Position numbers and translations under genes: made by a program
The notes under the pieces: model-generated
Database searches by the model: none
The model's input: only the letters and a program-made list of their open reading frames with translations
What the model was told of the DNA's origin: nothing
In this document: in pieces, positions 1 through 64,000 of the stretch
How positions within the stretch are numbered: the stretch's first letter is position 1
Layout of the letters: the number at the start of each line of letters is the position of its first letter
DNA from: Polyangiaceae bacterium
GTDB lineage: Bacteria; Myxococcota_A; Polyangia; Polyangiales; Polyangiaceae
Reading direction: 5' to 3'
Assembly: GCA_023150915.1 (NCBI GenBank)
Contig: JAKLKA010000002.1
Coordinates: 66,338 to 130,337 of the forward strand
Length of the DNA: 64,000 nucleotides

Positions 1-2
1 CC

Positions 3-134
3 GAGTCGAGCATCAAGTACGAGACCCCGCGGGTCGACGCGCTGCTCCGGCGCGCGGGCTTCGAACGCGAGCAGAGCTTCAGCGACGACGCCCGCGCGTT
101 CTCCGTACACCTGGCCCGGGCGCAGGCGCTGTGA
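3..134 (+). CDS. 3' end of EgtD-like SAM methyltransferase (partial)
   Basis: Only the last 43 residues are in the window; the gene starts upstream. The tail begins ESSIKYETPRVDALLRRAGF and ends with FSVHLAR. This resembles the C-terminus of the EgtD / L-histidine N-alpha-methyltransferase family, which carries a conserved E-S/T-S-x-K-Y substrate-binding strand and an F-S-x-H-L final strand. EgtD trimethylates histidine in ergothioneine synthesis, but relatives with other substrates exist, so the exact reaction cannot be assigned from this fragment. It ends 54 bases before the next start on the same strand. Confidence 0.55.
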   Translation, partial: ESSIKYETPRVDALLRRAGFEREQSFSDDARAFSVHLARAQAL

Positions 135-188
135 GCTCGGCGACCGGAAGCTTCTCCGTTGTCGTCGACAGGGTGATACCTTGCCATC

Positions 189-632
189 ATGAAGCCGGAT
201 CCATTCCTGCTCGCGGTGGCCGTCGTGGCGGTCGCGTGCGCCGAGCCCGGTGCGCGTTCGGCGCCGACCCAAACGGAGCCCGCAGGCGCCGCTTCCGCTG
301 CGCCCCGTGCCATTGCTTCGACTAGAGTCCCAGCCGACATGCAGGCACTCGTGGGTCGGTCGCTCACCGACGTCGTCACCGCGCTCCAGCTCGAGGAGCG
401 GGGCTTCTCCTACGTGGACGAGCCGCCCGGAAAGCTCAAGGTCGTTCGCGCCGCTCCCGAGCCGGGGCACGAGATCGAGATCCACCTGCACTACGACTCC
501 GCGCTCCTGTTCTCGGAAGACCGCGCGTGGCCGCTGTCTCGCATCGGCACCGCCAAAGTCCTCGGCCTGGTGGTCCGGCGACCCGAACGGCGGGTGTTCG
601 GCGAGATCCACGCCCGACTCTCCCGACCGTGA
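189..632 (+). CDS. Putative small lipoprotein, unknown function
   Basis: This encodes 147 residues. The N-terminus has one Lys, a hydrophobic run and a lipobox-like AVAC with Cys17, followed by an Ala/Pro/Thr-rich linker to about residue 48. That pattern predicts an exported lipid-anchored protein. The rest (about 50-147) is a compact alpha/beta-looking region with no motif I recognise. Myxobacterial genomes encode many orphan lipoproteins of this layout. It follows the methyltransferase gene on the same strand, but nothing suggests a shared role. The ATG gives the signal peptide directly. Confidence 0.5.
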   Translation: MKPDPFLLAVAVVAVACAEPGARSAPTQTEPAGAASAAPRAIASTRVPADMQALVGRSLTDVVTALQLEERGFSYVDEPPGKLKVVRAAPEPGHEIEIHLHYDSALLFSEDRAWPLSRIGTAKVLGLVVRRPERRVFGEIHARLSRP

Positions 633-716
633 GCGAGGGGGATCTCGAGCGACGCCGCGCAGAGCGGCGCTACAGCTCCACGCCGAGGAGCACGCCCGCC
701 CGCAGCCCGGAGACCG

Positions 717-800
717 TCACCTCGAACTCCTGGCCCGAATGGCCGCGAAGTCGTCCCGAAGGAACTCGCGCTCAGCGCCGGTCAGCGCCAGGTCGGCCAT
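717..800 (-). pseudogene. Remnant start of a nucleotidyltransferase-like gene
   Basis: An ATG overlapping the end of the minus-strand gene at 772-978 opens MADLALTGAEREFL and hits a stop after 27 codons. From memory, short proteins with the upstream gene's GDVYHALRNL signature are commonly followed by a nucleotidyltransferase gene starting with this kind of sequence. Here the nucleotidyltransferase core is absent. In another frame, bases 670-747 read GQEFEVTVSGLRAGVLLGVE then a stop, which looks like the end of an unrelated protein. I read the stretch as a deletion scar. No other gene is seen between 633 and 771. Confidence 0.3.
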
Positions 801-978
801 AGCGGAGAGCCCGGGCGAGTCGCTCGCTCGGCGCGCGTTGGAGGTTCCGCAAAGCGTGGTAGACGTCGCCCACATCCAGGTCCGGCCGCTGCTCGACGAT
901 GCGGTGGGCCTGGCGCCAGAGTGGCTCGACCTGGTCTACCAACGCCCGTTGTTCTGGCGAGAGATCGTCTCGATTCAT
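772..978 (-). CDS. Small conserved protein of a nucleotidyltransferase-linked pair
   Basis: This encodes 68 residues, charged and probably helical, with the core GDVYHALRNLQRAPSERLAR. I recall this signature from small myxobacterial proteins encoded just upstream of nucleotidyltransferase-fold genes, an arrangement that resembles HEPN/MNT-type toxin-antitoxin pairs. Its usual downstream partner survives here only as a 27-codon stub at 717-800, so the protein may be an orphan or be decaying. It is isolated, with plus-strand genes on both sides. Function is unknown. Confidence 0.45.
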   Translation of the reverse strand: MNRDDLSPEQRALVDQVEPLWRQAHRIVEQRPDLDVGDVYHALRNLQRAPSERLARALRYGRPGADRR

Positions 979-1072
979 CTGAACACCGCGATCCTCGCAC
1001 GCTGGTCGCGTCGCGGCAATGAAGCGCGACTCACGGGCGGCGGCCCTCGCAAGGCGGCGGCCCGCTGCGGCT

Positions 1073-1099
1073 TATAAGGTGCATTTAGGATATTGCTTT
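1073..1099 (+). promoter_or_regulatory. Putative promoter with NsrR half-site operator
   Basis: A TATAAG (-10-like) lies at 1073-1078 and overlaps AAGGTGCATTT at 1076-1086. The latter matches 10 of 11 positions of the enterobacterial NsrR half-site AAGATGCATTT. The second arm (1088-1098) is degenerate, sharing only its outer CTT and an AT. No good -35 is visible. It sits about 90 bases before a gene trio that ends with an NsrR-like regulator, so autoregulation by nitric oxide is a plausible inference. Confidence 0.4.
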
Positions 1100-1189
1100 G
1101 GGCTCCGCTCGTATTAGCCTCTCCCAGTGACCCGGGGCGCCTCCGCGCGCCGCCGAAGGCCGCCTTGCCCCTTTCAGCAGTCGAGTCCC

Positions 1190-1450
1190 ATGAAACACCT
1201 CCCTCACGTGCACACCAGCCCCGACGCCATCTACCCCTTCGACGCCCGCGGCGTCGCGAAGCGCTTCCGGCACGCCGCGATCTTCGGCGCGCTCGACGCG
1301 CTCACCGGCGGCGAGCGGATGCGCTTCGTCAACGATCACGACCCGCTGCCGTTGCTGCAGCAGCTCTCCGCGCGCTACGGAGAGACGCTCCGCATCGAGT
1401 ACCTGCAGCGTGAGCCCGGCGCGATCGTCATCGACTTCATCCGGCAATGA
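1190..1450 (+). CDS. DUF2249 family protein
   Basis: This encodes 86 residues and matches the DUF2249 fold: FDARGVAKRFRHAAIFGALDAL, then FVNDHDPLPLLQQL, and a final beta strand GAIVIDFIRQ. DUF2249 is a small domain found alone or fused to hemerythrin-like and DUF542 domains in nitrosative-stress and denitrification loci; its biochemistry is unknown. The ATG at 1190 begins the conserved domain; longer upstream starts give only low-complexity sequence. The stop overlaps the next gene by 4 bases, so the two are translationally coupled. Confidence 0.75.
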   Translation: MKHLPHVHTSPDAIYPFDARGVAKRFRHAAIFGALDALTGGERMRFVNDHDPLPLLQQLSARYGETLRIEYLQREPGAIVIDFIRQ

Positions 1451-2118
1451 CCGCAAGCACCCCTTCCGAGTGCGCGGACCCCGCTCCCCCCGGCGCGCGG
1501 GTCGAGGAGCTGCCCGCGTTCTACGAGAGAGTGCCCGCCATCGTGCTTCGAGACCCCCTCGCGGAGCTGCTCGGAGCGGCGGCGGGCGGCGTCTTGCGCT
1601 ACGGGTACGCGGACGCGGTGCGGCTCGCGGGACACTCGTGTCCGACGGTGGCCAGCACGTACTGGTTGACTCATCGGGCGCTCGGGCTGCTCTACCCGGA
1701 CGAGCTCCCGGTGCGCGGGCTGGTGGAAGTGAGCTTGCCCGAGCCCGCCGGCGCCGGCACGACCGGCGTGATGGGCGCGATCGCCGGCCTGTTGACGGGC
1801 GCTGCCGGGGAAGGCGGTTTTCACGGGCTCGCGGGGCAGCACGTGCGGCGAGGGCTTTTGCGGTTCGGGGTCGCGCAATCGACCGCACTCGTCTTTCGAC
1901 GCACGGACACCGGGACCCGGGTGCATGCGGAAGCTCACCTGAAGCACGTCGCCGGCGACCCGCGCACCATGCCCCTCATGCAGCGTTGCTTGGCGGGGCA
2001 GGCCAGCGCCGACGAGCGCGCGGAGTTCGGTCGGCTGTGGCAAGCGCGGGTGGAGCGGATCTTGCTCGATCATGCTCACGACGACACGGTGTTTCGCTTG
2101 AGCCGGTTCGAGAGCTGA
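1447..2118 (+). CDS. FmdE-like protein in a nitric-oxide response operon
   Basis: This encodes 223 residues. Residues about 55-110 carry LAGHSCPTVASTYWLTHRAL, a glycine-His-x-Cys-Pro motif like the one in FmdE-type domains (named after formylmethanofuran dehydrogenase subunit E), which bind a metal through His/Cys. It then has GTTGVMGAIAGLLTGAAGEGGFHGL, a glycine-rich region. No methanogenesis genes are present, so the role is not FmdE itself. The gene overlaps the DUF2249 gene by 4 bases and is followed 22 bases later by nsrR. The context suggests a metal-dependent function in handling nitrosative stress or denitrification intermediates. Confidence 0.65.
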   Translation: MTASTPSECADPAPPGARVEELPAFYERVPAIVLRDPLAELLGAAAGGVLRYGYADAVRLAGHSCPTVASTYWLTHRALGLLYPDELPVRGLVEVSLPEPAGAGTTGVMGAIAGLLTGAAGEGGFHGLAGQHVRRGLLRFGVAQSTALVFRRTDTGTRVHAEAHLKHVAGDPRTMPLMQRCLAGQASADERAEFGRLWQARVERILLDHAHDDTVFRLSRFES

Positions 2119-2140
2119 CCCAACCCTACGGCCCTTCGCG

Positions 2141-2569
2141 ATGCGTCTGACCAAGTTCTCCGACTACGCCCTGCGCGTGCTCATCTACCTCGGAGTCCAC
2201 GACGAGCTGACCACGATCGCGCAGGTTGCTGCGGCCTACGGCGTTTCGGAGAACCACCTCACGAAGGTCGTGCACTTCCTCTCGCAGCACGGCTACGTCG
2301 AGACGGTGCGCGGCAAGGGCGGCGGTCTGCGCCTGGCCAAGTCGCCCGCGGCGATTCGCGTCGGGGCGGTGGTTCGCGCGACCGAGGCCCACCTGAGTCT
2401 CGTCGAGTGCTTCGACCCGGAGCGATCCACCTGCAAGATCTCGCCGGCGTGCGGGCTGAAGTCCGTGTTCGCGCGAGCGGCGAACGCCTTCTACGCCGAG
2501 CTCGACCAGCACACGCTGGCCGACCTGCTCGAGCCGCGGGCACGCTTGCGGCGGCTGGTGCTCACGTGA
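2141..2569 (+). CDS. nsrR: NsrR-type Rrf2 family transcriptional regulator
   Basis: This encodes 142 residues and is full length for Rrf2 proteins. The N-terminal winged helix starts MRLTKFSDYALRVLIYLGVH, with the recognition region VSENHLTKVVHFL and the wing GKGGGLRLA. Three cysteines in VECF-x6-CKISPAC (near 88, 95 and 101) match the Fe-S ligand pattern of NsrR, whose cluster reacts with nitric oxide and releases DNA. IscR and other Rrf2 subtypes have different Cys spacing. It is the last gene of the DUF2249/FmdE-like operon. A candidate NsrR half-site precedes the first gene, so the operon is probably autoregulated. Confidence 0.85.
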   Translation: MRLTKFSDYALRVLIYLGVHDELTTIAQVAAAYGVSENHLTKVVHFLSQHGYVETVRGKGGGLRLAKSPAAIRVGAVVRATEAHLSLVECFDPERSTCKISPACGLKSVFARAANAFYAELDQHTLADLLEPRARLRRLVLT

Positions 2570-2573
2570 CGGT

Positions 2574-2880
2574 CTAGCGCGAGCGCGAGCGCGAAACTTG
2601 CCGAGCTCGCGCCCGAGATCGACCAGGGCGAGCGCCCGCACGTGCGGAGCAATGTCGAAGGTCTGGGGTCCGGGGTGAACGACGTCGATGTGATCCAGCT
2701 TCAGATCTTCGAGCGCGATGCGGAGCGACGGAGTCATGCCGGGAGCGCTGTTCAGCTTGAACTCGAAGCCCATCCGGCGCCCTCCCCGGACCACGAGGAG
2801 GTCGAGCTCCGCGCCCTGGTGGGTCCCCCAGAAGAAGCACTCGCTGTCGTCCGCGCCGAGATGGCGCGTGCACTGCTCCA
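2574..2880 (-). pseudogene. C-terminal remnant of AAA ATPase with DUF4143 domain
   Basis: On the minus strand the frame opens at LEQCTRHLGADDSECFFWG and runs through GAELDLLVVRGGRRMGFEFK and DVVHPGPQTFDIAPHVRALAL. This is the characteristic C-terminus of prokaryotic AAA ATPases with a DUF4143 nuclease-like domain (family knowledge). The roughly 380 N-terminal residues with the Walker motifs are missing: the homology stops exactly where the ectopic MYXO-CTERM copy begins at 2881. The frame also fails to stop normally and runs antisense through nsrR; a slip in the GCGCGAGCGCGAGCG tract near 2578-2596 would restore a TAG at 2574-2576. Confidence 0.65.
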
Positions 2881-3155
2881 ACTACCAGGCCGAGGGGGTG
2901 AAGTTCCCCTGCTCGTCCTGCAACGACATCATCGCGTGCGACACAGCCGCTGCGAATCTGTGTGTGCAGAGCAACCAGAGCGGCGGCAGCGGTTACGACG
3001 ACAGCGAAGATTCGAGCGGCTGCGTGCTCTCGGGAGGCGATTCCCGCGGCTCGTCGGGAGCCAGCCTGCTCGCGCTCGGGGGCGCGCTGGCCCTGTCGTT
3101 CGCGCGCCGGCGGCGCGCCCGACGTGGCAGCAGTCACTGACTGCGTCGCCGGGCT
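2881..3155 (+). repeat. Ectopic copy of a MYXO-CTERM gene 3' end (copy 1)
   Basis: Bases 2881-3140 match 21593-21852 with only three mismatches, and the match continues with two more mismatches to 3155/21867. It encodes the last 86 residues of the Cys/Gly-rich MYXO-CTERM protein at 21046, through the Arg-rich tail and stop, but has no start codon or signal peptide of its own. All three coding differences are third-position synonymous changes, which suggests the copy came recently from a functional gene. It borders a broken DUF4143 ATPase gene on one side and a PIN toxin gene on the other. Confidence 0.9.
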
Positions 3156-3188
3156 CATCTGCATCGTCGGCCCGTCTGGCGCGTGCGC

Positions 3189-3557
3189 TCAGTCCCAGGC
3201 GACGCGAACCGGATAGCGCCCCAATGTCTCGTCGTTCGACACGATGACCAGATCTTCGACCAGCGCTTGCGCGACCAGGATCCGGTCGAATGGGTCCCGA
3301 TGGACGGCGGGCAGCGCTCGCACCGTCTCGGCGTGGGCGATTGAAATCGGCAGTTCCAGGAAGCCATAGTCGGCAAGGGCTTTGCCCATGTCGCCCCGTA
3401 CGGCGATCTTGCCGAGGGCACTCTTGATGGCAATTTCCCACGCCGTCGCCGCGCTCACGTACACGTCGGTCGCCTTGCGGATCCGCGCCACGACCCCTTT
3501 TGGCAGCTTGGCGTTGTCCCACCAGACGAACGCGTGCGTGTCGAGCAGCAGGTTCAT
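3189..3557 (-). CDS. PIN-domain toxin of a type II toxin-antitoxin pair
   Basis: This encodes 122 residues with a complete PIN fold. It starts MNLLLDTHAFVWW with the first metal-binding Asp, followed by the Glu in TAWEIAIK, the Asp pair in HRDPFDRILVAQA, and SNDETLGRYPV near the end. PIN toxins such as VapC cleave RNA using Mg2+ held by these acids. The ATG at 3557 overlaps the end of the antitoxin gene by 4 bases, the usual coupled layout. The DTHAFVWW start is typical of PIN toxins paired with Phd/YefM-type antitoxins. Confidence 0.88.
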   Translation of the reverse strand: MNLLLDTHAFVWWDNAKLPKGVVARIRKATDVYVSAATAWEIAIKSALGKIAVRGDMGKALADYGFLELPISIAHAETVRALPAVHRDPFDRILVAQALVEDLVIVSNDETLGRYPVRVAWD

Positions 3558-3805
3558 TTCTGCTTCCGATCGAACAGCTGAAGCACGGCGTCCGGGAGCG
3601 GGTCGTCGAACCCGCGCTTGGGGCTGAATCGCCCCTTGCCCTTTCCCGGCACCCGTAGGCGCTTCTTGGGGTCCTCGAGCGCGACCAGCTTGGCCCGCGG
3701 GCGCCCGGCCCGCGCGAGCACGATCACTTCCCCACCAGCCGCACGCTCGATCAATTCGGGCAAGTGGGCCTTTGCCTCGGCCACGTTCACGACCCTGCGT
3801 TTCAC
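3554..3805 (-). CDS. Phd/YefM-type antitoxin
   Basis: This encodes 83 residues from a GTG at 3805. The sequence VKRRVVNVAEAKAHLPELIERAAGGEVIVLARAGRPRAKL contains the Phd/YefM DNA-binding core (NVAEAK, LIERAAGGE, IVLARAGRPRAKL). The C-terminal tail (about 55-83) is basic and unstructured-looking and should wrap the PIN toxin. An upstream ATG at 3865 is in frame, but it would put the promoter and operator palindrome inside the coding region, so the GTG is preferred. It is the first gene of the pair and probably represses its own promoter. Confidence 0.82.
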   Translation of the reverse strand: MKRRVVNVAEAKAHLPELIERAAGGEVIVLARAGRPRAKLVALEDPKKRLRVPGKGKGRFSPKRGFDDPLPDAVLQLFDRKQK

Positions 3806-3840
3806 CCACGAAGTATCCTCGACATGACCAACTTGGTCAA
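3806..3840 (-). promoter_or_regulatory. Antitoxin promoter and operator palindrome
   Basis: Read on the minus strand: TTGACC (-35, 3840-3835), a 17-base spacer, GATACT (-10, 3817-3812), then 6 bases to the GTG start. The perfect palindrome TGACCAA-C-TTGGTCA at 3825-3839 overlaps the -35, as expected for an autoregulated antitoxin operator. With transcription starting about 7 bases past the -10, the mRNA would begin at or next to the GTG, so the transcript is probably leaderless. Confidence 0.65.
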
Positions 3841-3989
3841 CCGCTGCCCGCGACCCAGAGGTCATCGCCGGCGTGATCGGCGCGACGCGCGCGCCGAAGG
3901 GCGCCGCGCAGCGCGCTCCGCTGGGAGCCGCGGGGAATCACGGCGACATTCCACCATGGCGCATCGGAACCAGCCCCGAGGGTGGCGCC

Positions 3990-6900
3990 TCACCGAAGCG
4001 TGACCCGGGCGCCCAGCAGCTTGGCCAGCCCCGCCAGCGGGATGGAGGCCCAGGCGGGACGGTTCTCCAGCTCGTAGGCGACCTCGTACAGCGCCTTCTC
4101 GAGCAAGCAGAGGTCGAGCTCGGCACGAAACGTTCGCTCGTCATCTGGCAACAGGCCCGAGCCGGCCATCTTCGCGCAGTAGGCTGACAGAAACGCTGCG
4201 CTTGCCTCGGCGAGCCAGCGCTCGGCCCAAGGTACCAGCAGCGCCAGATCCTCGCTGCGTGGCCCAGCGGTCGGGACCTCGGCGTGAAGCACGCTGTGGA
4301 CCGCGTAGTCGAGCGAGCGCAACAGCCCCGCGACGTCGGTCAGCGCCGATCGCCGGCGTCGCCGATCGGTCAGGCTCCGCGCCGGTTCACCCTCGAAGTC
4401 GACCACGGCGAAGTCGCGCCCTGTGAACAGCAGCTGTCCCAGGTGATAGTCGCCGTGGATGCGCATGCCCACGAGCCGGGGCTTGGCGTCGAGCCAGCTG
4501 CGCAGGCGAGCCGCGAGAGCGCGTCGCTTGGCGAGCACGCTGCGCGCGAGCTGCTGCGTCTGCGGCGGCAGGCTCGGCAGTGCCCGCTCGAGGGTGTCGA
4601 TGGAGCGTGCCGCCAGCGCTCGTCGTGCCTGGTACTCGGCCCGAGGGTTCAGCGGCTTCGGGACGAAGTCGGGATGAGGCGACGATGCCAGCGCCAGGTG
4701 GAGCTCGGCCGTGCGAACCGCCAAGCGCTCGGCGATGGTCGCGAACGCACCGAGTACGTCTTCGGGACCGTCGTGCACCAGCGCGCGCTCGAAGAACCGC
4801 CGGACCTCGTCCTGAGTGAGCTGCCACGCCGTCCCTTGACTTTCGATGAAGCGCGTGAAGCTCGCGACGGTCTGCGTCGTCCCATCGTTGCCGTGGAGAT
4901 CGAGCGTACCCAGGAGCTCGGGCACCAGGAGCTCCGGCGCCCGAGCCGAGAGCTCGCGCAGCACCTCGACCTCGACGCTGGGTCCGCCTTCGAGCTTGCG
5001 GAGCCACTTGCAAACGATCTCGGAGCCGAGCACGAAGCAGGTGTTGCTCTGGTCGGTCGACGCGGGCTGGGCAGCGAGAGCCGAGAGCCGGGCGAGCTCG
5101 CCGGGTACGGTCCCGACCAGCGTGCCGAGCGAAGTCTTGGTGCGGCGGCCGTCGCGCGCCAGCGCGAGCAGGCTACCGCCAAGGCTGGCGTCGTCACTCA
5201 CGTCGACCAGCGCGCGGGCCCTAGCGCTCCCTTTGCGTCGGACGCGAGCGAGCGCGTCCTCGTGCTCTTCGCGCGCTGCCCTGAGCGCGACCACGTAGGT
5301 GTCGGCTCCCCCGCCGCGTTCGCTCACCTCCAGCATCACCAGCCGCGTGTCCTTCGCCGCGTCCAGCTCGATGCTGCCCGCGATCCGTACCCGCGACTTG
5401 CTGGTCTTGGCGCGGAACCAGCGGCGCCCGTAGATCCAGCTGCCGAGGCGAGCTTCCAGCTCGGGTGTGCGGCGTGCGGGGTCGAGCAGCTCGTACCAGT
5501 GGCGGGCGACGGTCAGGGTCGGCGCTGGCGACGTCATGGGCGACACCTCGGTGAAGGCCCCGGGCTGCAGGTGGAACCAGAAGAAGTCATGCGGCCCCAG
5601 CGACATGCGGTAGCGCCCGTTGCCGACCAGTGGAAACGCAGCGCCGCCGAACATCTCGACTGGAACCATGCCTGACAGCGACGAGGCGTCGAGGGCCGCA
5701 GACTGGACGAAGCGCGACAGGTTTGCCACCACCAAGAGGCGCTGGTCCTCGGTGCCGCGCACGAAGGCGAGCACGGCCCGATTGCCGGTGCGCACGGGCT
5801 CGAAGCTGCCGTGGCCGAACGTGGGGTACTGGCGACGCAGCGCGATGAGCCGCTTGGTCCACCACAAGAGCGAGCTGGGGTTCTTCTGCTGGTTCTCGAC
5901 GTTCACGGTCTGGTAGTGGAACTCGGGGTCGACGACGGGCGGCAGAAACAGCCGCTGGGGGTTGGCGCTCGAGAAGCCCGCGTTGCGATCGGCGGTCCAC
6001 TGCATGGGTGTGCGCACGCCGTTGCGATCGCCGAGATAGATGTTGTCCCCCATCCCGATTTCGTCGCCGTAGTACACCACGGGCGAGCCCGGCAGCGAGA
6101 ACAGGAGCGCGTTCATCAGCTCGATGCGCCGGCGGTTGTTGTCTAGCAACGGGGCGAGCCGCCGGCGGATGCCGACGTTGACGCGCATCTCGGGCTCCCG
6201 GGCGTAGGCGCGCAGCATCATGTCGCGCTCTTCGTCCGTGACCATCTCGAGCGTCAGCTCGTCGTGGTTGCGAAGGAAGATGGCCCACTGAGCGTCGGGC
6301 GGGATCTGCGGCGTCTGCTCCAAGATGTCCAGAATCGGAAAGGCGTCTTCCATGCGCAACGCCAAGAACAAGCGCGGCATGATGGGGAAGTGGAACGCCA
6401 TGTGGCACTCGTCGCCTTCGCCGAAGTAGGCGGCGGCGTCCTCGGGCCACTGGTTGGCCTCCCCGAGCAACATCCGCCCCGGGAAGCGACCGTCCACGTG
6501 CCGCCGCAGGTCGCGCAAGAAGGCGTGGGTCTCGGGCAGGTTCTCCGAGCTCGTGCCCTCACGCTCGAACAGATAGGGCACCGCGTCGAGGCGCAGCCCG
6601 TCGACACCGATGCCGAGCCAGAAATCGACGACCTCGACGATCGCACGCCGCACCTCGGGACTGTCGTAGTTGAGGTCCGGCTGGTGCGAGAAGAAGCGAT
6701 GCCAGTAGTAGGCCTTCGCCACCGGGTCCCACGTCCAATTGCTGCTTTCGTAGTCAGTGAAGATGATGCGTGCTTCCGGATATCGGTCCGGCGTGTCGCT
6801 CCACACGTAGAAGTCGCGCTCGGGGGTGCCCGGCGCCGCACGCCGCGCGCGCTGAAACCACGGGTGCTGGTCGGATGTGTGGTTCAAGACCAGCTCAGTC

Positions 6901-7181
6901 ACCACCCGCAGCCCTCGCGCGTGTGCCGCCTGCACGAAGGAGCGGAAGTCGTCCAGGGTTCCCACGGCCGGATGAACCGCGCAGTAGTCGGCGATGTCGT
7001 AGCCGTCGTCGCGCAGCGGAGACGGGTAGAACGGCAAGAGCCAGAGCGCTGTGACTCCGAGGTCGTGCAAGTAGTCGAGCTTCTCCGTCAGTCCCTTCAG
7101 GTCACCGATGCCGTCCCCGTTGGCATCGTAGAAGGCGCGAACGCGAAGCTCGTAGAAGACGGCGTCCTTGTACCAGGTCAT
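3990..7181 (-). CDS. treS: Trehalose synthase-maltokinase fusion (TreS-Pep2)
   Basis: This encodes 1063 residues. Residues 1-550 are a GH13 trehalose synthase, which interconverts maltose and trehalose. Visible are Asp199 in [10 protein letters not shown] (nucleophile), Glu241 in GEANQW (acid/base) and Asp307 in RNHDELT. Residues about 560-1063 are a maltokinase-type kinase with HGDYHLGQ (909-916) and DFEGEP (928-933), which phosphorylates maltose to maltose-1-phosphate, the donor for GlgE glucan synthesis. Such fusions are known in several phyla. It starts 1 base after the preceding gene, making it the third gene of a trehalose operon. No glgE or glgB is in the window, so the flux onwards is not shown. 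Confidence 0.93.
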
Positions 7182-7182
7182 G

Positions 7183-9273
7183 TCACCAGCGCCGGCCGCG
7201 CGGCGCGCCTTTCAAGTCGGGTCCGCGCTCGACCTCGACCAGCGGGATCTTCTTCGACTCTTCGTCGTAGACGCGCTTCATCCGAGCCAGCTCTTCCGGG
7301 CGAGCCGCGGCGAGATCGGTCTCTTCCCACGGATCGCTCGCCAGGTCGAACAGCGAGAACGCGCGATCGTCGCCGAATGCGACGATCTTCCAGTCGCCGT
7401 CAATCACGGCACGCCGTCGATCCATCAAGTCCGAGCGCGGTTGATCGACCACGACTCGGCGGGGCAGGGCCGGCTCCGAGCCGAGGAGCTCCGGAACCAA
7501 GCTCTTGCCGCGGAAGGGGGGCGTCGCCGAGAGGCCCATCAGGTCAGCGATGGTCGGCGCCAGGTCGATGTGACTGCGCCGGACATCCGAGACGATGCGG
7601 GGCTTCGCCCCCGGGACACACACCAGCCACGGCACGCGCACTATGGACTCCCACAGCTCGTGACCGTGCCGATTGTGCTTCCGTTCGCCGAACCCCTCGC
7701 CATGATCCGAGCTGATGATCACTGCGGTGTGGGGCCACCAGGGCTTCTTCTGCGCGAAGTCGAGCAGCTCACCCACCCACCGGTCGGTGTATGCGACCTC
7801 GTGATCGTACAGGTCACGCGGGTGGCGGCCGAACCGCTCGACCCCCTTGTGCTGTTCGTAGGTGTGGTGCGGGTCCATGTAGTGCGCGAACAGGAAGAAA
7901 CGCTTGCCCCTGGCCTGATTGCTGTTGGCCGGAGCGCCGAGCACTTCTTTGGCAAGGCGGGTGAGCGGTTCGCCGGAGACGGATGCCACCTCTTTCAGGT
8001 CGACGCCGCCCGGCAGCGTGCGGTGCACGTCGAACCCTTGGTGGGTCAGGAACGTGGGCAGGAAGTAGCCGTGCGCTTGCGCCGAGAGAGTGCGGTGCCC
8101 GGCGGCCTGGGCCCGCTCGCTGATGAAGAGATTGTGCCGGTCGGGATACCGAGTGAAGAAGTACCCGTCGCGGCGCATCGCGCTCGGGTACTCCCCCACC
8201 AGCGCGGGCACCACGCTCTTGGCCGTGTAGCTCGAGAGCGAGTACCCGTTCGCGTACGCGACGCAGTGCTCTCTTCGAAAGGCGTCGATGCGAGGGGTGG
8301 TCTGGCGCGGGTAGCCGGTCCACGAGACGTCGGCGCGCCAGCTGTCGATCAAGAGCAGCAGCACGTTGAATGGTGCGCGAGCCGGAGGATCGGGTTTGGT
8401 CCGCGCGCTCGCGGTGACGGCTGGCACGGGCTTCGAGGGCTCGATGGCGATGGGCCCGGGCGGCGCCGGGTCGCAGCTGGCGAGTGAGAGCGCTGCGAGC
8501 GCGGCCAGCGCCGGTGGGACGCGCGAGCGAAGTCGCGGTGTGCGAAGCCGGATGAGCTCCGCCAGCAGGCGATCGATCTCGGACTGGTCTCGCAGATGAT
8601 GGCTGGCCGCGGTCCGTCGGGAGCCGCCCACTCGGACGCCGCAGAAGTCGGGACCCGCGAGCGCGAATGCGTCCTCGTCGGTGACGTCGTCGCCCACGAA
8701 GAGCACGGCATCGGCGCCGAGCGCCTTGCTGAGCCTCAGAATGGCCGTGCCCTTGTGCGGCGCGCCCTGGGCCACGACGTTCACCACCGCATGCCCGTCG
8801 ACCCGGCGCGCGCCCGGAAGCGCGTCCACCGCGCGGGCGATCGCCCGGTGCGCCTGGGTGCGGCTCGGCGCGCGCCGATAATGGATGCTGAGCGACTGGC
8901 CCTTGTCTTCGATCTCGACCCCGGGCAGCGAGCCGAGCGAGCGCTCGAGCTTTGCCTGCCAGCGGCGAACACGTGGAGACTCTCGAGTATGCTCGCCGTC
9001 TTCGGCGCCGTGGTTGCCGATGATGGCAGCGAGCGGCAGCCCCGCCAGTCGGGTCGCAACGTCGGCCCGCGCCCGTCCCGAGAGCACGGCCACCGGGTAG
9101 AGCTGCGCGACCTTCGCCAGCAGGCGGCGGGTGGGTGCGCGCAGCCGCGCGCGGTCTCGATCCACCACGATGGGAGAGAGGGTCCCGTCGAAGTCCAGGA
9201 CGACGAGGGTGTTCTTGCCTGCCAGACCGGACAGCCGCTCGAGCCCGGACCGAGCGAAGAGAGAGCGCGTCAC
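7183..9273 (-). CDS. otsB: OtsB-like trehalose-6-phosphatase fused to alkaline-phosphatase-superfamily domain
   Basis: This encodes 696 residues in two parts. Residues 20-240 are a HAD-type Ots[14 protein letters not shown] (Asp27), [14 protein letters not shown] and [12 protein letters not shown]. Residues 300-690 are a sulfatase-like alkaline-phosphatase-superfamily domain with [10 protein letters not shown] (metal Asp310) and [10 protein letters not shown]. The position of the sulfatase formylglycine Cys is Thr350 ([14 protein letters not shown]), as in phosphoethanolamine or phosphoglycerol transferases, so a true sulfatase is unlikely. Between them is Arg-rich sequence, a short hydrophobic run (252-266) and LASC with Cys267, like a buried lipoprotein signal. 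Either this is a membrane-spanning bifunctional protein or two genes have merged in frame. It overlaps otsA by 4 bases. Confidence 0.8.
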
Positions 9274-11477
9274 GCCGCCTCGTCCGTCGTCGAATCGAAG
9301 GCGAGCCGCACGCGCTGGCGCCGCCGCAGGCGAGCCGCGTCGACCAGCATGCGCCCCGCCCAGCGATAAACGTTGAACTCGGCGATGTGACGCCGGAGCG
9401 CGCGCATGCGCTGCCGTTGCTCCTCGATGGACATGTGCAGGGCCACTCCCAGGGCCGTGGCAGCTTGTTCGACGTCGTAGGGGTTCACCAGTAGCGCTTC
9501 CGGCATCTCTTGGGCCGCGCCGGTGAACTGACTCAGGACCAGCACTCCGCCCTCGTCCTCGCGGGCGGCGGCGAACTCTTTGGCGACCAGGTTCATCCCG
9601 TCGTGGAGACTGCTCACGTAGACGACGTCCGCCGCGCGATACAGCTCGAAGACCTGCGGAGGTTGATGGTGCTCGTGCAAGAGGACGACGGGCCGGTACC
9701 CGTCGGCGCCGAAGCGCTGGTTGATGCGCTGTGCGAGTGCGACGACCGCGTCGTTCAGCTGCCGATAGCGCTCGATCAACGTGCGACTCGGGGCCGCGAC
9801 CTGAATGAAGGTGAAGCGACCTCGATGCTCGGGGTGAAGCTCGAGCAAGCGCTCCACGGCGAGCAAGCGCTCCTCGACACCCTTGGTGTAGTCCAGCCGG
9901 TCGACTCCCACGCCGATCAGGGCATCGCCTTTCAAGCCAAAGCGCTCACTCACGTTCTGGCGACACCGTGCGACAGGCGGCAGGCCCGCGAGCCAGTGGA
10001 CCGGCCACTCCACCGAGATGGGATATGGACGCACGAAGGTGCGGTGCCCGCCGCGGACCACCGCCGAGAGCTCGCGGTCGATTCGGGCTTCGAGGTAGCG
10101 GTCCACCGAGTCGAAGAAGTTGTTGCAGTGCGCCTGGGTGTGGAAGCCGACGATGCTGCTGCCGAGCAAGCCCTCGAGCAGTTCCTTGCGCCAGGGGCAA
10201 ATCCCGAAGCGCTCCGCATTGGGCCATGGCACGTGCCAAAACGTGAGCACGGTGGCCTTGGGCAGGCGCTCGCGGATCAGCTTCGGCGCCAACGCCAGGT
10301 GGTAGTCTTGCACCAAGACGATCGGGTCGTCCGAGTCGACCTCGCTGACCACGGCGTCCACGAATTTGCGATTGGCCGCGGAATACTGCTCGAAATCGCC
10401 GGCGCGAAACACCGGCCGGGTGTGAGCGATGTGGCAGAGCGGCCAGAGCCCCTCGTTGGCGAAGCCGTAATAATAGCCGTGCTCTTCGGCTTCGCTCAGC
10501 CAGACGCGCCGGATGGCATACGACTCTTCCCCCGGCGGAACGCGCACCCGGTCATGCACGTCGACCGTCTCGCGATCGGCCGACCCACTGCCGTGCGCGA
10601 CCCAGACCCCGGAGCACGCTCGCATCACCGGTTCGAGCGCGGTGACCAGGCCGCTGGCCGGGTTCACGACGCGGACTGAGCCGTCTCGGGCTCGCTCGTG
10701 GATGTATGGCTCGCGGTTGGCGACGACGATGATGCGCTCGCCGTGGAGGTGCCGCTGCAGCGTCTGCTTCAGACGTTGCGGGTTCCACTCACCCGCATCC
10801 AGCTCCGCATCGCGTTCGCTGACCACCCGCTCGACCAGCGCGCGCACGTCGCCGATCAGCGGACGAAACTCGGGCCGGGTCGGCGCCTGGCTGCCGAGCT
10901 CGCTTCGTAGCTCGTCGCTCCAGCGACGGAAGGCCCACCGCGTGGCCAGGAAGGTCAGCGCGGACGCCGACATCGCCAGAAGCGCGAAGGCGCCGATCAA
11001 GAAGCGCTGCATCGTGGCTTCGCGTCGGTTCAGAAACGACAGATCGTGCACGAGCACCACGAAGCCGAGCCGGCTGCCGTCGACTTCGAGCGGCAACGCC
11101 GAGACGTGGACCTCGCCCCCCGGCAAGTCGTGCGTGCCGCCCCGGGACTCGCGCCGGAGGTCGCCGACCTGCCGGCAAGAAAACACTGCTGGATAGTCCC
11201 GCGTGCGGGCCAGCGTCTCGAACGTGTCCGAGCACGCGGCCGCCGCCATGATGCGCTCGTCACGGGTGATCTCAGCCAGCACGTCGCTGAGCTCCGACGG
11301 GTTCGTCCAGTGCGCGACCAGCGATCGGCGCGCGCCGCGCACGGCCAGATCGGCACGCAGGCGCACGTCCTTCTCGAACCACCCCTGCGTCGTGCGATGC
11401 ACCAGGGCCCAGGCTGCCCAGGTGAGCAGCCCGAGCCCGAGGACGAGCGCGATCGCGAGGCGAGTGGTCTTCGACAC
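9270..11477 (-). CDS. otsA: Trehalose-6-phosphate synthase with membrane sensor-like N-terminus
   Basis: This encodes 735 residues from a GTG. Residues 7-27 and 158-179 are transmembrane helices enclosing about 130 extracytoplasmic residues, followed by a helical linker, a layout like a chemoreceptor or histidine-kinase input module. Residues 245-715 are a GT20 OtsA domain that makes trehalose-6-phosphate from a nucleotide-glucose and glucose-6-phosphate. Motifs are VVANREPY, VQDYHLALAP, FWHVPWPN, GVDRLDYTKGVEERL and SSLHDGMNLVAKEF. Classical OtsA is soluble and about 470 residues. It heads the otsA-otsB-treS unit and ends in a 4-base overlap with otsB. The membrane domain suggests control by an external cue (inference). 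Confidence 0.9.
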   Translation of the reverse strand: MSKTTRLAIALVLGLGLLTWAAWALVHRTTQGWFEKDVRLRADLAVRGARRSLVAHWTNPSELSDVLAEITRDERIMAAAACSDTFETLARTRDYPAVFSCRQVGDLRRESRGGTHDLPGGEVHVSALPLEVDGSRLGFVVLVHDLSFLNRREATMQRFLIGAFALLAMSASALTFLATRWAFRRWSDELRSELGSQAPTRPEFRPLIGDVRALVERVVSERDAELDAGEWNPQRLKQTLQRHLHGERIIVVANREPYIHERARDGSVRVVNPASGLVTALEPVMRACSGVWVAHGSGSADRETVDVHDRVRVPPGEESYAIRRVWLSEAEEHGYYYGFANEGLWPLCHIAHTRPVFRAGDFEQYSAANRKFVDAVVSEVDSDDPIVLVQDYHLALAPKLIRERLPKATVLTFWHVPWPNAERFGICPWRKELLEGLLGSSIVGFHTQAHCNNFFDSVDRYLEARIDRELSAVVRGGHRTFVRPYPISVEWPVHWLAGLPPVARCRQNVSERFGLKGDALIGVGVDRLDYTKGVEERLLAVERLLELHPEHRGRFTFIQVAAPSRTLIERYRQLNDAVVALAQRINQRFGADGYRPVVLLHEHHQPPQVFELYRAADVVYVSSLHDGMNLVAKEFAAAREDEGGVLVLSQFTGAAQEMPEALLVNPYDVEQAATALGVALHMSIEEQRQRMRALRRHIAEFNVYRWAGRMLVDAARLRRRQRVRLAFDSTTDEAA

Positions 11478-11535
11478 GGGTCGACCACCTTACCCGTGCT
11501 CGACATCGAGCCAACCAGTTTCGGTCTCAGCGGAA

Positions 11536-14256
11536 TCACGCCGCGCCGCGCCGGCGCAGGACAAGACCTCGAACGGCCTTGTGGAGCTCCAGCGCGAGCG
11601 GCGCGAGCAGGGCGACCGCGACCAACTTGGGCCACTCGTCCAGCGCGACCCACCGCGCGCGCAGGACCGAGCTGAGCCCGGGAGTCACCAGCGCTGCAAC
11701 GTGGATCGAGAAAGCCACCAGCGTGCCGCCGAGCAAGAGCGGGTTCTTCAGCGGGCTCAGCCTGAACATCGAGACGGTCTCGGAGCGGCTCGCCCCGACC
11801 TGGAAGTTCTCGAAGATGACCAGCAAGAGCAGAAGCGCGTTGCGTGCCGCGTCCGTCGGCCATCCCGCCGTGATGAACGAGCGGAACGTGAGCACGCCCG
11901 CCAGCCCCATCACAATCGCCGTGACGGCGACGCGCTCGAGCATGAGCTGATTGAAGATGGCCTCACGCGTCGCGCGCGGGGGCTTTCGAAGCTCGCCCCC
12001 CTCCGCGGGCTCGAAGGCGAGCGCCACGTCCTGGATGCCGTTGGTGACCAGGTTGAGCCAGAGCAATTGCGCGGGCAAGAGCGGCGGTGGGAGCCCCATC
12101 GAGACGGCCAACAGGAAGAGCGTCACCTCCGTCGCCCCGGTGGAGACCAGGAGGAACACGACCTTCCGGACGTTCGCGTAGGCGATGCGGCCTTCTTCGA
12201 TGCCCGCCACGAGCGACGCGAAGTTATCGTCCGTGACGATGAGCGATGACGCCTCTCGGGCCACGTCGGTCCCGCGTTTGGCCATGGCGACGCCGACGTG
12301 GGCCGCCCGAAGCGCGGGGGCGTCGTTGGCCCCGTCGCCTGTCACGGCGACGAAGTGTCCGAGCCGTGTCAGCGCGTGCACAATGGCCAGCTTCTGCGCT
12401 GGCTCGACCCGGGCGAAGACGCGGGCCTTCTGCACCAGCGCGTCGAGCGCTGGCTGGCCCTCGAGCTCGGCCTCGCGCAGCTCTGCTCCGGTGACCACCT
12501 GCTGGAGCGACTCGACCATCCCCAACTGCGCTGCGATGGCGAATGCAGTCATCGGGTGGTCGCCGGTGACCATCGCGACCTCGACCCCCGCTTGCCGGCA
12601 GGACGCGACCGCGGCCTTCGCTTCAGGGCGCAGGGGGTCGATCATCGCGACCAGCCCGAGGAACACCAGACCCTCCAAGTGGTGCGGCCCCAAGCTCTCG
12701 TCCGGGGCGACCGAGATGGGACCGGACGCGAACCCGAGCACGCGGTAGCCCTCGGAGGCCAGCTGTGCCGCCTGCTGCTGGATCGCGCCGGCGTCCATCG
12801 GAACGTCGCCGGCGCGGGTGAGCATGGAGCTGCACATGGGGATCAACCGCTCGAACGCGCCTTTGACGTGGACGACGCTGTGATCCCCAGCGCGATTGAG
12901 CGAGGCCGCGAAGCGGCGCTCGGCCTCGAAGGGGATGAGGCCAACGGCGGGGCGTTGTTCCTCGAGCTCTGCGCGCAGCAGGCCGACCTTGTGCCCGAAG
13001 GCGAGCAGGGCCACGTCCACCGCGTCGCCGTGGTGGATCCAGTCGTCCCCCCGGCGTCCCAAGAAGCCATCGTTGCAGAGGACCGCGGTCTCCGCGAGCC
13101 GGGCCGCCATCATCGCTGCTGTTGCCAGCTCGATGCCTTCGGGCTCCACGTTCCCGTCCGGGCGAGTCCCCGTCCCCGTCACGGTCCAGGGCTTCTCGCT
13201 CGGGAACGCGACGCGCGTGACCGTGAGCTCGTTCATCGTGAGCGTGCCCGTCTTGTCCGATGCCACGAAGGAGCAGGAGCCGAGCGCTTCGACCGCCACC
13301 AGCCTGCGAACGATCACGTTGCGCGTGCTCATCCTCCGCGTCGCGATCGACAGCGCCACTGTGAGCGCTACGGGCAGCCCCTCCGGGATCGCGGAGACCG
13401 CCAGCGCCACACACACCAGGAAGACCTGCCCGACCGGCATCCCTCGGAACGTCGCCACGGCGCCGACCAGCAGCACGGAGACGCCGACCGCCACCGCGAT
13501 TCGCCTCGCGAAGCGGTCCATCCGTTGTAACAGGGGTGGCTTGCCCCGCTCGCTCGCTCCGAGAGCGGCCGAGAGCGCGCCGAGCTCGGTCTTCGCCCCG
13601 GTCGCGATCACGACGCCGTGAGCCTTGCCCCGCACGGTCATCGTCCCCGCGAAGGTCATGTTCATGCGGTCGGCGACCCCCGCCTCTTCGGGCACGGTCG
13701 TCGTGGCGTCCTTCGGCGCTGCCGCGGACTCGCCCGTGAGGAGGGACTCGTCCACCTCGAGGCCCGTCGCGGAGAGAAGCCGGAGATCGGCCGGGACCTT
13801 TGCGCCCGCCTCGAGGAGCACGACGTCTCCGGGCACGAGCTCCACGGACTCGACTTCGTGCCGCTCGCCGCCACGCAGGACGAAGGACCGTTCCGGTACC
13901 AGCTTGCGCAGGGCGTCCGCGCTGCGCTCGGCGCCGTACTCCTGGATCGTGCCGATGATGGCGTTGAGGACTAGCACCACGACGATGAACGCCGCATCGG
14001 CCAGATAGCGCAGCGCGAAGGCGACGATGCCGGCCGCGATCAGGATGTAGATGAGCGGGCTCTTGAACTGCTGGACGAAGATGGCGGCGGCCGTCGGTGG
14101 CCGGGCGCGCGGCAAGGAGTTCGGGCCGTGGACGACCAGCCGGGCGAGGGCCTCCTCGGTCGTGAGACCATGGCTGCTAGTGCCGAGGGTCGCGAGCACG
14201 GCATCCGCGCTCGTCGTGTGGGCAGCCTTCGGCTCGATTCGCTCCCCAGTTGCCAT
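11536..14256 (-). CDS. P-type (P2-like) cation-transporting ATPase
   Basis: This encodes 906 residues from the ATG at 14256. It has the complete P-type order: N-terminal cation ATPase region, LLTGES (actuator), AISAIPEGLPVALTV in transmembrane helix 4, the phosphorylation site [10 protein letters not shown], and the hinge GDGANDAPALRAAHVGVAM, then C-terminal membrane helices. The PEGLP helix and overall form fit the Ca2+/Na+ (P2) group rather than heavy-metal or K+ pumps; the ion cannot be fixed from sequence alone. It lies 116 bases downstream of a second P-type ATPase gene and 58 bases upstream of otsA, all on the minus strand. Confidence 0.9.
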   Translation of the reverse strand: MATGERIEPKAAHTTSADAVLATLGTSSHGLTTEEALARLVVHGPNSLPRARPPTAAAIFVQQFKSPLIYILIAAGIVAFALRYLADAAFIVVVLVLNAIIGTIQEYGAERSADALRKLVPERSFVLRGGERHEVESVELVPGDVVLLEAGAKVPADLRLLSATGLEVDESLLTGESAAAPKDATTTVPEEAGVADRMNMTFAGTMTVRGKAHGVVIATGAKTELGALSAALGASERGKPPLLQRMDRFARRIAVAVGVSVLLVGAVATFRGMPVGQVFLVCVALAVSAIPEGLPVALTVALSIATRRMSTRNVIVRRLVAVEALGSCSFVASDKTGTLTMNELTVTRVAFPSEKPWTVTGTGTRPDGNVEPEGIELATAAMMAARLAETAVLCNDGFLGRRGDDWIHHGDAVDVALLAFGHKVGLLRAELEEQRPAVGLIPFEAERRFAASLNRAGDHSVVHVKGAFERLIPMCSSMLTRAGDVPMDAGAIQQQAAQLASEGYRVLGFASGPISVAPDESLGPHHLEGLVFLGLVAMIDPLRPEAKAAVASCRQAGVEVAMVTGDHPMTAFAIAAQLGMVESLQQVVTGAELREAELEGQPALDALVQKARVFARVEPAQKLAIVHALTRLGHFVAVTGDGANDAPALRAAHVGVAMAKRGTDVAREASSLIVTDDNFASLVAGIEEGRIAYANVRKVVFLLVSTGATEVTLFLLAVSMGLPPPLLPAQLLWLNLVTNGIQDVALAFEPAEGGELRKPPRATREAIFNQLMLERVAVTAIVMGLAGVLTFRSFITAGWPTDAARNALLLLLVIFENFQVGASRSETVSMFRLSPLKNPLLLGGTLVAFSIHVAALVTPGLSSVLRARWVALDEWPKLVAVALLAPLALELHKAVRGLVLRRRGAA

Positions 14257-14372
14257 CGCGCCCGCGACCTTACCATCGGCGCGGCACCGGGCGGCGCGGT
14301 ATCGAGCCAGGAGAGTATCGAGGCATCCATCGTCGCGGCGCTCGCGCTGGCGAACCGGCAGCTCATTCGCCG

Positions 14373-17066
14373 TCACGCGGGTGCGCGGCCGACCACGCCC
14401 TGAGAGCGCGAGAAGAGCAGGACGGAGCAGAGCTTCCGGAGCTCTTCGGCGACGAGGATCGTGGACGCAATCCCGAAGGCCAAGACCCAGTCTCCGAGCG
14501 ACAGCGCCTCGGTCCCGAACACCAGCTGCGCCGGTGCCCAGCTCACGGCGACGACCTGCAGCACGAGAACGGCACCGAGCGCGAGCCACAGACGCGGGTT
14601 CGAGAAGGCGAAGCGCGTCAACGCGGTGCGCCCCTCGGTGCGCGCGTTGAACGCGTTGAAGATCTGGAACAAGACGAAGGTCGTGAACGCCAGCGTCAGC
14701 GCATGACGCGTTCCAGACCCGAGGCCGTGGCGGAACGCGGCCAGCGTCCCTGCGGCCATCAGCACGCCATAGAAAAAGAGCACCGCGAACCTGCGCCACG
14801 TGAGGATCGCGTCGCCCTTCCTTCGGGGGGGGTCCGTCATGATCCCGGGCCGCGGCGGGTCGAGACCCAGCGTCATGGCCGGCGGCCCGTCCATGATGAT
14901 GTTGATCCAAAGCAGCTGGATGGCAGTGAACGGCGACGGCAGCGCGAGCAGCGAGGCTCCGGTGACCGTGAGGACCGCGCCGATGTTCGTGGAGAGCTGG
15001 AAGCGCACGAATTTGACGATGTTGTCGTAGATGGTCCGCCCCTCTTCGACGGCGCCGACGATGGTCGCGAAGTTATCGTCAGCGAGCACCATGGCGGCCG
15101 CTTCCTTGGTCACCTCGGTGCCGGTTCGGCCCATGGCGATGCCGATGTCGGCGGTCTTGACCGCAGGCGCGTCGTTGACGCCGTCCCCGGTCATGGCCAC
15201 CACGTGCCCATCGATCTGCAGCGCGCGCACTATCCTGAGCTTGTGCTCGGGTGACACTCGGGCAAACACCCCGACGCGCTGCGCGACCCGAGCCAGCTCT
15301 TCGTCGCTCATCGCGTCGATCTCGGGCCCCGTCAACGCCTGACCCTCGATGCCGACTTCCGCTGCGATGGCCAGCGCGGTGGCCTTCTGATCGCCGGTGA
15401 TCATCTTCACACCCACTCCAGCCCGAGCGCAGCGCGCGACGGCGACTCGCGCCTCCGGTCGCGGCGGGTCGATGATCCCGATCAGACCCACGAAGGTGAG
15501 GCCGTTGACGTATCTGGTCGTGCTCCCAGGCTCCGGGTCGATGCCCTCGATGTCGCGTTCGGCGACGGCGAGCACGCGCATGGCCTGGCCGGCCATCCGC
15601 TCCGACTCCGCCGAGATCGTTCGACGCGCTTCGTCGTCCAGCGGCTCGGTCCCGCGCGCGGCGAGGACGTGGGTGCTGCGCTCCAAGAGGACGTCGGGGG
15701 CCCCTTTGACGAGCACGAGCACGCGCTCCGAGTCCCGGTGGAACGTCGCCATCAGCTTGGTCGCGGAGTCGAACGGGAGCTCGTCGAGCCTCGGCATTCG
15801 CGCGGCCAGCTCGCTCGGGTCCACGCCAGCCTTGAGAGCCACCCCCAAGAGTGCACCCTCGGTCGGATCACCGACCAACGCTCCGTCGCGGATCTGCGCT
15901 TCGTTGCACAGCGCCACGGGTCGCACGAGCGGGCCGAGGTCCATCGATTCTGCCCCCTGGATCTCGCCGCGGGAGCTGTAGCTGTCGCCCGACACCGACA
16001 AGCGCCGGCCCCGGAACCAGACGGTGCGGGCTGTCATCTGGTTCATCGTCAGCGTGCCGGTCTTGTCGGAGCAGATCACCGTCGTGCAGCCCAACGTCTC
16101 GACGGCGGAGAGCTTCTTGATGATCGCGTGCCTCCTCGCCATGCGCTGCATGCCGAGCGCGAGGGTCACGGTCACGACGGCCGGGAGCCCCTCGGGTATG
16201 GCGGCGACCGCGAGCGCGATGGCGTCCATCACCTCCTTGAGGAGCGGCTCGCCTCGGAGCACGTCGATCGTCAGTACGACGCTCACCACCGCGACCGCGA
16301 TCAGCGCCAGGCGCTTCCCCAGGCGATCGAGCTCGACCTGAAGCGGCGTGGCACCCGGGCCGGCGTCCTCCAGCATCCCGGCGAGCTTCCCCATCTGCGT
16401 TCCCATCCCGGTCTCCGTGACCAGCAGCTCCAGCCGGCCTCGGGTCGCGACGGTGTTCATGAAGACGCAGTTGGAGCGCTCCGCGAGGGGGGTGTCCCTG
16501 GCCAATACGTCCCCCGCGCGCTTCTCGACCGCGTGCGACTCGCCAGTCAGCGCGGACTCGTTCACCTCGACGCTGTGGCTCGCCACGACGCGTCCGTCGG
16601 CGGGGATCCGGTCCCCGCCCTCGATCAGCACGATGTCCCCAGGCACGATCTGCTCGACGTCGATCTCTTCGACGACGCCCTCGCGGCGCACCCGCGCCTT
16701 GCCCACCAACATGCGCTTGAGCGCAGTGACAGCCGCCTCCGCTCGGTGTTCCTGGAGGAAACCCAGGAAGGCGTTGAGCAGGACCACGGTCAGGATGACG
16801 ACCGCATCCTTGATGTCACCGACGACCGCAGCGAGCGCCGAGGCCACCAGAAGGACGACGATCAGCAAGCTCCTGAACTGCTCCAGGAACAGCTTCCACG
16901 CTGGCTTCGGAGGACGCCGGCGCAGTCGGTTTGGGCCGAGGCGGGTCAGGCGCGCCGCCGCTTCTTTGCGCGTCAGGCCAGAGCCACTCGGGGCTTCGAG
17001 AAGCTCCGCCACGCGCGCCGCCGGCTCGGCGTGCCAGAGCGGGCCTCTCTCCTGGAGGCTCTCCAT
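14373..17066 (-). CDS. P-type Ca2+-like cation-transporting ATPase
   Basis: This encodes 897 residues from the ATG at 17066; the frame is open further upstream but only with low-complexity Arg-rich sequence. Motifs are [56 protein letters not shown] and [20 protein letters not shown]. The FPLP-like strings of metal pumps are absent, and the PEGLPAVVT helix followed by LGMQRMA matches SERCA/PMCA-type (P2A) pumps, so Ca2+ export is the most likely role. It is paralogous to, but clearly diverged from, the adjacent ATPase. The bases from 17067 to 17339 hold nothing I could identify. Confidence 0.9.
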
Positions 17067-17339
17067 GGCAAGACCGTTGCGTTCATGCGCCCGAAACGCA
17101 AGCCCCTCTTGTGCTGCACGCAAAAAGTGCTGCCGCCGCACTCCTTGGACTCGAGCGCGCTGCGGGCGTTGCGCGCCTCGGCGAACCATCGCATCGGACC
17201 TGATTGCCCCCCGGATCGCGCCCGGGCGCGGCGCCGCGAATGAGACTCGGTGGGTCGCCCGAGCCGAGTCGCCCCTGTTGTCCGGAGCGCGGCTCTCGCC
17301 CATGATGCTCGCGCTCCGCGGAGCTCTGCGCGGTCACCG

Positions 17340-19037
17340 ATGCCCCACGATCTGAACCTGATCCTGACTCTGACCGGCGGCCTGGCTGCGGCGTTGGTCC
17401 TGGGCTTTGCCAGCCAGAAGCTTCGGCTCTCGCCCATCGTGGGGTACCTGCTCGCGGGCGTCGCCGTCGGCCCGTTCACGCCGGGCTTCGTGGCACACGG
17501 ACCCATCGCCAATCAGTTCGCCGAGATCGGCGTGATCTTGCTGTTGTTCGGCGTGGGACTGCACTTCCACGTGAGTGAGTTTCTGGCCGTCCGTCGCGTC
17601 GTGCTCTCGGGTGCGCTGGTGCAGATCGGCGTGGCGGCCGCGCTGGGATTCTTGCTGGCGCGGGGCTTCGGCTGGGAGCTTGGCGCGGCCGTCGTGTTCG
17701 GGCTGAGCGTGTGCGTGGCCAGTACCGTGGTGCTCCTCAGAGTGCTTTCCGACAACGACCTGATGCACACGGCCAGCGGACGCATCGCCGTGGGGTGGCT
17801 GATCGTTCAGGATCTGGTGATGGTCCTGGTGCTCGTGATGTTGCCCATTGCGGCGCGCTCGAGCGACACGGGAGCACTGCCGCTGCTCCGGGCGGCGGGC
17901 CTCGCCGTGCTCAAGATCGCGCTGCTGGTCGGTTTCACGTTGGTCGTCGGCAAGCGGCTGATCCCCGCGCTGCTGGGCTACGTGGCGAAGACCCGATCCC
18001 GCGAGCTGTTCACGCTCACCGTGCTGGTCCTGGCTCTGGGCATCGCGGTGGGCTCCGCCAAGCTGTTTGGCGCATCCATGGCCTTGGGCGCGTTTCTGGC
18101 CGGGATGGTCGTCGGCCAGTCCGAGTTCGCCACGCGCGCGGCCTCGGAAGCGCTGCCGATGCGCGACGCGTTCGCGGTGTTGTTCTTCGTTTCCATGGGC
18201 ATGCTGTTCGACCCCGCGCAAGTTTGGCCGAACATCGGCGTCACGCTCGCCACGCTGGCGTTGGTGATGTTCGTAACGCCGCTCTCCACACTGGTGATGA
18301 CGCTGCTCCGCGGGCAGTCTGCCCCCACTGCCGTCGCCGTCGCGCTCGGGATGGCGCAGATCGGCGAGTTCTCGTTCATCGTCGCTGGTCTCGGCCGGCA
18401 GCTCGGCCTCTTGCCCGAGCGTCCGACCCAGGTTCTGGTCGCAGCGTCGATGATCAGCATCACGCTGACCCCCTTGCTGTTCCGGCTCGCGACGCCACTC
18501 TCCCGCTGGCTCGCCAAGCGCCTGCGCCGTTCGGGCGCGGCTGGCGATGGGCCTGCATCGAACCTCGATGTCGAGCACCGCACCGTGGTCGTGGGTTACG
18601 GTCCGGTGGGGCGGACGCTCACCAAGCTTCTCGTCGAGAACCAAATCGAGCCGACCGTCATCGAGCTGAATCACGAGACGGTGTCGCGCTTGAACCAGCA
18701 GGGTATGCGCGCGATCTTCGGCGACGCCAGTCAGAGTGCGGTGCTCGAGGAAGCGGGCGTGCGTTCTGCGGGCAGCCTGATTTTCGCCGCGTCCGGCTCG
18801 CCCGACGCCGTGATTCGCGCTGCGCGCGAGCTGGCGCCGCAGATCACCATCTTGGCTCGGACCACCTACGTCGAGGAGGTCGCGGCGCTGAAGCGCGCCG
18901 GGGCGCACACCGTCGTGTCCGCCGAGGGCGAGGTCGCGTTGGCCATGGCTGAGCACCTGCTGCGAGAGCTGGGCGCTTCCGGCGAGCAGTTGGACCGCGA
19001 GCGCGACCGCGCCCGGGCAGAGCTGGCGGGTGGTTGA
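17340..19037 (+). CDS. CPA2-family cation:proton antiporter with TrkA-N domain (Kef/YbaL-like)
   Basis: This encodes 565 residues. Residues 1-390 form about 12 transmembrane helices of the CPA2 family (GYLLAGVAVGPFTPGF, LFGVGLHFHVSE, GLSVCVASTVVLLRVL, GAFLAGMVVGQSE). Residues about 415-540 are a RCK/TrkA-N Rossmann domain (VVVGYGPVGRTLTKLL) that would bind NAD(H) or another nucleotide and gate transport. This is the architecture of KefB/KefC and YbaL K+/H+ antiporters. The ATG at 17340 places the first helix at the N-terminus. It is on the opposite strand from the P-type ATPase pair and begins a run of ion transporters. Confidence 0.9.
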   Translation: MPHDLNLILTLTGGLAAALVLGFASQKLRLSPIVGYLLAGVAVGPFTPGFVAHGPIANQFAEIGVILLLFGVGLHFHVSEFLAVRRVVLSGALVQIGVAAALGFLLARGFGWELGAAVVFGLSVCVASTVVLLRVLSDNDLMHTASGRIAVGWLIVQDLVMVLVLVMLPIAARSSDTGALPLLRAAGLAVLKIALLVGFTLVVGKRLIPALLGYVAKTRSRELFTLTVLVLALGIAVGSAKLFGASMALGAFLAGMVVGQSEFATRAASEALPMRDAFAVLFFVSMGMLFDPAQVWPNIGVTLATLALVMFVTPLSTLVMTLLRGQSAPTAVAVALGMAQIGEFSFIVAGLGRQLGLLPERPTQVLVAASMISITLTPLLFRLATPLSRWLAKRLRRSGAAGDGPASNLDVEHRTVVVGYGPVGRTLTKLLVENQIEPTVIELNHETVSRLNQQGMRAIFGDASQSAVLEEAGVRSAGSLIFAASGSPDAVIRAARELAPQITILARTTYVEEVAALKRAGAHTVVSAEGEVALAMAEHLLRELGASGEQLDRERDRARAELAGG

Positions 19038-19067
19038 AGCTCGGCGATGCCCGAGGGCGTCGAGGGG

Positions 19068-19607
19068 TCAGGGGTCGACGAGCATCGAGCGCGGGATCTC
19101 GGCGAGCTTGGTCACGACCAGGGCCGTGTAGAACAACGGCGTGCCCGCCGCCGACAAGCGGTGACGGTAGCGGCGCATGACCTCGACGCGCACGACCTTC
19201 TCTCGCACCATGCGTCGAATCAGCTCCGAGAACCCGTGCGTGTATCGCTCGTCCAAAAACTCTTCCTTGATGTTGAACGCGAGCATGCCGCCGGTCGATA
19301 CCAGCGACGCGGCCTGATGGAACGCCGCCGCGGGGATGTCACCGAATCCGAGCGCGGCCACGCACACCAGCGCATTGGCGTCGAACGCTCGCAGGCGCGC
19401 GAGCACGTCGGGCGCCGCGTCGCACAGATCCGCGACGAGATAGTCGGTGTACGCATCCGGACGATCGCGGAGCGCCGCGGCCCGCGCCTCTGGCAAGATG
19501 TCGAGCCCCACGATCTGGGCGCCGCCGCGCTCGTGCAGTGCCTCTGCCACGATGCCGTTGCCTGCGCCCAGGTCGAGCACCCGTAGCCACGCGTGTCGCT
19601 GGTGCAC
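19068..19607 (-). CDS. 5'-truncated class I SAM methyltransferase
   Basis: This encodes 179 residues from a GTG at 19607. It opens almost directly on the SAM-binding motif VLDLGAGNGIVAEAL, then VGLDILPEA, ADLCDAAPDV, ALGFGDIPAAAF and FNIKEEFLDERYTHGFSELI. Relatives I recall carry some 60-80 residues before motif I. Here that part is missing because the divergent antiporter gene starts only 27 bases away. A longer ATG frame (19649) exists but reads into that gene with no family similarity. The protein may be non-functional or a stub; the substrate is unknown. Confidence 0.6.
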   Translation of the reverse strand: MHQRHAWLRVLDLGAGNGIVAEALHERGGAQIVGLDILPEARAAALRDRPDAYTDYLVADLCDAAPDVLARLRAFDANALVCVAALGFGDIPAAAFHQAASLVSTGGMLAFNIKEEFLDERYTHGFSELIRRMVREKVVRVEVMRRYRHRLSAAGTPLFYTALVVTKLAEIPRSMLVDP

Positions 19608-19608
19608 T

Positions 19609-19635
19609 ATGCTCGACCGGGGACCTGTCGAGCAT
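19609..19635. repeat. 9-bp inverted repeat between divergent genes
   Basis: ATGCTCGAC (19609-19617) and GTCGAGCAT (19627-19635) are perfect inverted arms around a 9-base loop. The right arm contains the first two bases of the ATG of the CPA1 antiporter gene (19634), and the left arm is one base upstream of the GTG of the minus-strand methyltransferase gene. As RNA, the hairpin would sequester the antiporter start codon; as DNA, it could be an operator or a rearrangement scar. Confidence 0.6.
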
Positions 19636-20968
19636 GAGCGTCGCTTCATTCATCCTGGCCATCGCCGGCATCTTCCTGATCGGCGCGGCCGGCGAGGCCG
19701 TCTTCAAGCGCACCCACGTTCCCGACGTGATCTGGCTGATCGTGGTCGGCATCGTGCTCGGTCCGGTGCTGAACTTCATCAGTCGCGAGAGCCTCACCGG
19801 CGTCGCGCCCTACTTCGCGGCGGTCACGCTGGTCGTGGTCCTGTTCGAGGGTGGCAGCAAGCTCGACCTGGCGGACGTCTCTCGTGCCGCACCGCGTTCG
19901 GCGCTGCTCGCGCTGGCGACCTTCGTGCTCGCCACCGTGGCCGTCGCCGTGCTGAGCATGGGCGCGCGTGCGGTGGGCTGGTTTTCTGCCGAGTGGAGCT
20001 GGAGCCACGGCTTTCTGCTCGGTGCGATCCTCGGTGGGTCGAGCTCGATCATCATCATGCCTGCGATGCAGCAGGCCAAGATCGAACCGCGCATCGCCAG
20101 CCTGGTCGGGCTCGAGTCGGCGTTCACCGACGCATTCTGCGTCGTCGGCGCCAGCGCGCTGATCGACGTGCTCTCGGCCGGCGACTCATCCGGGCAGTCG
20201 CCGGCTGCGGCGCTGCTCGTGTCGTTCGCCACCGGCGGGGGAATGGGCTGCGTCGCGGGCGCGGCGTGGCTCTTGGTCCTGCGTTTCTTGCGTGACAGCG
20301 AGCACGCCTACCCCATCACGCTGTCGTCCCTCCTGGTGCTTTACGTCGCCATCGATCACGCCGGCGGCAGCGCTGCGCTGGGGATACTCGCGTTCGCCGT
20401 CATCGTGGGAAACGCCAAGAGCATCAGCGCCAAGGTCGGTCTCGCCGACCAGCACGGTCTGGGTCACGACGTGCGTGGGTTTCATGCGCAGATGGCGTTC
20501 ATCATCAAGTCGTTCTTCTTCACCTTCATCGGCGCCATGCTTGGGCCGCCGCTCGGACTGATCGTCTTGGGCGTGCTGCTCGGGCTGTTGCTGCTCGGCG
20601 CGCGCATCCCCGGCGTGCTCGCAGCCACGGCCGGCACCAACTTCGTGTCCGCCGAGAAGAAGCTGATCGCGGTCTCGCTGCCCCGCGGGATGGCAGCCGG
20701 TGTTCTGGCCACGTTGCCGGCGGCTGCAGGCGTGCCGGCCACGGAGACGCTGCCCACCGTGGTGTTCGCGTCGGTGTTCACCACCATCCTGATCTTCGCC
20801 GTCGGCTTTCCGCTGGCGCGCCGCGGGCTGCCCGCCCCGCCTGCGCCGGCCGCAGCCCCTGACCTCGCTCTGCCCATCTCGCCAGCGACCGTCGTCGGCA
20901 CAGCAGCCGATGAAGCACCGCCTGGCGGGCCAGCACACCCACCCGATCCGCCGGACGGTGCCGGGTAG
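19634..20968 (+). CDS. CPA1-family Na+(K+)/H+ antiporter
   Basis: This encodes 444 residues with about 11-12 transmembrane helices. Visible features are HVPDVIWLIVVGIVLGP near the N-terminus, LVVVLFEGGSKLDL in helix 3, LGAILGGSSSIIIMP and LVGLESAFTDAFCVVGASAL, where the GLES-x3-D element matches the conserved Glu/Asp region of NhaP-like antiporters. The C-terminus (about 405-444) is a Pro/Ala-rich tail with no RCK domain. The ATG at 19634 begins directly with the first helix. Its start lies inside a 9-bp inverted repeat. Confidence 0.85.
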   Translation: MSVASFILAIAGIFLIGAAGEAVFKRTHVPDVIWLIVVGIVLGPVLNFISRESLTGVAPYFAAVTLVVVLFEGGSKLDLADVSRAAPRSALLALATFVLATVAVAVLSMGARAVGWFSAEWSWSHGFLLGAILGGSSSIIIMPAMQQAKIEPRIASLVGLESAFTDAFCVVGASALIDVLSAGDSSGQSPAAALLVSFATGGGMGCVAGAAWLLVLRFLRDSEHAYPITLSSLLVLYVAIDHAGGSAALGILAFAVIVGNAKSISAKVGLADQHGLGHDVRGFHAQMAFIIKSFFFTFIGAMLGPPLGLIVLGVLLGLLLLGARIPGVLAATAGTNFVSAEKKLIAVSLPRGMAAGVLATLPAAAGVPATETLPTVVFASVFTTILIFAVGFPLARRGLPAPPAPAAAPDLALPISPATVVGTAADEAPPGGPAHPPDPPDGAG

Positions 20969-20990
20969 GACGAAGTCGCACATCGTCGAC

Positions 20991-21006
20991 GTCAGCACTT
21001 GCTGAC
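20991..21006. repeat. Short perfect hairpin GTCAGC-ACTT-GCTGAC
   Basis: Six-base perfect arms with a 4-base loop lie 22 bases after the antiporter stop and 40 bases before the MYXO-CTERM gene. No T-run follows, so it is a weak terminator candidate at best. A regulatory site for the downstream gene is equally possible. Confidence 0.35.
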
Positions 21007-21045
21007 TTCACGGAGTCGTGTCGAGGCCGCTACGGTCGAACCATC

Positions 21046-21852
21046 ATGGCAGATCCAAGTTCGACTCGCCTGGCCTTCGCGCTCGCGCTCTCCGGCGCGC
21101 TCACCCTCTTTTCGCCCAGCGCTCATGCCGCGTGTGGTTCCGGGCAGACGCCCTGTGGAAGCGGGTGCATGCCCTCCGGCAGCGTCTGCTGCGGCGGAAC
21201 GAGCTACTGCCCGAACGGCTACACGTGCGGCGGCGGCAAGTGCTACCCGCCCGGGGGCGGCGGAAGCGGCGGTGGCAGCGGCAGCGGTGGCAGCAGCGGC
21301 AGCGGTGGCACCAGCAGCGGATGCGGAAGCGGAAAGGTGCCTTGCGGCAGCGGCTGCATGCCTTCGGGTAGCGTGTGCTGCGGCGGAACCAGCTACTGCC
21401 CGTCCGGAACCACGTGCGGTGGAGGCAAGTGCTACTCGGGCAGCGGCGGCTCGGGCGGCAGCGGCTCGGGTGGCTCGGGCGGCAGCGGCTCGGGCGGTGG
21501 CACCTCGTCGGGAGACTGGAGCTGCCACGATGTCTTCACCGGTGACCCGTGCAACATGAGCTTCTGCATGAACATCAACACTTGCCAGGCCTACTACCAG
21601 GCCGAGGGGGTGAAGTTCCCCTGCTCGTCTTGCAACGACATCATCGCGTGCGACACAGCCGCTGCGAATCTGTGTGTGCAGAGCAACCAGAGCGGCGGCA
21701 GCGGTTACGACGACAGCGAAGATTCGAGCGGCTGCGTGCTCTCCGGAGGCGATTCCCGCGGCTCATCGGGAGCCAGCCTGCTCGCGCTCGGGGGCGCGCT
21801 GGCCCTGTCGTTCGCGCGCCGGCGGCGCGCCCGACGTGGCAGCAGTCACTGA
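21046..21852 (+). CDS. Cys/Gly/Ser-rich MYXO-CTERM surface protein
   Basis: This encodes 268 residues. A signal peptide covers 1-28 (cut after SAHA). Two Cys-rich modules of the form PCGSGCMPSGSVCCGGTSYCP-x7-GGGKCY follow, at about 36-66 and 99-129, each trailed by a Gly/Ser linker. A third Cys-rich region (about 160-215) contains SCHDVF, FCMNINTC and PCSSCNDIIACDTA. The tail has Cys (SSGCVL), a hydrophobic helix and RRRRARR, the three-part MYXO-CTERM sorting signal that anchors proteins in myxobacterial envelopes. Disulfide-rich modules suggest an adhesive or structural surface protein. The last 260 coding bases are duplicated at 2881. Confidence 0.85.
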   Translation: MADPSSTRLAFALALSGALTLFSPSAHAACGSGQTPCGSGCMPSGSVCCGGTSYCPNGYTCGGGKCYPPGGGGSGGGSGSGGSSGSGGTSSGCGSGKVPCGSGCMPSGSVCCGGTSYCPSGTTCGGGKCYSGSGGSGGSGSGGSGGSGSGGGTSSGDWSCHDVFTGDPCNMSFCMNINTCQAYYQAEGVKFPCSSCNDIIACDTAAANLCVQSNQSGGSGYDDSEDSSGCVLSGGDSRGSSGASLLALGGALALSFARRRRARRGSSH

Positions 21853-21867
21853 CAGCGTGGCCGGGCT
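21593..21867 (+). repeat. Gene-end duplication, native copy (copy 2)
   Basis: This is the in-place partner of the copy at 2881-3155: 260 coding bases with three synonymous differences, then 15 bases past the stop with two differences. It ends just inside the stop codon of the convergent ClC gene (21866), which marks how much flank was carried along. Confidence 0.9.
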
Positions 21868-23776
21868 AGCCTGGCGACGAGCGTGGGCCGGCCGCGCTCT
21901 CTTCCGCGCGCACCGCCGAGGCCAGGTGAAACTTCGCGATCTCGGCCTCGTCCAGGAAGCCGATCACCTTGCCCGCGTCGTCGACCACCGGCAGCTCGCG
22001 CAGGCCGCTCGACAGCAGGCGCTGCGTTGCGGTGCGCAGGTCGTCTGCTGGTCTGACCGACACCGGCGGAAGCATGAAGTCGGCCACGATCATCCACGCC
22101 CAGCTGTCGCCTTGCCCCGCCAGCACGTGCACGGCGTCCCCCGACACGAGCCCGACCAGTCGACCCTCCACGTCGGTCACCGGGAAGACGTCCTGCCAGT
22201 CCGACTCGCTGACCTGCTCGATCACGTCCACGGCGTGGGTCTCCGGCGTGAAGCTGGCGAATGCGCGCTCGCGGGTCATCAACGCTTCGACGCGGTTCGA
22301 GCTGAGCACGTCGAGCAGCAGCGCGTCGCGATGGGCTGGCGAGTCTCGCAGCGTGGGGACCTGCGCCTCGTAGATGCTGTGCCTTCGCAGTGCCGCGAAC
22401 GAGACGCCCAGCGCCAGCATCAGCGGCACCAACAGGTCGTAATTACCGGCGAGCTCGCACACCATCACCAATGCCGCGAGCGGAACGTGGGCGATGCCGC
22501 CGTAGAACGCGCCCATCCCCACCAGCGCGAAGGCGCCCGGGTCGATGCGCGGGTCGTGGGTCAAGAGCTCTGCTGCGCGGCCGAAGGCACCACCCAGGAG
22601 CCCCCCGATGGCGAGCGAGGGCGCGAAGTCTCCGGCGCTGCCGCCCGAGCCGATGGTGAGCGACGCCGCGATCAGCTTCGCGGCCGACAGCCCGACCAAC
22701 AGCAGCACCGCGCTCCACCCCGAGGGCAGCCAGGGCGCGCCGCTGATGGCCGCCTGAACCGCGCCGTAGCCGCCACCCAAGAGGCCGAAGCCCCGGCCGG
22801 TCGCGCCCGTGCGCGAGCCCACCCCGATCACGATCACGGTCACGAGCACGCCCAGCGCGAGCCCACCCAGGCCCGGCTTGATCCACTCGGGCACGCGCAT
22901 GCGTGCGAACTGACGCTTCACCGCGCGATAGAACCCCACGAACGCCATGGCCGCCGCCGCGACGATCACCGCGAGCATCGCGTACAAGGGCAGGTGAGTC
23001 GGCACGAACGGGAAGCGCGGCGCGTGGGCGAACAGCGTCGACTCGCCGAAGATCGAGATCACGACCGAGTACGAGACGACGCTGGCGAGCACGGACGGGA
23101 TCAGCGCGTCGGACTCGAAGCCGTCACGATAGAGCAGCTCGACGGCGAGCAGCGCCGCGCCGAGCGGCGTGCGAAACACGGCCGCGATCCCCGCGGCGAC
23201 GCCGGCCAAGAGCAAGATGCGACGCTCGCGTGTGCTGACGCGCAGCACTCGCCCGACAGTGCTGCCGATGGCCGCGCCGATCTGCATCGTCGGCCCTTCG
23301 CGACCGCCTGCCCCACCCGTGCCCAACGTGAGGATCGACGCGAGCGATTTGGCCCACACCACCCGCCGGCGCACCACGCCGTTTCGGGTGTGATAGGCCT
23401 CGATGGTCGCGTCGGCGCCGCCGCCCTTGACCTCGTGCACCAGAAGAGTCACGAGCCCGCAGCCCAGGCCCCCGAGCGCCGGCAGCAGCACCAGGAGCCA
23501 GGGCCGAAAGCCGGTCGCGTGGACCTCGCCGACCACCTTCTCGCCGAAGGCCCGCACCGGGACGTAGCCCGCGCCCCGCTCGAGCAACAGGCTGCTCAGG
23601 TGCTCGAGCGCCGCGAAGAACGCTGCGCCGATCAGCCCAGCCGCCAGGCCGACCAGCGCCGCATGGAACACCAGACGCCCGACGATGCGCAGATCGAGAG
23701 CCTCACCCGCGATGGCCGTCGGCATCGAGAGCCATCGCTGCAAACGCTGACGGATACGCGCCGTCGCTCCGGACAC
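21866..23776 (-). CDS. ClC-family chloride channel/transporter with CBS domains
   Basis: This encodes 636 residues from a GTG (an ATG 17 codons later is the alternative). Residues 30-480 are the ClC membrane domain, with the gating-glutamate motif GGAGGREGPTMQIG, AGIAAVFRTPLGAALLAVELLY, and GSGGSAGDFAPSLAIGGLLGGAFG near the second half. The usual first chloride-binding motif GSGIP is replaced by GGGADATIEAY, an atypical feature. Residues about 500-630 carry two CBS domains (VEALMTRERAF, VADFMLPPVSV, ELPVVDDAGKVIGFL) that bind adenine nucleotides in relatives. Chloride movement would balance charge for the neighbouring cation antiporters (inference). Confidence 0.88.
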   Translation of the reverse strand: MSGATARIRQRLQRWLSMPTAIAGEALDLRIVGRLVFHAALVGLAAGLIGAAFFAALEHLSSLLLERGAGYVPVRAFGEKVVGEVHATGFRPWLLVLLPALGGLGCGLVTLLVHEVKGGGADATIEAYHTRNGVVRRRVVWAKSLASILTLGTGGAGGREGPTMQIGAAIGSTVGRVLRVSTRERRILLLAGVAAGIAAVFRTPLGAALLAVELLYRDGFESDALIPSVLASVVSYSVVISIFGESTLFAHAPRFPFVPTHLPLYAMLAVIVAAAAMAFVGFYRAVKRQFARMRVPEWIKPGLGGLALGVLVTVIVIGVGSRTGATGRGFGLLGGGYGAVQAAISGAPWLPSGWSAVLLLVGLSAAKLIAASLTIGSGGSAGDFAPSLAIGGLLGGAFGRAAELLTHDPRIDPGAFALVGMGAFYGGIAHVPLAALVMVCELAGNYDLLVPLMLALGVSFAALRRHSIYEAQVPTLRDSPAHRDALLLDVLSSNRVEALMTRERAFASFTPETHAVDVIEQVSESDWQDVFPVTDVEGRLVGLVSGDAVHVLAGQGDSWAWMIVADFMLPPVSVRPADDLRTATQRLLSSGLRELPVVDDAGKVIGFLDEAEIAKFHLASAVRAEESAAGPRSSPG

Positions 23777-23847
23777 GCGCCGAGCCTACTCACGTTTCGA
23801 TTCCACCCACAATCGCCCGCCGCTCGTGCCACCCTCGCGCCGCAGCC

Positions 23848-25116
23848 GTGAGCACCTTCGACGTCATCGCGATCCTGGTCGTTCTGGCTGCGCTGTTCAG
23901 CTACATGAACACGCAGTGGTTGCGGCTTCCGGCCACGATCGGCCTGATGCTGGTCGCGCTGGTGTTCTCGCTGTCGCTCTTGCTCATCGACCACTTCGGC
24001 GCCGGCCTCGGCCCCCGCGTGCGCGTGCTCCTCGAGCGCATCGACTTCAGTGACACGCTGCTCCAGGGGATGCTCTGCTTCTTGCTGTTCGCCGGCTCTC
24101 TTCACATCGACCTGGAAGACCTCTCCAAGAACAAGGGCGTGATCTCAATCCTGGCCACTTTGGGCGTCGTCGGGTCGACGTTGGCCGTCGGGGCCGGCGC
24201 CTGGCTCTCGTTCGGCTGGGTGGGGCTCGGCACTCCGCTCTTGGTCTGCCTGCTCTTCGGCTCGCTGATTTCCCCCACCGATCCCATCGCCGTCCTCGCC
24301 ATCCTGAAGACCGCCAAGGTGCCCAGGGCGCTTTCGACGCAGATCGCCGGGGAGTCGTTGTTCAACGACGGCGTGGCGGTGGTGGTTTTCGTGGCGCTGC
24401 TCCGCGTCGCCACGGGCGCCGCCGGCACGGGGCCCGCCGACGTGGCGCTGATGTTCGTGCGCGAGGTCGCGGGCGGCGTGGCGCTCGGCCTGGCCTGCGG
24501 CTGGGTCGCGTATCTGTTGATTCGCCGCGTCGACGACTACCAAGTCGAGATCCTGCTCACCTTGGCGCTCGTCGTGGGGAGCTTCGCGCTGGCGCGCCGC
24601 CTGCACGTGTCGGGGCCGATCGCCGTGGTGGTGGCGGGCCTCCTGATCGGCAACCATGGGCGCAGCTTGGCCATGTCGGAGCGCACGCGCGAGAACCTGG
24701 ACAAGTTCTGGGAGCTGGTGGACGAGCTGCTCAACGCCGTGCTGTTCGTGCTGATCGGCCTCGAGGTGATCCTGGTCAAGTTCGACCGACAGCTGCTCTT
24801 GGCGTCGGTCATCGCGGCGCTGCTGGTGCTGGTGGCTCGCTTTCTGACCGTGGGCCTGCCCCTGGTGATCTTGCGCGAGCGCTGGCAGATTGCCCGGGGC
24901 TCGGTGCGCCTCTTGACCTGGGGCGGCCTCAGGGGCGGCATTTCGGTCGCGCTGGCCCTGACGCTCCCGCCGGGGCCTCATCGCGAGCCCATCCTCGCCA
25001 TCACCTACGGCGTGGTGGTTTCGTCCATCCTGGTGCAAGGGCTCACCATCAAGCTCCTGGCGCGCCGGCTGCTCGGCTCTAGTGGCGCGGCTGAGCCCGC
25101 GCCGGTGGCCGACTGA
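23848..25116 (+). CDS. CPA1-family Na+/H+ antiporter (NhaP-like)
   Basis: This encodes 422 residues from a GTG, with about 12 transmembrane helices. Characteristic motifs are LCFLLFAGSLHIDLEDL, GSLISPTDPIAVLAILK, GESLFNDGVAVVVFVALL (the acidic ion-binding pair region), ISGP-like HVSGPIAVVVAGLLIGNHGR and LTWGGLRGGISVALAL. These place it firmly in the bacterial NhaP/CPA1 group, exporting Na+ or K+ against H+. It is divergent from the ClC gene with a 71-base gap. It is the second CPA1 protein in the block and is only distantly similar to the one at 19634. Confidence 0.9.
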   Translation: MSTFDVIAILVVLAALFSYMNTQWLRLPATIGLMLVALVFSLSLLLIDHFGAGLGPRVRVLLERIDFSDTLLQGMLCFLLFAGSLHIDLEDLSKNKGVISILATLGVVGSTLAVGAGAWLSFGWVGLGTPLLVCLLFGSLISPTDPIAVLAILKTAKVPRALSTQIAGESLFNDGVAVVVFVALLRVATGAAGTGPADVALMFVREVAGGVALGLACGWVAYLLIRRVDDYQVEILLTLALVVGSFALARRLHVSGPIAVVVAGLLIGNHGRSLAMSERTRENLDKFWELVDELLNAVLFVLIGLEVILVKFDRQLLLASVIAALLVLVARFLTVGLPLVILRERWQIARGSVRLLTWGGLRGGISVALALTLPPGPHREPILAITYGVVVSSILVQGLTIKLLARRLLGSSGAAEPAPVAD

Positions 25117-25145
25117 CGCCGAAGCACGTCCCCGGAGTCGCACCC

Positions 25146-26036
25146 TCACTTGCCCCGCTTCAAGCGCTCGATCTCGGCTTCCAGCGCGGCCACCCGCGCT
25201 TCGGCCGCCGCGGCGCGCTTGGCTTCTTCTTCGGCGCGCTTGGCTTCCTCTTCGGCGCGCTTGGCTTCTTCTTCGGCGCGCTTGGCTTCTTCTTCGGCGC
25301 GCTTGGCTTCTTCTTCGGCGCGCCTGGCTTCTTCTTCGGCGCGCTCTTCGGCGACCGCCACGCGATCGATCGCATCGGCCAGCAGCTTCTCGGCGCGCAG
25401 CGCCAGCTCTTCCGCGTCTGGAAGTGCGGCCGAGCCACTGAAGAACCTCAAGCGGTCGCTCTCGAGCGCGAGCTCGAGGCCGAGCACGCTGGACGGCCAG
25501 CGGCCGTGCTGTGGCACGATCCGTTCGTAGCTGGACGCGGACGCTTGCGCGAGCGCGTAGCCCACGAGCCGACTCGAGCGCCGGTCGTAGATGAAGTACT
25601 CCCGAATCCCGAGGCGAGCGTAGCGTTCGACGTTGAGCTCGAGATCTTTGCGATCGTCTCCGCGGTACAGCACCTCGAGGGCCAGGTCGAGCCCTCTGCC
25701 CTCGGCGCTGACCACCCACTTGTCGCGATCGTGCGGCTCGACGTCCATCACCGCGATCAGGTCCGGTGCGAACATGCGTTCCGCCGGGTAGTACACCGGA
25801 AGGTTCGACGAGAGGTACACCTTGCGACCGGTGCGTCGGAAGTACGCCTCGAGCGCGGACAGCGGGCCGTCCTTCGCCCTCCGGTGAGGATCGCCTTCCG
25901 GAGGCGAGGCCGACGGGATCTCGGACGGTAGCGCATCCACCCAGCGCTCCCGCTCCGCATCGGACAACGCCGCCCAGACCTGCTCGCTCGGCGCGCGCGG
26001 GTCACTGCCATCGAAGTCCGGGTGCCGCGAGGTCAC
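25146..26036 (-). CDS. Uma2-family (DUF820) nuclease-fold protein with long coiled coil
   Basis: This encodes 296 residues. Residues about 40-200 match the Uma2/DUF820 restriction-nuclease-like fold: FAPDLIAVMDVEPHDRDKWVV (catalytic Asp region), LDLALEVLY (Glu) and RKDLELNVERYARLGIREYFIYD. Uma2 proteins are abundant in cyanobacteria and myxobacteria; their targets are unknown. Residues about 225-296 form a highly charged coiled coil of repeated EEEAKRA heptads ending in EAEIERLKRGK, encoded by a 21-bp tandem repeat. The coil probably mediates oligomerisation. The gene converges on the antiporter gene with a 29-base gap. Confidence 0.8.
   Translation of the reverse strand: MTSRHPDFDGSDPRAPSEQVWAALSDAERERWVDALPSEIPSASPPEGDPHRRAKDGPLSALEAYFRRTGRKVYLSSNLPVYYPAERMFAPDLIAVMDVEPHDRDKWVVSAEGRGLDLALEVLYRGDDRKDLELNVERYARLGIREYFIYDRRSSRLVGYALAQASASSYERIVPQHGRWPSSVLGLELALESDRLRFFSGSAALPDAEELALRAEKLLADAIDRVAVAEERAEEEARRAEEEAKRAEEEAKRAEEEAKRAEEEAKRAEEEAKRAAAAEARVAALEAEIERLKRGK
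25212..25337. repeat. 21-bp tandem repeat, six copies, in Uma2 coiled coil
   Basis: The unit GGCGCGCTTGGCTTCTTCTT plus C (plus-strand sense) repeats six times from 25212, with single-base changes in copies 2 and 6, and part of a seventh follows. On the minus strand each unit encodes one EEEAKRA heptad. Near-identical units suggest recent expansion and probable copy-number variation between strains. Confidence 0.9.
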
Positions 26037-26186
26037 CGCCCGATACTACCACTCGATCGCCACGTCCGCCGCCGATGGCCGCGCCCCCGCAGCCCATCAG
26101 CTCTGGTCGGCGGCGCCCGAATCACTGCCAGCGAGCATGCGCCCGCGATCGGGCCGGCTGCATTGTCCGACCACCGTGCGTCGACC

Positions 26187-26576
26187 TCAGATCCGCCCGC
26201 ATCGGTCCATTCCCGCTTGGATCTCGCAGAACGTCTCCATCAGGCGAGCCGTCTGTCGCTCGAGGCAGCGACACAAGACCTTGCCGCGAGCGTCTCGAGC
26301 CACCAACTCTTGGCCTTCGATTTCGAGCCTGTCGATCTGCGAGTAGGGGACATGGCGTCGCCCGATGCCGGCGAAGCGGGTGGTCGTGAGTCCGTTCGGG
26401 TCGAGGGCCAAGCGATGTCGCCGGACTGCGAAGGCAAGCCAGACCGTCGCAATCAGCGCCAGCACGCTGAACCCGATCATTGGCTCGCTGAACAGGAGTG
26501 CCCCGCCGCAAGGCAATCCGGTCTTGACCGCCACCATCTTCATGCCCGTGGTGAAGGCGTCGTCCGGGTCCGTCAT
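26187..26576 (-). CDS. Small membrane protein with PH-like domain
   Basis: This encodes 129 residues. One clear transmembrane helix lies at about 31-50 (SVLALIATVWLAFAV), followed by a beta-rich region LALDPNGLTTTRFAGIGRRHVPYSQIDRLEIEG, typical of the bacterial PH-like domains found in small membrane proteins. A shared pattern, L-x-[DE]-x2-[AG]L then R-R-x3-[WP]-x-[QR]-[IV], is also present in the protein at 48012. The gene starts 1 base after the 463-residue helical protein gene and is certainly co-transcribed. The function is unknown; an immunity or docking role for its partner is a hypothesis only. Confidence 0.55.
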   Translation of the reverse strand: MTDPDDAFTTGMKMVAVKTGLPCGGALLFSEPMIGFSVLALIATVWLAFAVRRHRLALDPNGLTTTRFAGIGRRHVPYSQIDRLEIEGQELVARDARGKVLCRCLERQTARLMETFCEIQAGMDRCGRI

Positions 26577-26577
26577 G

Positions 26578-27969
26578 TCAGTGACTCACCGCGCCGACGC
26601 CACGCATGATGGTACCGTCCACGCCGGCGTGGACGCCGCCGTGCACGACCGCTTCGACTGCCTTGCCCGCGCCCACGCCCGCCCCCGCCGGCACCACGCG
26701 AGCCGCGACGGCCTTGCCGGCCGCTCCCACTAGATGGTGAACAGGTGGGGCCGAGAAGGCGTGGTACATGAGTGGCATCATCGCCGCGGTCATCGCCATA
26801 TGGAGGGCCGCTCCGTCGAAGTCTTTGTTGAGTTTGCCGATGGCCTTGGCCTGCTCTGCGAGGGAGCTTCCGTGCATTTTCACCTCGGCAGCGAGCGTGT
26901 CCAACTGCTTGGCCGTCTCCGCGGCAGTGGCGTGATCGCCAGCCCGAATCGCTGAAGCGCGACGCGAGTAGACCGTTTCGTACTTCTCAGCGGATCGTAA
27001 GAGCTTCACCGCGGTCTGATCGGCCGCTCGGATCTTGCTGGTCAGCTCGCCCGCCAACAGCGCACCAGCGGCGTCCGCCTCGTGCAAGGCGCGCTTCAGG
27101 GGCTGGGCGCTGCGCCTGACCGCAGCCTCGCCAGCTGCGAAAATACCGGCGCCAACCGTCCCAGCCCCAGCGCCGAGGCCAGCACTGAACTCAGCAACGC
27201 GATCGAGCTTGCCGATCGCGTGAAGCGTACGGTGCGTCTGGGCCGTGACCTTGCGCACGGCATCTGCCTGCGCTTTCGCGTTCGCCAGCGCCTGCCGAGT
27301 GAGGCCGCTCGTGTCCACCGGCGCGCGTGCCTTGGCATCGTCGGCGGCGGTTTTCGCCAGCGCTTTCTTCGTCGAGTCGATTGCGGCATCGAAGCTGTCT
27401 CCGGCCTTCATGAACGCGAGCACGTCGCCGCGCGCGCTCTTGTCCAAGCCTGCGAGCTTTGCCAGCGCCCGTTCGGCGGCCGCGTATCTCGCGAGGCCAT
27501 GTGCTCCGCTCTTCTGTACCGCCGTTGTGACCAGCTCGCGTGTGCTCCCGTCGAGGCCTCGGAGTCGCACGGCCACGAGCGCGTCGGCGCATTCCGGGCG
27601 ACGGGTCAACGTCTCTTGCACGAACGCGAAGCGTGCTTCCTTCTGGATCTCTGCAGGGGTCTTGCTCGAGCTCGCGTAGCGGGCGGCGAAGGCGGCGGGA
27701 TTCTCGCCGACGGCCTGGGCGAGCTCGCCGACCGCGCTTCGTGCGGCATCCACGCGGGACCGCCCAGCTTCGGCTTTCGCGAAGGTCGAAAGGCTCGCCT
27801 GCTTCTGCTTGTCGACCGTCTGGAGCAGGCGGGCCTTGCCCGGTGACGGTGCGCTCGCTGGTGCCGGCGCGCCCTTGTTCGAGGCTATCCCCGAGGGCTT
27901 TTCAGCGACAGAGTCTGTGCCGGGGTCGAAAGGCCGGGGGCGATGAGGCTCGGTTCGGGTGACGGTCAT
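26578..27969 (-). CDS. Large Ala-rich helical protein with glycine-zipper segments
   Basis: This encodes 463 residues with no signal peptide. The N-terminus (1-45) is Pro/Ala-rich and disordered. The middle (about 50-330) is almost entirely amphipathic helix rich in Ala, Lys and Glu. Two hydrophobic glycine/alanine stretches occur: FSAGLGAGAGTVGAGIFAAG (about 257-276) and a C-terminal one from about 415 (VGAAGKAVAARV, AGAGVGAGKAVEAVVHGGV). Such glycine zippers can insert into membranes and are common in secreted effectors, but I recognise no family. It is paired with the PH-like membrane protein gene (1-base gap) and preceded by a CGCAACT/CGA promoter-like element also found before the similar pair at 47326. 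Confidence 0.6.
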   Translation of the reverse strand: MTVTRTEPHRPRPFDPGTDSVAEKPSGIASNKGAPAPASAPSPGKARLLQTVDKQKQASLSTFAKAEAGRSRVDAARSAVGELAQAVGENPAAFAARYASSSKTPAEIQKEARFAFVQETLTRRPECADALVAVRLRGLDGSTRELVTTAVQKSGAHGLARYAAAERALAKLAGLDKSARGDVLAFMKAGDSFDAAIDSTKKALAKTAADDAKARAPVDTSGLTRQALANAKAQADAVRKVTAQTHRTLHAIGKLDRVAEFSAGLGAGAGTVGAGIFAAGEAAVRRSAQPLKRALHEADAAGALLAGELTSKIRAADQTAVKLLRSAEKYETVYSRRASAIRAGDHATAAETAKQLDTLAAEVKMHGSSLAEQAKAIGKLNKDFDGAALHMAMTAAMMPLMYHAFSAPPVHHLVGAAGKAVAARVVPAGAGVGAGKAVEAVVHGGVHAGVDGTIMRGVGAVSH

Positions 27970-27979
27970 GTTCGCCGAA

Positions 27980-28005
27980 TCGTCACCCGACCTTCGACAG
28001 TTGCG
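27980..28005 (-). promoter_or_regulatory. ECF-type promoter candidate (CGCAACT-N16-CGA)
   Basis: On the minus strand CGCAACT (28005-27999) is followed after 16 bases by CGA (27982-27980), 10 bases before the ATG of the helical protein gene. The AAC-containing -35 and CGA -10 fit extracytoplasmic-function sigma promoters in general. The same words at the same spacing precede the genes at 47326 and 56393. The short distance to the start codon would give a very short leader. Confidence 0.4.
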
Positions 28006-28170
28006 CGAAAAAGTCGGCCGGTGCCAATTTACGTCGAGCCGCCTTTCGACGGAGACTCGGTGTGCCGGGGACTGATCGCCACGTGGATCGGCCCCATCGA
28101 CGCCTGCGCTGGCGCGCGGACAGAAGTCCTGGGGTCGAAGCGCTGAGCTCGCCCGCCACGCAGGCGTCGG

Positions 28171-29079
28171 CTACAGGTGCCGAGCGAACCACCGGGTCGC
28201 GGCCTGCCGCACCTCGCCCTTCGCGTCCGCCAAGATCGAGGCGTGGGTTTCGCCCGACAGCAGGCGAAGCTCTGCAGGCCCAGCGCACGCTTGGGCAATT
28301 GCGCGCGCGTTGTCCGGTGAGACCTGTGGGTCGTCGCTGCCGTGGACGACCAGCACGGCGGCCCGAGTGCGCGCGGCAGCCTGGGCCGGAGCGGCGGCGT
28401 CGGCGTCGAAGCCCGCCCACAGCGCGCCCAGATCCACGGCCGAGTCGAGCCACACATTCGGGACCGCGGGCGCCAGGGCTGGCAGCTGCCAGCGCACGTA
28501 GTCGCGGGTCACGCTGCGCAGTGACGCGAACGACGACACGGCCACGACCGCGCGCACGCGCGGGTCACGGGCCGAGAGCTCCAGCGCGGTGGCGGCTCCA
28601 TACGAGAAGCCGTGCACGCCGACCGGGCCGAGCCGGACGCCGCGCGCTTCGAGAGCGTCGAGCGCCCCCGAGACGTCGTGCGCGTCGTCCACGCCATAGG
28701 TCAGATAGCCGCCGCTCGAGCCCCCGTGGCCGCGCAGATCGAGCAGCACCACGCGGTAGCCGGCGTCCAGGTGAGTGCGCGCGCTCGGGAGCATGCTGCG
28801 CTTGTCGAGCCGCACGCCATGGAGGAGCACCACGGTTCCGCGCGCGGGCGAGGCAGGCTCGGCGACCCAGCTCGAGAGCGCGGTGGGCCCGACGCGCAGG
28901 GTGGCGCTTTCGGCCGCGCCCAGCTCAGGCGGGCATGGGTCCCGCGTCGCGGCGGCGCGCGAGCCGTTGGGCGCGTGGGCCACGGCCCAGGCGATGCTCA
29001 CCGTTCCGACCGCGCCCGTGAGCACCGCGCCGCCCAGCGCTCGCGCAGACCAAAGCCAGACGGCACGCATGACCGCCAC
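28171..29079 (-). CDS. Alpha/beta hydrolase, membrane-anchored
   Basis: This encodes 302 residues. An N-terminal hydrophobic segment (about 8-32) looks like a signal anchor. The alpha/beta hydrolase core follows: TVVLLHGVRLDKRS (oxyanion region), LLDLRGHGGSSGG, the nucleophile elbow GVHGFSYGAA (Ser in G-F-S-Y-G), VVHGSDDPQVS (acid) and SGETHASI (His). The triad is complete, so the enzyme should be active, probably as an esterase or peptidase-like hydrolase facing the periplasm; the substrate is unknown. It starts 4 bases after the DUF2784-like gene and forms a two-gene unit with it. Either of two nearby ATGs (29079, 29070) could be the start. Confidence 0.8.
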   Translation of the reverse strand: MAVMRAVWLWSARALGGAVLTGAVGTVSIAWAVAHAPNGSRAAATRDPCPPELGAAESATLRVGPTALSSWVAEPASPARGTVVLLHGVRLDKRSMLPSARTHLDAGYRVVLLDLRGHGGSSGGYLTYGVDDAHDVSGALDALEARGVRLGPVGVHGFSYGAATALELSARDPRVRAVVAVSSFASLRSVTRDYVRWQLPALAPAVPNVWLDSAVDLGALWAGFDADAAAPAQAAARTRAAVLVVHGSDDPQVSPDNARAIAQACAGPAELRLLSGETHASILADAKGEVRQAATRWFARHL

Positions 29080-29083
29080 GAGC

Positions 29084-29509
29084 TTAGCGGGTCTCGCACG
29101 GAGTGCACGGGGCGCTTGGCGCTCGACGCCGGCGCAACCCCCGATACAGCGACCACGCGGCCGCCACGCTGGTCACGACAATGGCCGCCTGCCAGGCGTA
29201 GACCACCGATTCGGCGCTGGGCCGGATACCCGCCACGAAGTTCACCAGTCGACCGGTGAACGTGCCGTCGGCCTGGACGCCCGCGATCGCCCACAGATCG
29301 CGGGACCAGGTGGTCAGGAAGCACTCGCCCCAGAGGAAATGGGAGCCCTGCGAGAGCACCACGAAGGAGATGGCGTACACCGTGTAGGCAAAGCTGAGGC
29401 GCGGCCAGCGGTGCCAGATCAGGAGCGGCAAGCCCAGCGCCCACACCACCATCGCGGCGACGTGGAGGAAGTCCATCAGGGTGGCGAGGGCAGTCATCAC
29501 GCACCCCAT
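29084..29509 (-). CDS. DUF2784-like four-helix membrane protein
   Basis: This encodes 141 residues and four hydrophobic helices (about 9-30, 40-58, 66-82 and 105-125). The segment QGSHFLWGECFLTTWSRDLW resembles the conserved C-x-L-T-x-W/E region of the DUF2784 family of small integral membrane proteins of unknown function. The C-terminal tail is Arg/Pro-rich with two Cys. It is upstream of, and nearly contiguous with, the hydrolase gene. An internal ATG at codon 5 is an equally good start. Confidence 0.55.
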   Translation of the reverse strand: MGCVMTALATLMDFLHVAAMVVWALGLPLLIWHRWPRLSFAYTVYAISFVVLSQGSHFLWGECFLTTWSRDLWAIAGVQADGTFTGRLVNFVAGIRPSAESVVYAWQAAIVVTSVAAAWSLYRGLRRRRAPSAPCTPCETR

Positions 29510-29609
29510 GCCAGCAAGTTCTGCGCCGAGAGGGTTTACGGGCAGTTGACTCCGGCGCCGGCGCGAGGAATGCGCGGGCGCCGGGAGGGGCGAGAAAAGT
29601 CAGCGCCGA

Positions 29610-29807
29610 ATGTACGTTCTCGATCAGAACCGCGCGGGCAGTACACTGGGGTACGACACGAGCTTCGACACGAAGAGCATGGTGCGGCTTGGTGCCGAAG
29701 CGGCAGGGAAGGCGCTGTGCGTCCGCGTCAAGGGGTATGCCATTCCTCCCGCCGGTCGGCGGGTCGTGCTGGCGAGCTATTTCAGCGTCGACACTTCGAT
29801 GCGCTGA
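29610..29807 (+). CDS. Short frame resembling a C-terminal fragment of an exported protein
   Basis: This encodes 65 residues with no signal peptide and no ribosome-binding site in front of the ATG. The content (TLGYDTSFDTKSMVRLGAEA, ALCVRVKGYAIPPAGRRVV) reads like the last beta strands of a larger secreted domain. The frame is closed upstream by a TGA near 29540, so the rest is not present. It is followed 9 bases later by a well-formed lipoprotein gene. It may be a remnant. Nothing else is seen in 29510-29816. Confidence 0.35.
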   Translation: MYVLDQNRAGSTLGYDTSFDTKSMVRLGAEAAGKALCVRVKGYAIPPAGRRVVLASYFSVDTSMR

Positions 29808-29816
29808 GGAGGCACC

Positions 29817-30221
29817 ATGAACACACGGGCTCGAATGGTCTGGCTCATCAGCGTGGCTGTGGTCGTGCACGCGGCGTGTGCCACCGAGGACGATCCCAGG
29901 TCCGGGCAGTCCGGCGTAGACTGCAGCACGCTCGACCAGATGGCTTGCGCGGCGCAGGTCGGATGCACATGGAGCGGGTCCGCTTGCATCGCGTCGGACG
30001 CAGGTGGTGCCGACGCGCCAGAGTGCACCCTGCCGGCCTGTCCCGGCCCAAAGTGCGGCCAGATCTGGTCCGATGGGGGCTTCGTCTGCATCGCGCGGCC
30101 CGATTGCAGCGGGCTCGGCGCTGCGGCTTGCGGCGCAACGCTTGGCTGCCAATCGATCGCCGGACGTCTGCCTGGGGACGCAGTGAACCCGCCCGGCCGC
30201 AGGCCGAGCGATTTTCTTTGA
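29817..30221 (+). CDS. Small Cys-rich lipoprotein
   Basis: This encodes 134 residues. The signal is MNTRARMVWLISVAVVVHAAC with lipobox HAAC (Cys21). The mature part contains repeated Cys-containing segments: CSTLDQMACAAQVGCTWSGSAC and CSGLGAAACGATLGC. They resemble one another (C-x2-L-x4-AC-x5-GC) and may be internal duplicates stabilised by disulfides. A strong GGAGG ribosome-binding site lies 6 bases before the ATG. It precedes the TonB receptor gene on the same strand with an 87-base gap. The function is unknown; it is probably a surface lipoprotein. Confidence 0.65.
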   Translation: MNTRARMVWLISVAVVVHAACATEDDPRSGQSGVDCSTLDQMACAAQVGCTWSGSACIASDAGGADAPECTLPACPGPKCGQIWSDGGFVCIARPDCSGLGAAACGATLGCQSIAGRLPGDAVNPPGRRPSDFL

Positions 30222-30308
30222 ACGCCCTCGGGGCTTGGGGGCACACAGGGGCGAAACGTCGTTCACGCGCCGCGGCTGGCGCCTTCGGAACGACGCGAGA
30301 GGACCCCC

Positions 30309-32309
30309 GTGCGCCGTCGTCTCATCGCATCGATCTGGCTTGCCGCCCTGCTCTGGCCTGCGGTCTCCCGTGGTCAAGAAGACGAGGGTGACGACCTCGA
30401 ATTCGGCGCGACGGTAGAGGTCGAGGCGCCCCCCACCGAGCCCGTTCGTCGCAGCGTGCCCGCAGAGGACCTGCGCCAGGTGGCGGGTGCCCGCGGCGAC
30501 GCGCTGCGCGCGGTCGAGATCTTGCCGGGTGTGGCCCGCAGCACCAGCTACGAGGGCGGCGCGCCGGTGCTGCGCGGCGCGGGGCAGCACGAGAGCGTGG
30601 TGTTCCTCGACGGCGTGCCCGTGCCGCTGCTCTACCACTTCGGCAGCGCCACCAGCTTCTTCCCGTCCCGCTTGCTCGATCGCGTCGAGCTCTCGCCCAG
30701 TAACTTCTCGGTGCGGTACGGGCGCCTGGTGGGCGGGATCATCGAGGCGCGCACCAAGCCGCCGGCCAGCGACCGGCTGCACGCCCTGCTCGAGCTGTCG
30801 CTGATCGACAGCGCGGCCCTGGTCGAGACGCCGCTCGGTCGCGACGCATCGATGGCGGTGGGCGTGCGGCGCAGCAACCTGGACTTCTTCTTCAGTCAGC
30901 TCGTCCCCGCCGATGCGTACTCGGTGGTCGCGGCCCCGGTGTACTACGACTATCAGGCCATCGGCACGCTGCGGGTCGCGCGGGATCATCGCTTGCGGCT
31001 GATGGCCTACGGCAGCCGCGACAGCCTGAAGCTGCTGTTCTCGAAGCCGGTGCTCGACGACCCGGGCTTGCGCGGCGACATCGAGGGCGTGCTGGCGTTT
31101 CATCGAGCAAACGTCATGCTCGAGAGCACACCGGCCGGGCCTTGGTCGCAGCGTGTGTCGCTCACCGCGGGCACGCTCACTCGCGAGCAGGTCGTGGGCC
31201 CCCTGCGCCAGAAGCTCGAGAGCGTGCAGCTGCTCGGGCGGGTCGAAGAGAAGCTGACGCTGGGCAGCGCCGCCGATCTGGTGTTCGGAATCGACACCGA
31301 CGTGGAGCTTGCCGACGGCACCTATCACGGGCCACGGCCGCCAGGCCCCGAGGGTGACACCAGCATGGGGGAAGGTCTGGCGCTGTCCGAGAACATCAGC
31401 ATCCACGACGACGGCTTCGAGATCGTGCAGCCGGGCGCCTTCGTCGAGCTCACGCTGCGTCCCGATCGCCGCGTCACGCTCGTTCCCGGGCTGCGTCTCG
31501 ACTGGTACGGGCATCTGCGCCACGGCTCGATCGATCCGCGCCTTTCGGCCCGCGTCGCCCTGACGGAGAGCACCACCCTCAAGGGCGGGGTCGGGCTCTT
31601 CACCCAGCCGCCGATCTGGTACTACGCCGTGCCCGAGCTGGGGAACCCCGACATCGATCCTTACCACGCGCTCCACACCAGCTTGGGGGTCGAGCAGAAG
31701 CTCGCTGCCGGTGTGACCCTGGGCGTCGAGGGCTACTACAAGTACATCTACGACGACGTCGTCGCCGCGCCGGGCAGCCCCTACTTCGTCAATGCTGGGA
31801 GTGGTCGCATCTTCGGCTCCGAGCTGTCGCTCGAGCTTCGCCCTTCGCCCAGCACCTTCGTCTACGCGGCGTACTCGCTCTCGCGCAGCGAACGTCGCGG
31901 CCCCACCGGTCAGTGGCGCCTGTTCGACCACGATCAGACCCACGTCGCGTCGGCCACCGCGTCGCAGCGCCTGGGGGCAGGGTGGTCCGTCGGCGGGCGC
32001 TTCCGCTTCGTGAGCGGTGACCCGACCACGCCGGTAACCGGCGCGGTCTACGACGCCCGCGTCGGCGAATACCGCCCGAGCCATGGCGCCCAGAACAGCC
32101 AGCGTCGCCCGGCGTTCCACCAGCTCGACGTGCGCGTCGAGAAGGAATGGAAGATCTCGCCGCTCTCGCTCGCCGTGTATCTCGAGCTGCTGAACGCCTA
32201 CAACGCCAAGAACCAAGAAGGCACCCGCTACAGCTACGACTACTCGAAGAGCGAGGGCGTCAGCGGGCTGCCCCTCTTGCCGAACCTCGGGATCAGAGGT
32301 GAGCTGTGA
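30309..32309 (+). CDS. TonB-dependent outer-membrane receptor
   Basis: This encodes 666 residues from a GTG. After the signal peptide (about 1-22) there is a TonB-box-like GATVEVEA (33-40). A plug domain follows at about 45-165 (DALRAVEILPGVARSTSYEG, VLRGAGQHESVVFLDGVPVP, SNFSVRYGRLVGGIIEART), then a beta-barrel with aromatic-ended strands to the C-terminus. Lengths and plug motifs fit TonB-dependent transporters that import siderophores, cobalamin or glycans; no substrate-specific motif is seen. The stop overlaps the following lipoprotein start (GTGA). Its own exbB, exbD and tonB follow, so the cluster is self-sufficient for energising uptake. Confidence 0.9.
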   Translation: MRRRLIASIWLAALLWPAVSRGQEDEGDDLEFGATVEVEAPPTEPVRRSVPAEDLRQVAGARGDALRAVEILPGVARSTSYEGGAPVLRGAGQHESVVFLDGVPVPLLYHFGSATSFFPSRLLDRVELSPSNFSVRYGRLVGGIIEARTKPPASDRLHALLELSLIDSAALVETPLGRDASMAVGVRRSNLDFFFSQLVPADAYSVVAAPVYYDYQAIGTLRVARDHRLRLMAYGSRDSLKLLFSKPVLDDPGLRGDIEGVLAFHRANVMLESTPAGPWSQRVSLTAGTLTREQVVGPLRQKLESVQLLGRVEEKLTLGSAADLVFGIDTDVELADGTYHGPRPPGPEGDTSMGEGLALSENISIHDDGFEIVQPGAFVELTLRPDRRVTLVPGLRLDWYGHLRHGSIDPRLSARVALTESTTLKGGVGLFTQPPIWYYAVPELGNPDIDPYHALHTSLGVEQKLAAGVTLGVEGYYKYIYDDVVAAPGSPYFVNAGSGRIFGSELSLELRPSPSTFVYAAYSLSRSERRGPTGQWRLFDHDQTHVASATASQRLGAGWSVGGRFRFVSGDPTTPVTGAVYDARVGEYRPSHGAQNSQRRPAFHQLDVRVEKEWKISPLSLAVYLELLNAYNAKNQEGTRYSYDYSKSEGVSGLPLLPNLGIRGEL

Positions 32310-33166
32310 GAAAGCTGATCGTCTTTGCTGCGCTCGGGCTGGTCGGATGCGACGACCCGCTGGCCTACCCCCAGGACATCGATCGACTGCGCGTGCTGGG
32401 CGCACGCGCCCGCGTGGCCGGGGACGCGAGCCGCGCGTCGCCGGCGCCCGGCGAGGCCGTCTCGCTCGAGTGGCTCGTGGTGGATCCCGAGCCGGCGCCC
32501 GCACTGGGTTGGTTCTTCGAGGCCTGTCCCAGTCAGGCCCGGTCGCGCGGCGCCCCCGAGTGCAGCGGTCCGGTCTTCGCCGAGCAGGGCGCGCCGGCGC
32601 CATCCACCGCGTTGCCTCAGTTCGACTTCACGGCCGTGGATGCCGAGCGGATCTTGGTGCGCGGCTTGGTGTGCCGTGACGCGGCGGTCACGAGCCTGAG
32701 CGACGCCTGCGGTGGCGAGCACGAACGCGTGCTGTTCGAGCTGGGCGTGGGGGGCGACAACGCCAACCCCACCCTCGCGGACGCCCAGCTCACGATCGGC
32801 GGGCAGCCGTGGCCGGCGCCCGCCGATCTGGCGGAGCCCGGCTGCGCCGCAGACGATCTGCCTTCGGACAGCGATGCGAAGCTCTCCGTGCAGCTGGTGC
32901 TCGCCGCCTCGGATCGCGACCCCATCCAGGATCCGAAGGGGCTGGCCCCGCCCTTCGAACCACTGTTCGTGTCGCAGTTCTCCACGCTGGGCCACTTCGC
33001 GCGGCCCCTGTCGGTGATCGAGGGCGCCTCCGAGCAGTTCGACCTGACCGTGAGCTGGCGAGCACCCGCCGACGCCGCGGGGCAGCGAGCGCGTTTCTAC
33101 TTCGTGGTTCGCGATGGTCGCGGCGGTGTCGACTGGTCGGCCCGCACGCTCTGTCTCGCACCCTGA
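32306..33166 (+). CDS. Lipoprotein of the TonB receptor operon
   Basis: This encodes 286 residues from a GTG that overlaps the receptor stop by 4 bases. The signal is short, VRKLIVFAALGLVGC, with lipobox LVGC (Cys15). The mature part is all-beta-looking with several Cys (FEACPSQ, PECSGP, LVCRD, LSDACGG, PGCAADD) and no domain I recognise. Strict coupling to the receptor suggests it is a surface or periplasmic accessory, possibly capturing the ligand or stabilising the receptor (inference). Confidence 0.7.
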   Translation: MRKLIVFAALGLVGCDDPLAYPQDIDRLRVLGARARVAGDASRASPAPGEAVSLEWLVVDPEPAPALGWFFEACPSQARSRGAPECSGPVFAEQGAPAPSTALPQFDFTAVDAERILVRGLVCRDAAVTSLSDACGGEHERVLFELGVGGDNANPTLADAQLTIGGQPWPAPADLAEPGCAADDLPSDSDAKLSVQLVLAASDRDPIQDPKGLAPPFEPLFVSQFSTLGHFARPLSVIEGASEQFDLTVSWRAPADAAGQRARFYFVVRDGRGGVDWSARTLCLAP

Positions 33167-33182
33167 GATCGTGGAGGAAGAC

Positions 33183-33803
33183 ATGGACATCGTGCGTACG
33201 TTGAACGGCATCACCCAGCTGGGCGCCACATGGGTGCTCTGGTTCTTGGTCTGCTTGAGCGTGGTAGGGCTGGCGGTGGCCATCGAACGCGCGGTCGCCT
33301 TGCTCGGGTCGCGCGACGACCTCGAACGGCTCGCGGCCGATCTCGCCAATCATCTGGCGCGTGGGGACGCAGAGAAGGCCAGGCATCGGCTGGAAGAGTC
33401 CCCCAGCATCGAGGCACGCATCGCCGCTGCTGCCCTGGCCAGCGCCGACGCCAAGTCGGCCGAGCAACGCATCGCCAAAGAGAGCACGCTGATGCGGCTC
33501 GATCTCGAGAAGCGGCTGACCTTCCTCGGCACCCTGGGAAACAACGCCCCCTTCGTGGGGTTGCTCGGCACGGTGATCGGCATCGTGCGTGCGTTTCATG
33601 CGCTGGGCGCCGCCGGGGGGCAGGTCTCGGCCGGGCTGATGGCCGAGATCGGCGAGGCACTGGTGGCCACGGCGTTCGGGCTGATCGTCGCCCTGCCTGC
33701 CGTCGCGAGCTTCAACTTCTTCCAGCGCGTGATCCGCGCGCGCCTGGCTGGGGCCGACGCCTTGTCGCGCGAGGTGATCGTCTACCTGGAAAGTCGAGGT
33801 TGA
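33183..33803 (+). CDS. exbB: ExbB/TolQ/MotA-family proton channel protein
   Basis: This encodes 206 residues. There are three transmembrane helices: about 18-38, 115-140 and 157-180. The conserved MotA/TolQ/ExbB core is LTFLGTLGNNAPFVGLLGTVIGIVRAF, then EIGEALVATAFGLIVALPAVASFNFF. These helices surround ExbD to form the proton-driven motor that energises TonB. The ATG at 33183 follows a good GGAGG. It is followed after 2 bases by exbD. TolQ is an alternative name, but the receptor and tonB around it make ExbB the better choice. Confidence 0.9.
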   Translation: MDIVRTLNGITQLGATWVLWFLVCLSVVGLAVAIERAVALLGSRDDLERLAADLANHLARGDAEKARHRLEESPSIEARIAAAALASADAKSAEQRIAKESTLMRLDLEKRLTFLGTLGNNAPFVGLLGTVIGIVRAFHALGAAGGQVSAGLMAEIGEALVATAFGLIVALPAVASFNFFQRVIRARLAGADALSREVIVYLESRG

Positions 33804-33805
33804 TC

Positions 33806-34225
33806 GTGGCATCGAGCCTGCGTGAAGACGAAGAGATGATCACGGGCATCAACGTCACGCCGCTGGTCGACGTGGTGCTGGTGCTGCTCGTGATCTTGAT
33901 GGTCACCGCGTCTTACCTGGTGGCCCGCACCATCCCGGTGGATCTGCCCAAGGCAGAGACCGGTGAAGCAAGCCAGAGCCCGCTGGCCGTGACGCTGGAC
34001 GCCAAGGGCGCCCTCTATCTGGATGGGTCACCCGTGAGCCGCGACGAGCTACGCGCGCGCATCAGCGAGCGACGCCGGCGCGAGCCCGAGACGCGTGCGG
34101 TGATCGCCGCCGATGGCTCCATCGCCCACCGCGCGGTCGTGTCGGTCGTCGACCTGCTGCGCAGCGAGGGGATCACGCAGTTTGCCATCAACGTCGATCC
34201 GGGTGATCTCGGCGATGCGCGTTGA
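33806..34225 (+). CDS. exbD: ExbD/TolR-family protein
   Basis: This encodes 139 residues from a GTG. The N-terminus MITGINVTPLVDVVLVLLVILMV contains the single transmembrane helix and its conserved proton-carrying Asp (PLVDV). The rest is the periplasmic ExbD/TolR domain, with LPKAETGEA, LAVTLDAKGALYLDG and RAVIAADGSIAHRAVVSVVDLLRSEGI. The start lies 2 bases after the exbB stop, and its end overlaps tonB by 11 bases. A single ExbD is present, whereas some myxobacterial loci carry two. Confidence 0.88.
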   Translation: MASSLREDEEMITGINVTPLVDVVLVLLVILMVTASYLVARTIPVDLPKAETGEASQSPLAVTLDAKGALYLDGSPVSRDELRARISERRRREPETRAVIAADGSIAHRAVVSVVDLLRSEGITQFAINVDPGDLGDAR

Positions 34226-34943
34226 GATCGCCATCGCCGTCAGCCTGCTCGCCCACCTGGGTGCGGGTCGGCTCGTGCCCAGGTCCGCGCCCCCCGCGCC
34301 GGCCGAGCGCAAGCGGGTCGAGTTCGTGACGCTGCCGCCGGCGCCGCGCCCTCCTGAGCTGGCTCCCCCGCCCGAGCCCGAGCCCCCGCCCGAGCCCGCA
34401 GCGCCGGCGCCGCCCGCCGCCGCCGCGCCGCGCGCGCAGCCGAAGCCGCTCAGCGGCAAGACCCTCACTGCCGAGGGGCCGGGCCCGAGCTTCGCAGCGC
34501 CCGAGGGCGACGGATCGAAGCACGAGGCGCCGATCGTGGTTCCGCCAGCAGAGCCCCTCGCGCCCGCAGCGCCCCGCGCAGCGGTGGCGCCGCCGCTTCC
34601 TCCTCCGCGAACGACTCCGCCTCCGCCACCTCCGCCCGCCGTGGTGCCCTTGAAGGATCTGTCTCGCAAGCCGGCGCCGCCCGAGCTCGTCTCGCTCTTG
34701 GCCCGCAATTACCCCGACGACGCCCGCCGGCGTGGCGTCAGCGGCGAGGCCACCGTCCGCGCGCGAATCGACGCCGACGGCCGCGTGCGCACCGCGAGCG
34801 TCAGCGCAGAGTCCGAGCCGGGCTTCGGCGCAGCCTGCCAGCGCGCGCTGATCGGCTCGCGCTGGACACCGCCGCTCGATCGCGACGGCAGAGCCGTCGG
34901 AACGTGGGTGCGCTATACCTGTCGCTTCCGGGTGGGGCTTTGA
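34215..34943 (+). CDS. tonB: TonB-family energy-transducing protein
   Basis: This encodes 242 residues. It has a short N-terminal hydrophobic segment, a long Pro/Ala/Glu-rich linker (about 20-150, with PPEPEPPPEP and PPPPPPP runs) to span the periplasm, and a C-terminal TonB domain (about 160-242): LLARNYPDDARRRGVSGEATVRARIDADGRVRTASV and FGAACQRALIGSRWTPPLDRDG. The hydrophobic anchor is shorter than usual. The start codon lies inside the end of exbD. With ExbB and ExbD it should transmit proton-motive force to the receptor at 30309. Confidence 0.88.
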   Translation: MRVEIAIAVSLLAHLGAGRLVPRSAPPAPAERKRVEFVTLPPAPRPPELAPPPEPEPPPEPAAPAPPAAAAPRAQPKPLSGKTLTAEGPGPSFAAPEGDGSKHEAPIVVPPAEPLAPAAPRAAVAPPLPPPRTTPPPPPPPAVVPLKDLSRKPAPPELVSLLARNYPDDARRRGVSGEATVRARIDADGRVRTASVSAESEPGFGAACQRALIGSRWTPPLDRDGRAVGTWVRYTCRFRVGL

Positions 34944-34948
34944 ACGAG

Positions 34949-36496
34949 ATGACCGCTCGAGGGTACAGAGCAGCCGTGAAACGCCTTGGGTTGCTCTTGC
35001 TATGGCTCGCGCTCGCCGGCCCTGCGTTCGCCGACCAGAAACCGTCCCTGATCGTGAGCGTCGACGCCGGAAGCTCTGGCCTGTCTGCCGACGCCATCCG
35101 CGCCGCCATCGGCAAAGAGCTGGGCGTTGCCACTGCCAGCGAGGGTGAAGGCGAGAGTCGACTCGCGGTGCGCATCACGGGCGACCGGGCCGCGCTGATC
35201 TTCACCCGCGGCGGCGAGAAGATCGAGCGCGTGGTCGACTTGCCCAAAGAGCCGGGCGCTCGCGTCGAGGTGATCGCGCTCCTGGCCGGGAACCTGGCGC
35301 GCGACGAGGCCAGCGCGCTCTTGGCCTCGCTCGCGCCCAAGCCCGTGGAAGCCGAGCCTGCTGCCCCCGATCCGCCCCCGGCGGCCGCGCCGGCGAAGCC
35401 ACCCTCGGCCGAGTCGCCGAAGCCGGCGGCTGCCGAGCCGGCGACGAAAGAGCCGGCAGAGCCCGGGGCTTCCAGCCGTGAATCACGCTGGCGGCGCGGC
35501 CCGCTCTTCGCGAACCTGTCGCTCTATTCGCCCCTCGCCATCACGCGCGACGCCGAGCAGCGCAGCTTCGACATCGAGCTCGGGCTCGCCTACAGCAAGA
35601 TCGGGGGGCTCACCGGCTTCGGGCTCACCGTGGGGCACCTGCGCGTCGGCGGCCCGGCCGAGGGGGTGGGCGTCGCGGGCCTGTGGACCCGGGTCGACGG
35701 CGATCAAAAAGGCGCGTTCGCGTCCGGCCTCTTCTCGCAGGGCGGCGGCCAGCTCCGCGGCGCCGAGGGCAGCGGCATCGTCACGCTGCGCAGCGGCGAT
35801 CTGCAGGGCTTCCAGGGGTCGGGCGTGTTTGGCAGCGCGCGCGGCGTGCAGGGCGCCCAGCTCGCGGGCATCGCCGCCTGGTCCGACGGCGCCCTCGAGG
35901 GCTTTCAGGGTGCCGGCGCCCTTGCCCGCGTGCGCGGCGGCGTGCAGGGCGCGCAGATCTCGGCCGTCAACATCAGCGGCGACTTGCGTGGCGCGCAGGT
36001 GGGCCTGGTCAACATCGGCGGCAACGTGCGGGGCACACAGATAGGCGTGGTCAACGTGTCCGATCGCGTCGAGGGTTTGCCGCTGGGCATCGTGAATGTC
36101 GTGAAGAACGGCCGCACGCAGGCCGTGGCATGGGCCGACACGCTGGTCGTGGCCAACGCCGCGGTGAAGTACCTGAATGGACCGGTTTACACCCTGGTGG
36201 GTGCCGGTTACGACGGCGGTGACGGCGCTGCCGCAGCCTTCGCGCTCGGCGGCCACGCGAAGCTCAGCCGGGCAACCTACCTCGAGGTGGACGTGCTCTA
36301 CCGCTACCTGAGTGACTTCCGCGACACGGATAGCGATCCGGATCGCCATCTGAGCGCCGCTCGGGTGCTCTTGGGGGCCGAGGGCCTGGGCCCGGCGGGG
36401 GTCTTCGCCGGGGGAGGGGTCAGCCACGACGTCGACTCGCACGGCGCGGGGGCGAAGGTACGCGGCTACGGGGTAGCAGGGCTGACCCTGTTCTGA
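34949..36496 (+). CDS. LA_2272-type surface repeat protein
   Basis: This encodes 515 residues; an internal GTG at 34976 gives the tidier signal peptide, VKRLGLLLLWLALAGPAFA. Residues about 25-140 are a predicted alpha/beta region; 140-190 is a Pro/Ala/Glu-rich linker. From about 265 the protein consists of short repeats of the form G-x-Q-x2-G-[VL]-x-N or G-x-[LV]-Q-G-x-Q (GAQISAVNISGDLRGAQVGLVNIGGNVRG and similar), the hallmark of LA_2272-type surface repeats. A beta-strand-rich end follows. It begins 5 bases after tonB and closes the TonB operon. The role is unknown; an outer-membrane location is likely. Confidence 0.7.
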   Translation: MTARGYRAAVKRLGLLLLWLALAGPAFADQKPSLIVSVDAGSSGLSADAIRAAIGKELGVATASEGEGESRLAVRITGDRAALIFTRGGEKIERVVDLPKEPGARVEVIALLAGNLARDEASALLASLAPKPVEAEPAAPDPPPAAAPAKPPSAESPKPAAAEPATKEPAEPGASSRESRWRRGPLFANLSLYSPLAITRDAEQRSFDIELGLAYSKIGGLTGFGLTVGHLRVGGPAEGVGVAGLWTRVDGDQKGAFASGLFSQGGGQLRGAEGSGIVTLRSGDLQGFQGSGVFGSARGVQGAQLAGIAAWSDGALEGFQGAGALARVRGGVQGAQISAVNISGDLRGAQVGLVNIGGNVRGTQIGVVNVSDRVEGLPLGIVNVVKNGRTQAVAWADTLVVANAAVKYLNGPVYTLVGAGYDGGDGAAAAFALGGHAKLSRATYLEVDVLYRYLSDFRDTDSDPDRHLSAARVLLGAEGLGPAGVFAGGGVSHDVDSHGAGAKVRGYGVAGLTLF

Positions 36497-36570
36497 AAAC
36501 CGCTGAAATTACACGGATAGTAGGCGATTGAACGACAAGCTCGGGTGTGGGCACCAAGATGTGACAGCTC

Positions 36571-37161
36571 GTGACCGCTAATCTCGACCTCACTCTGTCC
36601 TACGCCGGTACCGACACCGACGCGCAGGCCGAGCTCGTGGCCCGGCTCGAGCGCGCCGAGCCCTCTGCCATCGGCCAGGTGTACGACGACCACCACGCCG
36701 CGGTGCGCGCCTTCGCCACCCGGCTGGTGGGCGACGCCGCCAGCGCCGAAGATCTGGTTCACGAGGTGTTCGTCTCGCTGCCGCGGGCCATCCGCGGGTT
36801 CCGCGGGGATTCGTCCCTGCGCACGTTCCTGATCTCGATCGCGGTCAACCACGCGCGGCACTTCGTCCGGGCCGCCGCGCGCCGTCGCGCCGCCATGGAC
36901 AAGCTCTCGCTCGAGCCGGCGAAGTCGAGCCCCGATCCCGAGCGTGACTATCGCCGGCGCGAGCTGGCCAGCGCGCTCAGCCGCGCGCTGGATGCCCTGC
37001 CGCTCGATCAGCGGGTGGCGTTCGTGCTGTCCGACGTCGAAGAGCGCACCTCGTCGCAGATCGCTCGCATCGTGGGCGCGCCCGAAGGTACGGTTCGCAC
37101 CCGGCTGTTTCATGCTCGCAAGAAGCTCCGGGCGTTGCTCGAAGAAGAGGGGCTCAGATGA
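36571..37161 (+). CDS. ECF-family RNA polymerase sigma factor
   Basis: This encodes 196 residues from a GTG. Sigma region 2 covers about 30-100 (YDDHHAAVRAFATRLVGDAASAEDLVHEVFVSL, FRGDSSLRTFLISIAVNHAR). Region 4 covers about 130-190 (LDALPLDQRVAFVLSDVEERTSSQIARIVGAPEGTVRTRLFHARKKL). Regions 1.1 and 3 are absent, as in ECF sigma factors that read envelope or stress signals. The stop overlaps the next gene by 4 bases; that gene encodes the likely membrane-bound anti-sigma partner. The recognised promoter is unknown; the CGCAACT/CGA elements elsewhere in this window are candidates only. Confidence 0.9.
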   Translation: MTANLDLTLSYAGTDTDAQAELVARLERAEPSAIGQVYDDHHAAVRAFATRLVGDAASAEDLVHEVFVSLPRAIRGFRGDSSLRTFLISIAVNHARHFVRAAARRRAAMDKLSLEPAKSSPDPERDYRRRELASALSRALDALPLDQRVAFVLSDVEERTSSQIARIVGAPEGTVRTRLFHARKKLRALLEEEGLR

Positions 37162-37871
37162 GCGACGACCTTCTCCGCGCGGCCACCCAGGCGCTTCGCG
37201 ACGAGCACGGCGGCTCCGACGAAGCCGCGCGCTTCACGCGCGCACGGGTCATGGCTTCGCTGCACAAGGTGGAACGGCGTCGCAGCACCAAGCTCGCCTT
37301 CCTCTTGCCCGTCGCCGCGGTGCTGGTGGGTTCTACCGCCTGGGGTGCGGCCACCGGCCGGCTGCCCACGCGGTTTTCTCCGCCGCCCCCCGCCAGCCTC
37401 GAGCGCCCGGCCGAGCGCGCTGCCGCGCTGGTGAAGACCGCGCCCCAGCGCGCGCGGGCGGCGCAACAGGCTGCGGCTGCGGCCGAGCCGTCCGCGCCGG
37501 AGGCACCGCCTGCGGCCGAGCCCACGCCGGCCTCCGCGGCCGAGCCCACGCCGGCTCCCGCGCCCGAGCGGGTGGCGGTGAAGGCCGCGGCCGCGGCCGC
37601 GGATCCGGCTCACGATCTCTACCGCGTGGCGCACGACAAGCACTTCGCCCAGGGCGACGCGGCCGGGGCGCTCGGCGCCTGGGACGCCTACCTGGCGGCC
37701 GCCCCGCGCGGGCGCTTCGCGACCGAGGCACGCTACAACCGCGCGCTCTGCCTGGTGCGCTTGGGGCGCAGCGCCGAAGCTCGAGCGGCGCTCGAGCCCT
37801 TCGCCGCGGGGCGCTTCGGCGGCTATCGCCAGCGCGAAGCGAGTGAGCTCAGCGCTGCGCTGGGGAGATAG
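37158..37871 (+). CDS. Putative anti-sigma protein with TPR-like periplasmic domain
   Basis: This encodes 237 residues. The cytoplasmic N-terminus (1-44) is charged and would be the sigma-binding part; it has no zinc-binding HxxxCxxC motif. One transmembrane helix lies at about 46-65 (AFLLPVAAVLVGSTAWGAA). A long Ala/Pro/Glu-rich linker follows to about 150. The last 85 residues look like TPR or YbgF-type helix pairs (DLYRVAHDKHFAQGDAAGALGAWDAYL, RYNRALCLVRLGRSAEARAAL). Coupling by a 4-base overlap to the ECF sigma gene supports an anti-sigma role. It ends 1 base from the convergent Cys-rich gene. Confidence 0.65.
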   Translation: MSDDLLRAATQALRDEHGGSDEAARFTRARVMASLHKVERRRSTKLAFLLPVAAVLVGSTAWGAATGRLPTRFSPPPPASLERPAERAAALVKTAPQRARAAQQAAAAAEPSAPEAPPAAEPTPASAAEPTPAPAPERVAVKAAAAAADPAHDLYRVAHDKHFAQGDAAGALGAWDAYLAAAPRGRFATEARYNRALCLVRLGRSAEARAALEPFAAGRFGGYRQREASELSAALGR

Positions 37872-37872
37872 C

Positions 37873-39498
37873 TCAGCAGCTGCTCTTGCACGTGCCCGTG
37901 CAGCACTTGTCGCCGCCGCCGCAGTCGGCGTTGCCGCAACACTCCAGGCAGACGCCGCTGCAGTCTTTCTTGCCCGAGGGGCACTGGCAGCTGCCGCCGG
38001 TGCACACCTTGCCGCCACCGCAGGCCTGACCGCAGCCGCCACAGTGGGCGCCATTGGCGTTGGTGTCCACGCAGGCGTTGCTACACAGCGTGAGCGCGCT
38101 GGGGCAAGCTGGCACGCACGCGCCGCCGACGCAGCTGGTGCTCCCGCCGGTCGGGGCCGCACACACCTTGGTGCACGTCCCACAGTGCGCCGAATCGGTC
38201 TTCAGATCGAAGCAGTCGAGCCCGCACTTGCTGAAGCCCGACTTGCAGGCCACGTTGCACGCGCCGCCGCTGCAGATCGGTGCGCCTTGCCCACTGGGCG
38301 GCCCCGCGCACGCTTTGCAGGTCGAGCCGCAGTGGCTCGGATCGTTCGACAGGTTGAAGCACGTCGAGCCGCTGCCGCAGGTCGAAAACCCCGTGTTGCA
38401 GGCGAAGCCGCAACCGCCGCTCGCGCAGGTGGGCGTGGCGTTGGTCGGTGCCAAGCACGGCTTGTTGCACCCGCCGCAATGGCTGGTGTTGTTCGCGGTG
38501 TTGATCTCGCAACCCGACGCCACTTTGCCATCACAGTTGGCCCAGCTGCCCTTGCAGCTGGCGATCTGGCACGAGCCGCCCGAGCACGCCGGGTTGGCGT
38601 TGGCCAGGGCGCAGGCGCCCCCGCACGCGCCGCAGTGCGCGACGGCGGTGTTCTTGTCGGTCTCGCAGCCGTTGCCCACGTTGCCGTCGCAGTTGCCAAA
38701 CGACCCCGTACAGGTGATCCCGCACTTGCCGGCCGTGCACGACGGAAGGCCGTTGGTGGTGTTGCACTGCGTGCCGCACCCACCGCAGTGGCCGGGGTCG
38801 GTGCCGATGTTCGTCTCGCAGCCGTTCGCCTCGATGCCGTCGCAGTTGGCCCAGCCCCCCTTGCAGCTCTTGATGACGCAGGCCTGGTTCTGGCACTCGT
38901 TGAAGGCGTTGGGCAGGTCGCAGGCGTTTCCGCAGAACTTGCAGTTGGCCGCGTCGGTCTTGCTGTCGACCTCACAGCCGTTGCTCTTGTCCTTGTCGCA
39001 GTCGAGCAGCGTGTCGGGGTCGCAATAGTTGACGATGCAGGTGCCGGCCTCGCAGATCCAGTTCTGCCCCTTGGTGGCCTTGCAGTCGGTGCCGCAGGCG
39101 CCGCAGTTGGCATGGTCGCCGTCCACGTTGGTCTCGCAACCGTCCGCCGCGCTTCCGTTGCAGTCTTGCCACCCGCCCTCGCAGGCGGCGATCTCGCACT
39201 CCCCACTGCCGGCGCACTGGGCCGTGGCGTGTGCCAGCACGCACGGCGTGCACCCCGTGCTGTCTGCACAGCCCGTCTCGGGGGTGTTGGCGGCCACGCA
39301 CTCGAGCTTTCCGCTCGCCGGGTTGGGGCAGACCTTGGCTCCGGGGAAGCAGTTGCCACCCACGCTACCCCCGGTGCCCAGATCCGCGTCGACCCCGGCG
39401 TCCGGCGCCGTCTGGAGCCCGCCGCTCTCTTCCAGGCCGCAGGCCGCCGCCGCGACGACGGTCACTCCGATCAAGAGCGGGCCCAGAACACGCCGCAT
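37873..39498 (-). CDS. Cys-rich repeat lipoprotein
   Basis: This encodes 541 residues from the ATG at 39498. The signal and lipobox are LIGVTVVAAAAC (Cys near 20). The mature protein is built from about ten repeats of roughly 35-45 residues with the frame C-x3-G-x2-NCDG-x4-GCE-[TI]-N-x6-HCGGCG-x2-C. It ends in a denser Cys cluster (CQCPSGKKDCSGVCLECCGNADC). Every repeat should form its own disulfides, giving a long, stiff surface stalk. Proteins like this are typical of myxobacteria and often misnamed. It is the last gene of the mlaF-mlaD-peptidase series (26-base gap). Confidence 0.8.
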   Translation of the reverse strand: MRRVLGPLLIGVTVVAAAACGLEESGGLQTAPDAGVDADLGTGGSVGGNCFPGAKVCPNPASGKLECVAANTPETGCADSTGCTPCVLAHATAQCAGSGECEIAACEGGWQDCNGSAADGCETNVDGDHANCGACGTDCKATKGQNWICEAGTCIVNYCDPDTLLDCDKDKSNGCEVDSKTDAANCKFCGNACDLPNAFNECQNQACVIKSCKGGWANCDGIEANGCETNIGTDPGHCGGCGTQCNTTNGLPSCTAGKCGITCTGSFGNCDGNVGNGCETDKNTAVAHCGACGGACALANANPACSGGSCQIASCKGSWANCDGKVASGCEINTANNTSHCGGCNKPCLAPTNATPTCASGGCGFACNTGFSTCGSGSTCFNLSNDPSHCGSTCKACAGPPSGQGAPICSGGACNVACKSGFSKCGLDCFDLKTDSAHCGTCTKVCAAPTGGSTSCVGGACVPACPSALTLCSNACVDTNANGAHCGGCGQACGGGKVCTGGSCQCPSGKKDCSGVCLECCGNADCGGGDKCCTGTCKSSC

Positions 39499-39524
39499 GA
39501 TGGAACAGTACACCAGAAGTCGGA

Positions 39525-41372
39525 TCAGGGCCCGGGCGGCGCCAGCAGGTCTTTCAGCAGGTCGCCGGCGTCGACCTTTCCCGACCCCGGACCCAGCAGT
39601 TTGAGCAGCAGCTTCATCGCGACTTCGGCCTGTGGGCCCATCTGCTTCGCCGCCTCTTCCCCCAAGAAGCTGGCGAGCAGCGCGCGCATGTCGGGCTTGC
39701 CCAGGTCTTCGTCGCCATGCGCTTCGTCCAGCCAGCGCTTCGACAGCTCGCGCACCTTGGCCCCGTGGTCACCCTTCGAGAGCTCATCGACCAGCCCGCG
39801 CGCGGGCGCTTGCTTGAACCGGTGCTGGGTCACGTAGGCGCGCAGCGCGGTGAAGAACGCATCGTCGCCCACCGCTTTTGCGACCTCGCGATAGAAGAAC
39901 GGGCCCTTGCCGTAGACCAAGCCGGCGTAGGCAAGCTCCCCCGCAAACGAGCTCACCGGACGATCGACGGCGCCGTCGTCGCCGCCCAAGAGGCGCATGG
40001 TGTGATAGTTCGCCAGCACCTGGCGGTCCGCTTCCTGCTTCGCGCGCTCGGGGCCGTAGCGTTCTTTCGCGTACAAGACCGCGCTCCACTGCGCCAGCGA
40101 CTCGTCTTGGAACGGGTGCTCGCGACTGTCGCTTCCCACCAGGCCGGGCCACCACTGGTGGGCCACCTCGTGGGCCGTGACGAACTCGAGCATCGAGTCG
40201 GTCATGTCTTTCATGGCGCCCGAGGTGCCGCCACCCAACAGGCCGGCGATCATGCCGAACGGCCCATCCGAGAACGCCGGGCGATAGAGCATGCTGGCCA
40301 CGGTCACCAGCCCGCTGAACTCGACGCCGCCCGCGCCGCCCACCAGCGGCGCTTCCACCACGTCCAGATCCACGTAAGGGTAGCGGCCGAACAGCTTCTC
40401 GTAAGTGGCCAGCGACGAGGCTGCGGCGTCGAGCACCCGCTTGCCCGACTCTTCGTCCCGCGCCACGTAGTGCGAGCGGACCTCGACCTCGCCCACCCGG
40501 CGCGTCGCCGATTCGAAGCGCGCGCTGACCAGGAGCGCGAAGTCCCGGACCAGCGCCGCCACGATCCGCGTCTGGCGGCGCGCCCCCGCGTCGCCGGCCG
40601 GCAGAAGCTCGCTCTTGTCCACGATCCCCGCTGCGGCCACCTTGGCGTCCGCGGGCGCGGTCAGCGTGGCGCGCACGTGGCTCAGCCCGTCGGCGCCCAG
40701 GTCGCCCAGCTGCGAGGCCTCGGGCTTGTCCCACTTGCCGTCGCGATGGCGGCCCAGCACCGCGTAGAAACTGGCCAGCGACGCGATCTCGTCGCCGCGT
40801 GCCAAGAGGCCATAGTCGCCGGCGCTCTTGCCGCTCTTCAGCCGGTCCAGCGATTCGAGCCCCTGGGCCAGCATCGAGGTGCGGCCCGGCTCGATCACCT
40901 TCAGCTCGGCCGTGAGCGTGAGCGCGACCTTCACGCGCTCGCCTTCGGCGAGGGGGGTGAGAAGCTTGACCACGATCACGCTGGGCGAGGCGGCGCTGAC
41001 GCTGCAGCTCGGCCCGTCGGAGCACGCGCCGTTCACCAGCTTCACCGGCGGCGCCTCGCCGACGGCGTTCGCGTACACGCGCAGCACGAGCTCGTCCAGG
41101 CGCTTGCCCAGCGAGTTGGTGAAGAACAGCGTCTCTTTCACCTCGGCGCGAGCCAGATCGTCTGCGAGCTCGATCTCGAGATCGTAGAGCGGAAGGTCGT
41201 TCAGCGATTTCACGCCTGCCGCAGACGCCGCCGTGGCGCGGTCGTCTGCCCGCAGCGACAGCGCCAGCGGCGCGGCGTCGTACCAGGTCTTGGCCGGCGG
41301 CGCCGTGGCCTTCTTGCAGCCGGCCGTGCACGCGCCTGCGAGCACCAGCGCAAGCCAGGCGCCGCGCGCCAT
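39525..41372 (-). CDS. M1-family (gluzincin) metallopeptidase lipoprotein
   Basis: This encodes 615 residues. The lipobox is TAGC (Cys19). Residues 55-330 form the beta-rich N-terminal domain of M1 aminopeptidases. GGVEFSGLVTV stands where the GAMEN exopeptidase motif is expected. The zinc site is complete: HEVAHQWW (HExxH) followed by DESLAQWSA with the third-ligand Glu. The C-terminal part (450-615) is helical. The loss of a clear GAMEN motif leaves it open whether this is an aminopeptidase or another peptidase. It starts 4 bases after the mlaD-like gene, so it is co-transcribed, and acts in the periplasm or at the surface. Confidence 0.85.
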   Translation of the reverse strand: MARGAWLALVLAGACTAGCKKATAPPAKTWYDAAPLALSLRADDRATAASAAGVKSLNDLPLYDLEIELADDLARAEVKETLFFTNSLGKRLDELVLRVYANAVGEAPPVKLVNGACSDGPSCSVSAASPSVIVVKLLTPLAEGERVKVALTLTAELKVIEPGRTSMLAQGLESLDRLKSGKSAGDYGLLARGDEIASLASFYAVLGRHRDGKWDKPEASQLGDLGADGLSHVRATLTAPADAKVAAAGIVDKSELLPAGDAGARRQTRIVAALVRDFALLVSARFESATRRVGEVEVRSHYVARDEESGKRVLDAAASSLATYEKLFGRYPYVDLDVVEAPLVGGAGGVEFSGLVTVASMLYRPAFSDGPFGMIAGLLGGGTSGAMKDMTDSMLEFVTAHEVAHQWWPGLVGSDSREHPFQDESLAQWSAVLYAKERYGPERAKQEADRQVLANYHTMRLLGGDDGAVDRPVSSFAGELAYAGLVYGKGPFFYREVAKAVGDDAFFTALRAYVTQHRFKQAPARGLVDELSKGDHGAKVRELSKRWLDEAHGDEDLGKPDMRALLASFLGEEAAKQMGPQAEVAMKLLLKLLGPGSGKVDAGDLLKDLLAPPGP

Positions 41373-41376
41373 GCGC

Positions 41377-42531
41377 TCAGCGGCCCTTCTGCGCGGCCGC
41401 AGCGTCGCTGGCCGGGGCGGGCGCGCCCGGATCTTTCACCTCGACCTTGGGCCGGGTCTCGTCCTGCTTGATGCTGTAGCGCACCAGGGCGCGCACCGCC
41501 TTGTTCCGGTCGACGTTGCCCAGCACCATCTTCAGGTCTTCGTACACGCTGGGGTCGACCAGCAGCGCGCCCACCGTGCCCTTGCCGGCGCGCATGCCGG
41601 CCACGATCTGCCGCATGTCGCGGCTCATGGCGTTCAGGTTGCCCATCAGCTCTTGCGACTTGTCGTCACCGTAGATCAGGCTCTTCGCCGGCCCGTTGCC
41701 CTCGCGAATGCCCTTCAGCGCCAGCGCCAGCTCGTCGGCGGCGTTGCCGAACGAGGCCACGGTCTTGGTGGGCGCGTCGCCATAGACCATGTCGTGCGCG
41801 AAGCCCGGGCCGGTCTGCACGCGACTGACCACCGCGTTCACGCCCCGCAAGGTCTGGTTCAGCTCGGCGGTGGCGCGCTCCAGATTGGTCAGGGTGCGAG
41901 ACAAGCGCTCGGCCTCGCTCGGATCTTTGAGCAGCTTGCCGGCATAGCCCTGGCCGTCGTCCAGGCTCTTCAAAATGTTGTTCAACGACCGGACCGAGCC
42001 CTGCACGTCTTGCGTGAAGCGATCGTCTGCCATGGCCCCGGTGGTCTTCTCGAGGTTGCCCATGACGCTCTCGGCCTTGGCGCTGATGTTGGCGACCTGC
42101 CCCACCATGTCCGAGATGTCTTTGCCGGCCTTGGTCGGCACCACCCCGCCGGGTGGAATGCGCTCGGCGCCTGGCGTCCCGGCCTTCAGCGTGACCATCT
42201 TGTCGCCCAAGAGGCCCTTGTTGTCGATGAACACCACGCTGTCGCTGCGGATGCGGCGCGCCTCGTCACGGACCACGGTGAACGAGACGTAGAGCTTCAG
42301 GTCGTTCGGGTCCTCCGAATAGCGCACGCCGGTCACCGCGCCCACGTCGACGCCGCCCATGCGCACGGTCGAGCCGCGCTTCAGCCCCTGCACGTCGTCG
42401 AAGATGGCGCGATACGTCTCCTTGCGCTCGAAGGCCTGACGCTCGTCGCCGATCAGGAAGATCATCAGCCCGAAGACGATCATCCCGACCAGCACGAACA
42501 GCCCGACTTTGATCTCGCGCTTCAGGGCCAT
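41377..42531 (-). CDS. mlaD: MlaD/MCE-family lipid-transport protein
   Basis: This encodes 384 residues. One N-terminal transmembrane helix (about 7-27) is followed by an MCE/MlaD domain at about 38-125 (YRAIFDDVQGLKRGSTVRMGGVDVGAVTGV, DSVVFIDNKGLLGDKMVTLKAG). A long helical region (about 135-355) follows, with VRSLNNILKSLDDGQGYAGKLLKD and KGTVGALLVDPSVYEDLKMVL. MCE proteins form hexameric tunnels that move phospholipids between membranes. Long-tailed versions can span the periplasm, and this one is about twice the length of E. coli MlaD. It lies 76 bases downstream of the ATPase gene in the same direction. Confidence 0.88.
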   Translation of the reverse strand: MALKREIKVGLFVLVGMIVFGLMIFLIGDERQAFERKETYRAIFDDVQGLKRGSTVRMGGVDVGAVTGVRYSEDPNDLKLYVSFTVVRDEARRIRSDSVVFIDNKGLLGDKMVTLKAGTPGAERIPPGGVVPTKAGKDISDMVGQVANISAKAESVMGNLEKTTGAMADDRFTQDVQGSVRSLNNILKSLDDGQGYAGKLLKDPSEAERLSRTLTNLERATAELNQTLRGVNAVVSRVQTGPGFAHDMVYGDAPTKTVASFGNAADELALALKGIREGNGPAKSLIYGDDKSQELMGNLNAMSRDMRQIVAGMRAGKGTVGALLVDPSVYEDLKMVLGNVDRNKAVRALVRYSIKQDETRPKVEVKDPGAPAPASDAAAAQKGR

Positions 42532-42607
42532 GGACCGGTCGACGGAGTGTAGTCCCAGCCCGCGGGCTAGAAAAGGCGCGCCCTGGCCCGGCGGCCGGAG
42601 CGGGGTT

Positions 42608-43408
42608 TCAGCCCGAGCTGAGCAGCGCCTCGACCGACTCTTTCACCGGGGCGCGCCCCTCGATGAAGTCGTGCACCCGCGGGTCGGTCGACGCGCGGAA
42701 CTCGTCCACCGGGGCCTGGCAGATGATGGTGCCCGAGTGCACCATCGCCATCCGGTCGCTGATGGTGAACGCGCTCTTCATGTCGTGGGTGACCACCATG
42801 CTGGTGAAGTGCAGCTTCTCTTGCAGGCCCATGATCATGTGGTTGACCCGCGCGGTGTTGATCGGATCCAGACCGGTGGTCGGCTCGTCGTACAGCACCA
42901 CTTCTGGCTGGACCGCGATGGCCCGCGCCAGGCCCACGCGCTTGCGCATGCCGCCCGACAGGTCCGCGGGCCGCATCTCCTCGACGCCCGGCAGCCCCAC
43001 CAGCCCCAGGGCCCAGGCCACGCGGTCCTTGATCTCGGCCTTGCTCATCTTCTGGCGGAAGTGCTCTTCGAGCCCATAGGCCACGTTTTCGCCCACGTTC
43101 AGCGAGTCGAACAGCGCGCCGCTCTGGAACAGCATGGCGATGCGCTGCCGCACCCGCGACAGCTGGTCCTCGCTCATCGCGGTGATCTCGTGCCCGTCGA
43201 AGGCAATGCTCCCGCGATCCACGGCCAAGAGCCCGATCAGCATCTTGAGCATCACGCTCTTCCCCACGCCCGAGCCGCCCACGATGGTGATCACCTCGCC
43301 GCGGTACACGTCCAGATCGAGCCCCCGGTAGACCACCTTCGGGCCGAACGCCTTGCACACCCCGCGGAACGAGATGAGCGGCGCCTGTTCGCGGATCACG
43401 GGCTGCAC
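42608..43408 (-). CDS. mlaF: MlaF-like ABC transporter ATPase
   Basis: This encodes 266 residues. Walker A is GGSGVGKS, the Q-loop is MLFQSGALFDSLNVGENVAY, the signature is LSGGMRKRVGLARAI, Walker B is VVLYDEPTTGLDP and the switch His is VVTHDM. The sequence SGALFDSLTV-like and LSGGMRKRV strings are specific for the MlaF/Mkl group that drives MCE lipid transport. The permease (MlaE) that should sit between it and MlaD is not present here or anywhere in the window. The gene heads a four-gene minus-strand series. The 205 bases upstream hold no gene. Confidence 0.9.
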   Translation of the reverse strand: MQPVIREQAPLISFRGVCKAFGPKVVYRGLDLDVYRGEVITIVGGSGVGKSVMLKMLIGLLAVDRGSIAFDGHEITAMSEDQLSRVRQRIAMLFQSGALFDSLNVGENVAYGLEEHFRQKMSKAEIKDRVAWALGLVGLPGVEEMRPADLSGGMRKRVGLARAIAVQPEVVLYDEPTTGLDPINTARVNHMIMGLQEKLHFTSMVVTHDMKSAFTISDRMAMVHSGTIICQAPVDEFRASTDPRVHDFIEGRAPVKESVEALLSSG

Positions 43409-43613
43409 GCGCCGGTCAGGGTAGCTCCGCGTGACCCGATTTGGGACACCGCCTGCCGCCCCCAGCGGAAAGCAGCGTCAGCCCGTTGACGACAAATGTG
43501 ACCATGCCCAGCCGCCTGCAAAACTCGCGCGGGCCAGGGTCCCATTTTCTACCGGTTGGCGATTGAACCCTGGCCCAAAGCCGTGTATCCCCGCCAGCTC
43601 GGGAGGTTTCTCA

Positions 43614-46600
43614 ATGAAACTCAGACTAATAAAGACAGACGGGCTTAGGAAGCTCGCCGTCCTTTCCCTCACGGCCACCCTTGGCGTGAGCGGCTTGGTC
43701 GGCTGCGGTGGGGACGACGAGGGGAGCGGGGGATCCGGCGGCGGCAAGGGCGGCTCCGGGGGCAGCACGGGCGGCACCGGCGGTGGCGGCACCGGCGGCG
43801 GCGGCACCGGCGGCACCGGCGGCGGCGGCACCGGCGGCCAGGGCGGCATTGCTGGCAGCGGCGGCGGCGGCACCGGCGGTATCGGCGGTGGCGGCACCGG
43901 TGGCGGCGGCACCGGCGGCACCGGCGGCACGGTCAGCAACCCGTGCGCGACCCCCACGTTCGCGCCCCCGGCGGGCACGTACACCACCGCGCAGAGCGTC
44001 GTCATCTCGACGACCACCGCGGGCGCCACGATCTACTACACGACGGACGGGACCAACCCGAACAAGAACAGCGTCGTGTACAGCGCGCCGATCGCCGTCG
44101 GCGCCGACATGACCATCCGCGCGATGTGTGAGGCCCCCGGCTTCACCGACTCGACGGTGGGCGTGGCGATCTACGACATCAACATCGATCCGGGCAGCGT
44201 GGTCCCGCCGAACCCGAACCCGGCGGCTGGTACGCAGGAGAACGACTATCTCCTGTCGTTGACCACCACCACCCCGGCGGCCACCATCTGCTTCACCCTC
44301 GATGGCTCGACCCCGGTCTGCACCAACGGCGTGTGTCAGGGCACGGCTCAGACCTACAACGCCCAGACGCAGGTTCCGATCAACGGGCAGATCACCAACC
44401 CCAGCACGGGTGAAGTGACCGTCAACGCCATCGCCTGCAAGGCGGGGATGAAAGACGGCTCGATGCCCGCGCAGAAGTACACCCTGCAAGTTGCCACGCC
44501 CGCGCTCAATGGCCCGGCGCCAGGCACCTGGGGCTACGACCCGACCAACAAGACGCTCATGCCATTGCTCTCGTCGGCGACGACGGGTGCGGTCACCGCG
44601 CGATACACGGCTCCGCCGAGCTCGGCTCCGTCGTGCACCAGCGGTATCTTGGTCAACGGTGGCGCCAACCTGCCCACCAACTGGACCATCAATTCCGAGC
44701 AGGGCAACAAGAGCTGGAGCTTCGCGGCTTGCAAGGCCGGCTACAAGGGCTCGGCGGTCTACCCGGCGGACTACAAGTTCCAGCTGCAGACCCCGACCAT
44801 CACGCCCGACGGCGGCACGTACTACGCTGACCAGTCTGCGGCCATCGACAAGCGCAACGCTGGCGCCGCCGGCACCACCTGGACCTGCACCACCAGCGAC
44901 GGTTCGACGCCGGCTTGCGGCACCACTGCCAGCAGCTGCGCTACCGGCAGCACCGCTTCGTCGATCAACGTCAACAAGACCAGCACGGTGCTGAAGAGCA
45001 TCGCCTGCAACCTGGCGTTCCTCCCGTCCGAGGTCGAGACCAGCGATCCGTTCTTGATGAAGCTTCGGCCCGTCAAGTTCACGCCGGCCACCGGCACTCC
45101 GGTGAACTCGGGCACGGGAAACCTGGCCGTGACCATCTCGCAAGACGGCTCGGGCAAGTCCTACAGCCACATCTGCTACTCGACCACCGCCGCGGTTCCG
45201 ACCTGCGCCTGCACGGGCACCGGGCTGACCAAGGTGAGCGGCAACAGCGCCAACGTGCCGGCTTCGGCTGTCACGGCGAACACCACGGTGTCGGCGATTG
45301 CTTGCGACGACGGCACGGGCGGCTCGAACTTCGAGTCGGCCTCCGGCAGCGCGAACTACCCGTCCGCTTCGACCATGGCCCAGCCGACCATCACGCCGGC
45401 CGCCGGGACCTACAACAACCACCTCAACGTGACGTTCACCAACAACGACACGTCCAAGGCCGCGAAGATTTGCTACACCCTCGACGGTAGCGATCCTTCG
45501 GTCACTGCAGCGACCTGCGCGGCGAGCTCTGGCTCGACCACCTGCGTCCCGGCAGGCACGGTGGGCGCGAACGGTGGCACCACCACCATCAACAACCTGG
45601 TCCAGAAGACCAACGTCACGGTCAAGGCCAAGGCCTGCGACCCGACTCAGGTCAAGAGCGTGTCCTCAGCGGCGTCGAACGCCTATGTGCTCAAGGTCGC
45701 GGTTCCGACCCTGACCACCGGCTCGCCCGCTCCGGGCGCGGTGCCAATCGGCTCGACCATCGCGTGGCAGTCGGCCACCACGGGCGCCAACTTCTACTTC
45801 ACGACGGACGGCACCACGCCGACCTGCGTGGGTGGCGGTACCACGCTCCCCGGTAGCAGCTTCCACATGGTCAACCCGGCCTCGACCACCATCAAGGCCA
45901 TCGGCTGCTCCGCCGAAATGACGGAGTCGGACGTCGCCACTTGGACGTACTCGTACTTCATGCAGGCCCCGAAGATTCTTCCGGCGGGCGGCACGTACAA
46001 CGACTACATCCAAGGCACGGTCACCAACGCGCCGACCAGCACGATCGAGAGCGCGGATCACCCGTACCACTCCACGTATTCGAACTTCTTCTGCTACACG
46101 TTCGACGGCAGCACGCCCACGTGCACCCCGTCGGGCTGCGGATTCGGTTCGAGCACGATTAGCTGCGGCGGTGGCGGTTGCACCACGTTCATCCCCGTCT
46201 CGGCCACGCTGAAGGTGGTCGCGTGCAGCAACAACGGCTTGCCGGCTTCGGCCGCGTCCAGCGAGACGTACCAGCTCCAGGTTGGGCCGATCGCGCTCTC
46301 GCCGAGCCCGGCAGCAACGTACTCGTCGCCGCAGGCCGTCACCGCAACGGTGAACCCCGCGCCGACCATCGCGGCTGGCTACACCCTGTGTCACAAGGAA
46401 GGTGCAACCAGCATCCCGCCCCAGCCGAACTTCTGCGGCAAGACGGCCCTGGAAACCTACCTCGGGACGGGCTGGAGCTGCACCGACTACACGACCGGCG
46501 GCGCCAAGCCCATTGCCAACCTGAACGTGACGACCGCGACCTCCGTCGTGGCGTGCAAGGCGGGCATGGTTTGGTCCACGGTCCAGGGTACGTACTCGTT

Positions 46601-47171
46601 CAACCCCTACGCCCACACCATCACCCTCGACGGCGCCAACGACTTCAGCGCTGCGAACGATGCCCTCGACACCGGCGCCGGCGACGTCGCCTACATGTCG
46701 TGGGACGCGACCAACCTCTACATCGGCTACAAGGGCTTCACGCCCCTGAACGGTGAGACGGTCAGCGTGTACTTCGGCAACGGCGTGGCCGGAACGACCA
46801 CCCCCGACGGCGCGGGCCACCCCACGCTGCCGAAGAACCTGCTCTATCGCCTGGTGTGGAAGAACGACACGCTGTCGGCCAAGCTCCGCCAGTGGACTCC
46901 GGGCGCGCCCGGGTCCTGGGGCGACACGGCCATCACGGTTGACCTCGGGTACACCGGCGGCGTGAGCAACGATTACGTCGAGTTCCGGATCGCGCGCGCC
47001 GCGGTCGGCAGCCCGACCATCGTTCACATGGCCGGTGGCTTGGTCAACGCAGCGGGTACGACCTACCTGTCGGTGTTCCCGAACCCGCCGAACACCAACG
47101 CAAGCTGGACTCAGACTTACATGTTCGAGCTCCTTGGCGCGGCAACGCCCAAGGCCTCGGCAAAGAACTGA
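43614..47171 (+). CDS. Giant lipoprotein with chitobiase C-terminal-type repeats
   Basis: This encodes 1185 residues from an ATG with a GGGAGG site. The lipobox is LVGC (Cys30), then a long Gly/Thr linker (about 36-104). About nine repeats of roughly 95 residues follow, each with a PAAGTY opening and a TIYYTTDGTNP-type hairpin (also TICFTLDGSTP, KICYTLDGSDP, NFYFTTDGTTP). These match the chitobiase/hexosaminidase C-terminal (CHB_HEX_C) fold. The last 180 residues (from ITLDGANDFSAANDAL) look like a CBM9/DOMON-type beta-sandwich (YMSWDATNLYIGYKG). No catalytic domain is present, so it is probably a surface adhesin or glycan-binding protein. A strong terminator follows. Confidence 0.8.
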   Translation: MKLRLIKTDGLRKLAVLSLTATLGVSGLVGCGGDDEGSGGSGGGKGGSGGSTGGTGGGGTGGGGTGGTGGGGTGGQGGIAGSGGGGTGGIGGGGTGGGGTGGTGGTVSNPCATPTFAPPAGTYTTAQSVVISTTTAGATIYYTTDGTNPNKNSVVYSAPIAVGADMTIRAMCEAPGFTDSTVGVAIYDINIDPGSVVPPNPNPAAGTQENDYLLSLTTTTPAATICFTLDGSTPVCTNGVCQGTAQTYNAQTQVPINGQITNPSTGEVTVNAIACKAGMKDGSMPAQKYTLQVATPALNGPAPGTWGYDPTNKTLMPLLSSATTGAVTARYTAPPSSAPSCTSGILVNGGANLPTNWTINSEQGNKSWSFAACKAGYKGSAVYPADYKFQLQTPTITPDGGTYYADQSAAIDKRNAGAAGTTWTCTTSDGSTPACGTTASSCATGSTASSINVNKTSTVLKSIACNLAFLPSEVETSDPFLMKLRPVKFTPATGTPVNSGTGNLAVTISQDGSGKSYSHICYSTTAAVPTCACTGTGLTKVSGNSANVPASAVTANTTVSAIACDDGTGGSNFESASGSANYPSASTMAQPTITPAAGTYNNHLNVTFTNNDTSKAAKICYTLDGSDPSVTAATCAASSGSTTCVPAGTVGANGGTTTINNLVQKTNVTVKAKACDPTQVKSVSSAASNAYVLKVAVPTLTTGSPAPGAVPIGSTIAWQSATTGANFYFTTDGTTPTCVGGGTTLPGSSFHMVNPASTTIKAIGCSAEMTESDVATWTYSYFMQAPKILPAGGTYNDYIQGTVTNAPTSTIESADHPYHSTYSNFFCYTFDGSTPTCTPSGCGFGSSTISCGGGGCTTFIPVSATLKVVACSNNGLPASAASSETYQLQVGPIALSPSPAATYSSPQAVTATVNPAPTIAAGYTLCHKEGATSIPPQPNFCGKTALETYLGTGWSCTDYTTGGAKPIANLNVTTATSVVACKAGMVWSTVQGTYSFNPYAHTITLDGANDFSAANDALDTGAGDVAYMSWDATNLYIGYKGFTPLNGETVSVYFGNGVAGTTTPDGAGHPTLPKNLLYRLVWKNDTLSAKLRQWTPGAPGSWGDTAITVDLGYTGGVSNDYVEFRIARAAVGSPTIVHMAGGLVNAAGTTYLSVFPNPPNTNASWTQTYMFELLGAATPKASAKN

Positions 47172-47192
47172 GCTAGCTGAGTAGGTAGCCCT

Positions 47193-47241
47193 GTCCGGGG
47201 AGCCGGGTTCCGAAAGGGACCTTGCTCCCCGCGACTTTTTT
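47193..47241 (+). terminator. Rho-independent terminator with nested GAAA hairpin
   Basis: Outer arms CCGGGGAGC (47195-47203) and GCTCCCCG (47224-47231) enclose an inner hairpin GGTTCC-GAAA-GGGACC, whose loop is a GNRA-type GAAA. Six Ts follow at 47236-47241. It begins 22 bases after the stop of the giant lipoprotein gene. Confidence 0.85.
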
Positions 47242-47277
47242 GTGCGATCGCAGATCGGGCTGGCCGCGAGAAAACCA

Positions 47278-47306
47278 CGCAACTCACCGCTGCCTCGGGC
47301 CGAAGA
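47278..47306 (+). promoter_or_regulatory. ECF-type promoter candidate (CGCAACTC-N15-CGAAGA)
   Basis: CGCAACTC starts at 47278 and CGAAGA at 47301. Around them, the leader shares GGCCGAAGAGGG at the same distance with the region before 56393. An A-rich patch lies just upstream in both. The hairpin CGGGCC/GGCCCG follows, then GGAGG and the ATG at 47326. Spacing equals that of the elements at 56344 and 28005. Confidence 0.5.
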
Positions 47307-47325
47307 GGGGCCCGGAGGTAGAAAC

Positions 47326-48006
47326 ATGGGTTGCAGTGGTGTCAGTCGGAGTGACCGGGCCTTCGTCGAGTCCGCGGTCGAGTCGGGCGTGGCTCAGAAG
47401 TGCGAAAACCCCAAAGGGAAGACCGCGGAGCAGACCAAGAAGGCCCAGAAGGCGAACTTCATCGCGATCGGTGCCGCCAAGACGGGCGCCGAGACCGGTG
47501 CCAAAGCGCTTGCCATGGCCACCCACGGTGCCGCGGGGGTCGCCGCCGGTACCGCATCCGTGGTGATCAGCAGCGGCATGCACGTGCTCGCGCTGTACAA
47601 GGCGGTGGCGGAAGGCGCCGAGATCCGCGACGCGCATCAGCGCGATGCCATCAACCTGGCGTTCGTCTGGACCGCATCGGCGGCGCTGCCCAAGGACTAC
47701 GTCGCCCGTCAGGGCTACGAGCTTCGAGCGGTCGGCGGTGAACACGGCGGCGCGTCGAAGATCCTGACGCCGCTGATGAAGGACGACTCGCGCTGGCAGG
47801 CGCTGAAGTCCCAGGCCGAGTCGCACGTCCGTCTGGCGCGGAATCTCGCTGAGAAATACGGTGTGGATTCCCCCGACGCGCTGTCCAGCCGCCTGAGCAA
47901 AGACCCGCGGTTCGCCAAGGCCTATCAGAGCAGCATGGCGTTCCGCCACGGCGTCGACAGCGTCGTCTTCGAAGCACAGCAGCGCAAGATCGCGCGCGGG
48001 AACTGA
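47326..48006 (+). CDS. Helical protein with glycine-zipper segment (partner of PH-like protein)
   Basis: This encodes 226 residues from the ATG at 47326, which has a GGAGG site 7 bases upstream; an earlier in-frame ATG lacks one. There is no signal peptide. Residues about 47-95 are hydrophobic and Gly/Ala-rich (IAIGAAKTGAETGAKAL, HGAAGVAAGTASVVISSGMHVL), as in membrane-inserting zippers. The rest is charged helix. I recognise no family. The gene is followed after 5 bases by a two-helix membrane protein with a PH-like domain, repeating the layout at 26187-27969. Confidence 0.55.
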   Translation: MGCSGVSRSDRAFVESAVESGVAQKCENPKGKTAEQTKKAQKANFIAIGAAKTGAETGAKALAMATHGAAGVAAGTASVVISSGMHVLALYKAVAEGAEIRDAHQRDAINLAFVWTASAALPKDYVARQGYELRAVGGEHGGASKILTPLMKDDSRWQALKSQAESHVRLARNLAEKYGVDSPDALSSRLSKDPRFAKAYQSSMAFRHGVDSVVFEAQQRKIARGN

Positions 48007-48011
48007 GGGGG

Positions 48012-48659
48012 ATGACCATGACCGTGCTTCGGCCCCCCCAGTTTCGTTACGTCTCCCGCGCACGCCGAGCGGCAGCGGCCAGCTTCGGACTGATCGTGCT
48101 CGCGTTTGCTCTCATCAGCCTCGGACCCGCCATCTTTCGGGTGTCGTTCGGGTGGCAGTGGGGGCTCGCGGGCCTCGCCCTGGCGGCCGTTGGCTGGCTC
48201 GTCGCCACGCCCGTGCTCGCTCTTGCCCGGCGCGTTCGCGAGCTGCGCACGACCGGCGAGGCGCCCGAGCAACCGAGTGGGGCGTTCGACGCGGTCGTCC
48301 TCGTGGGCATCCCGTCGCGCTTCGCGCTGGTGCGAGCGCTCAGCCGCCTGCCGCTGATCCGCCAGCTGATGGCGCCGCGCCTGGGCTTCGAGCGCGACGC
48401 GCTCGTGGTCCGCTGGCGGCTCGGAATCCGCCGCTGGCCCTGGCGCCAGGTGATCGGCGCCGAGTGGCGCCCCGACGCAGTCGTCGTGACGCTCGAGGGC
48501 GGCCAGAACGTGCAGCTCGACACCTGCTCGCTGCCCGGCGGCTGGGGTCCTGACGACGACCTGGTCGCGCACGCCATGGTCGCCAGCGGGTTTGCGGGCT
48601 GCGCCCACAACGAGCGCGTCGCGAACGCCATCCTGCAGCGGCGCGCGGCGGCGCGGTGA
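48012..48659 (+). CDS. Two-helix membrane protein with PH-like domain
   Basis: This encodes 215 residues. Two transmembrane helices lie at about 23-43 and 50-72. A beta-rich region follows at about 115-180 (LGFERDALVVRWRLGIRRWPWRQVIGAEW, AVVVTLEGGQNVQLDTC), similar in pattern to the PH-like part of the protein at 26187. The C-terminus is helical. It is co-transcribed with the upstream helical protein gene. The stop codon directly abuts the stop of the convergent recJ gene (48659/48660). The function is unknown. Confidence 0.55.
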   Translation: MTMTVLRPPQFRYVSRARRAAAASFGLIVLAFALISLGPAIFRVSFGWQWGLAGLALAAVGWLVATPVLALARRVRELRTTGEAPEQPSGAFDAVVLVGIPSRFALVRALSRLPLIRQLMAPRLGFERDALVVRWRLGIRRWPWRQVIGAEWRPDAVVVTLEGGQNVQLDTCSLPGGWGPDDDLVAHAMVASGFAGCAHNERVANAILQRRAAAR

Positions 48660-50351
48660 TCAGCCGGCGATCACGTCTTCGACGCGCATCTCGACTGCGT
48701 CCCCGCCCCGCCAGGCGTCGCGCCGCAGCCGGCCAAGCACCACCACCTGGCCGCTGAGCGAGGCCGCCTTCGACCCCATGCTCACGCCGAAGCCGCTCAT
48801 GCGTTGGGCGCCGGGCAGCTCGAGCTCGAGCTTCAGGTGACCGCCCTTCACCTCGCGGGCCGCGACCAGCTCAGCGCGCAGCGCCACCCGCGGCGCGGGG
48901 TTGCCCTGCCCGCACGGCTCGAGTCGCGCCACGTCTGCCAGCACCCGCGCCGGCGTGTCGCTCGAGTGAAGCCAGACCGTGTCGGCGTGCTCGTCGCCGG
49001 CGTCCAGAGCAGGTGCGCTCTCGATGGCGCGCTCGAAGGCGTCGCGCAGGTCGCCCAGGCGATCGAGGCGGACCTCGACCCCGGCAGCCGCCTGATGACC
49101 GCCGAAGCGATCGAGCACCTCGCCGACCTGAGTCAGTGCGTCGTGCAGGCGCGCTCCCTTCGGGCCGCGCACCGAGCCGCGGCCGTGCCCGCCGGGCTCG
49201 AAGCCGATGGCGATCACTGGCTTGCCGTAACGCGAGACCAGACGCCCGGCCACGATGCCGACGATGCCGTGGCTCCACCCCTCGCGCCCGACCACGATCG
49301 CAGGGCGTTGGTGATAGCCAGCCTCTTCGATCTCGCGCACGGCCTCGGCGATCATCTTTTCTTGGATGGTGCGGCGCTCGGCCTGCAGGCGCTCGATCTC
49401 GGCACCCAGCGCCCGGGCGTCCTCGTGGCTCTTGGCCAACAGCAGGTCCAGCGCCAGATCGGGCCGCCCGAGCCGACCGGGCGCGTTGATGCGGGGCGCC
49501 AGACGAAACGCCACGTCTTCCCCCGAGAGGGCCTGGGTGGCGTCCACCCGGGCGAGCTCGAGCAGGGCCCGTACGCCGGGACGGCGGCCCTCGGCCAGTG
49601 TGCGCAGACCGGCGCGAACCAATGCGCGGTTGTCGCCGTCGAGCGGGGCAACGTCGGCGATGGTCCCGATGGCGACCAGATCGAGCCAGCTGCGCAGATC
49701 CAGCGCCTGGCCCAGGCGCGCGCGCACTGCTGCGCCCACGCTCAGCACCAGCCCGCACGACGCCAGGCCCTTGTAGGGGAAGGCGCATTCGGGGCGGTGC
49801 GGGTTCAGGAACGCAACCGCGGGCAGTGGCTCGCTCGGGACCAGGTGATGATCGATCACGATCACGTCGATGCCCCGGGCCCGCACATCGGACAGCGTGG
49901 CGTGATCGGACGAGCCGCAGTCGCAGGTCACCAGCAGCTTGGCGCCCGTGGCCACGATGCGCTCCACGGCGGCCGCCGAGACGCCATAGCCGCCGTCGAA
50001 GCGGCTGGCCAAGAGGGGCAGGGGCCGGCCGCCCAGGGCCTCGAGGATGCCCGTCAAGATGGCGGCCGAGGTGATGCCGTCGCAGTCGTAGTCACCGAAG
50101 ATCGCGATGGGCTCGTGCCGTCGGATCGCGAAGGCGATGCGCTCGGCCGCCGCGTCGCGGTCGGCCATGCCGTCCGGCGGCGTCAGGTGCGACAGCTTCG
50201 GATCCATGAACCGAGCCAGGGCCTCTGGCTCGATCAGCCCGCGGCGCGCCAGCAAGTCGGCGACGGTGACGGTGATGCCGGCGGCGCGCGCCAGGGCGTG
50301 GGCCTCGGGCGACGCATCACCCGGAAGGCTCGCACGCGCGGGGCTCGTCAT
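48660..50351 (-). CDS. recJ: Single-stranded-DNA-specific exonuclease RecJ
   Basis: This encodes 563 residues from the ATG at 50351. The DHH domain has IAIFGDYDCDGITSAAIL (metal Asp cluster), VTCDCGSSD and VIVIDHHLVP. The DHHA1 domain contains GIVAGRLVSRYGKPVIAIG and a glycine-rich GRGSVRG. An OB-like C-terminal domain ends the protein. RecJ degrades single-stranded DNA 5' to 3' in recombination and mismatch repair. All catalytic motifs are present and the length is normal. It is a single gene, divergent from the lipoprotein operon at 50525. Confidence 0.95.
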   Translation of the reverse strand: MTSPARASLPGDASPEAHALARAAGITVTVADLLARRGLIEPEALARFMDPKLSHLTPPDGMADRDAAAERIAFAIRRHEPIAIFGDYDCDGITSAAILTGILEALGGRPLPLLASRFDGGYGVSAAAVERIVATGAKLLVTCDCGSSDHATLSDVRARGIDVIVIDHHLVPSEPLPAVAFLNPHRPECAFPYKGLASCGLVLSVGAAVRARLGQALDLRSWLDLVAIGTIADVAPLDGDNRALVRAGLRTLAEGRRPGVRALLELARVDATQALSGEDVAFRLAPRINAPGRLGRPDLALDLLLAKSHEDARALGAEIERLQAERRTIQEKMIAEAVREIEEAGYHQRPAIVVGREGWSHGIVGIVAGRLVSRYGKPVIAIGFEPGGHGRGSVRGPKGARLHDALTQVGEVLDRFGGHQAAAGVEVRLDRLGDLRDAFERAIESAPALDAGDEHADTVWLHSSDTPARVLADVARLEPCGQGNPAPRVALRAELVAAREVKGGHLKLELELPGAQRMSGFGVSMGSKAASLSGQVVVLGRLRRDAWRGGDAVEMRVEDVIAG

Positions 50352-50524
50352 GGGTAGTGGGCTATGGAACACACCGATCTGCGAGCGTCAACGAAGCTGG
50401 CGCACGGCGCGCAAAACTGGCCGCGACAGCGCTGTCATGGCGCACGGCTCGCGCCGACGCCGATAAGGCGCGAATATTCACGGCCCTGATTGCTGGCGCG
50501 TGGATTGCAGAGGCTCGCGTCACC

Positions 50525-52228
50525 GTGGGTGGCGAAACACGACGTCGGATCTCGCTGGTCTTGGGTCTCGCGGCGCTGCCGGCCCTGATGCTGACGGCGG
50601 TGCACTGTGCCGGCGGCAGCGCCGACGAAGGGGGCGCCGCCGGGGCTGGGGGCAACACGGGCCAAGACGCCAGCCCCTGCTACGGCACGAATTGCGGCGG
50701 CTCGGGCGGCAGCTCGAGCGGCGGGGCCGCCGGCAGCGGGCCGCCGCCCGAGAAAGAGATCGAGAGCTCGTTCCGGTCGCCCGTGGCCACCGGCAAGTAC
50801 GTGTGGGCAGCCAATCCCGAGAGCGGTCGCGTTGCCTTGATCGACGCCACCAGCCTCGAGGTCCAGACCTTCGAGGCCGGCAACGGCCCCACGCATCTCG
50901 CAGCGCTGGTCGACCCGTCCGCGCCCAACGCGGCGCGCGCCATCGTGCTCAACGTGAAGAGCCACGACGCCACCGTCCTTTTCGCCGACGAGCAGGGCAA
51001 GGTCACCACCAAGACGGCGGAGGTGCATGCGGACGCGAACGGTTGGACCATCAGCGCCAAGGGGCGCTGGGCCCTGGCCTGGACCGACGCGGCGAAGATC
51101 GAGAAGGCCGACCCCACCGAGGGCTTCCAGGACGTCACGGTGCTCGATCTGGCAGGAAAAGAGCCGAAGTCGGTGCGGCTGAGCGTGGGCTATCGCCCCA
51201 CGCGGGTGTTCATCGCCAGCGACGAGAAGCGCGCCTTCGTGGTCACCGAGCCGGGGCTGTCGATCATCGAGCTCGACGCAGGGCAGGGGCCGTTCGTCAC
51301 TAGCGAGCTGCCCGTCACCGACGACCCGCTCGAGAGCCCGGCGTCGCGCGACGTGTCGGTCACCCCGGACGGAGCGTGGGCGCTGGTTCGGCGCGACGGC
51401 TCGAGCGACGTGGGGGTGGTCTCGCTGGCGGACGGCAAGCGTGTGAGCGTGAAGCTGTCGGGCCCGGTCACCGATCTCGATCTGAGCGACGACGGCTCGC
51501 GCGCCATCGCGGTGGTGCGGCAGCCCAGCGTCAGCGCCGACGCTGGCGCCGACGACGCCGCGCCGCCGAGCACGAGCTCGGACGTGGCGCTCTTGCCCAT
51601 CCCGGGGATCTTCTCCAACCCGACCACCTTCGACACCAAGACGATCGATGGCGAGTCGTTCGGCAGCGTGTCGCTCAGCACGGGCGGCGGAGTGGCGTTG
51701 CTGTTCACCAACGCCACTCCGAACGATCACCTGACCCTCCTGAACACCGCGCCCGGTGCCGGCTATCTGACGCACCGCACGGTGGCCCTCAAGGCTCCGG
51801 TCAAGGCGGTGTTCCCCGCGCCCGACGGCTCCCACGCGGTGGCGCTGCTCGCGCCCAGCGCCGGCAGCACGAAGGCGGGGGCGTTCAGCGTGATCCCGGT
51901 CAGCGCCGACCTTCCCCCGAAGATCCAGGGCACCGACGCCCCGCCGGTGGGCGTGGCCATTCAGGGCAATCGCGCGCTGATCACCGTGCGGGAAGACGCG
52001 AAGAAGCTGTACGCCACGTACCTGGTCCGCATGCCCGAGCTGCAGATCGATCCCTTCAAGCTGTCGAGCCCGCCCCTTGCCACCGGCATGGTCCCCGCAG
52101 TGAACGTGGGCTACGTCGCGCAAGAGCACCCCGAGGGCCGCATCACCTTCGTCACCCTGCAAGACGGCAAGGCGCGCACGCTCACCGGCTTCGAGCTCGG
52201 CGCCAAGGTCGTGGACGGGAGCCAGTGA
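50525..52228 (+). CDS. Propeller-like lipoprotein 1 of a surface operon
   Basis: This encodes 567 residues from a GTG at 50525, chosen because it precedes a proper signal (RRRISLVLGLAALPALMLTAVHC, lipobox Cys). A Gly/Ser linker runs to about 75. The rest is a series of WD/YVTN-like beta segments: GKYVWAANPESGRVALIDATS, IVLNVKSHDATVLF, RVFIASDEKRAFVVTEPGLSIIEL and VTDLDLSDDGSRAIAVV. That predicts one or two beta-propellers. It is paralogous to the next gene, with long stretches near-identical. The stop overlaps that gene's ATG by 1 base. The role is unknown; a surface binding protein is likely. Confidence 0.75.
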   Translation: MGGETRRRISLVLGLAALPALMLTAVHCAGGSADEGGAAGAGGNTGQDASPCYGTNCGGSGGSSSGGAAGSGPPPEKEIESSFRSPVATGKYVWAANPESGRVALIDATSLEVQTFEAGNGPTHLAALVDPSAPNAARAIVLNVKSHDATVLFADEQGKVTTKTAEVHADANGWTISAKGRWALAWTDAAKIEKADPTEGFQDVTVLDLAGKEPKSVRLSVGYRPTRVFIASDEKRAFVVTEPGLSIIELDAGQGPFVTSELPVTDDPLESPASRDVSVTPDGAWALVRRDGSSDVGVVSLADGKRVSVKLSGPVTDLDLSDDGSRAIAVVRQPSVSADAGADDAAPPSTSSDVALLPIPGIFSNPTTFDTKTIDGESFGSVSLSTGGGVALLFTNATPNDHLTLLNTAPGAGYLTHRTVALKAPVKAVFPAPDGSHAVALLAPSAGSTKAGAFSVIPVSADLPPKIQGTDAPPVGVAIQGNRALITVREDAKKLYATYLVRMPELQIDPFKLSSPPLATGMVPAVNVGYVAQEHPEGRITFVTLQDGKARTLTGFELGAKVVDGSQ

Positions 52229-53850
52229 TGATACGCGCGACCTTGATCGGGGTGTTCGGCGCAGCGCTCTCGGTGTTCTTGTTGCACTGCGGGGCCGACG
52301 ACGGCAGCGCCGCGGGCGGTGCCCCGGCCGGCGGCATGGGCGGAAGCACTGCCGGCGGCGGCGGCGGCGGACTTGGCGGAAGCGGCACGGGTGGGGGCAC
52401 CAGCGTCGACGCCGGCATCGACGCGCCGCCCGAGAAGGAAGTCGAGAGCTCGTTCCGGTCCCCCGTGGCCACCGGCAAGTACGTGTGGGCGGCGAACCCC
52501 GAGAGCGGGCGGGTCGCGCTGGTCGACGCCACCAGCTACGACGTGAAGATCGCAGAGGCCGGTCATGGGCCGACCTACCTGGCCGCGATCCCCGGCGGCA
52601 GCACCAACGCGGCCATCGTGCTCAACGTGAAGAGCCACGACGCGACCCTGTTCCGCGTCGCCGCAGACGGCGCGTTCTCGCAGAAGACCCTGAAGACCCA
52701 CAGCGGCGCGAACGCCTGGGCGGTGAGCCCGGGGGGCAAGTGGGCGGTCGCCTGGACGGACGCGTCGGCAATGCAGAACCCGGACCCGACCGACGGCTTT
52801 CAGGACGTCACGGTCATCGACCTCGCGCCGGGCAAAGAGAGCGCGAAGATCTTGAGTGTGGGCTATCGCCCGGCCCGCATCGGCTTTGCCAGCGACGAGA
52901 CCCGGGCGTTCGCGGTGACCGAGCCGGGCATCTCGGTGATCGATCTCGGCGCTGCGGGCACCAGCGTCAGCGCGCTGGTCAAGGTCACCGACGACCCCCT
53001 CGACAACCCGGCGGCTCGTGACGTCACGCTCACGCCCGACGGCGACTGGGCGCTGGTCCGGCGTGACGGCAGCGCCAGCGTGTCGTTCGTGTCGCTGAAG
53101 ACCGGCACGCGCACCGATCTGCCGCTCTCGGGCCACGTCACCGATCTCGATCTGTCGGACGACGGCCAGCGCGCGGTGGCCGTGGTGCGCGACACCTCGG
53201 AGGTGTTCGTGCTGCCGGTGCCCGGTGCCGCCAGCGACCCGAACAGCATCGACAAGCAGGCCATCGCCGGCGAGCTGTTCGGCAGCGTGGCACTCTCTAC
53301 CGATGCCAGCGTGGCGCTGCTCTACACCAACGCGGTCGCCAGCGACCACCTGACCATCTTGAATCTGGTGCCGGGCCCGGGCTATCTGTCGCACCGCACC
53401 GTGGCGCTGAAGGCGCCGGTGGCCGCCGTGTTCCCGGCGCCAGATGCCCAGCACGCCCTGGTGCTTCAGAAGACCCTGGCGGGCAGCACCAAGGCAGGCG
53501 CGTTCTCGGTGGTGTCCACCGTGGCCCAGCTGTCGCCCAAGATCTTGGGTACCGACGCCCCGCCCAACGCCGTGGCCATTCAGCCCGCGCCCAAGAGCGA
53601 ACACGCGCTGGTCACGGTGCGCGACGATCTGAAGAAGGTCTTCGGCGTGTACCGCGTCAAGCTCTCGACCCAGCAGGTGGACTTCGACAAGCTCGCGAGC
53701 CCGCCGCTCGCCACCGGCATCGTGGCCGCTGCCAACAAGGGCTACGTCGCGCAGCTTCACCCCGAGGGGCGCATCACCTTCATCGACTTCGCCACCGGCG
53801 AGGTGCGCACGCTCACCGGCTTCGAGCTCGGAGCCAAGGTCGTCGAATGA
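52228..53850 (+). CDS. Propeller-like lipoprotein 2 (tandem paralogue)
   Basis: This encodes 540 residues. The signal is MIRATLIGVFGAALSVFLLHC with the lipobox Cys at 21, followed by a Gly-rich linker. The body repeats the propeller pattern of the preceding protein and shares with it the segment ESSFRSPVATGKYVWAANPE, plus GYLSHRTVALKAPV, VFPAPD, EGRITF and RTLTGFELGAKVV. It is therefore a tandem duplicate. The start shares a base with the upstream stop (TGATG), and its end lies 11 bases before the third gene. Presumably both paralogues work in one complex. Confidence 0.75.
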   Translation: MIRATLIGVFGAALSVFLLHCGADDGSAAGGAPAGGMGGSTAGGGGGGLGGSGTGGGTSVDAGIDAPPEKEVESSFRSPVATGKYVWAANPESGRVALVDATSYDVKIAEAGHGPTYLAAIPGGSTNAAIVLNVKSHDATLFRVAADGAFSQKTLKTHSGANAWAVSPGGKWAVAWTDASAMQNPDPTDGFQDVTVIDLAPGKESAKILSVGYRPARIGFASDETRAFAVTEPGISVIDLGAAGTSVSALVKVTDDPLDNPAARDVTLTPDGDWALVRRDGSASVSFVSLKTGTRTDLPLSGHVTDLDLSDDGQRAVAVVRDTSEVFVLPVPGAASDPNSIDKQAIAGELFGSVALSTDASVALLYTNAVASDHLTILNLVPGPGYLSHRTVALKAPVAAVFPAPDAQHALVLQKTLAGSTKAGAFSVVSTVAQLSPKILGTDAPPNAVAIQPAPKSEHALVTVRDDLKKVFGVYRVKLSTQQVDFDKLASPPLATGIVAAANKGYVAQLHPEGRITFIDFATGEVRTLTGFELGAKVVE

Positions 53851-53861
53851 GAGGAACTGGG

Positions 53862-55454
53862 ATGAAACGCTCGCTTCTGACCGCCATCACCCTGCTCGCC
53901 GTCGCTGGCTGCGGCGATCGCCCGGCCAGCTGGGACGAGAAGGCCCAGCTTCCGCTGAAGACCGCGGGGCTCACCGGTTCGGTGGCGGTGGTCGACACGG
54001 CCCTCGACCGGGTGCTGATGCTCTCGGCCTCGTCGGACCGCAGCCTGCACGTCGCCGCCCTGGGCGTGGGGAAGAACGTCGTCACCACCGAAGTCTCGCG
54101 AGATTCGGGCTCGCTGTTCGTGCTGTCGAAGGGCGTGCAGCCGCGGCGCAACCCGGACGACGAGCTGCCTTCGCTGACCATGATCGACGGCAGCAGCCAG
54201 CCGAAGGTCACCGCGCGCTACACCCTCACCGATCCACTCCAGGGCATCGCCGTCGACCCGCAGGGTGAATGGGCGGTGGTCTACGACGCCGGCGGCATCG
54301 TGGTGAACCCCAACGAGCTGATCTTCGTGAAGCTGTCAGATCCGAATTTCGAGCCGGTGTCGAAGACGCTGCGCAGCTTCGGGGGGCGCCCCGAGCGCCT
54401 GACCTTCACCAGTGAGCTCAGCGTGCCGAACGGCCCACCCCGGCGCTTCGCCCTGGTCGAGACGGGGCAAGACGTGTCGCTCATCGACCTCTCGGATCTC
54501 ACTCGCGACGAGGTCACGCTGATCTTGCCCAAGACGCCCTCGGGTGCGAGCGGCGCGCCCGCCGAGGTCGCGTTCCACGATGGCGATCCGGCCGACCCCG
54601 CCGACGCGCGCATCGCCGTGCGCCTGGCGAACGACCCCAACGTGATGGTGGTCGACCTGGCCACGCCGCCGGCGGGCGACAAGAAGCCGTTCAAGGCCAC
54701 GGTGAACGTGGCCGACGTGGGCGGCGTGCCCAGCAGCATTGCCTTCGTGCAGACCGACGGCGGGCTGCGCTTGGCGGCGCTGGTGCCGTCGACCCAGAGC
54801 GCGACCTTGATCGACCCGGCGACCACCTTCCCCGAGACGGTGGACTTCCCCAAGCCCTATTCGCGCATCACCCGCGTCACCGACGACGTCTCGAACAAGC
54901 CGCAGAAGAGCGACGTGGCGCTGCTCTGGAGCGACTCGACCACCGGCATCGCGTTCTGGTCTCTGGGCAAGACCAGCGGCACGCCCTTCCGCAGCGTGGA
55001 CGACTATGACATTGGCATCGCCGTCTCGAAGGTGAAGAGCGTGCCGGGTGACCAGTTCGCGCACCTCAAGATCCTCGAGAGCACCACCGCCAGCGAGTTC
55101 TACGTGCTCGACCTCGACAAGCGGCAGAGCTTCCCCATGCTGACCAACGCCGGCGGGTTCCAGCTGGGCGTGTCCCCCGACGGCCAGCGCGCCTGGGCGC
55201 TTCGGCCCGGGACACCCGATTTTGCCAGCATCGATCTTTCCAACCTGCACCCCACCTCGATCCAGGTCGAGCGCGACGTGGCAGCGGTCTACGACATCGA
55301 ACGCCGCGACTCGGGGCGCGCCGCCATCGCACTCCACGCCAGCGAGCACGGCTCGGCCGTGTCGCTGGGCGCCACGGTGCTCGACGGGCTCGACCCCGAC
55401 ACCGCGAAGAGCCGGTTTCATCCAGGCCTGTTGCTCGGAGGGCTCCAGAAATGA
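53862..55454 (+). CDS. Propeller-like lipoprotein 3 of the surface operon
   Basis: This encodes 530 residues from the ATG at 53862 (GAGAGGAAC site; an ATG five codons earlier is weaker). The signal is MKRSLLTAITLLAVAGC, lipobox VAGC. It is a diverged relative of the two upstream propeller proteins: VAVVDTALDRVLMLSASSDRSLHV, GIAVDPQGEWAVVYDAGG, FQLGVSPDGQRAWALRPG. It lacks the shared ESSFRSPVATGKYVW segment. The stop overlaps the following gene by 4 bases, so four proteins are translated from one message. Confidence 0.72.
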   Translation: MKRSLLTAITLLAVAGCGDRPASWDEKAQLPLKTAGLTGSVAVVDTALDRVLMLSASSDRSLHVAALGVGKNVVTTEVSRDSGSLFVLSKGVQPRRNPDDELPSLTMIDGSSQPKVTARYTLTDPLQGIAVDPQGEWAVVYDAGGIVVNPNELIFVKLSDPNFEPVSKTLRSFGGRPERLTFTSELSVPNGPPRRFALVETGQDVSLIDLSDLTRDEVTLILPKTPSGASGAPAEVAFHDGDPADPADARIAVRLANDPNVMVVDLATPPAGDKKPFKATVNVADVGGVPSSIAFVQTDGGLRLAALVPSTQSATLIDPATTFPETVDFPKPYSRITRVTDDVSNKPQKSDVALLWSDSTTGIAFWSLGKTSGTPFRSVDDYDIGIAVSKVKSVPGDQFAHLKILESTTASEFYVLDLDKRQSFPMLTNAGGFQLGVSPDGQRAWALRPGTPDFASIDLSNLHPTSIQVERDVAAVYDIERRDSGRAAIALHASEHGSAVSLGATVLDGLDPDTAKSRFHPGLLLGGLQK

Positions 55455-56335
55455 TCCGCCGTATCGTGCTTGCCGGTGCGCTGTGGTCGAGCGTCGCAGC
55501 AGCTCAGGGCGCGCCGCCCGCGGGTGGCGAGCAGCCGCCCGTCGACCAGAAGCCCGCGGTTGCCCCCCCGCCCAGCGCGGCACCCGCCCCGACGCCTGCC
55601 CCCGCGGCCGCGCCGGCGCCCGCCCCTGCGGCGGCCGCTCCGTACTCACCGTGGCTGTCGCCGCCGCGGGCCGAGCCCACGCCGCCGCCCGCCGCGCCGG
55701 ACGCGCCGCCCGAAGCGCCTCTGCCCCCGCCCGCGCCGCCCGGCTGGCAAGTCTGGTTCGGTCTGCGCACCTCGTTCTTCGGCGATCGGGGCTTCGATCC
55801 CTTCTCGAGCAACGACGTGTACCCCACCGGCGGCATCGGCGCTTCGCGCAGCCTGTACCTGTCGGGCCCCCTGTCGTTCGCCGCTGCGCTCACCTACGAC
55901 TTCGGCAACAAGGAAGGCGAAGCGCGGGGCGAGCCGACGTCGCTCGAGACCCATCGGCTGACGATCGGTCCCGAGGCGCGCTATCACCTGCTGCCGCAGC
56001 TCTACGCGTACGTGCGACCGGCCGCCGGCGTGCAACGTACCATTGCCAGCATCGACGACGGCTCGACCGGGGCGACCCTGGCCGCGAAGGACTGGCTCTT
56101 CGCCGCGGACGGCAGCGCCGGGGCCGCGTGGGCGTTCCTCGACGTGCGCAGCAAGCGTGTGCCGCTGATGTTCTGGCTGATCGCCGAGGGCGGCTACGGC
56201 TTCACCCAGTCCAGCGAGCTGAAGCTCGAAGCGGGCGAAGGCTCTGGCGCCCCAGAGCGCACCGCCGCGCTGGATCTGGGTGAGCTCTCCACCACCGGGC
56301 CGTTCTTCCGGGTCGCCGTCGCCGGCACGTTCTGA
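55451..56335 (+). CDS. Outer-membrane beta-barrel-like protein with Pro/Ala-rich stalk
   Basis: This encodes 294 residues. The signal peptide covers 1-19 (cut after VAAAQ/GAP). Residues 20-98 are a Pro/Ala linker. From about 99 the sequence alternates in amphipathic strands (VWFGLRTSFFGDRG, GIGASRSLYLSGPLSFAAALTYDFGN, HRLTIGPEARYHLLPQLYAYVRPAAGV) and ends VAVAGTF with a terminal Phe, as outer-membrane barrels do. With about 8-10 strands it is likely a small barrel. It closes the propeller lipoprotein operon by a 4-base overlap, so it may tether or expose those lipoproteins at the surface (inference). Confidence 0.65.
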   Translation: MIRRIVLAGALWSSVAAAQGAPPAGGEQPPVDQKPAVAPPPSAAPAPTPAPAAAPAPAPAAAAPYSPWLSPPRAEPTPPPAAPDAPPEAPLPPPAPPGWQVWFGLRTSFFGDRGFDPFSSNDVYPTGGIGASRSLYLSGPLSFAAALTYDFGNKEGEARGEPTSLETHRLTIGPEARYHLLPQLYAYVRPAAGVQRTIASIDDGSTGATLAAKDWLFAADGSAGAAWAFLDVRSKRVPLMFWLIAEGGYGFTQSSELKLEAGEGSGAPERTAALDLGELSTTGPFFRVAVAGTF

Positions 56336-56343
56336 AAAAAGGG

Positions 56344-56372
56344 CGCAACTCGCCCGCACCCGCGGCCGAAGA
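56344..56372 (+). promoter_or_regulatory. ECF-type promoter candidate (CGCAACTC-N15-CGAAGA)
   Basis: CGCAACTC starts at 56344 and CGAAGA at 56367, a 23-base offset identical to the element at 47278; both also share an upstream A-run and GGCCGAAGAGGG. A GGGTCC/GGACCC hairpin follows and encloses the GGAGGA ribosome-binding site of the lipoprotein gene at 56393. Confidence 0.5.
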
Positions 56373-56392
56373 GGGTCCCATCGGAGGACCCA

Positions 56393-56968
56393 ATGAAGAG
56401 CGTGATGTTCGGTGTCGTGGCCTTGTTCGCGGTCGGGTGTGCGGGCTCGCAGCCTGCGGTGGCGTATCGTTCAGCCGAGGCTCCGGCCCGCCCGGCCCCC
56501 CAACCGGCCGTCGCGGCCGTCTCCAAGGTCGTCTCCGCCCAGCCCATCGCCCACGCCCCCTCTTCGGCGACCCCTCCGACCCCCGTTGCGCCGCCCGCCG
56601 CCGGGGCTCCCCTGGGCGCAGGGCCCGAGGCGGACGACTGCGCGCACATCCTCAAGCACCTGGGCGAAGAGTCACAGCTGCTCGCTGCGCGGACCGCCGA
56701 CGGGTCCTCGCAGTCTCTGGTTCGGGCCACCAAGGCTTACCTGGAGGCCGTTGCCGTGGTCGACCCGCAGCACCCCAAGCTGCACCACGGACTGAAGGTG
56801 CGTGTTGCCACCATGTCCACCTGGGCCACGCGCGTGGGTAGCTTGATGCTCGAGCCGACCGTGGACGAAGACGAGGTCAAGAAGGACGTCGGAAGTTTCC
56901 AATCCTCGGTCGACGCCATCGGCGAGTACTGCGCACCGTTCGTGGTCGTCCAAGGTGAAAAGAGCTGA
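56393..56968 (+). CDS. Small lipoprotein with helical domain
   Basis: This encodes 191 residues. The signal is MKSVMFGVVALFAVGC, lipobox AVGC (Cys16). A Pro/Ala-rich linker follows to about 78. The C-terminal part (80-191) looks all-helical, with two Cys (DDCAHILKHLGEESQLL and GEYCAPFVVV) that could form one disulfide. No family is recognised. It is preceded by its own promoter candidate, so it is probably independent of the operon upstream. Confidence 0.65.
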   Translation: MKSVMFGVVALFAVGCAGSQPAVAYRSAEAPARPAPQPAVAAVSKVVSAQPIAHAPSSATPPTPVAPPAAGAPLGAGPEADDCAHILKHLGEESQLLAARTADGSSQSLVRATKAYLEAVAVVDPQHPKLHHGLKVRVATMSTWATRVGSLMLEPTVDEDEVKKDVGSFQSSVDAIGEYCAPFVVVQGEKS

Positions 56969-56975
56969 CGGACGT

Positions 56976-57004
56976 TTGCGTCGACTCGCCGCGCAGCCTA
57001 TATG
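56976..57004 (+). promoter_or_regulatory. Housekeeping (sigma-70-type) promoter candidate
   Basis: TTGCGT (56976-56981) and TATATG (56999-57004) are separated by exactly 17 bases, and an ATG start follows 40 bases later at 57045. It is the best sigma-70-like promoter I saw in an intergenic region of this window. Confidence 0.55.
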
Positions 57005-57044
57005 GGACCAGGAAGGTATGTACGCATGAGGCAGGCCTGAGCCC

Positions 57045-57362
57045 ATGAACGACCCGCGCTTCGTCCCGCCGCCGGTGCAGCCCGCGTATCAGCAACCCCC
57101 CACCGAGGGCCCCGGCGCCACCAAGAGCGATGCGACCACGGTCTTCATCCTGGGGCTGCTCGGCATCATCTTGTGTCAGATCCTGGCGCCCATCGCCTGG
57201 GTCAAGGGCAACACCTACGTGCAGTGCTGTGCAATCGCCGAGGTGCCGCCCGACGGCCTGGGCGTCGCCGGGCGCGTCATGGGGATCGTCGGGACGGTGC
57301 TGCTGGCGCTGACGGTGCTGTGGATGGTCTTCGTGTTCGGGATGATGGCCATCTCGCGCTGA
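57045..57362 (+). CDS. DUF4190-like small membrane protein
   Basis: This encodes 105 residues. The first 28 are Pro-rich and polar. Two transmembrane helices follow (about 31-52 and 76-100) with the DUF4190-type pattern FILGLLGIILCQILAPIAWVKGN and then GLGVAGRVMGIVGTVLLALTVL. Such proteins are short two-helix membrane proteins of unknown function, often annotated only by this domain. A good TTGCGT-N17-TATATG promoter stands upstream. It converges on the lipoprotein gene at 57381. Confidence 0.65.
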   Translation: MNDPRFVPPPVQPAYQQPPTEGPGATKSDATTVFILGLLGIILCQILAPIAWVKGNTYVQCCAIAEVPPDGLGVAGRVMGIVGTVLLALTVLWMVFVFGMMAISR

Positions 57363-57380
57363 CCGCCCGCGGCCCACGGT

Positions 57381-57821
57381 TCACTCTTTCGAGCAGCCCG
57401 CGTTCACCTCGACCTCCGAGCCCTCGACCTTCAGCTTCGCAAGGTCGCCGTCGTTCGGGTGGACGACCAGCGCGCGTTCGCGCTTGCCCCCAGGCGGGAT
57501 CACGAACGGCTTCTCCTCGATGGTCTTCCGGCCACCAGACCACACCAGCGTGTAGCTGGTGAAGGTGCACGGGCTGGTGGTTGGGTTGTCGAAACGGATC
57601 TTCACCCGGCGGTCATCTGGGCTGCTCTTGCCCGGCAAGACCTCGATGATCTGTGCCCTGGGAACGGCGGGCGCTGCCTCTTCGGCAGGCGCGGCCGGTG
57701 GCTCGGCCGCCGCCGGCGCTGCCCCGGCGGGCTCGGGCGGCTTGGCCGCTGTGGGCGGTGGCCCGCCACACGCGGCGAGCAACCCGAGAACGAGGCACGA
57801 CCCCTGAATCAGCCGGTTCAT
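57381..57821 (-). CDS. Lipoprotein with single beta-sandwich-like domain
   Basis: This encodes 146 residues from the ATG at 57821, chosen over one seven codons upstream because it gives the shorter signal MNRLIQGSCLVLGLLAAC with lipobox LAAC. A Pro/Ala/Glu linker covers about 20-55. The rest (IIEVLPGKSSPDDRRVKIRFDNPTT, FTSYTLVWSGGRKTI, FVIPPGGKRERALVV) is a likely immunoglobulin-like beta sandwich with a final Cys near the C-terminus. The function is unknown. It is divergent from the fatty-acid oxidation gene at 57889. Confidence 0.6.
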   Translation of the reverse strand: MNRLIQGSCLVLGLLAACGGPPPTAAKPPEPAGAAPAAAEPPAAPAEEAAPAVPRAQIIEVLPGKSSPDDRRVKIRFDNPTTSPCTFTSYTLVWSGGRKTIEEKPFVIPPGGKRERALVVHPNDGDLAKLKVEGSEVEVNAGCSKE

Positions 57822-57888
57822 CTTCCGCGTTTTACCACGCATCCAATTCGCTTGATGCCCCTGAGAAGGTGGCTAACGGTTCCGGGCC

Positions 57889-60258
<2,370 letters not shown>

Positions 60259-60335
60259 GTGGCGGCCGCCACCCGTGGCCGCGGCGATCGCCGCCCCCGT
60301 GCTCGGTAAGTCCGTGAAATCACGCCCTGTCCGTC

Positions 60336-60350
60336 TGGCCCGCGGCTTGC
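60336..60350 (+). promoter_or_regulatory. Sigma-54-type promoter candidate
   Basis: TGGCCCGCGGCTTGC matches the -24/-12 consensus TGGCACG-N4-TTGC with one mismatch, and the GG and GC are 10 bases apart as required. It would start transcription near 60362, 14 bases before the ATG of the gene at 60376, which has a GGAGGA site. No activator-binding site could be recognised. Confidence 0.5.
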
Positions 60351-60375
60351 GAAGCGCGGGTTCGGAGGACACCCC

Positions 60376-60717
60376 ATGTTCGAAGCCGATCCCGCGGAGC
60401 TCGACGTCTGCACTCTGGACCGCCTGGCGCGGGACGCACCCGCGCGTCGCGAGCTGATCTGGCTGCTCGCCAAGATCAAGGGCGATCACCCCCATGCGCG
60501 CGAGATCGAGCGCTTCGACTCGGGTATACGCCGGCGCCTGGCGCCGCTGATGGCAACGACCTGGCACGCCCTGCACGCTGGCGGCGCGAGCACCAAGACA
60601 CCGACCAAGCTGTACGAGCTCGCGTTCGACCAGCGCTTCGCGCACCACGCTGCGCGCTATGCCGGCGGCCTGTGCCGCTGCATCGAGTGCCTGCCGAGGC
60701 CAGCGGGATCAGGCTGA
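60376..60717 (+). CDS. Conserved hypothetical small protein
   Basis: This encodes 113 residues, predicted helical, basic and soluble, with no signal peptide. It contains LARDAPARRELIWLLAKIKGDHPHAREIERFDSG and a later C-R-C-I-E-C-L Cys trio near 99-104 that could bind a metal. I recognise no family. It has a clear GGAGGA ribosome-binding site and a sigma-54-like promoter, so it seems genuine and conditionally expressed. The toxin-antitoxin pair begins 35 bases later. Confidence 0.55.
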   Translation: MFEADPAELDVCTLDRLARDAPARRELIWLLAKIKGDHPHAREIERFDSGIRRRLAPLMATTWHALHAGGASTKTPTKLYELAFDQRFAHHAARYAGGLCRCIECLPRPAGSG

Positions 60718-60739
60718 TGGCGCATCGAGCAGTGGCAAG

Positions 60740-60755
60740 TATACTTGGATACGTG
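60740..60755 (+). promoter_or_regulatory. -10 element of a leaderless antitoxin transcript
   Basis: TATACT at 60740-60745 lies 7 bases before the GTG at 60753. A start 7 bases after the -10 would fall at the GTG, giving a leaderless message. A -35 is not obvious. The arrangement copies that of the antitoxin gene at 3805 (GATACT, 6 bases, GTG). Confidence 0.45.
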
Positions 60756-60974
60756 GCTCAGATCACATTCTACGTTCCGGACGGCATCGCGCGGCGCCTG
60801 CGGCGCGACGCCAAGCGTGCCGGGAAGAGTCTGTCCGCGTACCTGACTCAGCTGGTCAGCGACCAGCGACCTGGCCCGGCCTTCTCGGACGAGTTCTTCA
60901 CGCTCCAGGGCAGCTGCCGCGGGACGCTTCAGAAACCGGACGATCCGCCGCCTGAAGAGCTGGAGGCCCCGTGA
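60753..60974 (+). CDS. Ribbon-helix-helix-like antitoxin
   Basis: This encodes 73 residues from a GTG; the alternative ATG at 60717 would place the -10 box inside the gene. The N-terminus VAQITFYVPDGIARRLRRDAKRAGKSLSAYLTQLV has the beta-strand, helix, turn, helix pattern of CopG/RHH DNA-binding domains. The C-terminal part (SDEFFTLQGSCRGTL then acidic tail) should bind the toxin. The stop overlaps the toxin GTG by 4 bases. It is VapB-like in position but RHH in fold. Confidence 0.8.
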   Translation: MAQITFYVPDGIARRLRRDAKRAGKSLSAYLTQLVSDQRPGPAFSDEFFTLQGSCRGTLQKPDDPPPEELEAP

Positions 60975-61366
60975 GCCTCCTCTTGGACACGAACATCTGT
61001 ATCGGGTTTCTCAACCAGAAAGACGCGAAGCTCAAGGCGCGGATTCAGCGCACCGCGCCCGGCGAGCTTCGGCTGTGCTCGGTGGTCAAGGCCGAGCTGC
61101 TGTTCGGAGCGCGCAACGGCTCCCGAGCCCCGGAGAACCTTCGCCGGCTGGATCGGTTCTTCAAGGCGTTCGAGTCGCTGCCATTCGATGACGACGCCGC
61201 CCACGAGTATGGTTTGCTGCGCACCGAGCTCCGACGTGCGGGCAAGCCCATCGGCGCCAACGACATGCTCATCGCGGCCATCGCGTTGGCGCATCGCGCC
61301 ACGTTGGTGACCCGTGACGACGACGACTTCCTTCGCGTGCCGGGCTTGCGCGTCGAGAGCTGGTAG
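60971..61366 (+). CDS. vapC: VapC-type PIN-domain toxin
   Basis: This encodes 131 residues from a GTG overlapping the antitoxin by 4 bases. The PIN active site is complete: LLLDTNICIGFL (first Asp), VVKAELLFGARN (Glu), PIGANDMLIAAIALAH (Asp) and LVTRDDDDFLRVPGL (Asp cluster). The DTNICIGFL and GANDMLIAA strings are those of canonical VapC RNases that cut tRNA or rRNA. It differs from the PIN toxin at 3189, so the window holds two unrelated pairs. Confidence 0.9.
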   Translation: MSLLLDTNICIGFLNQKDAKLKARIQRTAPGELRLCSVVKAELLFGARNGSRAPENLRRLDRFFKAFESLPFDDDAAHEYGLLRTELRRAGKPIGANDMLIAAIALAHRATLVTRDDDDFLRVPGLRVESW

Positions 61367-61437
61367 GTCGGGAACTTCCCGCGCTCACCGCTGTCCCAAC
61401 GCCTTCGGGTCATAGTTCGAACGCGGGAGAGTCGTGC

Positions 61438-62793
61438 ATGCAGCCCAGAACGGGTGAAGGCAGTGGTTTGTCCAGCGAGCCCGGGCGCATCACCCGGGCG
61501 ATGCGCGCGGCGTCGGTCTCTCTGCCCCGCTGCCTGCGGGTCGCCCTGGTGCGCAGGGGGCGCATCGAAGAAGAGCGCCTGTTCCGACGCGACAGCGAGA
61601 TCACCATCGGGCAGAGCGAGCGTGCGACGTTCGTCCTCGACGAGCCGGCGCTTCCGGCAAGAACACCGGTCTTCTTGCGCCAGAACCTGCTGCTCGTCCC
61701 GCCTGGCGTCGCGGGCACCGTCCACGACGGTGGCGCGCTGCTCGAGCTGCCCGCCTCGGGGGCTCCGCGTCGCATCCCGCTCGGCCCCGACGCGCGCGGG
61801 TCGCTCCAGATCGGCGACGTTCGGCTACTCTTCCAGCGGGTGGTGGCGCCGGTGCGGCTCACGCCGCAGCTGCCGCTGGCGCTGCTGCGCGATCCCGAGC
61901 GCGCCGATTGGGTCACCACCCTGGTCGCAGCGTTCTCGTTCGCGGCGCACTTCGCCGTGATCGGCAGCTTGTATTCGGACTGGGTCGACCCGGTGCTCGA
62001 CGAAGCCGTCACCATCTCGGGCGTGATCAGCGAGCTGGCGGCGCTGCCGGTGGCTCCGGACGTGGAGCAACCCCAGGCCTCGGCCGACAGCCCGCGCGCG
62101 GCGCAGCCGGATGCGCCCCGTCGCACCTTGGGCAAACCCGGCGGGGGCGGTCCGCCCTCGACGGCGAAACCGAAAGCGGCCGCCGGCCTGGGTGCCGAGC
62201 TCGAGAAGATCGAGCTCGCGACCCTGGGCGCGCTCGGGACGGGCCGTCCCGCGACCGACGGCGTGCTCTCGAAGCGCGAGGTGGCGACCGCCGCCCTCGA
62301 CGAAGCCGCGCGCAGCGAGCGCGGGGTCTCGGGGGGGCCGGCGCTGGCCTTCGGGGGCGGTCGCGCGCTCACTCCGGGCGCACCGCGCGAGCTCAGCTCG
62401 CTGGGGGACAGCCGCGCGTCCGTCCGGCTGGGCGACACCGGCGGCAAGGTCGCGGTGGCGGGCCCCCGCCCCGAGGCGATCGCTCAACCGCCGGTGGTGC
62501 AAGGCAGCACGGTGAGCGACGCCGCAAAGGTCGTGGCCGGCCTGCGCGCGGGCTTTCGCGCCTGCTACAAGCGTGGGCTCGAAGAGCGGCCCGATGCCGC
62601 GGGGGGCGTGCGGATCACCCTTCGGGTCGGTGCGGGCGGCGAGGTTCAGGGCGTGACCACGTCCGCGACCGGCTCGCTGCCCCCCAGCGTGGCCTCGTGC
62701 GTCGCCGCGCGGGCGAAGGGCGCGGCGTTCTCGCCGCCAGAAGGGGGCGCGGCCGTCGTGGTCGTCCCCGTGACCTTCGTCCTGCAGCCGTGA
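61438..62793 (+). CDS. FHA-like protein with AgmX/PglI C-terminal domain
   Basis: This encodes 451 residues. Residues 28-140 resemble an FHA domain (ITIGQSERATFVLDEPAL, GSLQIGDVRLLFQRV), a phosphothreonine-reading fold. One transmembrane helix lies at about 163-182. A long Ala/Gly/Pro linker spans the periplasm. Residues about 355-451 match the AgmX/PglI (TonB-like) domain of myxobacterial gliding and envelope proteins, with two conserved Cys (FRACYKRGLEERPDAAG and VASCVAARAKGAAFSPP). It would connect a cytoplasmic phospho-signal to the cell envelope (inference). It converges with the fhs gene, 1 base apart. Confidence 0.75.
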   Translation: MQPRTGEGSGLSSEPGRITRAMRAASVSLPRCLRVALVRRGRIEEERLFRRDSEITIGQSERATFVLDEPALPARTPVFLRQNLLLVPPGVAGTVHDGGALLELPASGAPRRIPLGPDARGSLQIGDVRLLFQRVVAPVRLTPQLPLALLRDPERADWVTTLVAAFSFAAHFAVIGSLYSDWVDPVLDEAVTISGVISELAALPVAPDVEQPQASADSPRAAQPDAPRRTLGKPGGGGPPSTAKPKAAAGLGAELEKIELATLGALGTGRPATDGVLSKREVATAALDEAARSERGVSGGPALAFGGGRALTPGAPRELSSLGDSRASVRLGDTGGKVAVAGPRPEAIAQPPVVQGSTVSDAAKVVAGLRAGFRACYKRGLEERPDAAGGVRITLRVGAGGEVQGVTTSATGSLPPSVASCVAARAKGAAFSPPEGGAAVVVVPVTFVLQP

Positions 62794-62794
62794 G

Positions 62795-64000
62795 TCAGCG
62801 CAAGCCGACGATCCGCCCGTCGACCACGTCGATGTTTTCGGACGCCGGGTGCTTGGGCAGCCCGGGCATGCGCATGATCTCGCCCGTCAGCACCACCAAG
62901 AAGCCGGCGCCGGCGTTGATCTGGATGTTGCGCACGGTCACGTCGAAGTTGGTCGGGCGCCCGCGCAGGTTCGGGTTGTCCGAGAGCGAGTTCTGGGTCT
63001 TGGCCATGCAGATCGGCAGGCCGGCATAGCCCAGGCGCTCCACGTCTTCCAGGTCGCGCTTGGCGGTGGCCGTGAGCTCCACGTCGTTGGCGCCGTAGAT
63101 GCGCTGACAGATCGTGCGGATCTTGTCGACCACCGGCGCGTTCCAGTCGTAGAGCGGCTTGAACGGCTGTGGGCTGGCCTCGGCGTGCTCGATCAGCGCG
63201 CGCGCCAGCTCGAGGGCCCCGTCGCCCCCGCGGGCGTGATGATCGCTGAGCGCGAACGGCACGCCCAGCTTGGCGCAGCAGCGGCGCACCACGTCGATCT
63301 CTTCGTCCGTGTCGGCGCCGAAGCGGTTCAGCGCCACCACCGGTGACTCGCCGAAGCAGCGGATGTTCTCGACGTGCTTCTCGAGGTTGGGCAGCCCGGC
63401 CTCGACCGCGGCGGCCGAGGGCGCCGCGAGGTCGTCCTTCTTCACGCCACCGTGCATCTTCAGCGCGCGAATGGTGGCCACCAGCACCACTGCCGCCGTG
63501 TCCAGCCCGGCGCCGGCGCACTTGATGTCGAAGAACTTCTCGGCGCCCAGATCGAAGCCAAAACCCGCCTCGGTCACCGTCCAGTCGGCGAAGTGCATGG
63601 CCATGCGCGTGGCCAGCACGCTGTTGCAGCCATGGGCGATGTTGGCGAAGGGCCCGCCGTGCACGAAACAGGGGGTGCCCTCCAGGGTTTGCACCAGGTT
63701 GGGCATCAGCGCGTCTTTCAGCAGCGCCAGCACCGCGCCGGTGGCCTTGAGCTCGCCGGCGGTCACCGGTTTGCCCTCGAAGGTGAACGCCACCAGGGTG
63801 CGCTCGATGCGGCGGCGCAAGTCGTCGTACCCCTCGGCCAGGCACAGCATGGCCATGATCTCGGAGGCCGCCGTGATGTCGAAGCCAGTCTCGCGCGGCA
63901 CGCCCTGCATCACGCCGCCCAGGCCGATGATGATGTTGCGCAGCGCGCGCTCGTTCATGTCGATCACGCGGCGCCACAGCACGCGGCGCGGGTTGATCTG
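62795..64000 (-). CDS. fhs: Formate-tetrahydrofolate ligase (C-terminal part)
   Basis: The gene runs off the right edge, so the N-terminus with the P-loop is outside. The visible 400 residues contain QINPRRVLWRRVIDMNERALRNIIIGLGG, ETGFDITAASEIMAMLCLA, GTPCFVHGGPFANIAHGCNS, EAGFGFDLGAEKFFDIKCA and IGNDVEL-like YGANDVELT, all conserved in Fhs. The enzyme makes 10-formyltetrahydrofolate from formate and ATP in one-carbon metabolism. It ends normally and nothing is unusual in the visible part. Confidence 0.96.
   Translation of the reverse strand, partial: QINPRRVLWRRVIDMNERALRNIIIGLGGVMQGVPRETGFDITAASEIMAMLCLAEGYDDLRRRIERTLVAFTFEGKPVTAGELKATGAVLALLKDALMPNLVQTLEGTPCFVHGGPFANIAHGCNSVLATRMAMHFADWTVTEAGFGFDLGAEKFFDIKCAGAGLDTAAVVLVATIRALKMHGGVKKDDLAAPSAAAVEAGLPNLEKHVENIRCFGESPVVALNRFGADTDEEIDVVRRCCAKLGVPFALSDHHARGGDGALELARALIEHAEASPQPFKPLYDWNAPVVDKIRTICQRIYGANDVELTATAKRDLEDVERLGYAGLPICMAKTQNSLSDNPNLRGRPTNFDVTVRNIQINAGAGFLVVLTGEIMRMPGLPKHPASENIDVVDGRIVGLR

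Follow-up and report, generated by a model that had tools for sequence, protein, structure and literature searches.

Results

Organization of the four-gene operon

Four genes lie close together on the forward strand of the window, by which we mean the whole 64,000-nucleotide stretch of DNA that was analysed. The genes and their two overlaps are as follows.

50525..52228, + strand: gene 1, predicted propeller lipoprotein A1, the first tandem paralogue (from GTG at 50525 to the TGA ending at 52228)
52226..52230, + strand: TGATG stop/start overlap of A1 and A2, 1 base
52228..53850, + strand: gene 2, predicted propeller lipoprotein A2, the second tandem paralogue (from ATG at 52228 to the TGA ending at 53850)
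53862..55454, + strand: gene 3, predicted propeller lipoprotein B, a diverged full-length homologue of A (from ATG at 53862 to the TGA ending at 55454)
55451..55454, + strand: ATGA start/stop overlap of B and the barrel gene, 4 bases
55451..56335, + strand: gene 4, outer-membrane protein with a predicted barrel (from ATG at 55451 to the TGA ending at 56335)

The original prediction had described these genes as a tightly packed, translationally coupled unit of fixed stoichiometry. The packing is as described: in the window, the successive junctions overlap by 1 base, leave a gap of 11 bases and overlap by 4 bases, and because this packing recurs in relatives, it lies far above chance. At the A2–B junction, an in-frame ATG at 53847 provides an alternative B start that would replace the 11-base gap with a 4-base overlap. 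The tight overlaps favor coupled translation. By eye, genes 2, 3 and 4 each have their own SD-like (ribosome-binding-like) purine run just upstream, located inside the preceding gene for genes 2 and 4, and at the stop codon and in the 11-base gap for gene 3. Given these runs and the occurrence of A in single or double copy among relatives, the A:B:barrel ratio is not fixed by the operon, and the idea of a fixed stoichiometry is not supported. None of the four products encoded in the window reached the curated Pfam or NCBIfam cut-offs.

Recurrence of the unit in relatives

We looked for the operon in relatives by scanning a collection of 84,980 species, each represented by a single genome, with three peptide patterns and a sequence check. 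The scan yielded 108 confirmed stretches, of which the best 80 gave 78 loci, making 79 sources with the window included. The 78 loci come from myxobacterial, delta-proteobacterial or unresolved proteobacterial bins and from the isolate Minicystis rosea, whose strain DSM 24000 carries the unit (locus L156). As initially built, the A and B profiles each drew both families at E 1e-5, and the counts reported here were obtained with separate profiles.

The complete unit was present in 69 of the 79 sources, and in 69 of the 71 with room for it. The order is A-B-barrel in 51 sources, A-A-B-barrel in 14 (including the window), A-B-barrel-A in three and A-B-B-barrel in one, where B is split in two frames. 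The other sources carry A-B (six), A-A-B (two) or A alone (two, L176 and L180); in the eight that lack only the barrel, no more than 266 bases separate B from the end of the contig. When the plausible barrel start nearest the B stop was taken, 51 of 59 loci showed a B-barrel overlap of exactly -4 or -1, a count that leaves out 10 of the 69 barrel loci because they had no start under our rule. Since the nearest start had been chosen, we applied shifted controls, in which the reference points were moved by 5 to 60 bases in 300 repeats; these gave a mean of 1.03 and a maximum of 4 of 59. Searches with individual proteins in 59 genomes, those of 58 relatives and the one from which the window comes, found A in 32 or 33 and B in 31, and a barrel match in 30 at a loose threshold of E 0.001, with some of the weak matches lying elsewhere in the genome.

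No other cluster of neighboring genes occurred in more than 10 of the 79 sources, and the unit therefore stands alone; the clusters include antisense frames. A lipoprotein gene at 56393-56968, which starts 57 bases downstream of gene 4, was considered as a fifth member and rejected, as its profile matched only itself among 35 sources. A hairpin at 56341-56361 is terminator-like on the minus strand only, and such terminator-like hairpins were no more frequent than expected by chance (two against 2.5).

Spread through the Myxococcota

We also searched 377 Myxococcota genomes, an even sample of a larger set, at a threshold of E 1e-10. A was found in 160 of them and B in 96. No A match was obtained in 217 of the 377, nor in 131 of the 235 of good quality, and since over half of the sampled genomes are without A, the unit is not essential. 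Almost every B-positive genome also has A (94 of 96); the exceptions are G225 and G345, and the B of G345 is a 134-residue fragment. Conversely, B went undetected at E 1e-10 in 66 of the 160 A-positive genomes.

We examined 20 loci from B-positive genomes outside the order, two from the same class and 18 from the same phylum. A lies beside or close to B in all 20, a barrel was detected in 16, and a tandem A pair occurs in ten. The four loci in which the barrel was undetected (L206, L207, L212 and L216) do not lie at a contig end. A follows B and the barrel in L211, L213 and L217, follows B in L216, and stands on both sides in L214. A further 15 loci came from the 66 genomes positive for A and negative for B. 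In 14 of these loci A is followed by a diverged propeller, and 11 have a detected barrel. The barrel was undetected in L228, which is at a contig end, and in L231, L235 and L237, which are not. The "diverged B" of these 15 loci denotes a propeller at the position of B that scores weakly, at 44 to 117 bits, against the A profile before widening; under the widened profiles used in this survey, the A and B families merged again. Because a diverged propeller persists after A where B is undetected, the spread of the unit as judged from these sequences is probably nearer the count of A than that of B. Beyond the Myxococcota our reach was that of the 84,980-species scan, and we do not claim that the unit is restricted to this phylum.

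A1 and A2 as a probably long-kept pair

The first two genes had been described as tandem paralogues with long near-identical stretches. They are indeed tandem paralogues, but the proteins are 60% identical over 501 aligned positions and the DNA matches in blocks of 74-92% identity, so that "near-identical" fits short blocks only.

We built a tree of 67 A proteins, comprising all long copies from duplicated loci and every second single-copy A (30 single copies), using a quick method whose program places its star at a support of 95. In this tree, 13 first copies form one group (support 92) that includes the window's A1. A second-copy group of 19 rows (support 93) includes the window's A2, five single copies and one row labelled as a first copy, from L161, where the true first copy is a fragment that was left out. 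Both of these forks fall below the star. Separate duplications are seen in L141/L142 and in the A-B-barrel-A loci. A recent duplication giving rise to A1 and A2 was considered and rejected, as the first and second copies of relatives group apart with their order kept. Since A1 groups with first copies and A2 with second copies, two distinct A proteins have probably been kept over a long time, which suggests either different roles or a hetero-oligomer. In one 40-codon stretch, the A1–A2 identity (0.85) exceeds the identity to the orthologues at L127 (0.67 and 0.79). The excess is small at columns 320-360 and 560-600 and absent from most other stretches, so that the sequences give only a hint of local gene conversion between A1 and A2.

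B, a distant homologue of A

The third gene had been called a diverged relative of the first two, and it proved to be a distant homologue along its full length. In pairwise comparison B is 33% identical to A2 over 87 amino acids (E 4e-6) and matches A1 more weakly (E 7e-4), whereas a profile-profile comparison of A with B gives a probability of 99.1 and an E of 7.3e-19 over 434 columns. Because this alignment runs the full length, B is probably of similar size to A. Among PDB sequences, B matched only Lp49, at E 0.047.

Lipoboxes and tethers

A and B are predicted to be lipoproteins, each with a signal peptide followed by a lipobox cysteine. The cysteine codon lies at 50606-50608 in A1, at 52288-52290 in A2 and at 53910-53912 in B. 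A1 has His at lipobox position -1, which is an unusual residue there, and a Gly/Ser/Ala-rich tether of about 64 residues before the propeller; the tether of B is short. Under a loose rule of our own, 91 of the 98 A proteins and 76 of the 78 B proteins have a lipobox-like cysteine. Position -1 is His in nine of the 91 A, and position +2 is Asp in none of these and in one of the 76 B.

The difference in tether length extends to relatives. The distance from the cysteine to the first strand has a median of 59 residues in A (75 measured), with 28% Gly in the tether, and of 24 residues in B (53 measured). The distance from the A stop to the lipobox cysteine of B has a median of 60 nt in 76 cases (range 36-236), leaving room for little beyond a signal peptide. 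A Gly-rich tether is also present in an unrelated lipoprotein of the window (43431-47171), and such a tether is therefore no special sign of surface display.

Predicted fold and blade number of the propellers

The model of A2, built from 64 rows, has a mean pLDDT of 88.0 and a pTM of 0.84. Its 40 strands, from residue 80 to residue 530, form ten four-strand blades, and with these repeated blades and their YVTN-like sequence A is predicted to be a YVTN-like beta-propeller. The single-repeat model TIGR02276 matched the window propellers below threshold only. When the blade segments of A2 were compared as profiles, 25 of 45 pairs had E < 1e-3, mostly in register and involving nine of the ten blades, with blade 2 marginal (best 0.0014), some of the alignments short and no unrelated control.

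Structural searches bear on whether the ten blades close into one ring. Foldseek with the A model ranked chiefly tandem WD40 proteins that superposed poorly, in most cases with an rmsd of about 16-18. In a second structural comparison, in which most Z values were tied, ODA16 ranked first (Z 18.6, 289 residues), and tandem propellers superposed on the A2 model with an rmsd of about 8-17, whereas eIF2A and eIF3b superposed over 358-371 residues with an rmsd of 4.0-4.7. These two have unusually large single-ring propellers of nine blades, as the likely single ring of A would be unusually large, without shown sequence kinship to A. The archaeal surface-layer protein 1L0Q was the best match of the A profile among PDB sequences (E 2.2e-12) and a high-ranking structural match to the A model (Z 17.4, 263 residues, rmsd 8.5). 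It differs from A in its propeller, of seven blades against the ten predicted for A, and it is A that carries a lipid anchor and, at the C-terminus, a conserved TGFEL motif.

Covariation was enriched between blades 1 and 10 when gaps were counted (147 A rows, about 107 effective). After removal of ten incomplete rows and masking of gaps (137 rows), blade 1-10 gave, for example, 23.6 per 1000 pairs versus 1.3 to 6.9 for other blade separations, a weak signal in which a few columns recur among the pairs and which is confounded by phylogeny. The predicted strands, the superposition on nine-bladed rings and the covariation together favor one closed ten-bladed ring for A2. A 2013 survey calls sortilin "the only known 10-bladed" propeller (PMC3797127). 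With its unusually large single ring, sortilin would resemble a ten-bladed A, but it is a eukaryotic Asp-box propeller without shown sequence kinship to A. It was absent from the A-profile matches among PDB sequences, an absence that does not exclude kinship.

Conservation is uneven between the two faces of the A propeller. Loops on the b-c/d-a face, on which propellers usually bind ligands, score 0.362 and 0.393, compared with 0.329 and 0.282 on the opposite face, a difference of 0.073 (3 of 10,000 permutations). Strand ends and loops on the b-c/d-a face carry several Arg, Asn, Gln and His residues that are invariant or close to it.

The barrel protein

The gene 4 product has a signal-like N-terminus, a Pro/Ala-rich linker of about 75 residues, a barrel spanning about residues 99-294 and a C-terminal Phe. 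The barrel-like character proposed for it was borne out by a confident AlphaFold2 prediction from 57 rows (mean pLDDT 86.9), in which ten-residue blocks from residue 101 onward score 89-98, most of them at least 95. The model contains ten strand segments, from residue 99 to residue 293, grouped into eight staves. The top structural match was a model of E. coli OmpA (Z 17.3, 164 residues, rmsd 2.9), followed closely by Legionella porin III, OmpW (Z 16.5) and NspA (16.2); taking Z differences under 1 as ties, NspA is just outside a tie with OmpA. On this model, the protein is predicted to be an eight-stranded barrel of the OmpA/OmpW type. A C-terminal aromatic residue is usual in outer-membrane barrels, and 55 of 57 barrel chains end in Phe or Tyr. 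The Pfam family OMP_b-brl matched six of the 57 barrel members (best 1.7e-8); the window's barrel matched no Pfam family at E 0.01 and had only chance-level matches to PDB sequences (E 0.09 and above). In contrast to OmpA, this protein has no C-terminal peptidoglycan-binding domain, since the barrel reaches the last residue and none was found in Pfam scans, and it has instead the N-terminal Pro/Ala-rich extension.

In the usual barrel topology both chain ends are periplasmic, and we assigned outer and periplasmic loops by this rule. Conservation is 0.399 in predicted outer loop L1 and 0.51 in L2 (two residues), which equals or exceeds the level of most strands (0.28-0.41). The third outer loop, L3, is poorly conserved (0.204), the predicted periplasmic turns T1 (0.329) and T2 (0.357) resemble the strands, and T3 is low (0.148). 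The best-conserved positions include Arg and Glu residues of the strands, several residues of L1 (112-122) and an Arg of L2. Because L3 is poorly conserved and T1 and T2 are as conserved as strands, the predicted loops point only mildly to an outside partner.

Discussion

Our results support the original prediction of three propeller lipoproteins and a barrel, through the lipoboxes, the predicted propeller fold of A2, the A–B homology and the predicted barrel. The operon probably encodes an undescribed cell-envelope complex specified by a recurrent gene set. The computations cover gene order, overlaps, lipobox features, the predicted folds of the barrel and of A, A–B homology, spread through the phylum and long-term maintenance of A1 and A2; physical association, the side of the membrane, ligand binding and function are inferred. 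Our preferred reading, to which we give a little short of an even chance, is that the four genes specify a barrel-anchored outer-membrane complex whose propellers bind something through the conserved face of A. In such a complex, the four gene products would form one outer-membrane assembly, with the eight-stranded barrel as its integral membrane part and docking platform. Both kinds of propeller would be lipid-anchored in the outer membrane: A, generally encoded once or twice per locus (in the window as A1 and A2), and B. The short tether of B would keep it close to the barrel, and A would associate with the barrel from a flexible, Gly/Ser/Ala-rich tether of about 60 residues. A ligand or a partner protein would then bind to the face of A whose loops are conserved, and the assembly would serve as a receptor or binding platform that is probably located at the cell surface. 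A bolder version, which we consider somewhat unlikely, is an undescribed, phylum-level outer-membrane machine of the Myxococcota in which two or three ten-bladed lipoproteins surround one barrel, with the A tethers threading or clasping it, to form a surface receptor that might contain the first bacterial ten-bladed rings.

The main rival, unlikely in our view, is that the propellers face the periplasm as a BamB-like scaffold beside the barrel, and that the unit is an envelope assembly or stabilization module and not a surface receptor. The short tether of B (median 24 residues) would hold it near the inner leaflet, and the Pro/Ala-rich extension of the barrel would be periplasmic. BamB is likewise an outer-membrane propeller lipoprotein that works with a barrel, and a scaffolding role has been proposed for it (PMC3359395). 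A periplasmic scaffold would also suit the statement of a 2012 survey that there was no evidence for BamB as a BAM component in delta-proteobacteria, with putative BamB genes noted in Haliangium, Myxococcus and Anaeromyxobacter (PMC3359395). However, an assembly factor would be expected to be near universal, whereas occurrence here is patchy, with 217 of 377 genomes lacking a detectable A. Moreover, searches of Pfam and NCBIfam up to E 1 gave no match to BamB or PQQ-repeat families for genes 1-3, the barrel is OmpA-like and not BamA, and two of its predicted outer loops are relatively conserved.

It is also conceivable, but to our minds distinctly unlikely, that the operon encodes four co-expressed, physically separate envelope proteins, with paralogous propellers merely sharing an operon with a small barrel. 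Conserved gene order can be compatible with co-regulation without contact, and the copy number of A varies, with A standing before B, after the barrel or both. Against such independence, the three-part unit persists without any widely shared neighbor and reappears in distant loci, and across the 79 sources its tight overlaps are maintained. An enzymatic or redox role of the propellers, comparable to that of the lactonase, cytochrome d1 and hydrazine synthase beta propellers, is in our view very improbable. The A profile matched hydrazine synthase beta among PDB sequences (E 6.5e-10), and weak matches were seen to Lactonase in five of 64 A members (best 2.7e-5) and to Cytochrom_D1 in two of 64, but weak matches of the lactonase and cytochrome d1 type are common for YVTN-like propellers. 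For the window proteins such family matches are far below the curated cut-offs, and by eye no CxxCH haem motif was seen in the three window propeller sequences.

An envelope module with A in 160 of 377 sampled Myxococcota genomes has, for the proteins of the window, no Pfam or NCBIfam family name at cut-off. The Myxococcota are best known for predation and social behavior, and the unit offers a handle on their surface, with Minicystis rosea DSM 24000 as an isolate that carries it. If the ring is truly ten-bladed, propellers in bacteria would naturally span a wider range of sizes, and should the complex form, its barrel-lipoprotein architecture would be unlike TonB-dependent ones. In agreement with the original prediction, which knew of no described counterpart, we found no description of the operon among the open-licence papers searched on myxobacterial, surface-lipoprotein and propeller topics, ten-bladed propellers included; YVTN/BNR-like propeller proteins are mentioned for Microvirga and Archangium in one paper (PMC12919014).

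Among systems with a propeller lipoprotein and an outer-membrane barrel in one operon, the BtuG-BtuB system of Bacteroides provides a likeness. There, BtuG2 has seven blades, binds cobalamin in the central cavity of the propeller and caps a TonB-dependent transporter (PMC10404256), whereas A has ten predicted blades. In the operon described here, two or three propellers share one small barrel, which at about 195 residues and eight strands is by its predicted fold not a TonB-dependent transporter.

Gene neighbourhood and minor features of the operon

The four-gene operon, which encodes the propeller lipoproteins A1, A2 and B followed by an outer-membrane barrel, is accompanied by the following features in the window:

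43431-47171 (+), large lipoprotein-like protein (domain-family matches, Gly-rich sequence)
48660-50372 (-), recJ (DHH, DHHA1 and RecJ OB domains)
50606-50608 (+), lipobox Cys of A1 with His at -1, from sequence
52288-52290 (+), lipobox Cys of A2 with His at -1, from sequence
56341-56361 (-), hairpin, then T6 on the minus strand, directly downstream of the barrel gene, from sequence

The recJ gene is divergent from the operon and lies approximately 150 bases upstream. A few relatives carry a corresponding frame upstream of their own copy of the unit; together with the window they make up a cluster of four among the 79 sources examined (the window and 78 loci from relatives). In seven of these 79 sources (L137, L152 and five others), a same-direction protein lies a median of ~300 bases upstream of A; judged by eye, its sequence resembles a penicillin-binding transpeptidase. 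The large Gly-rich product is likely a further envelope lipoprotein near the operon, and a domain scan found in it four stretches of the chitobiase/beta-hexosaminidase C-terminal type and two of the Fn3-associated type. The stretch after its Cys is very rich in Gly.

Sites that combine a hairpin and a T-run, like that downstream of the barrel gene, were not more numerous than expected by chance.

For signal peptidase II, His is an unusual residue at -1. It occupies this position in 9 of the 91 A proteins examined, those with a lipobox-like Cys by our own loose rule.

At one related locus (L165, 3680-5184), propeller B is divided between two overlapping frames, the result of a frameshift or else of an error in the assembly.
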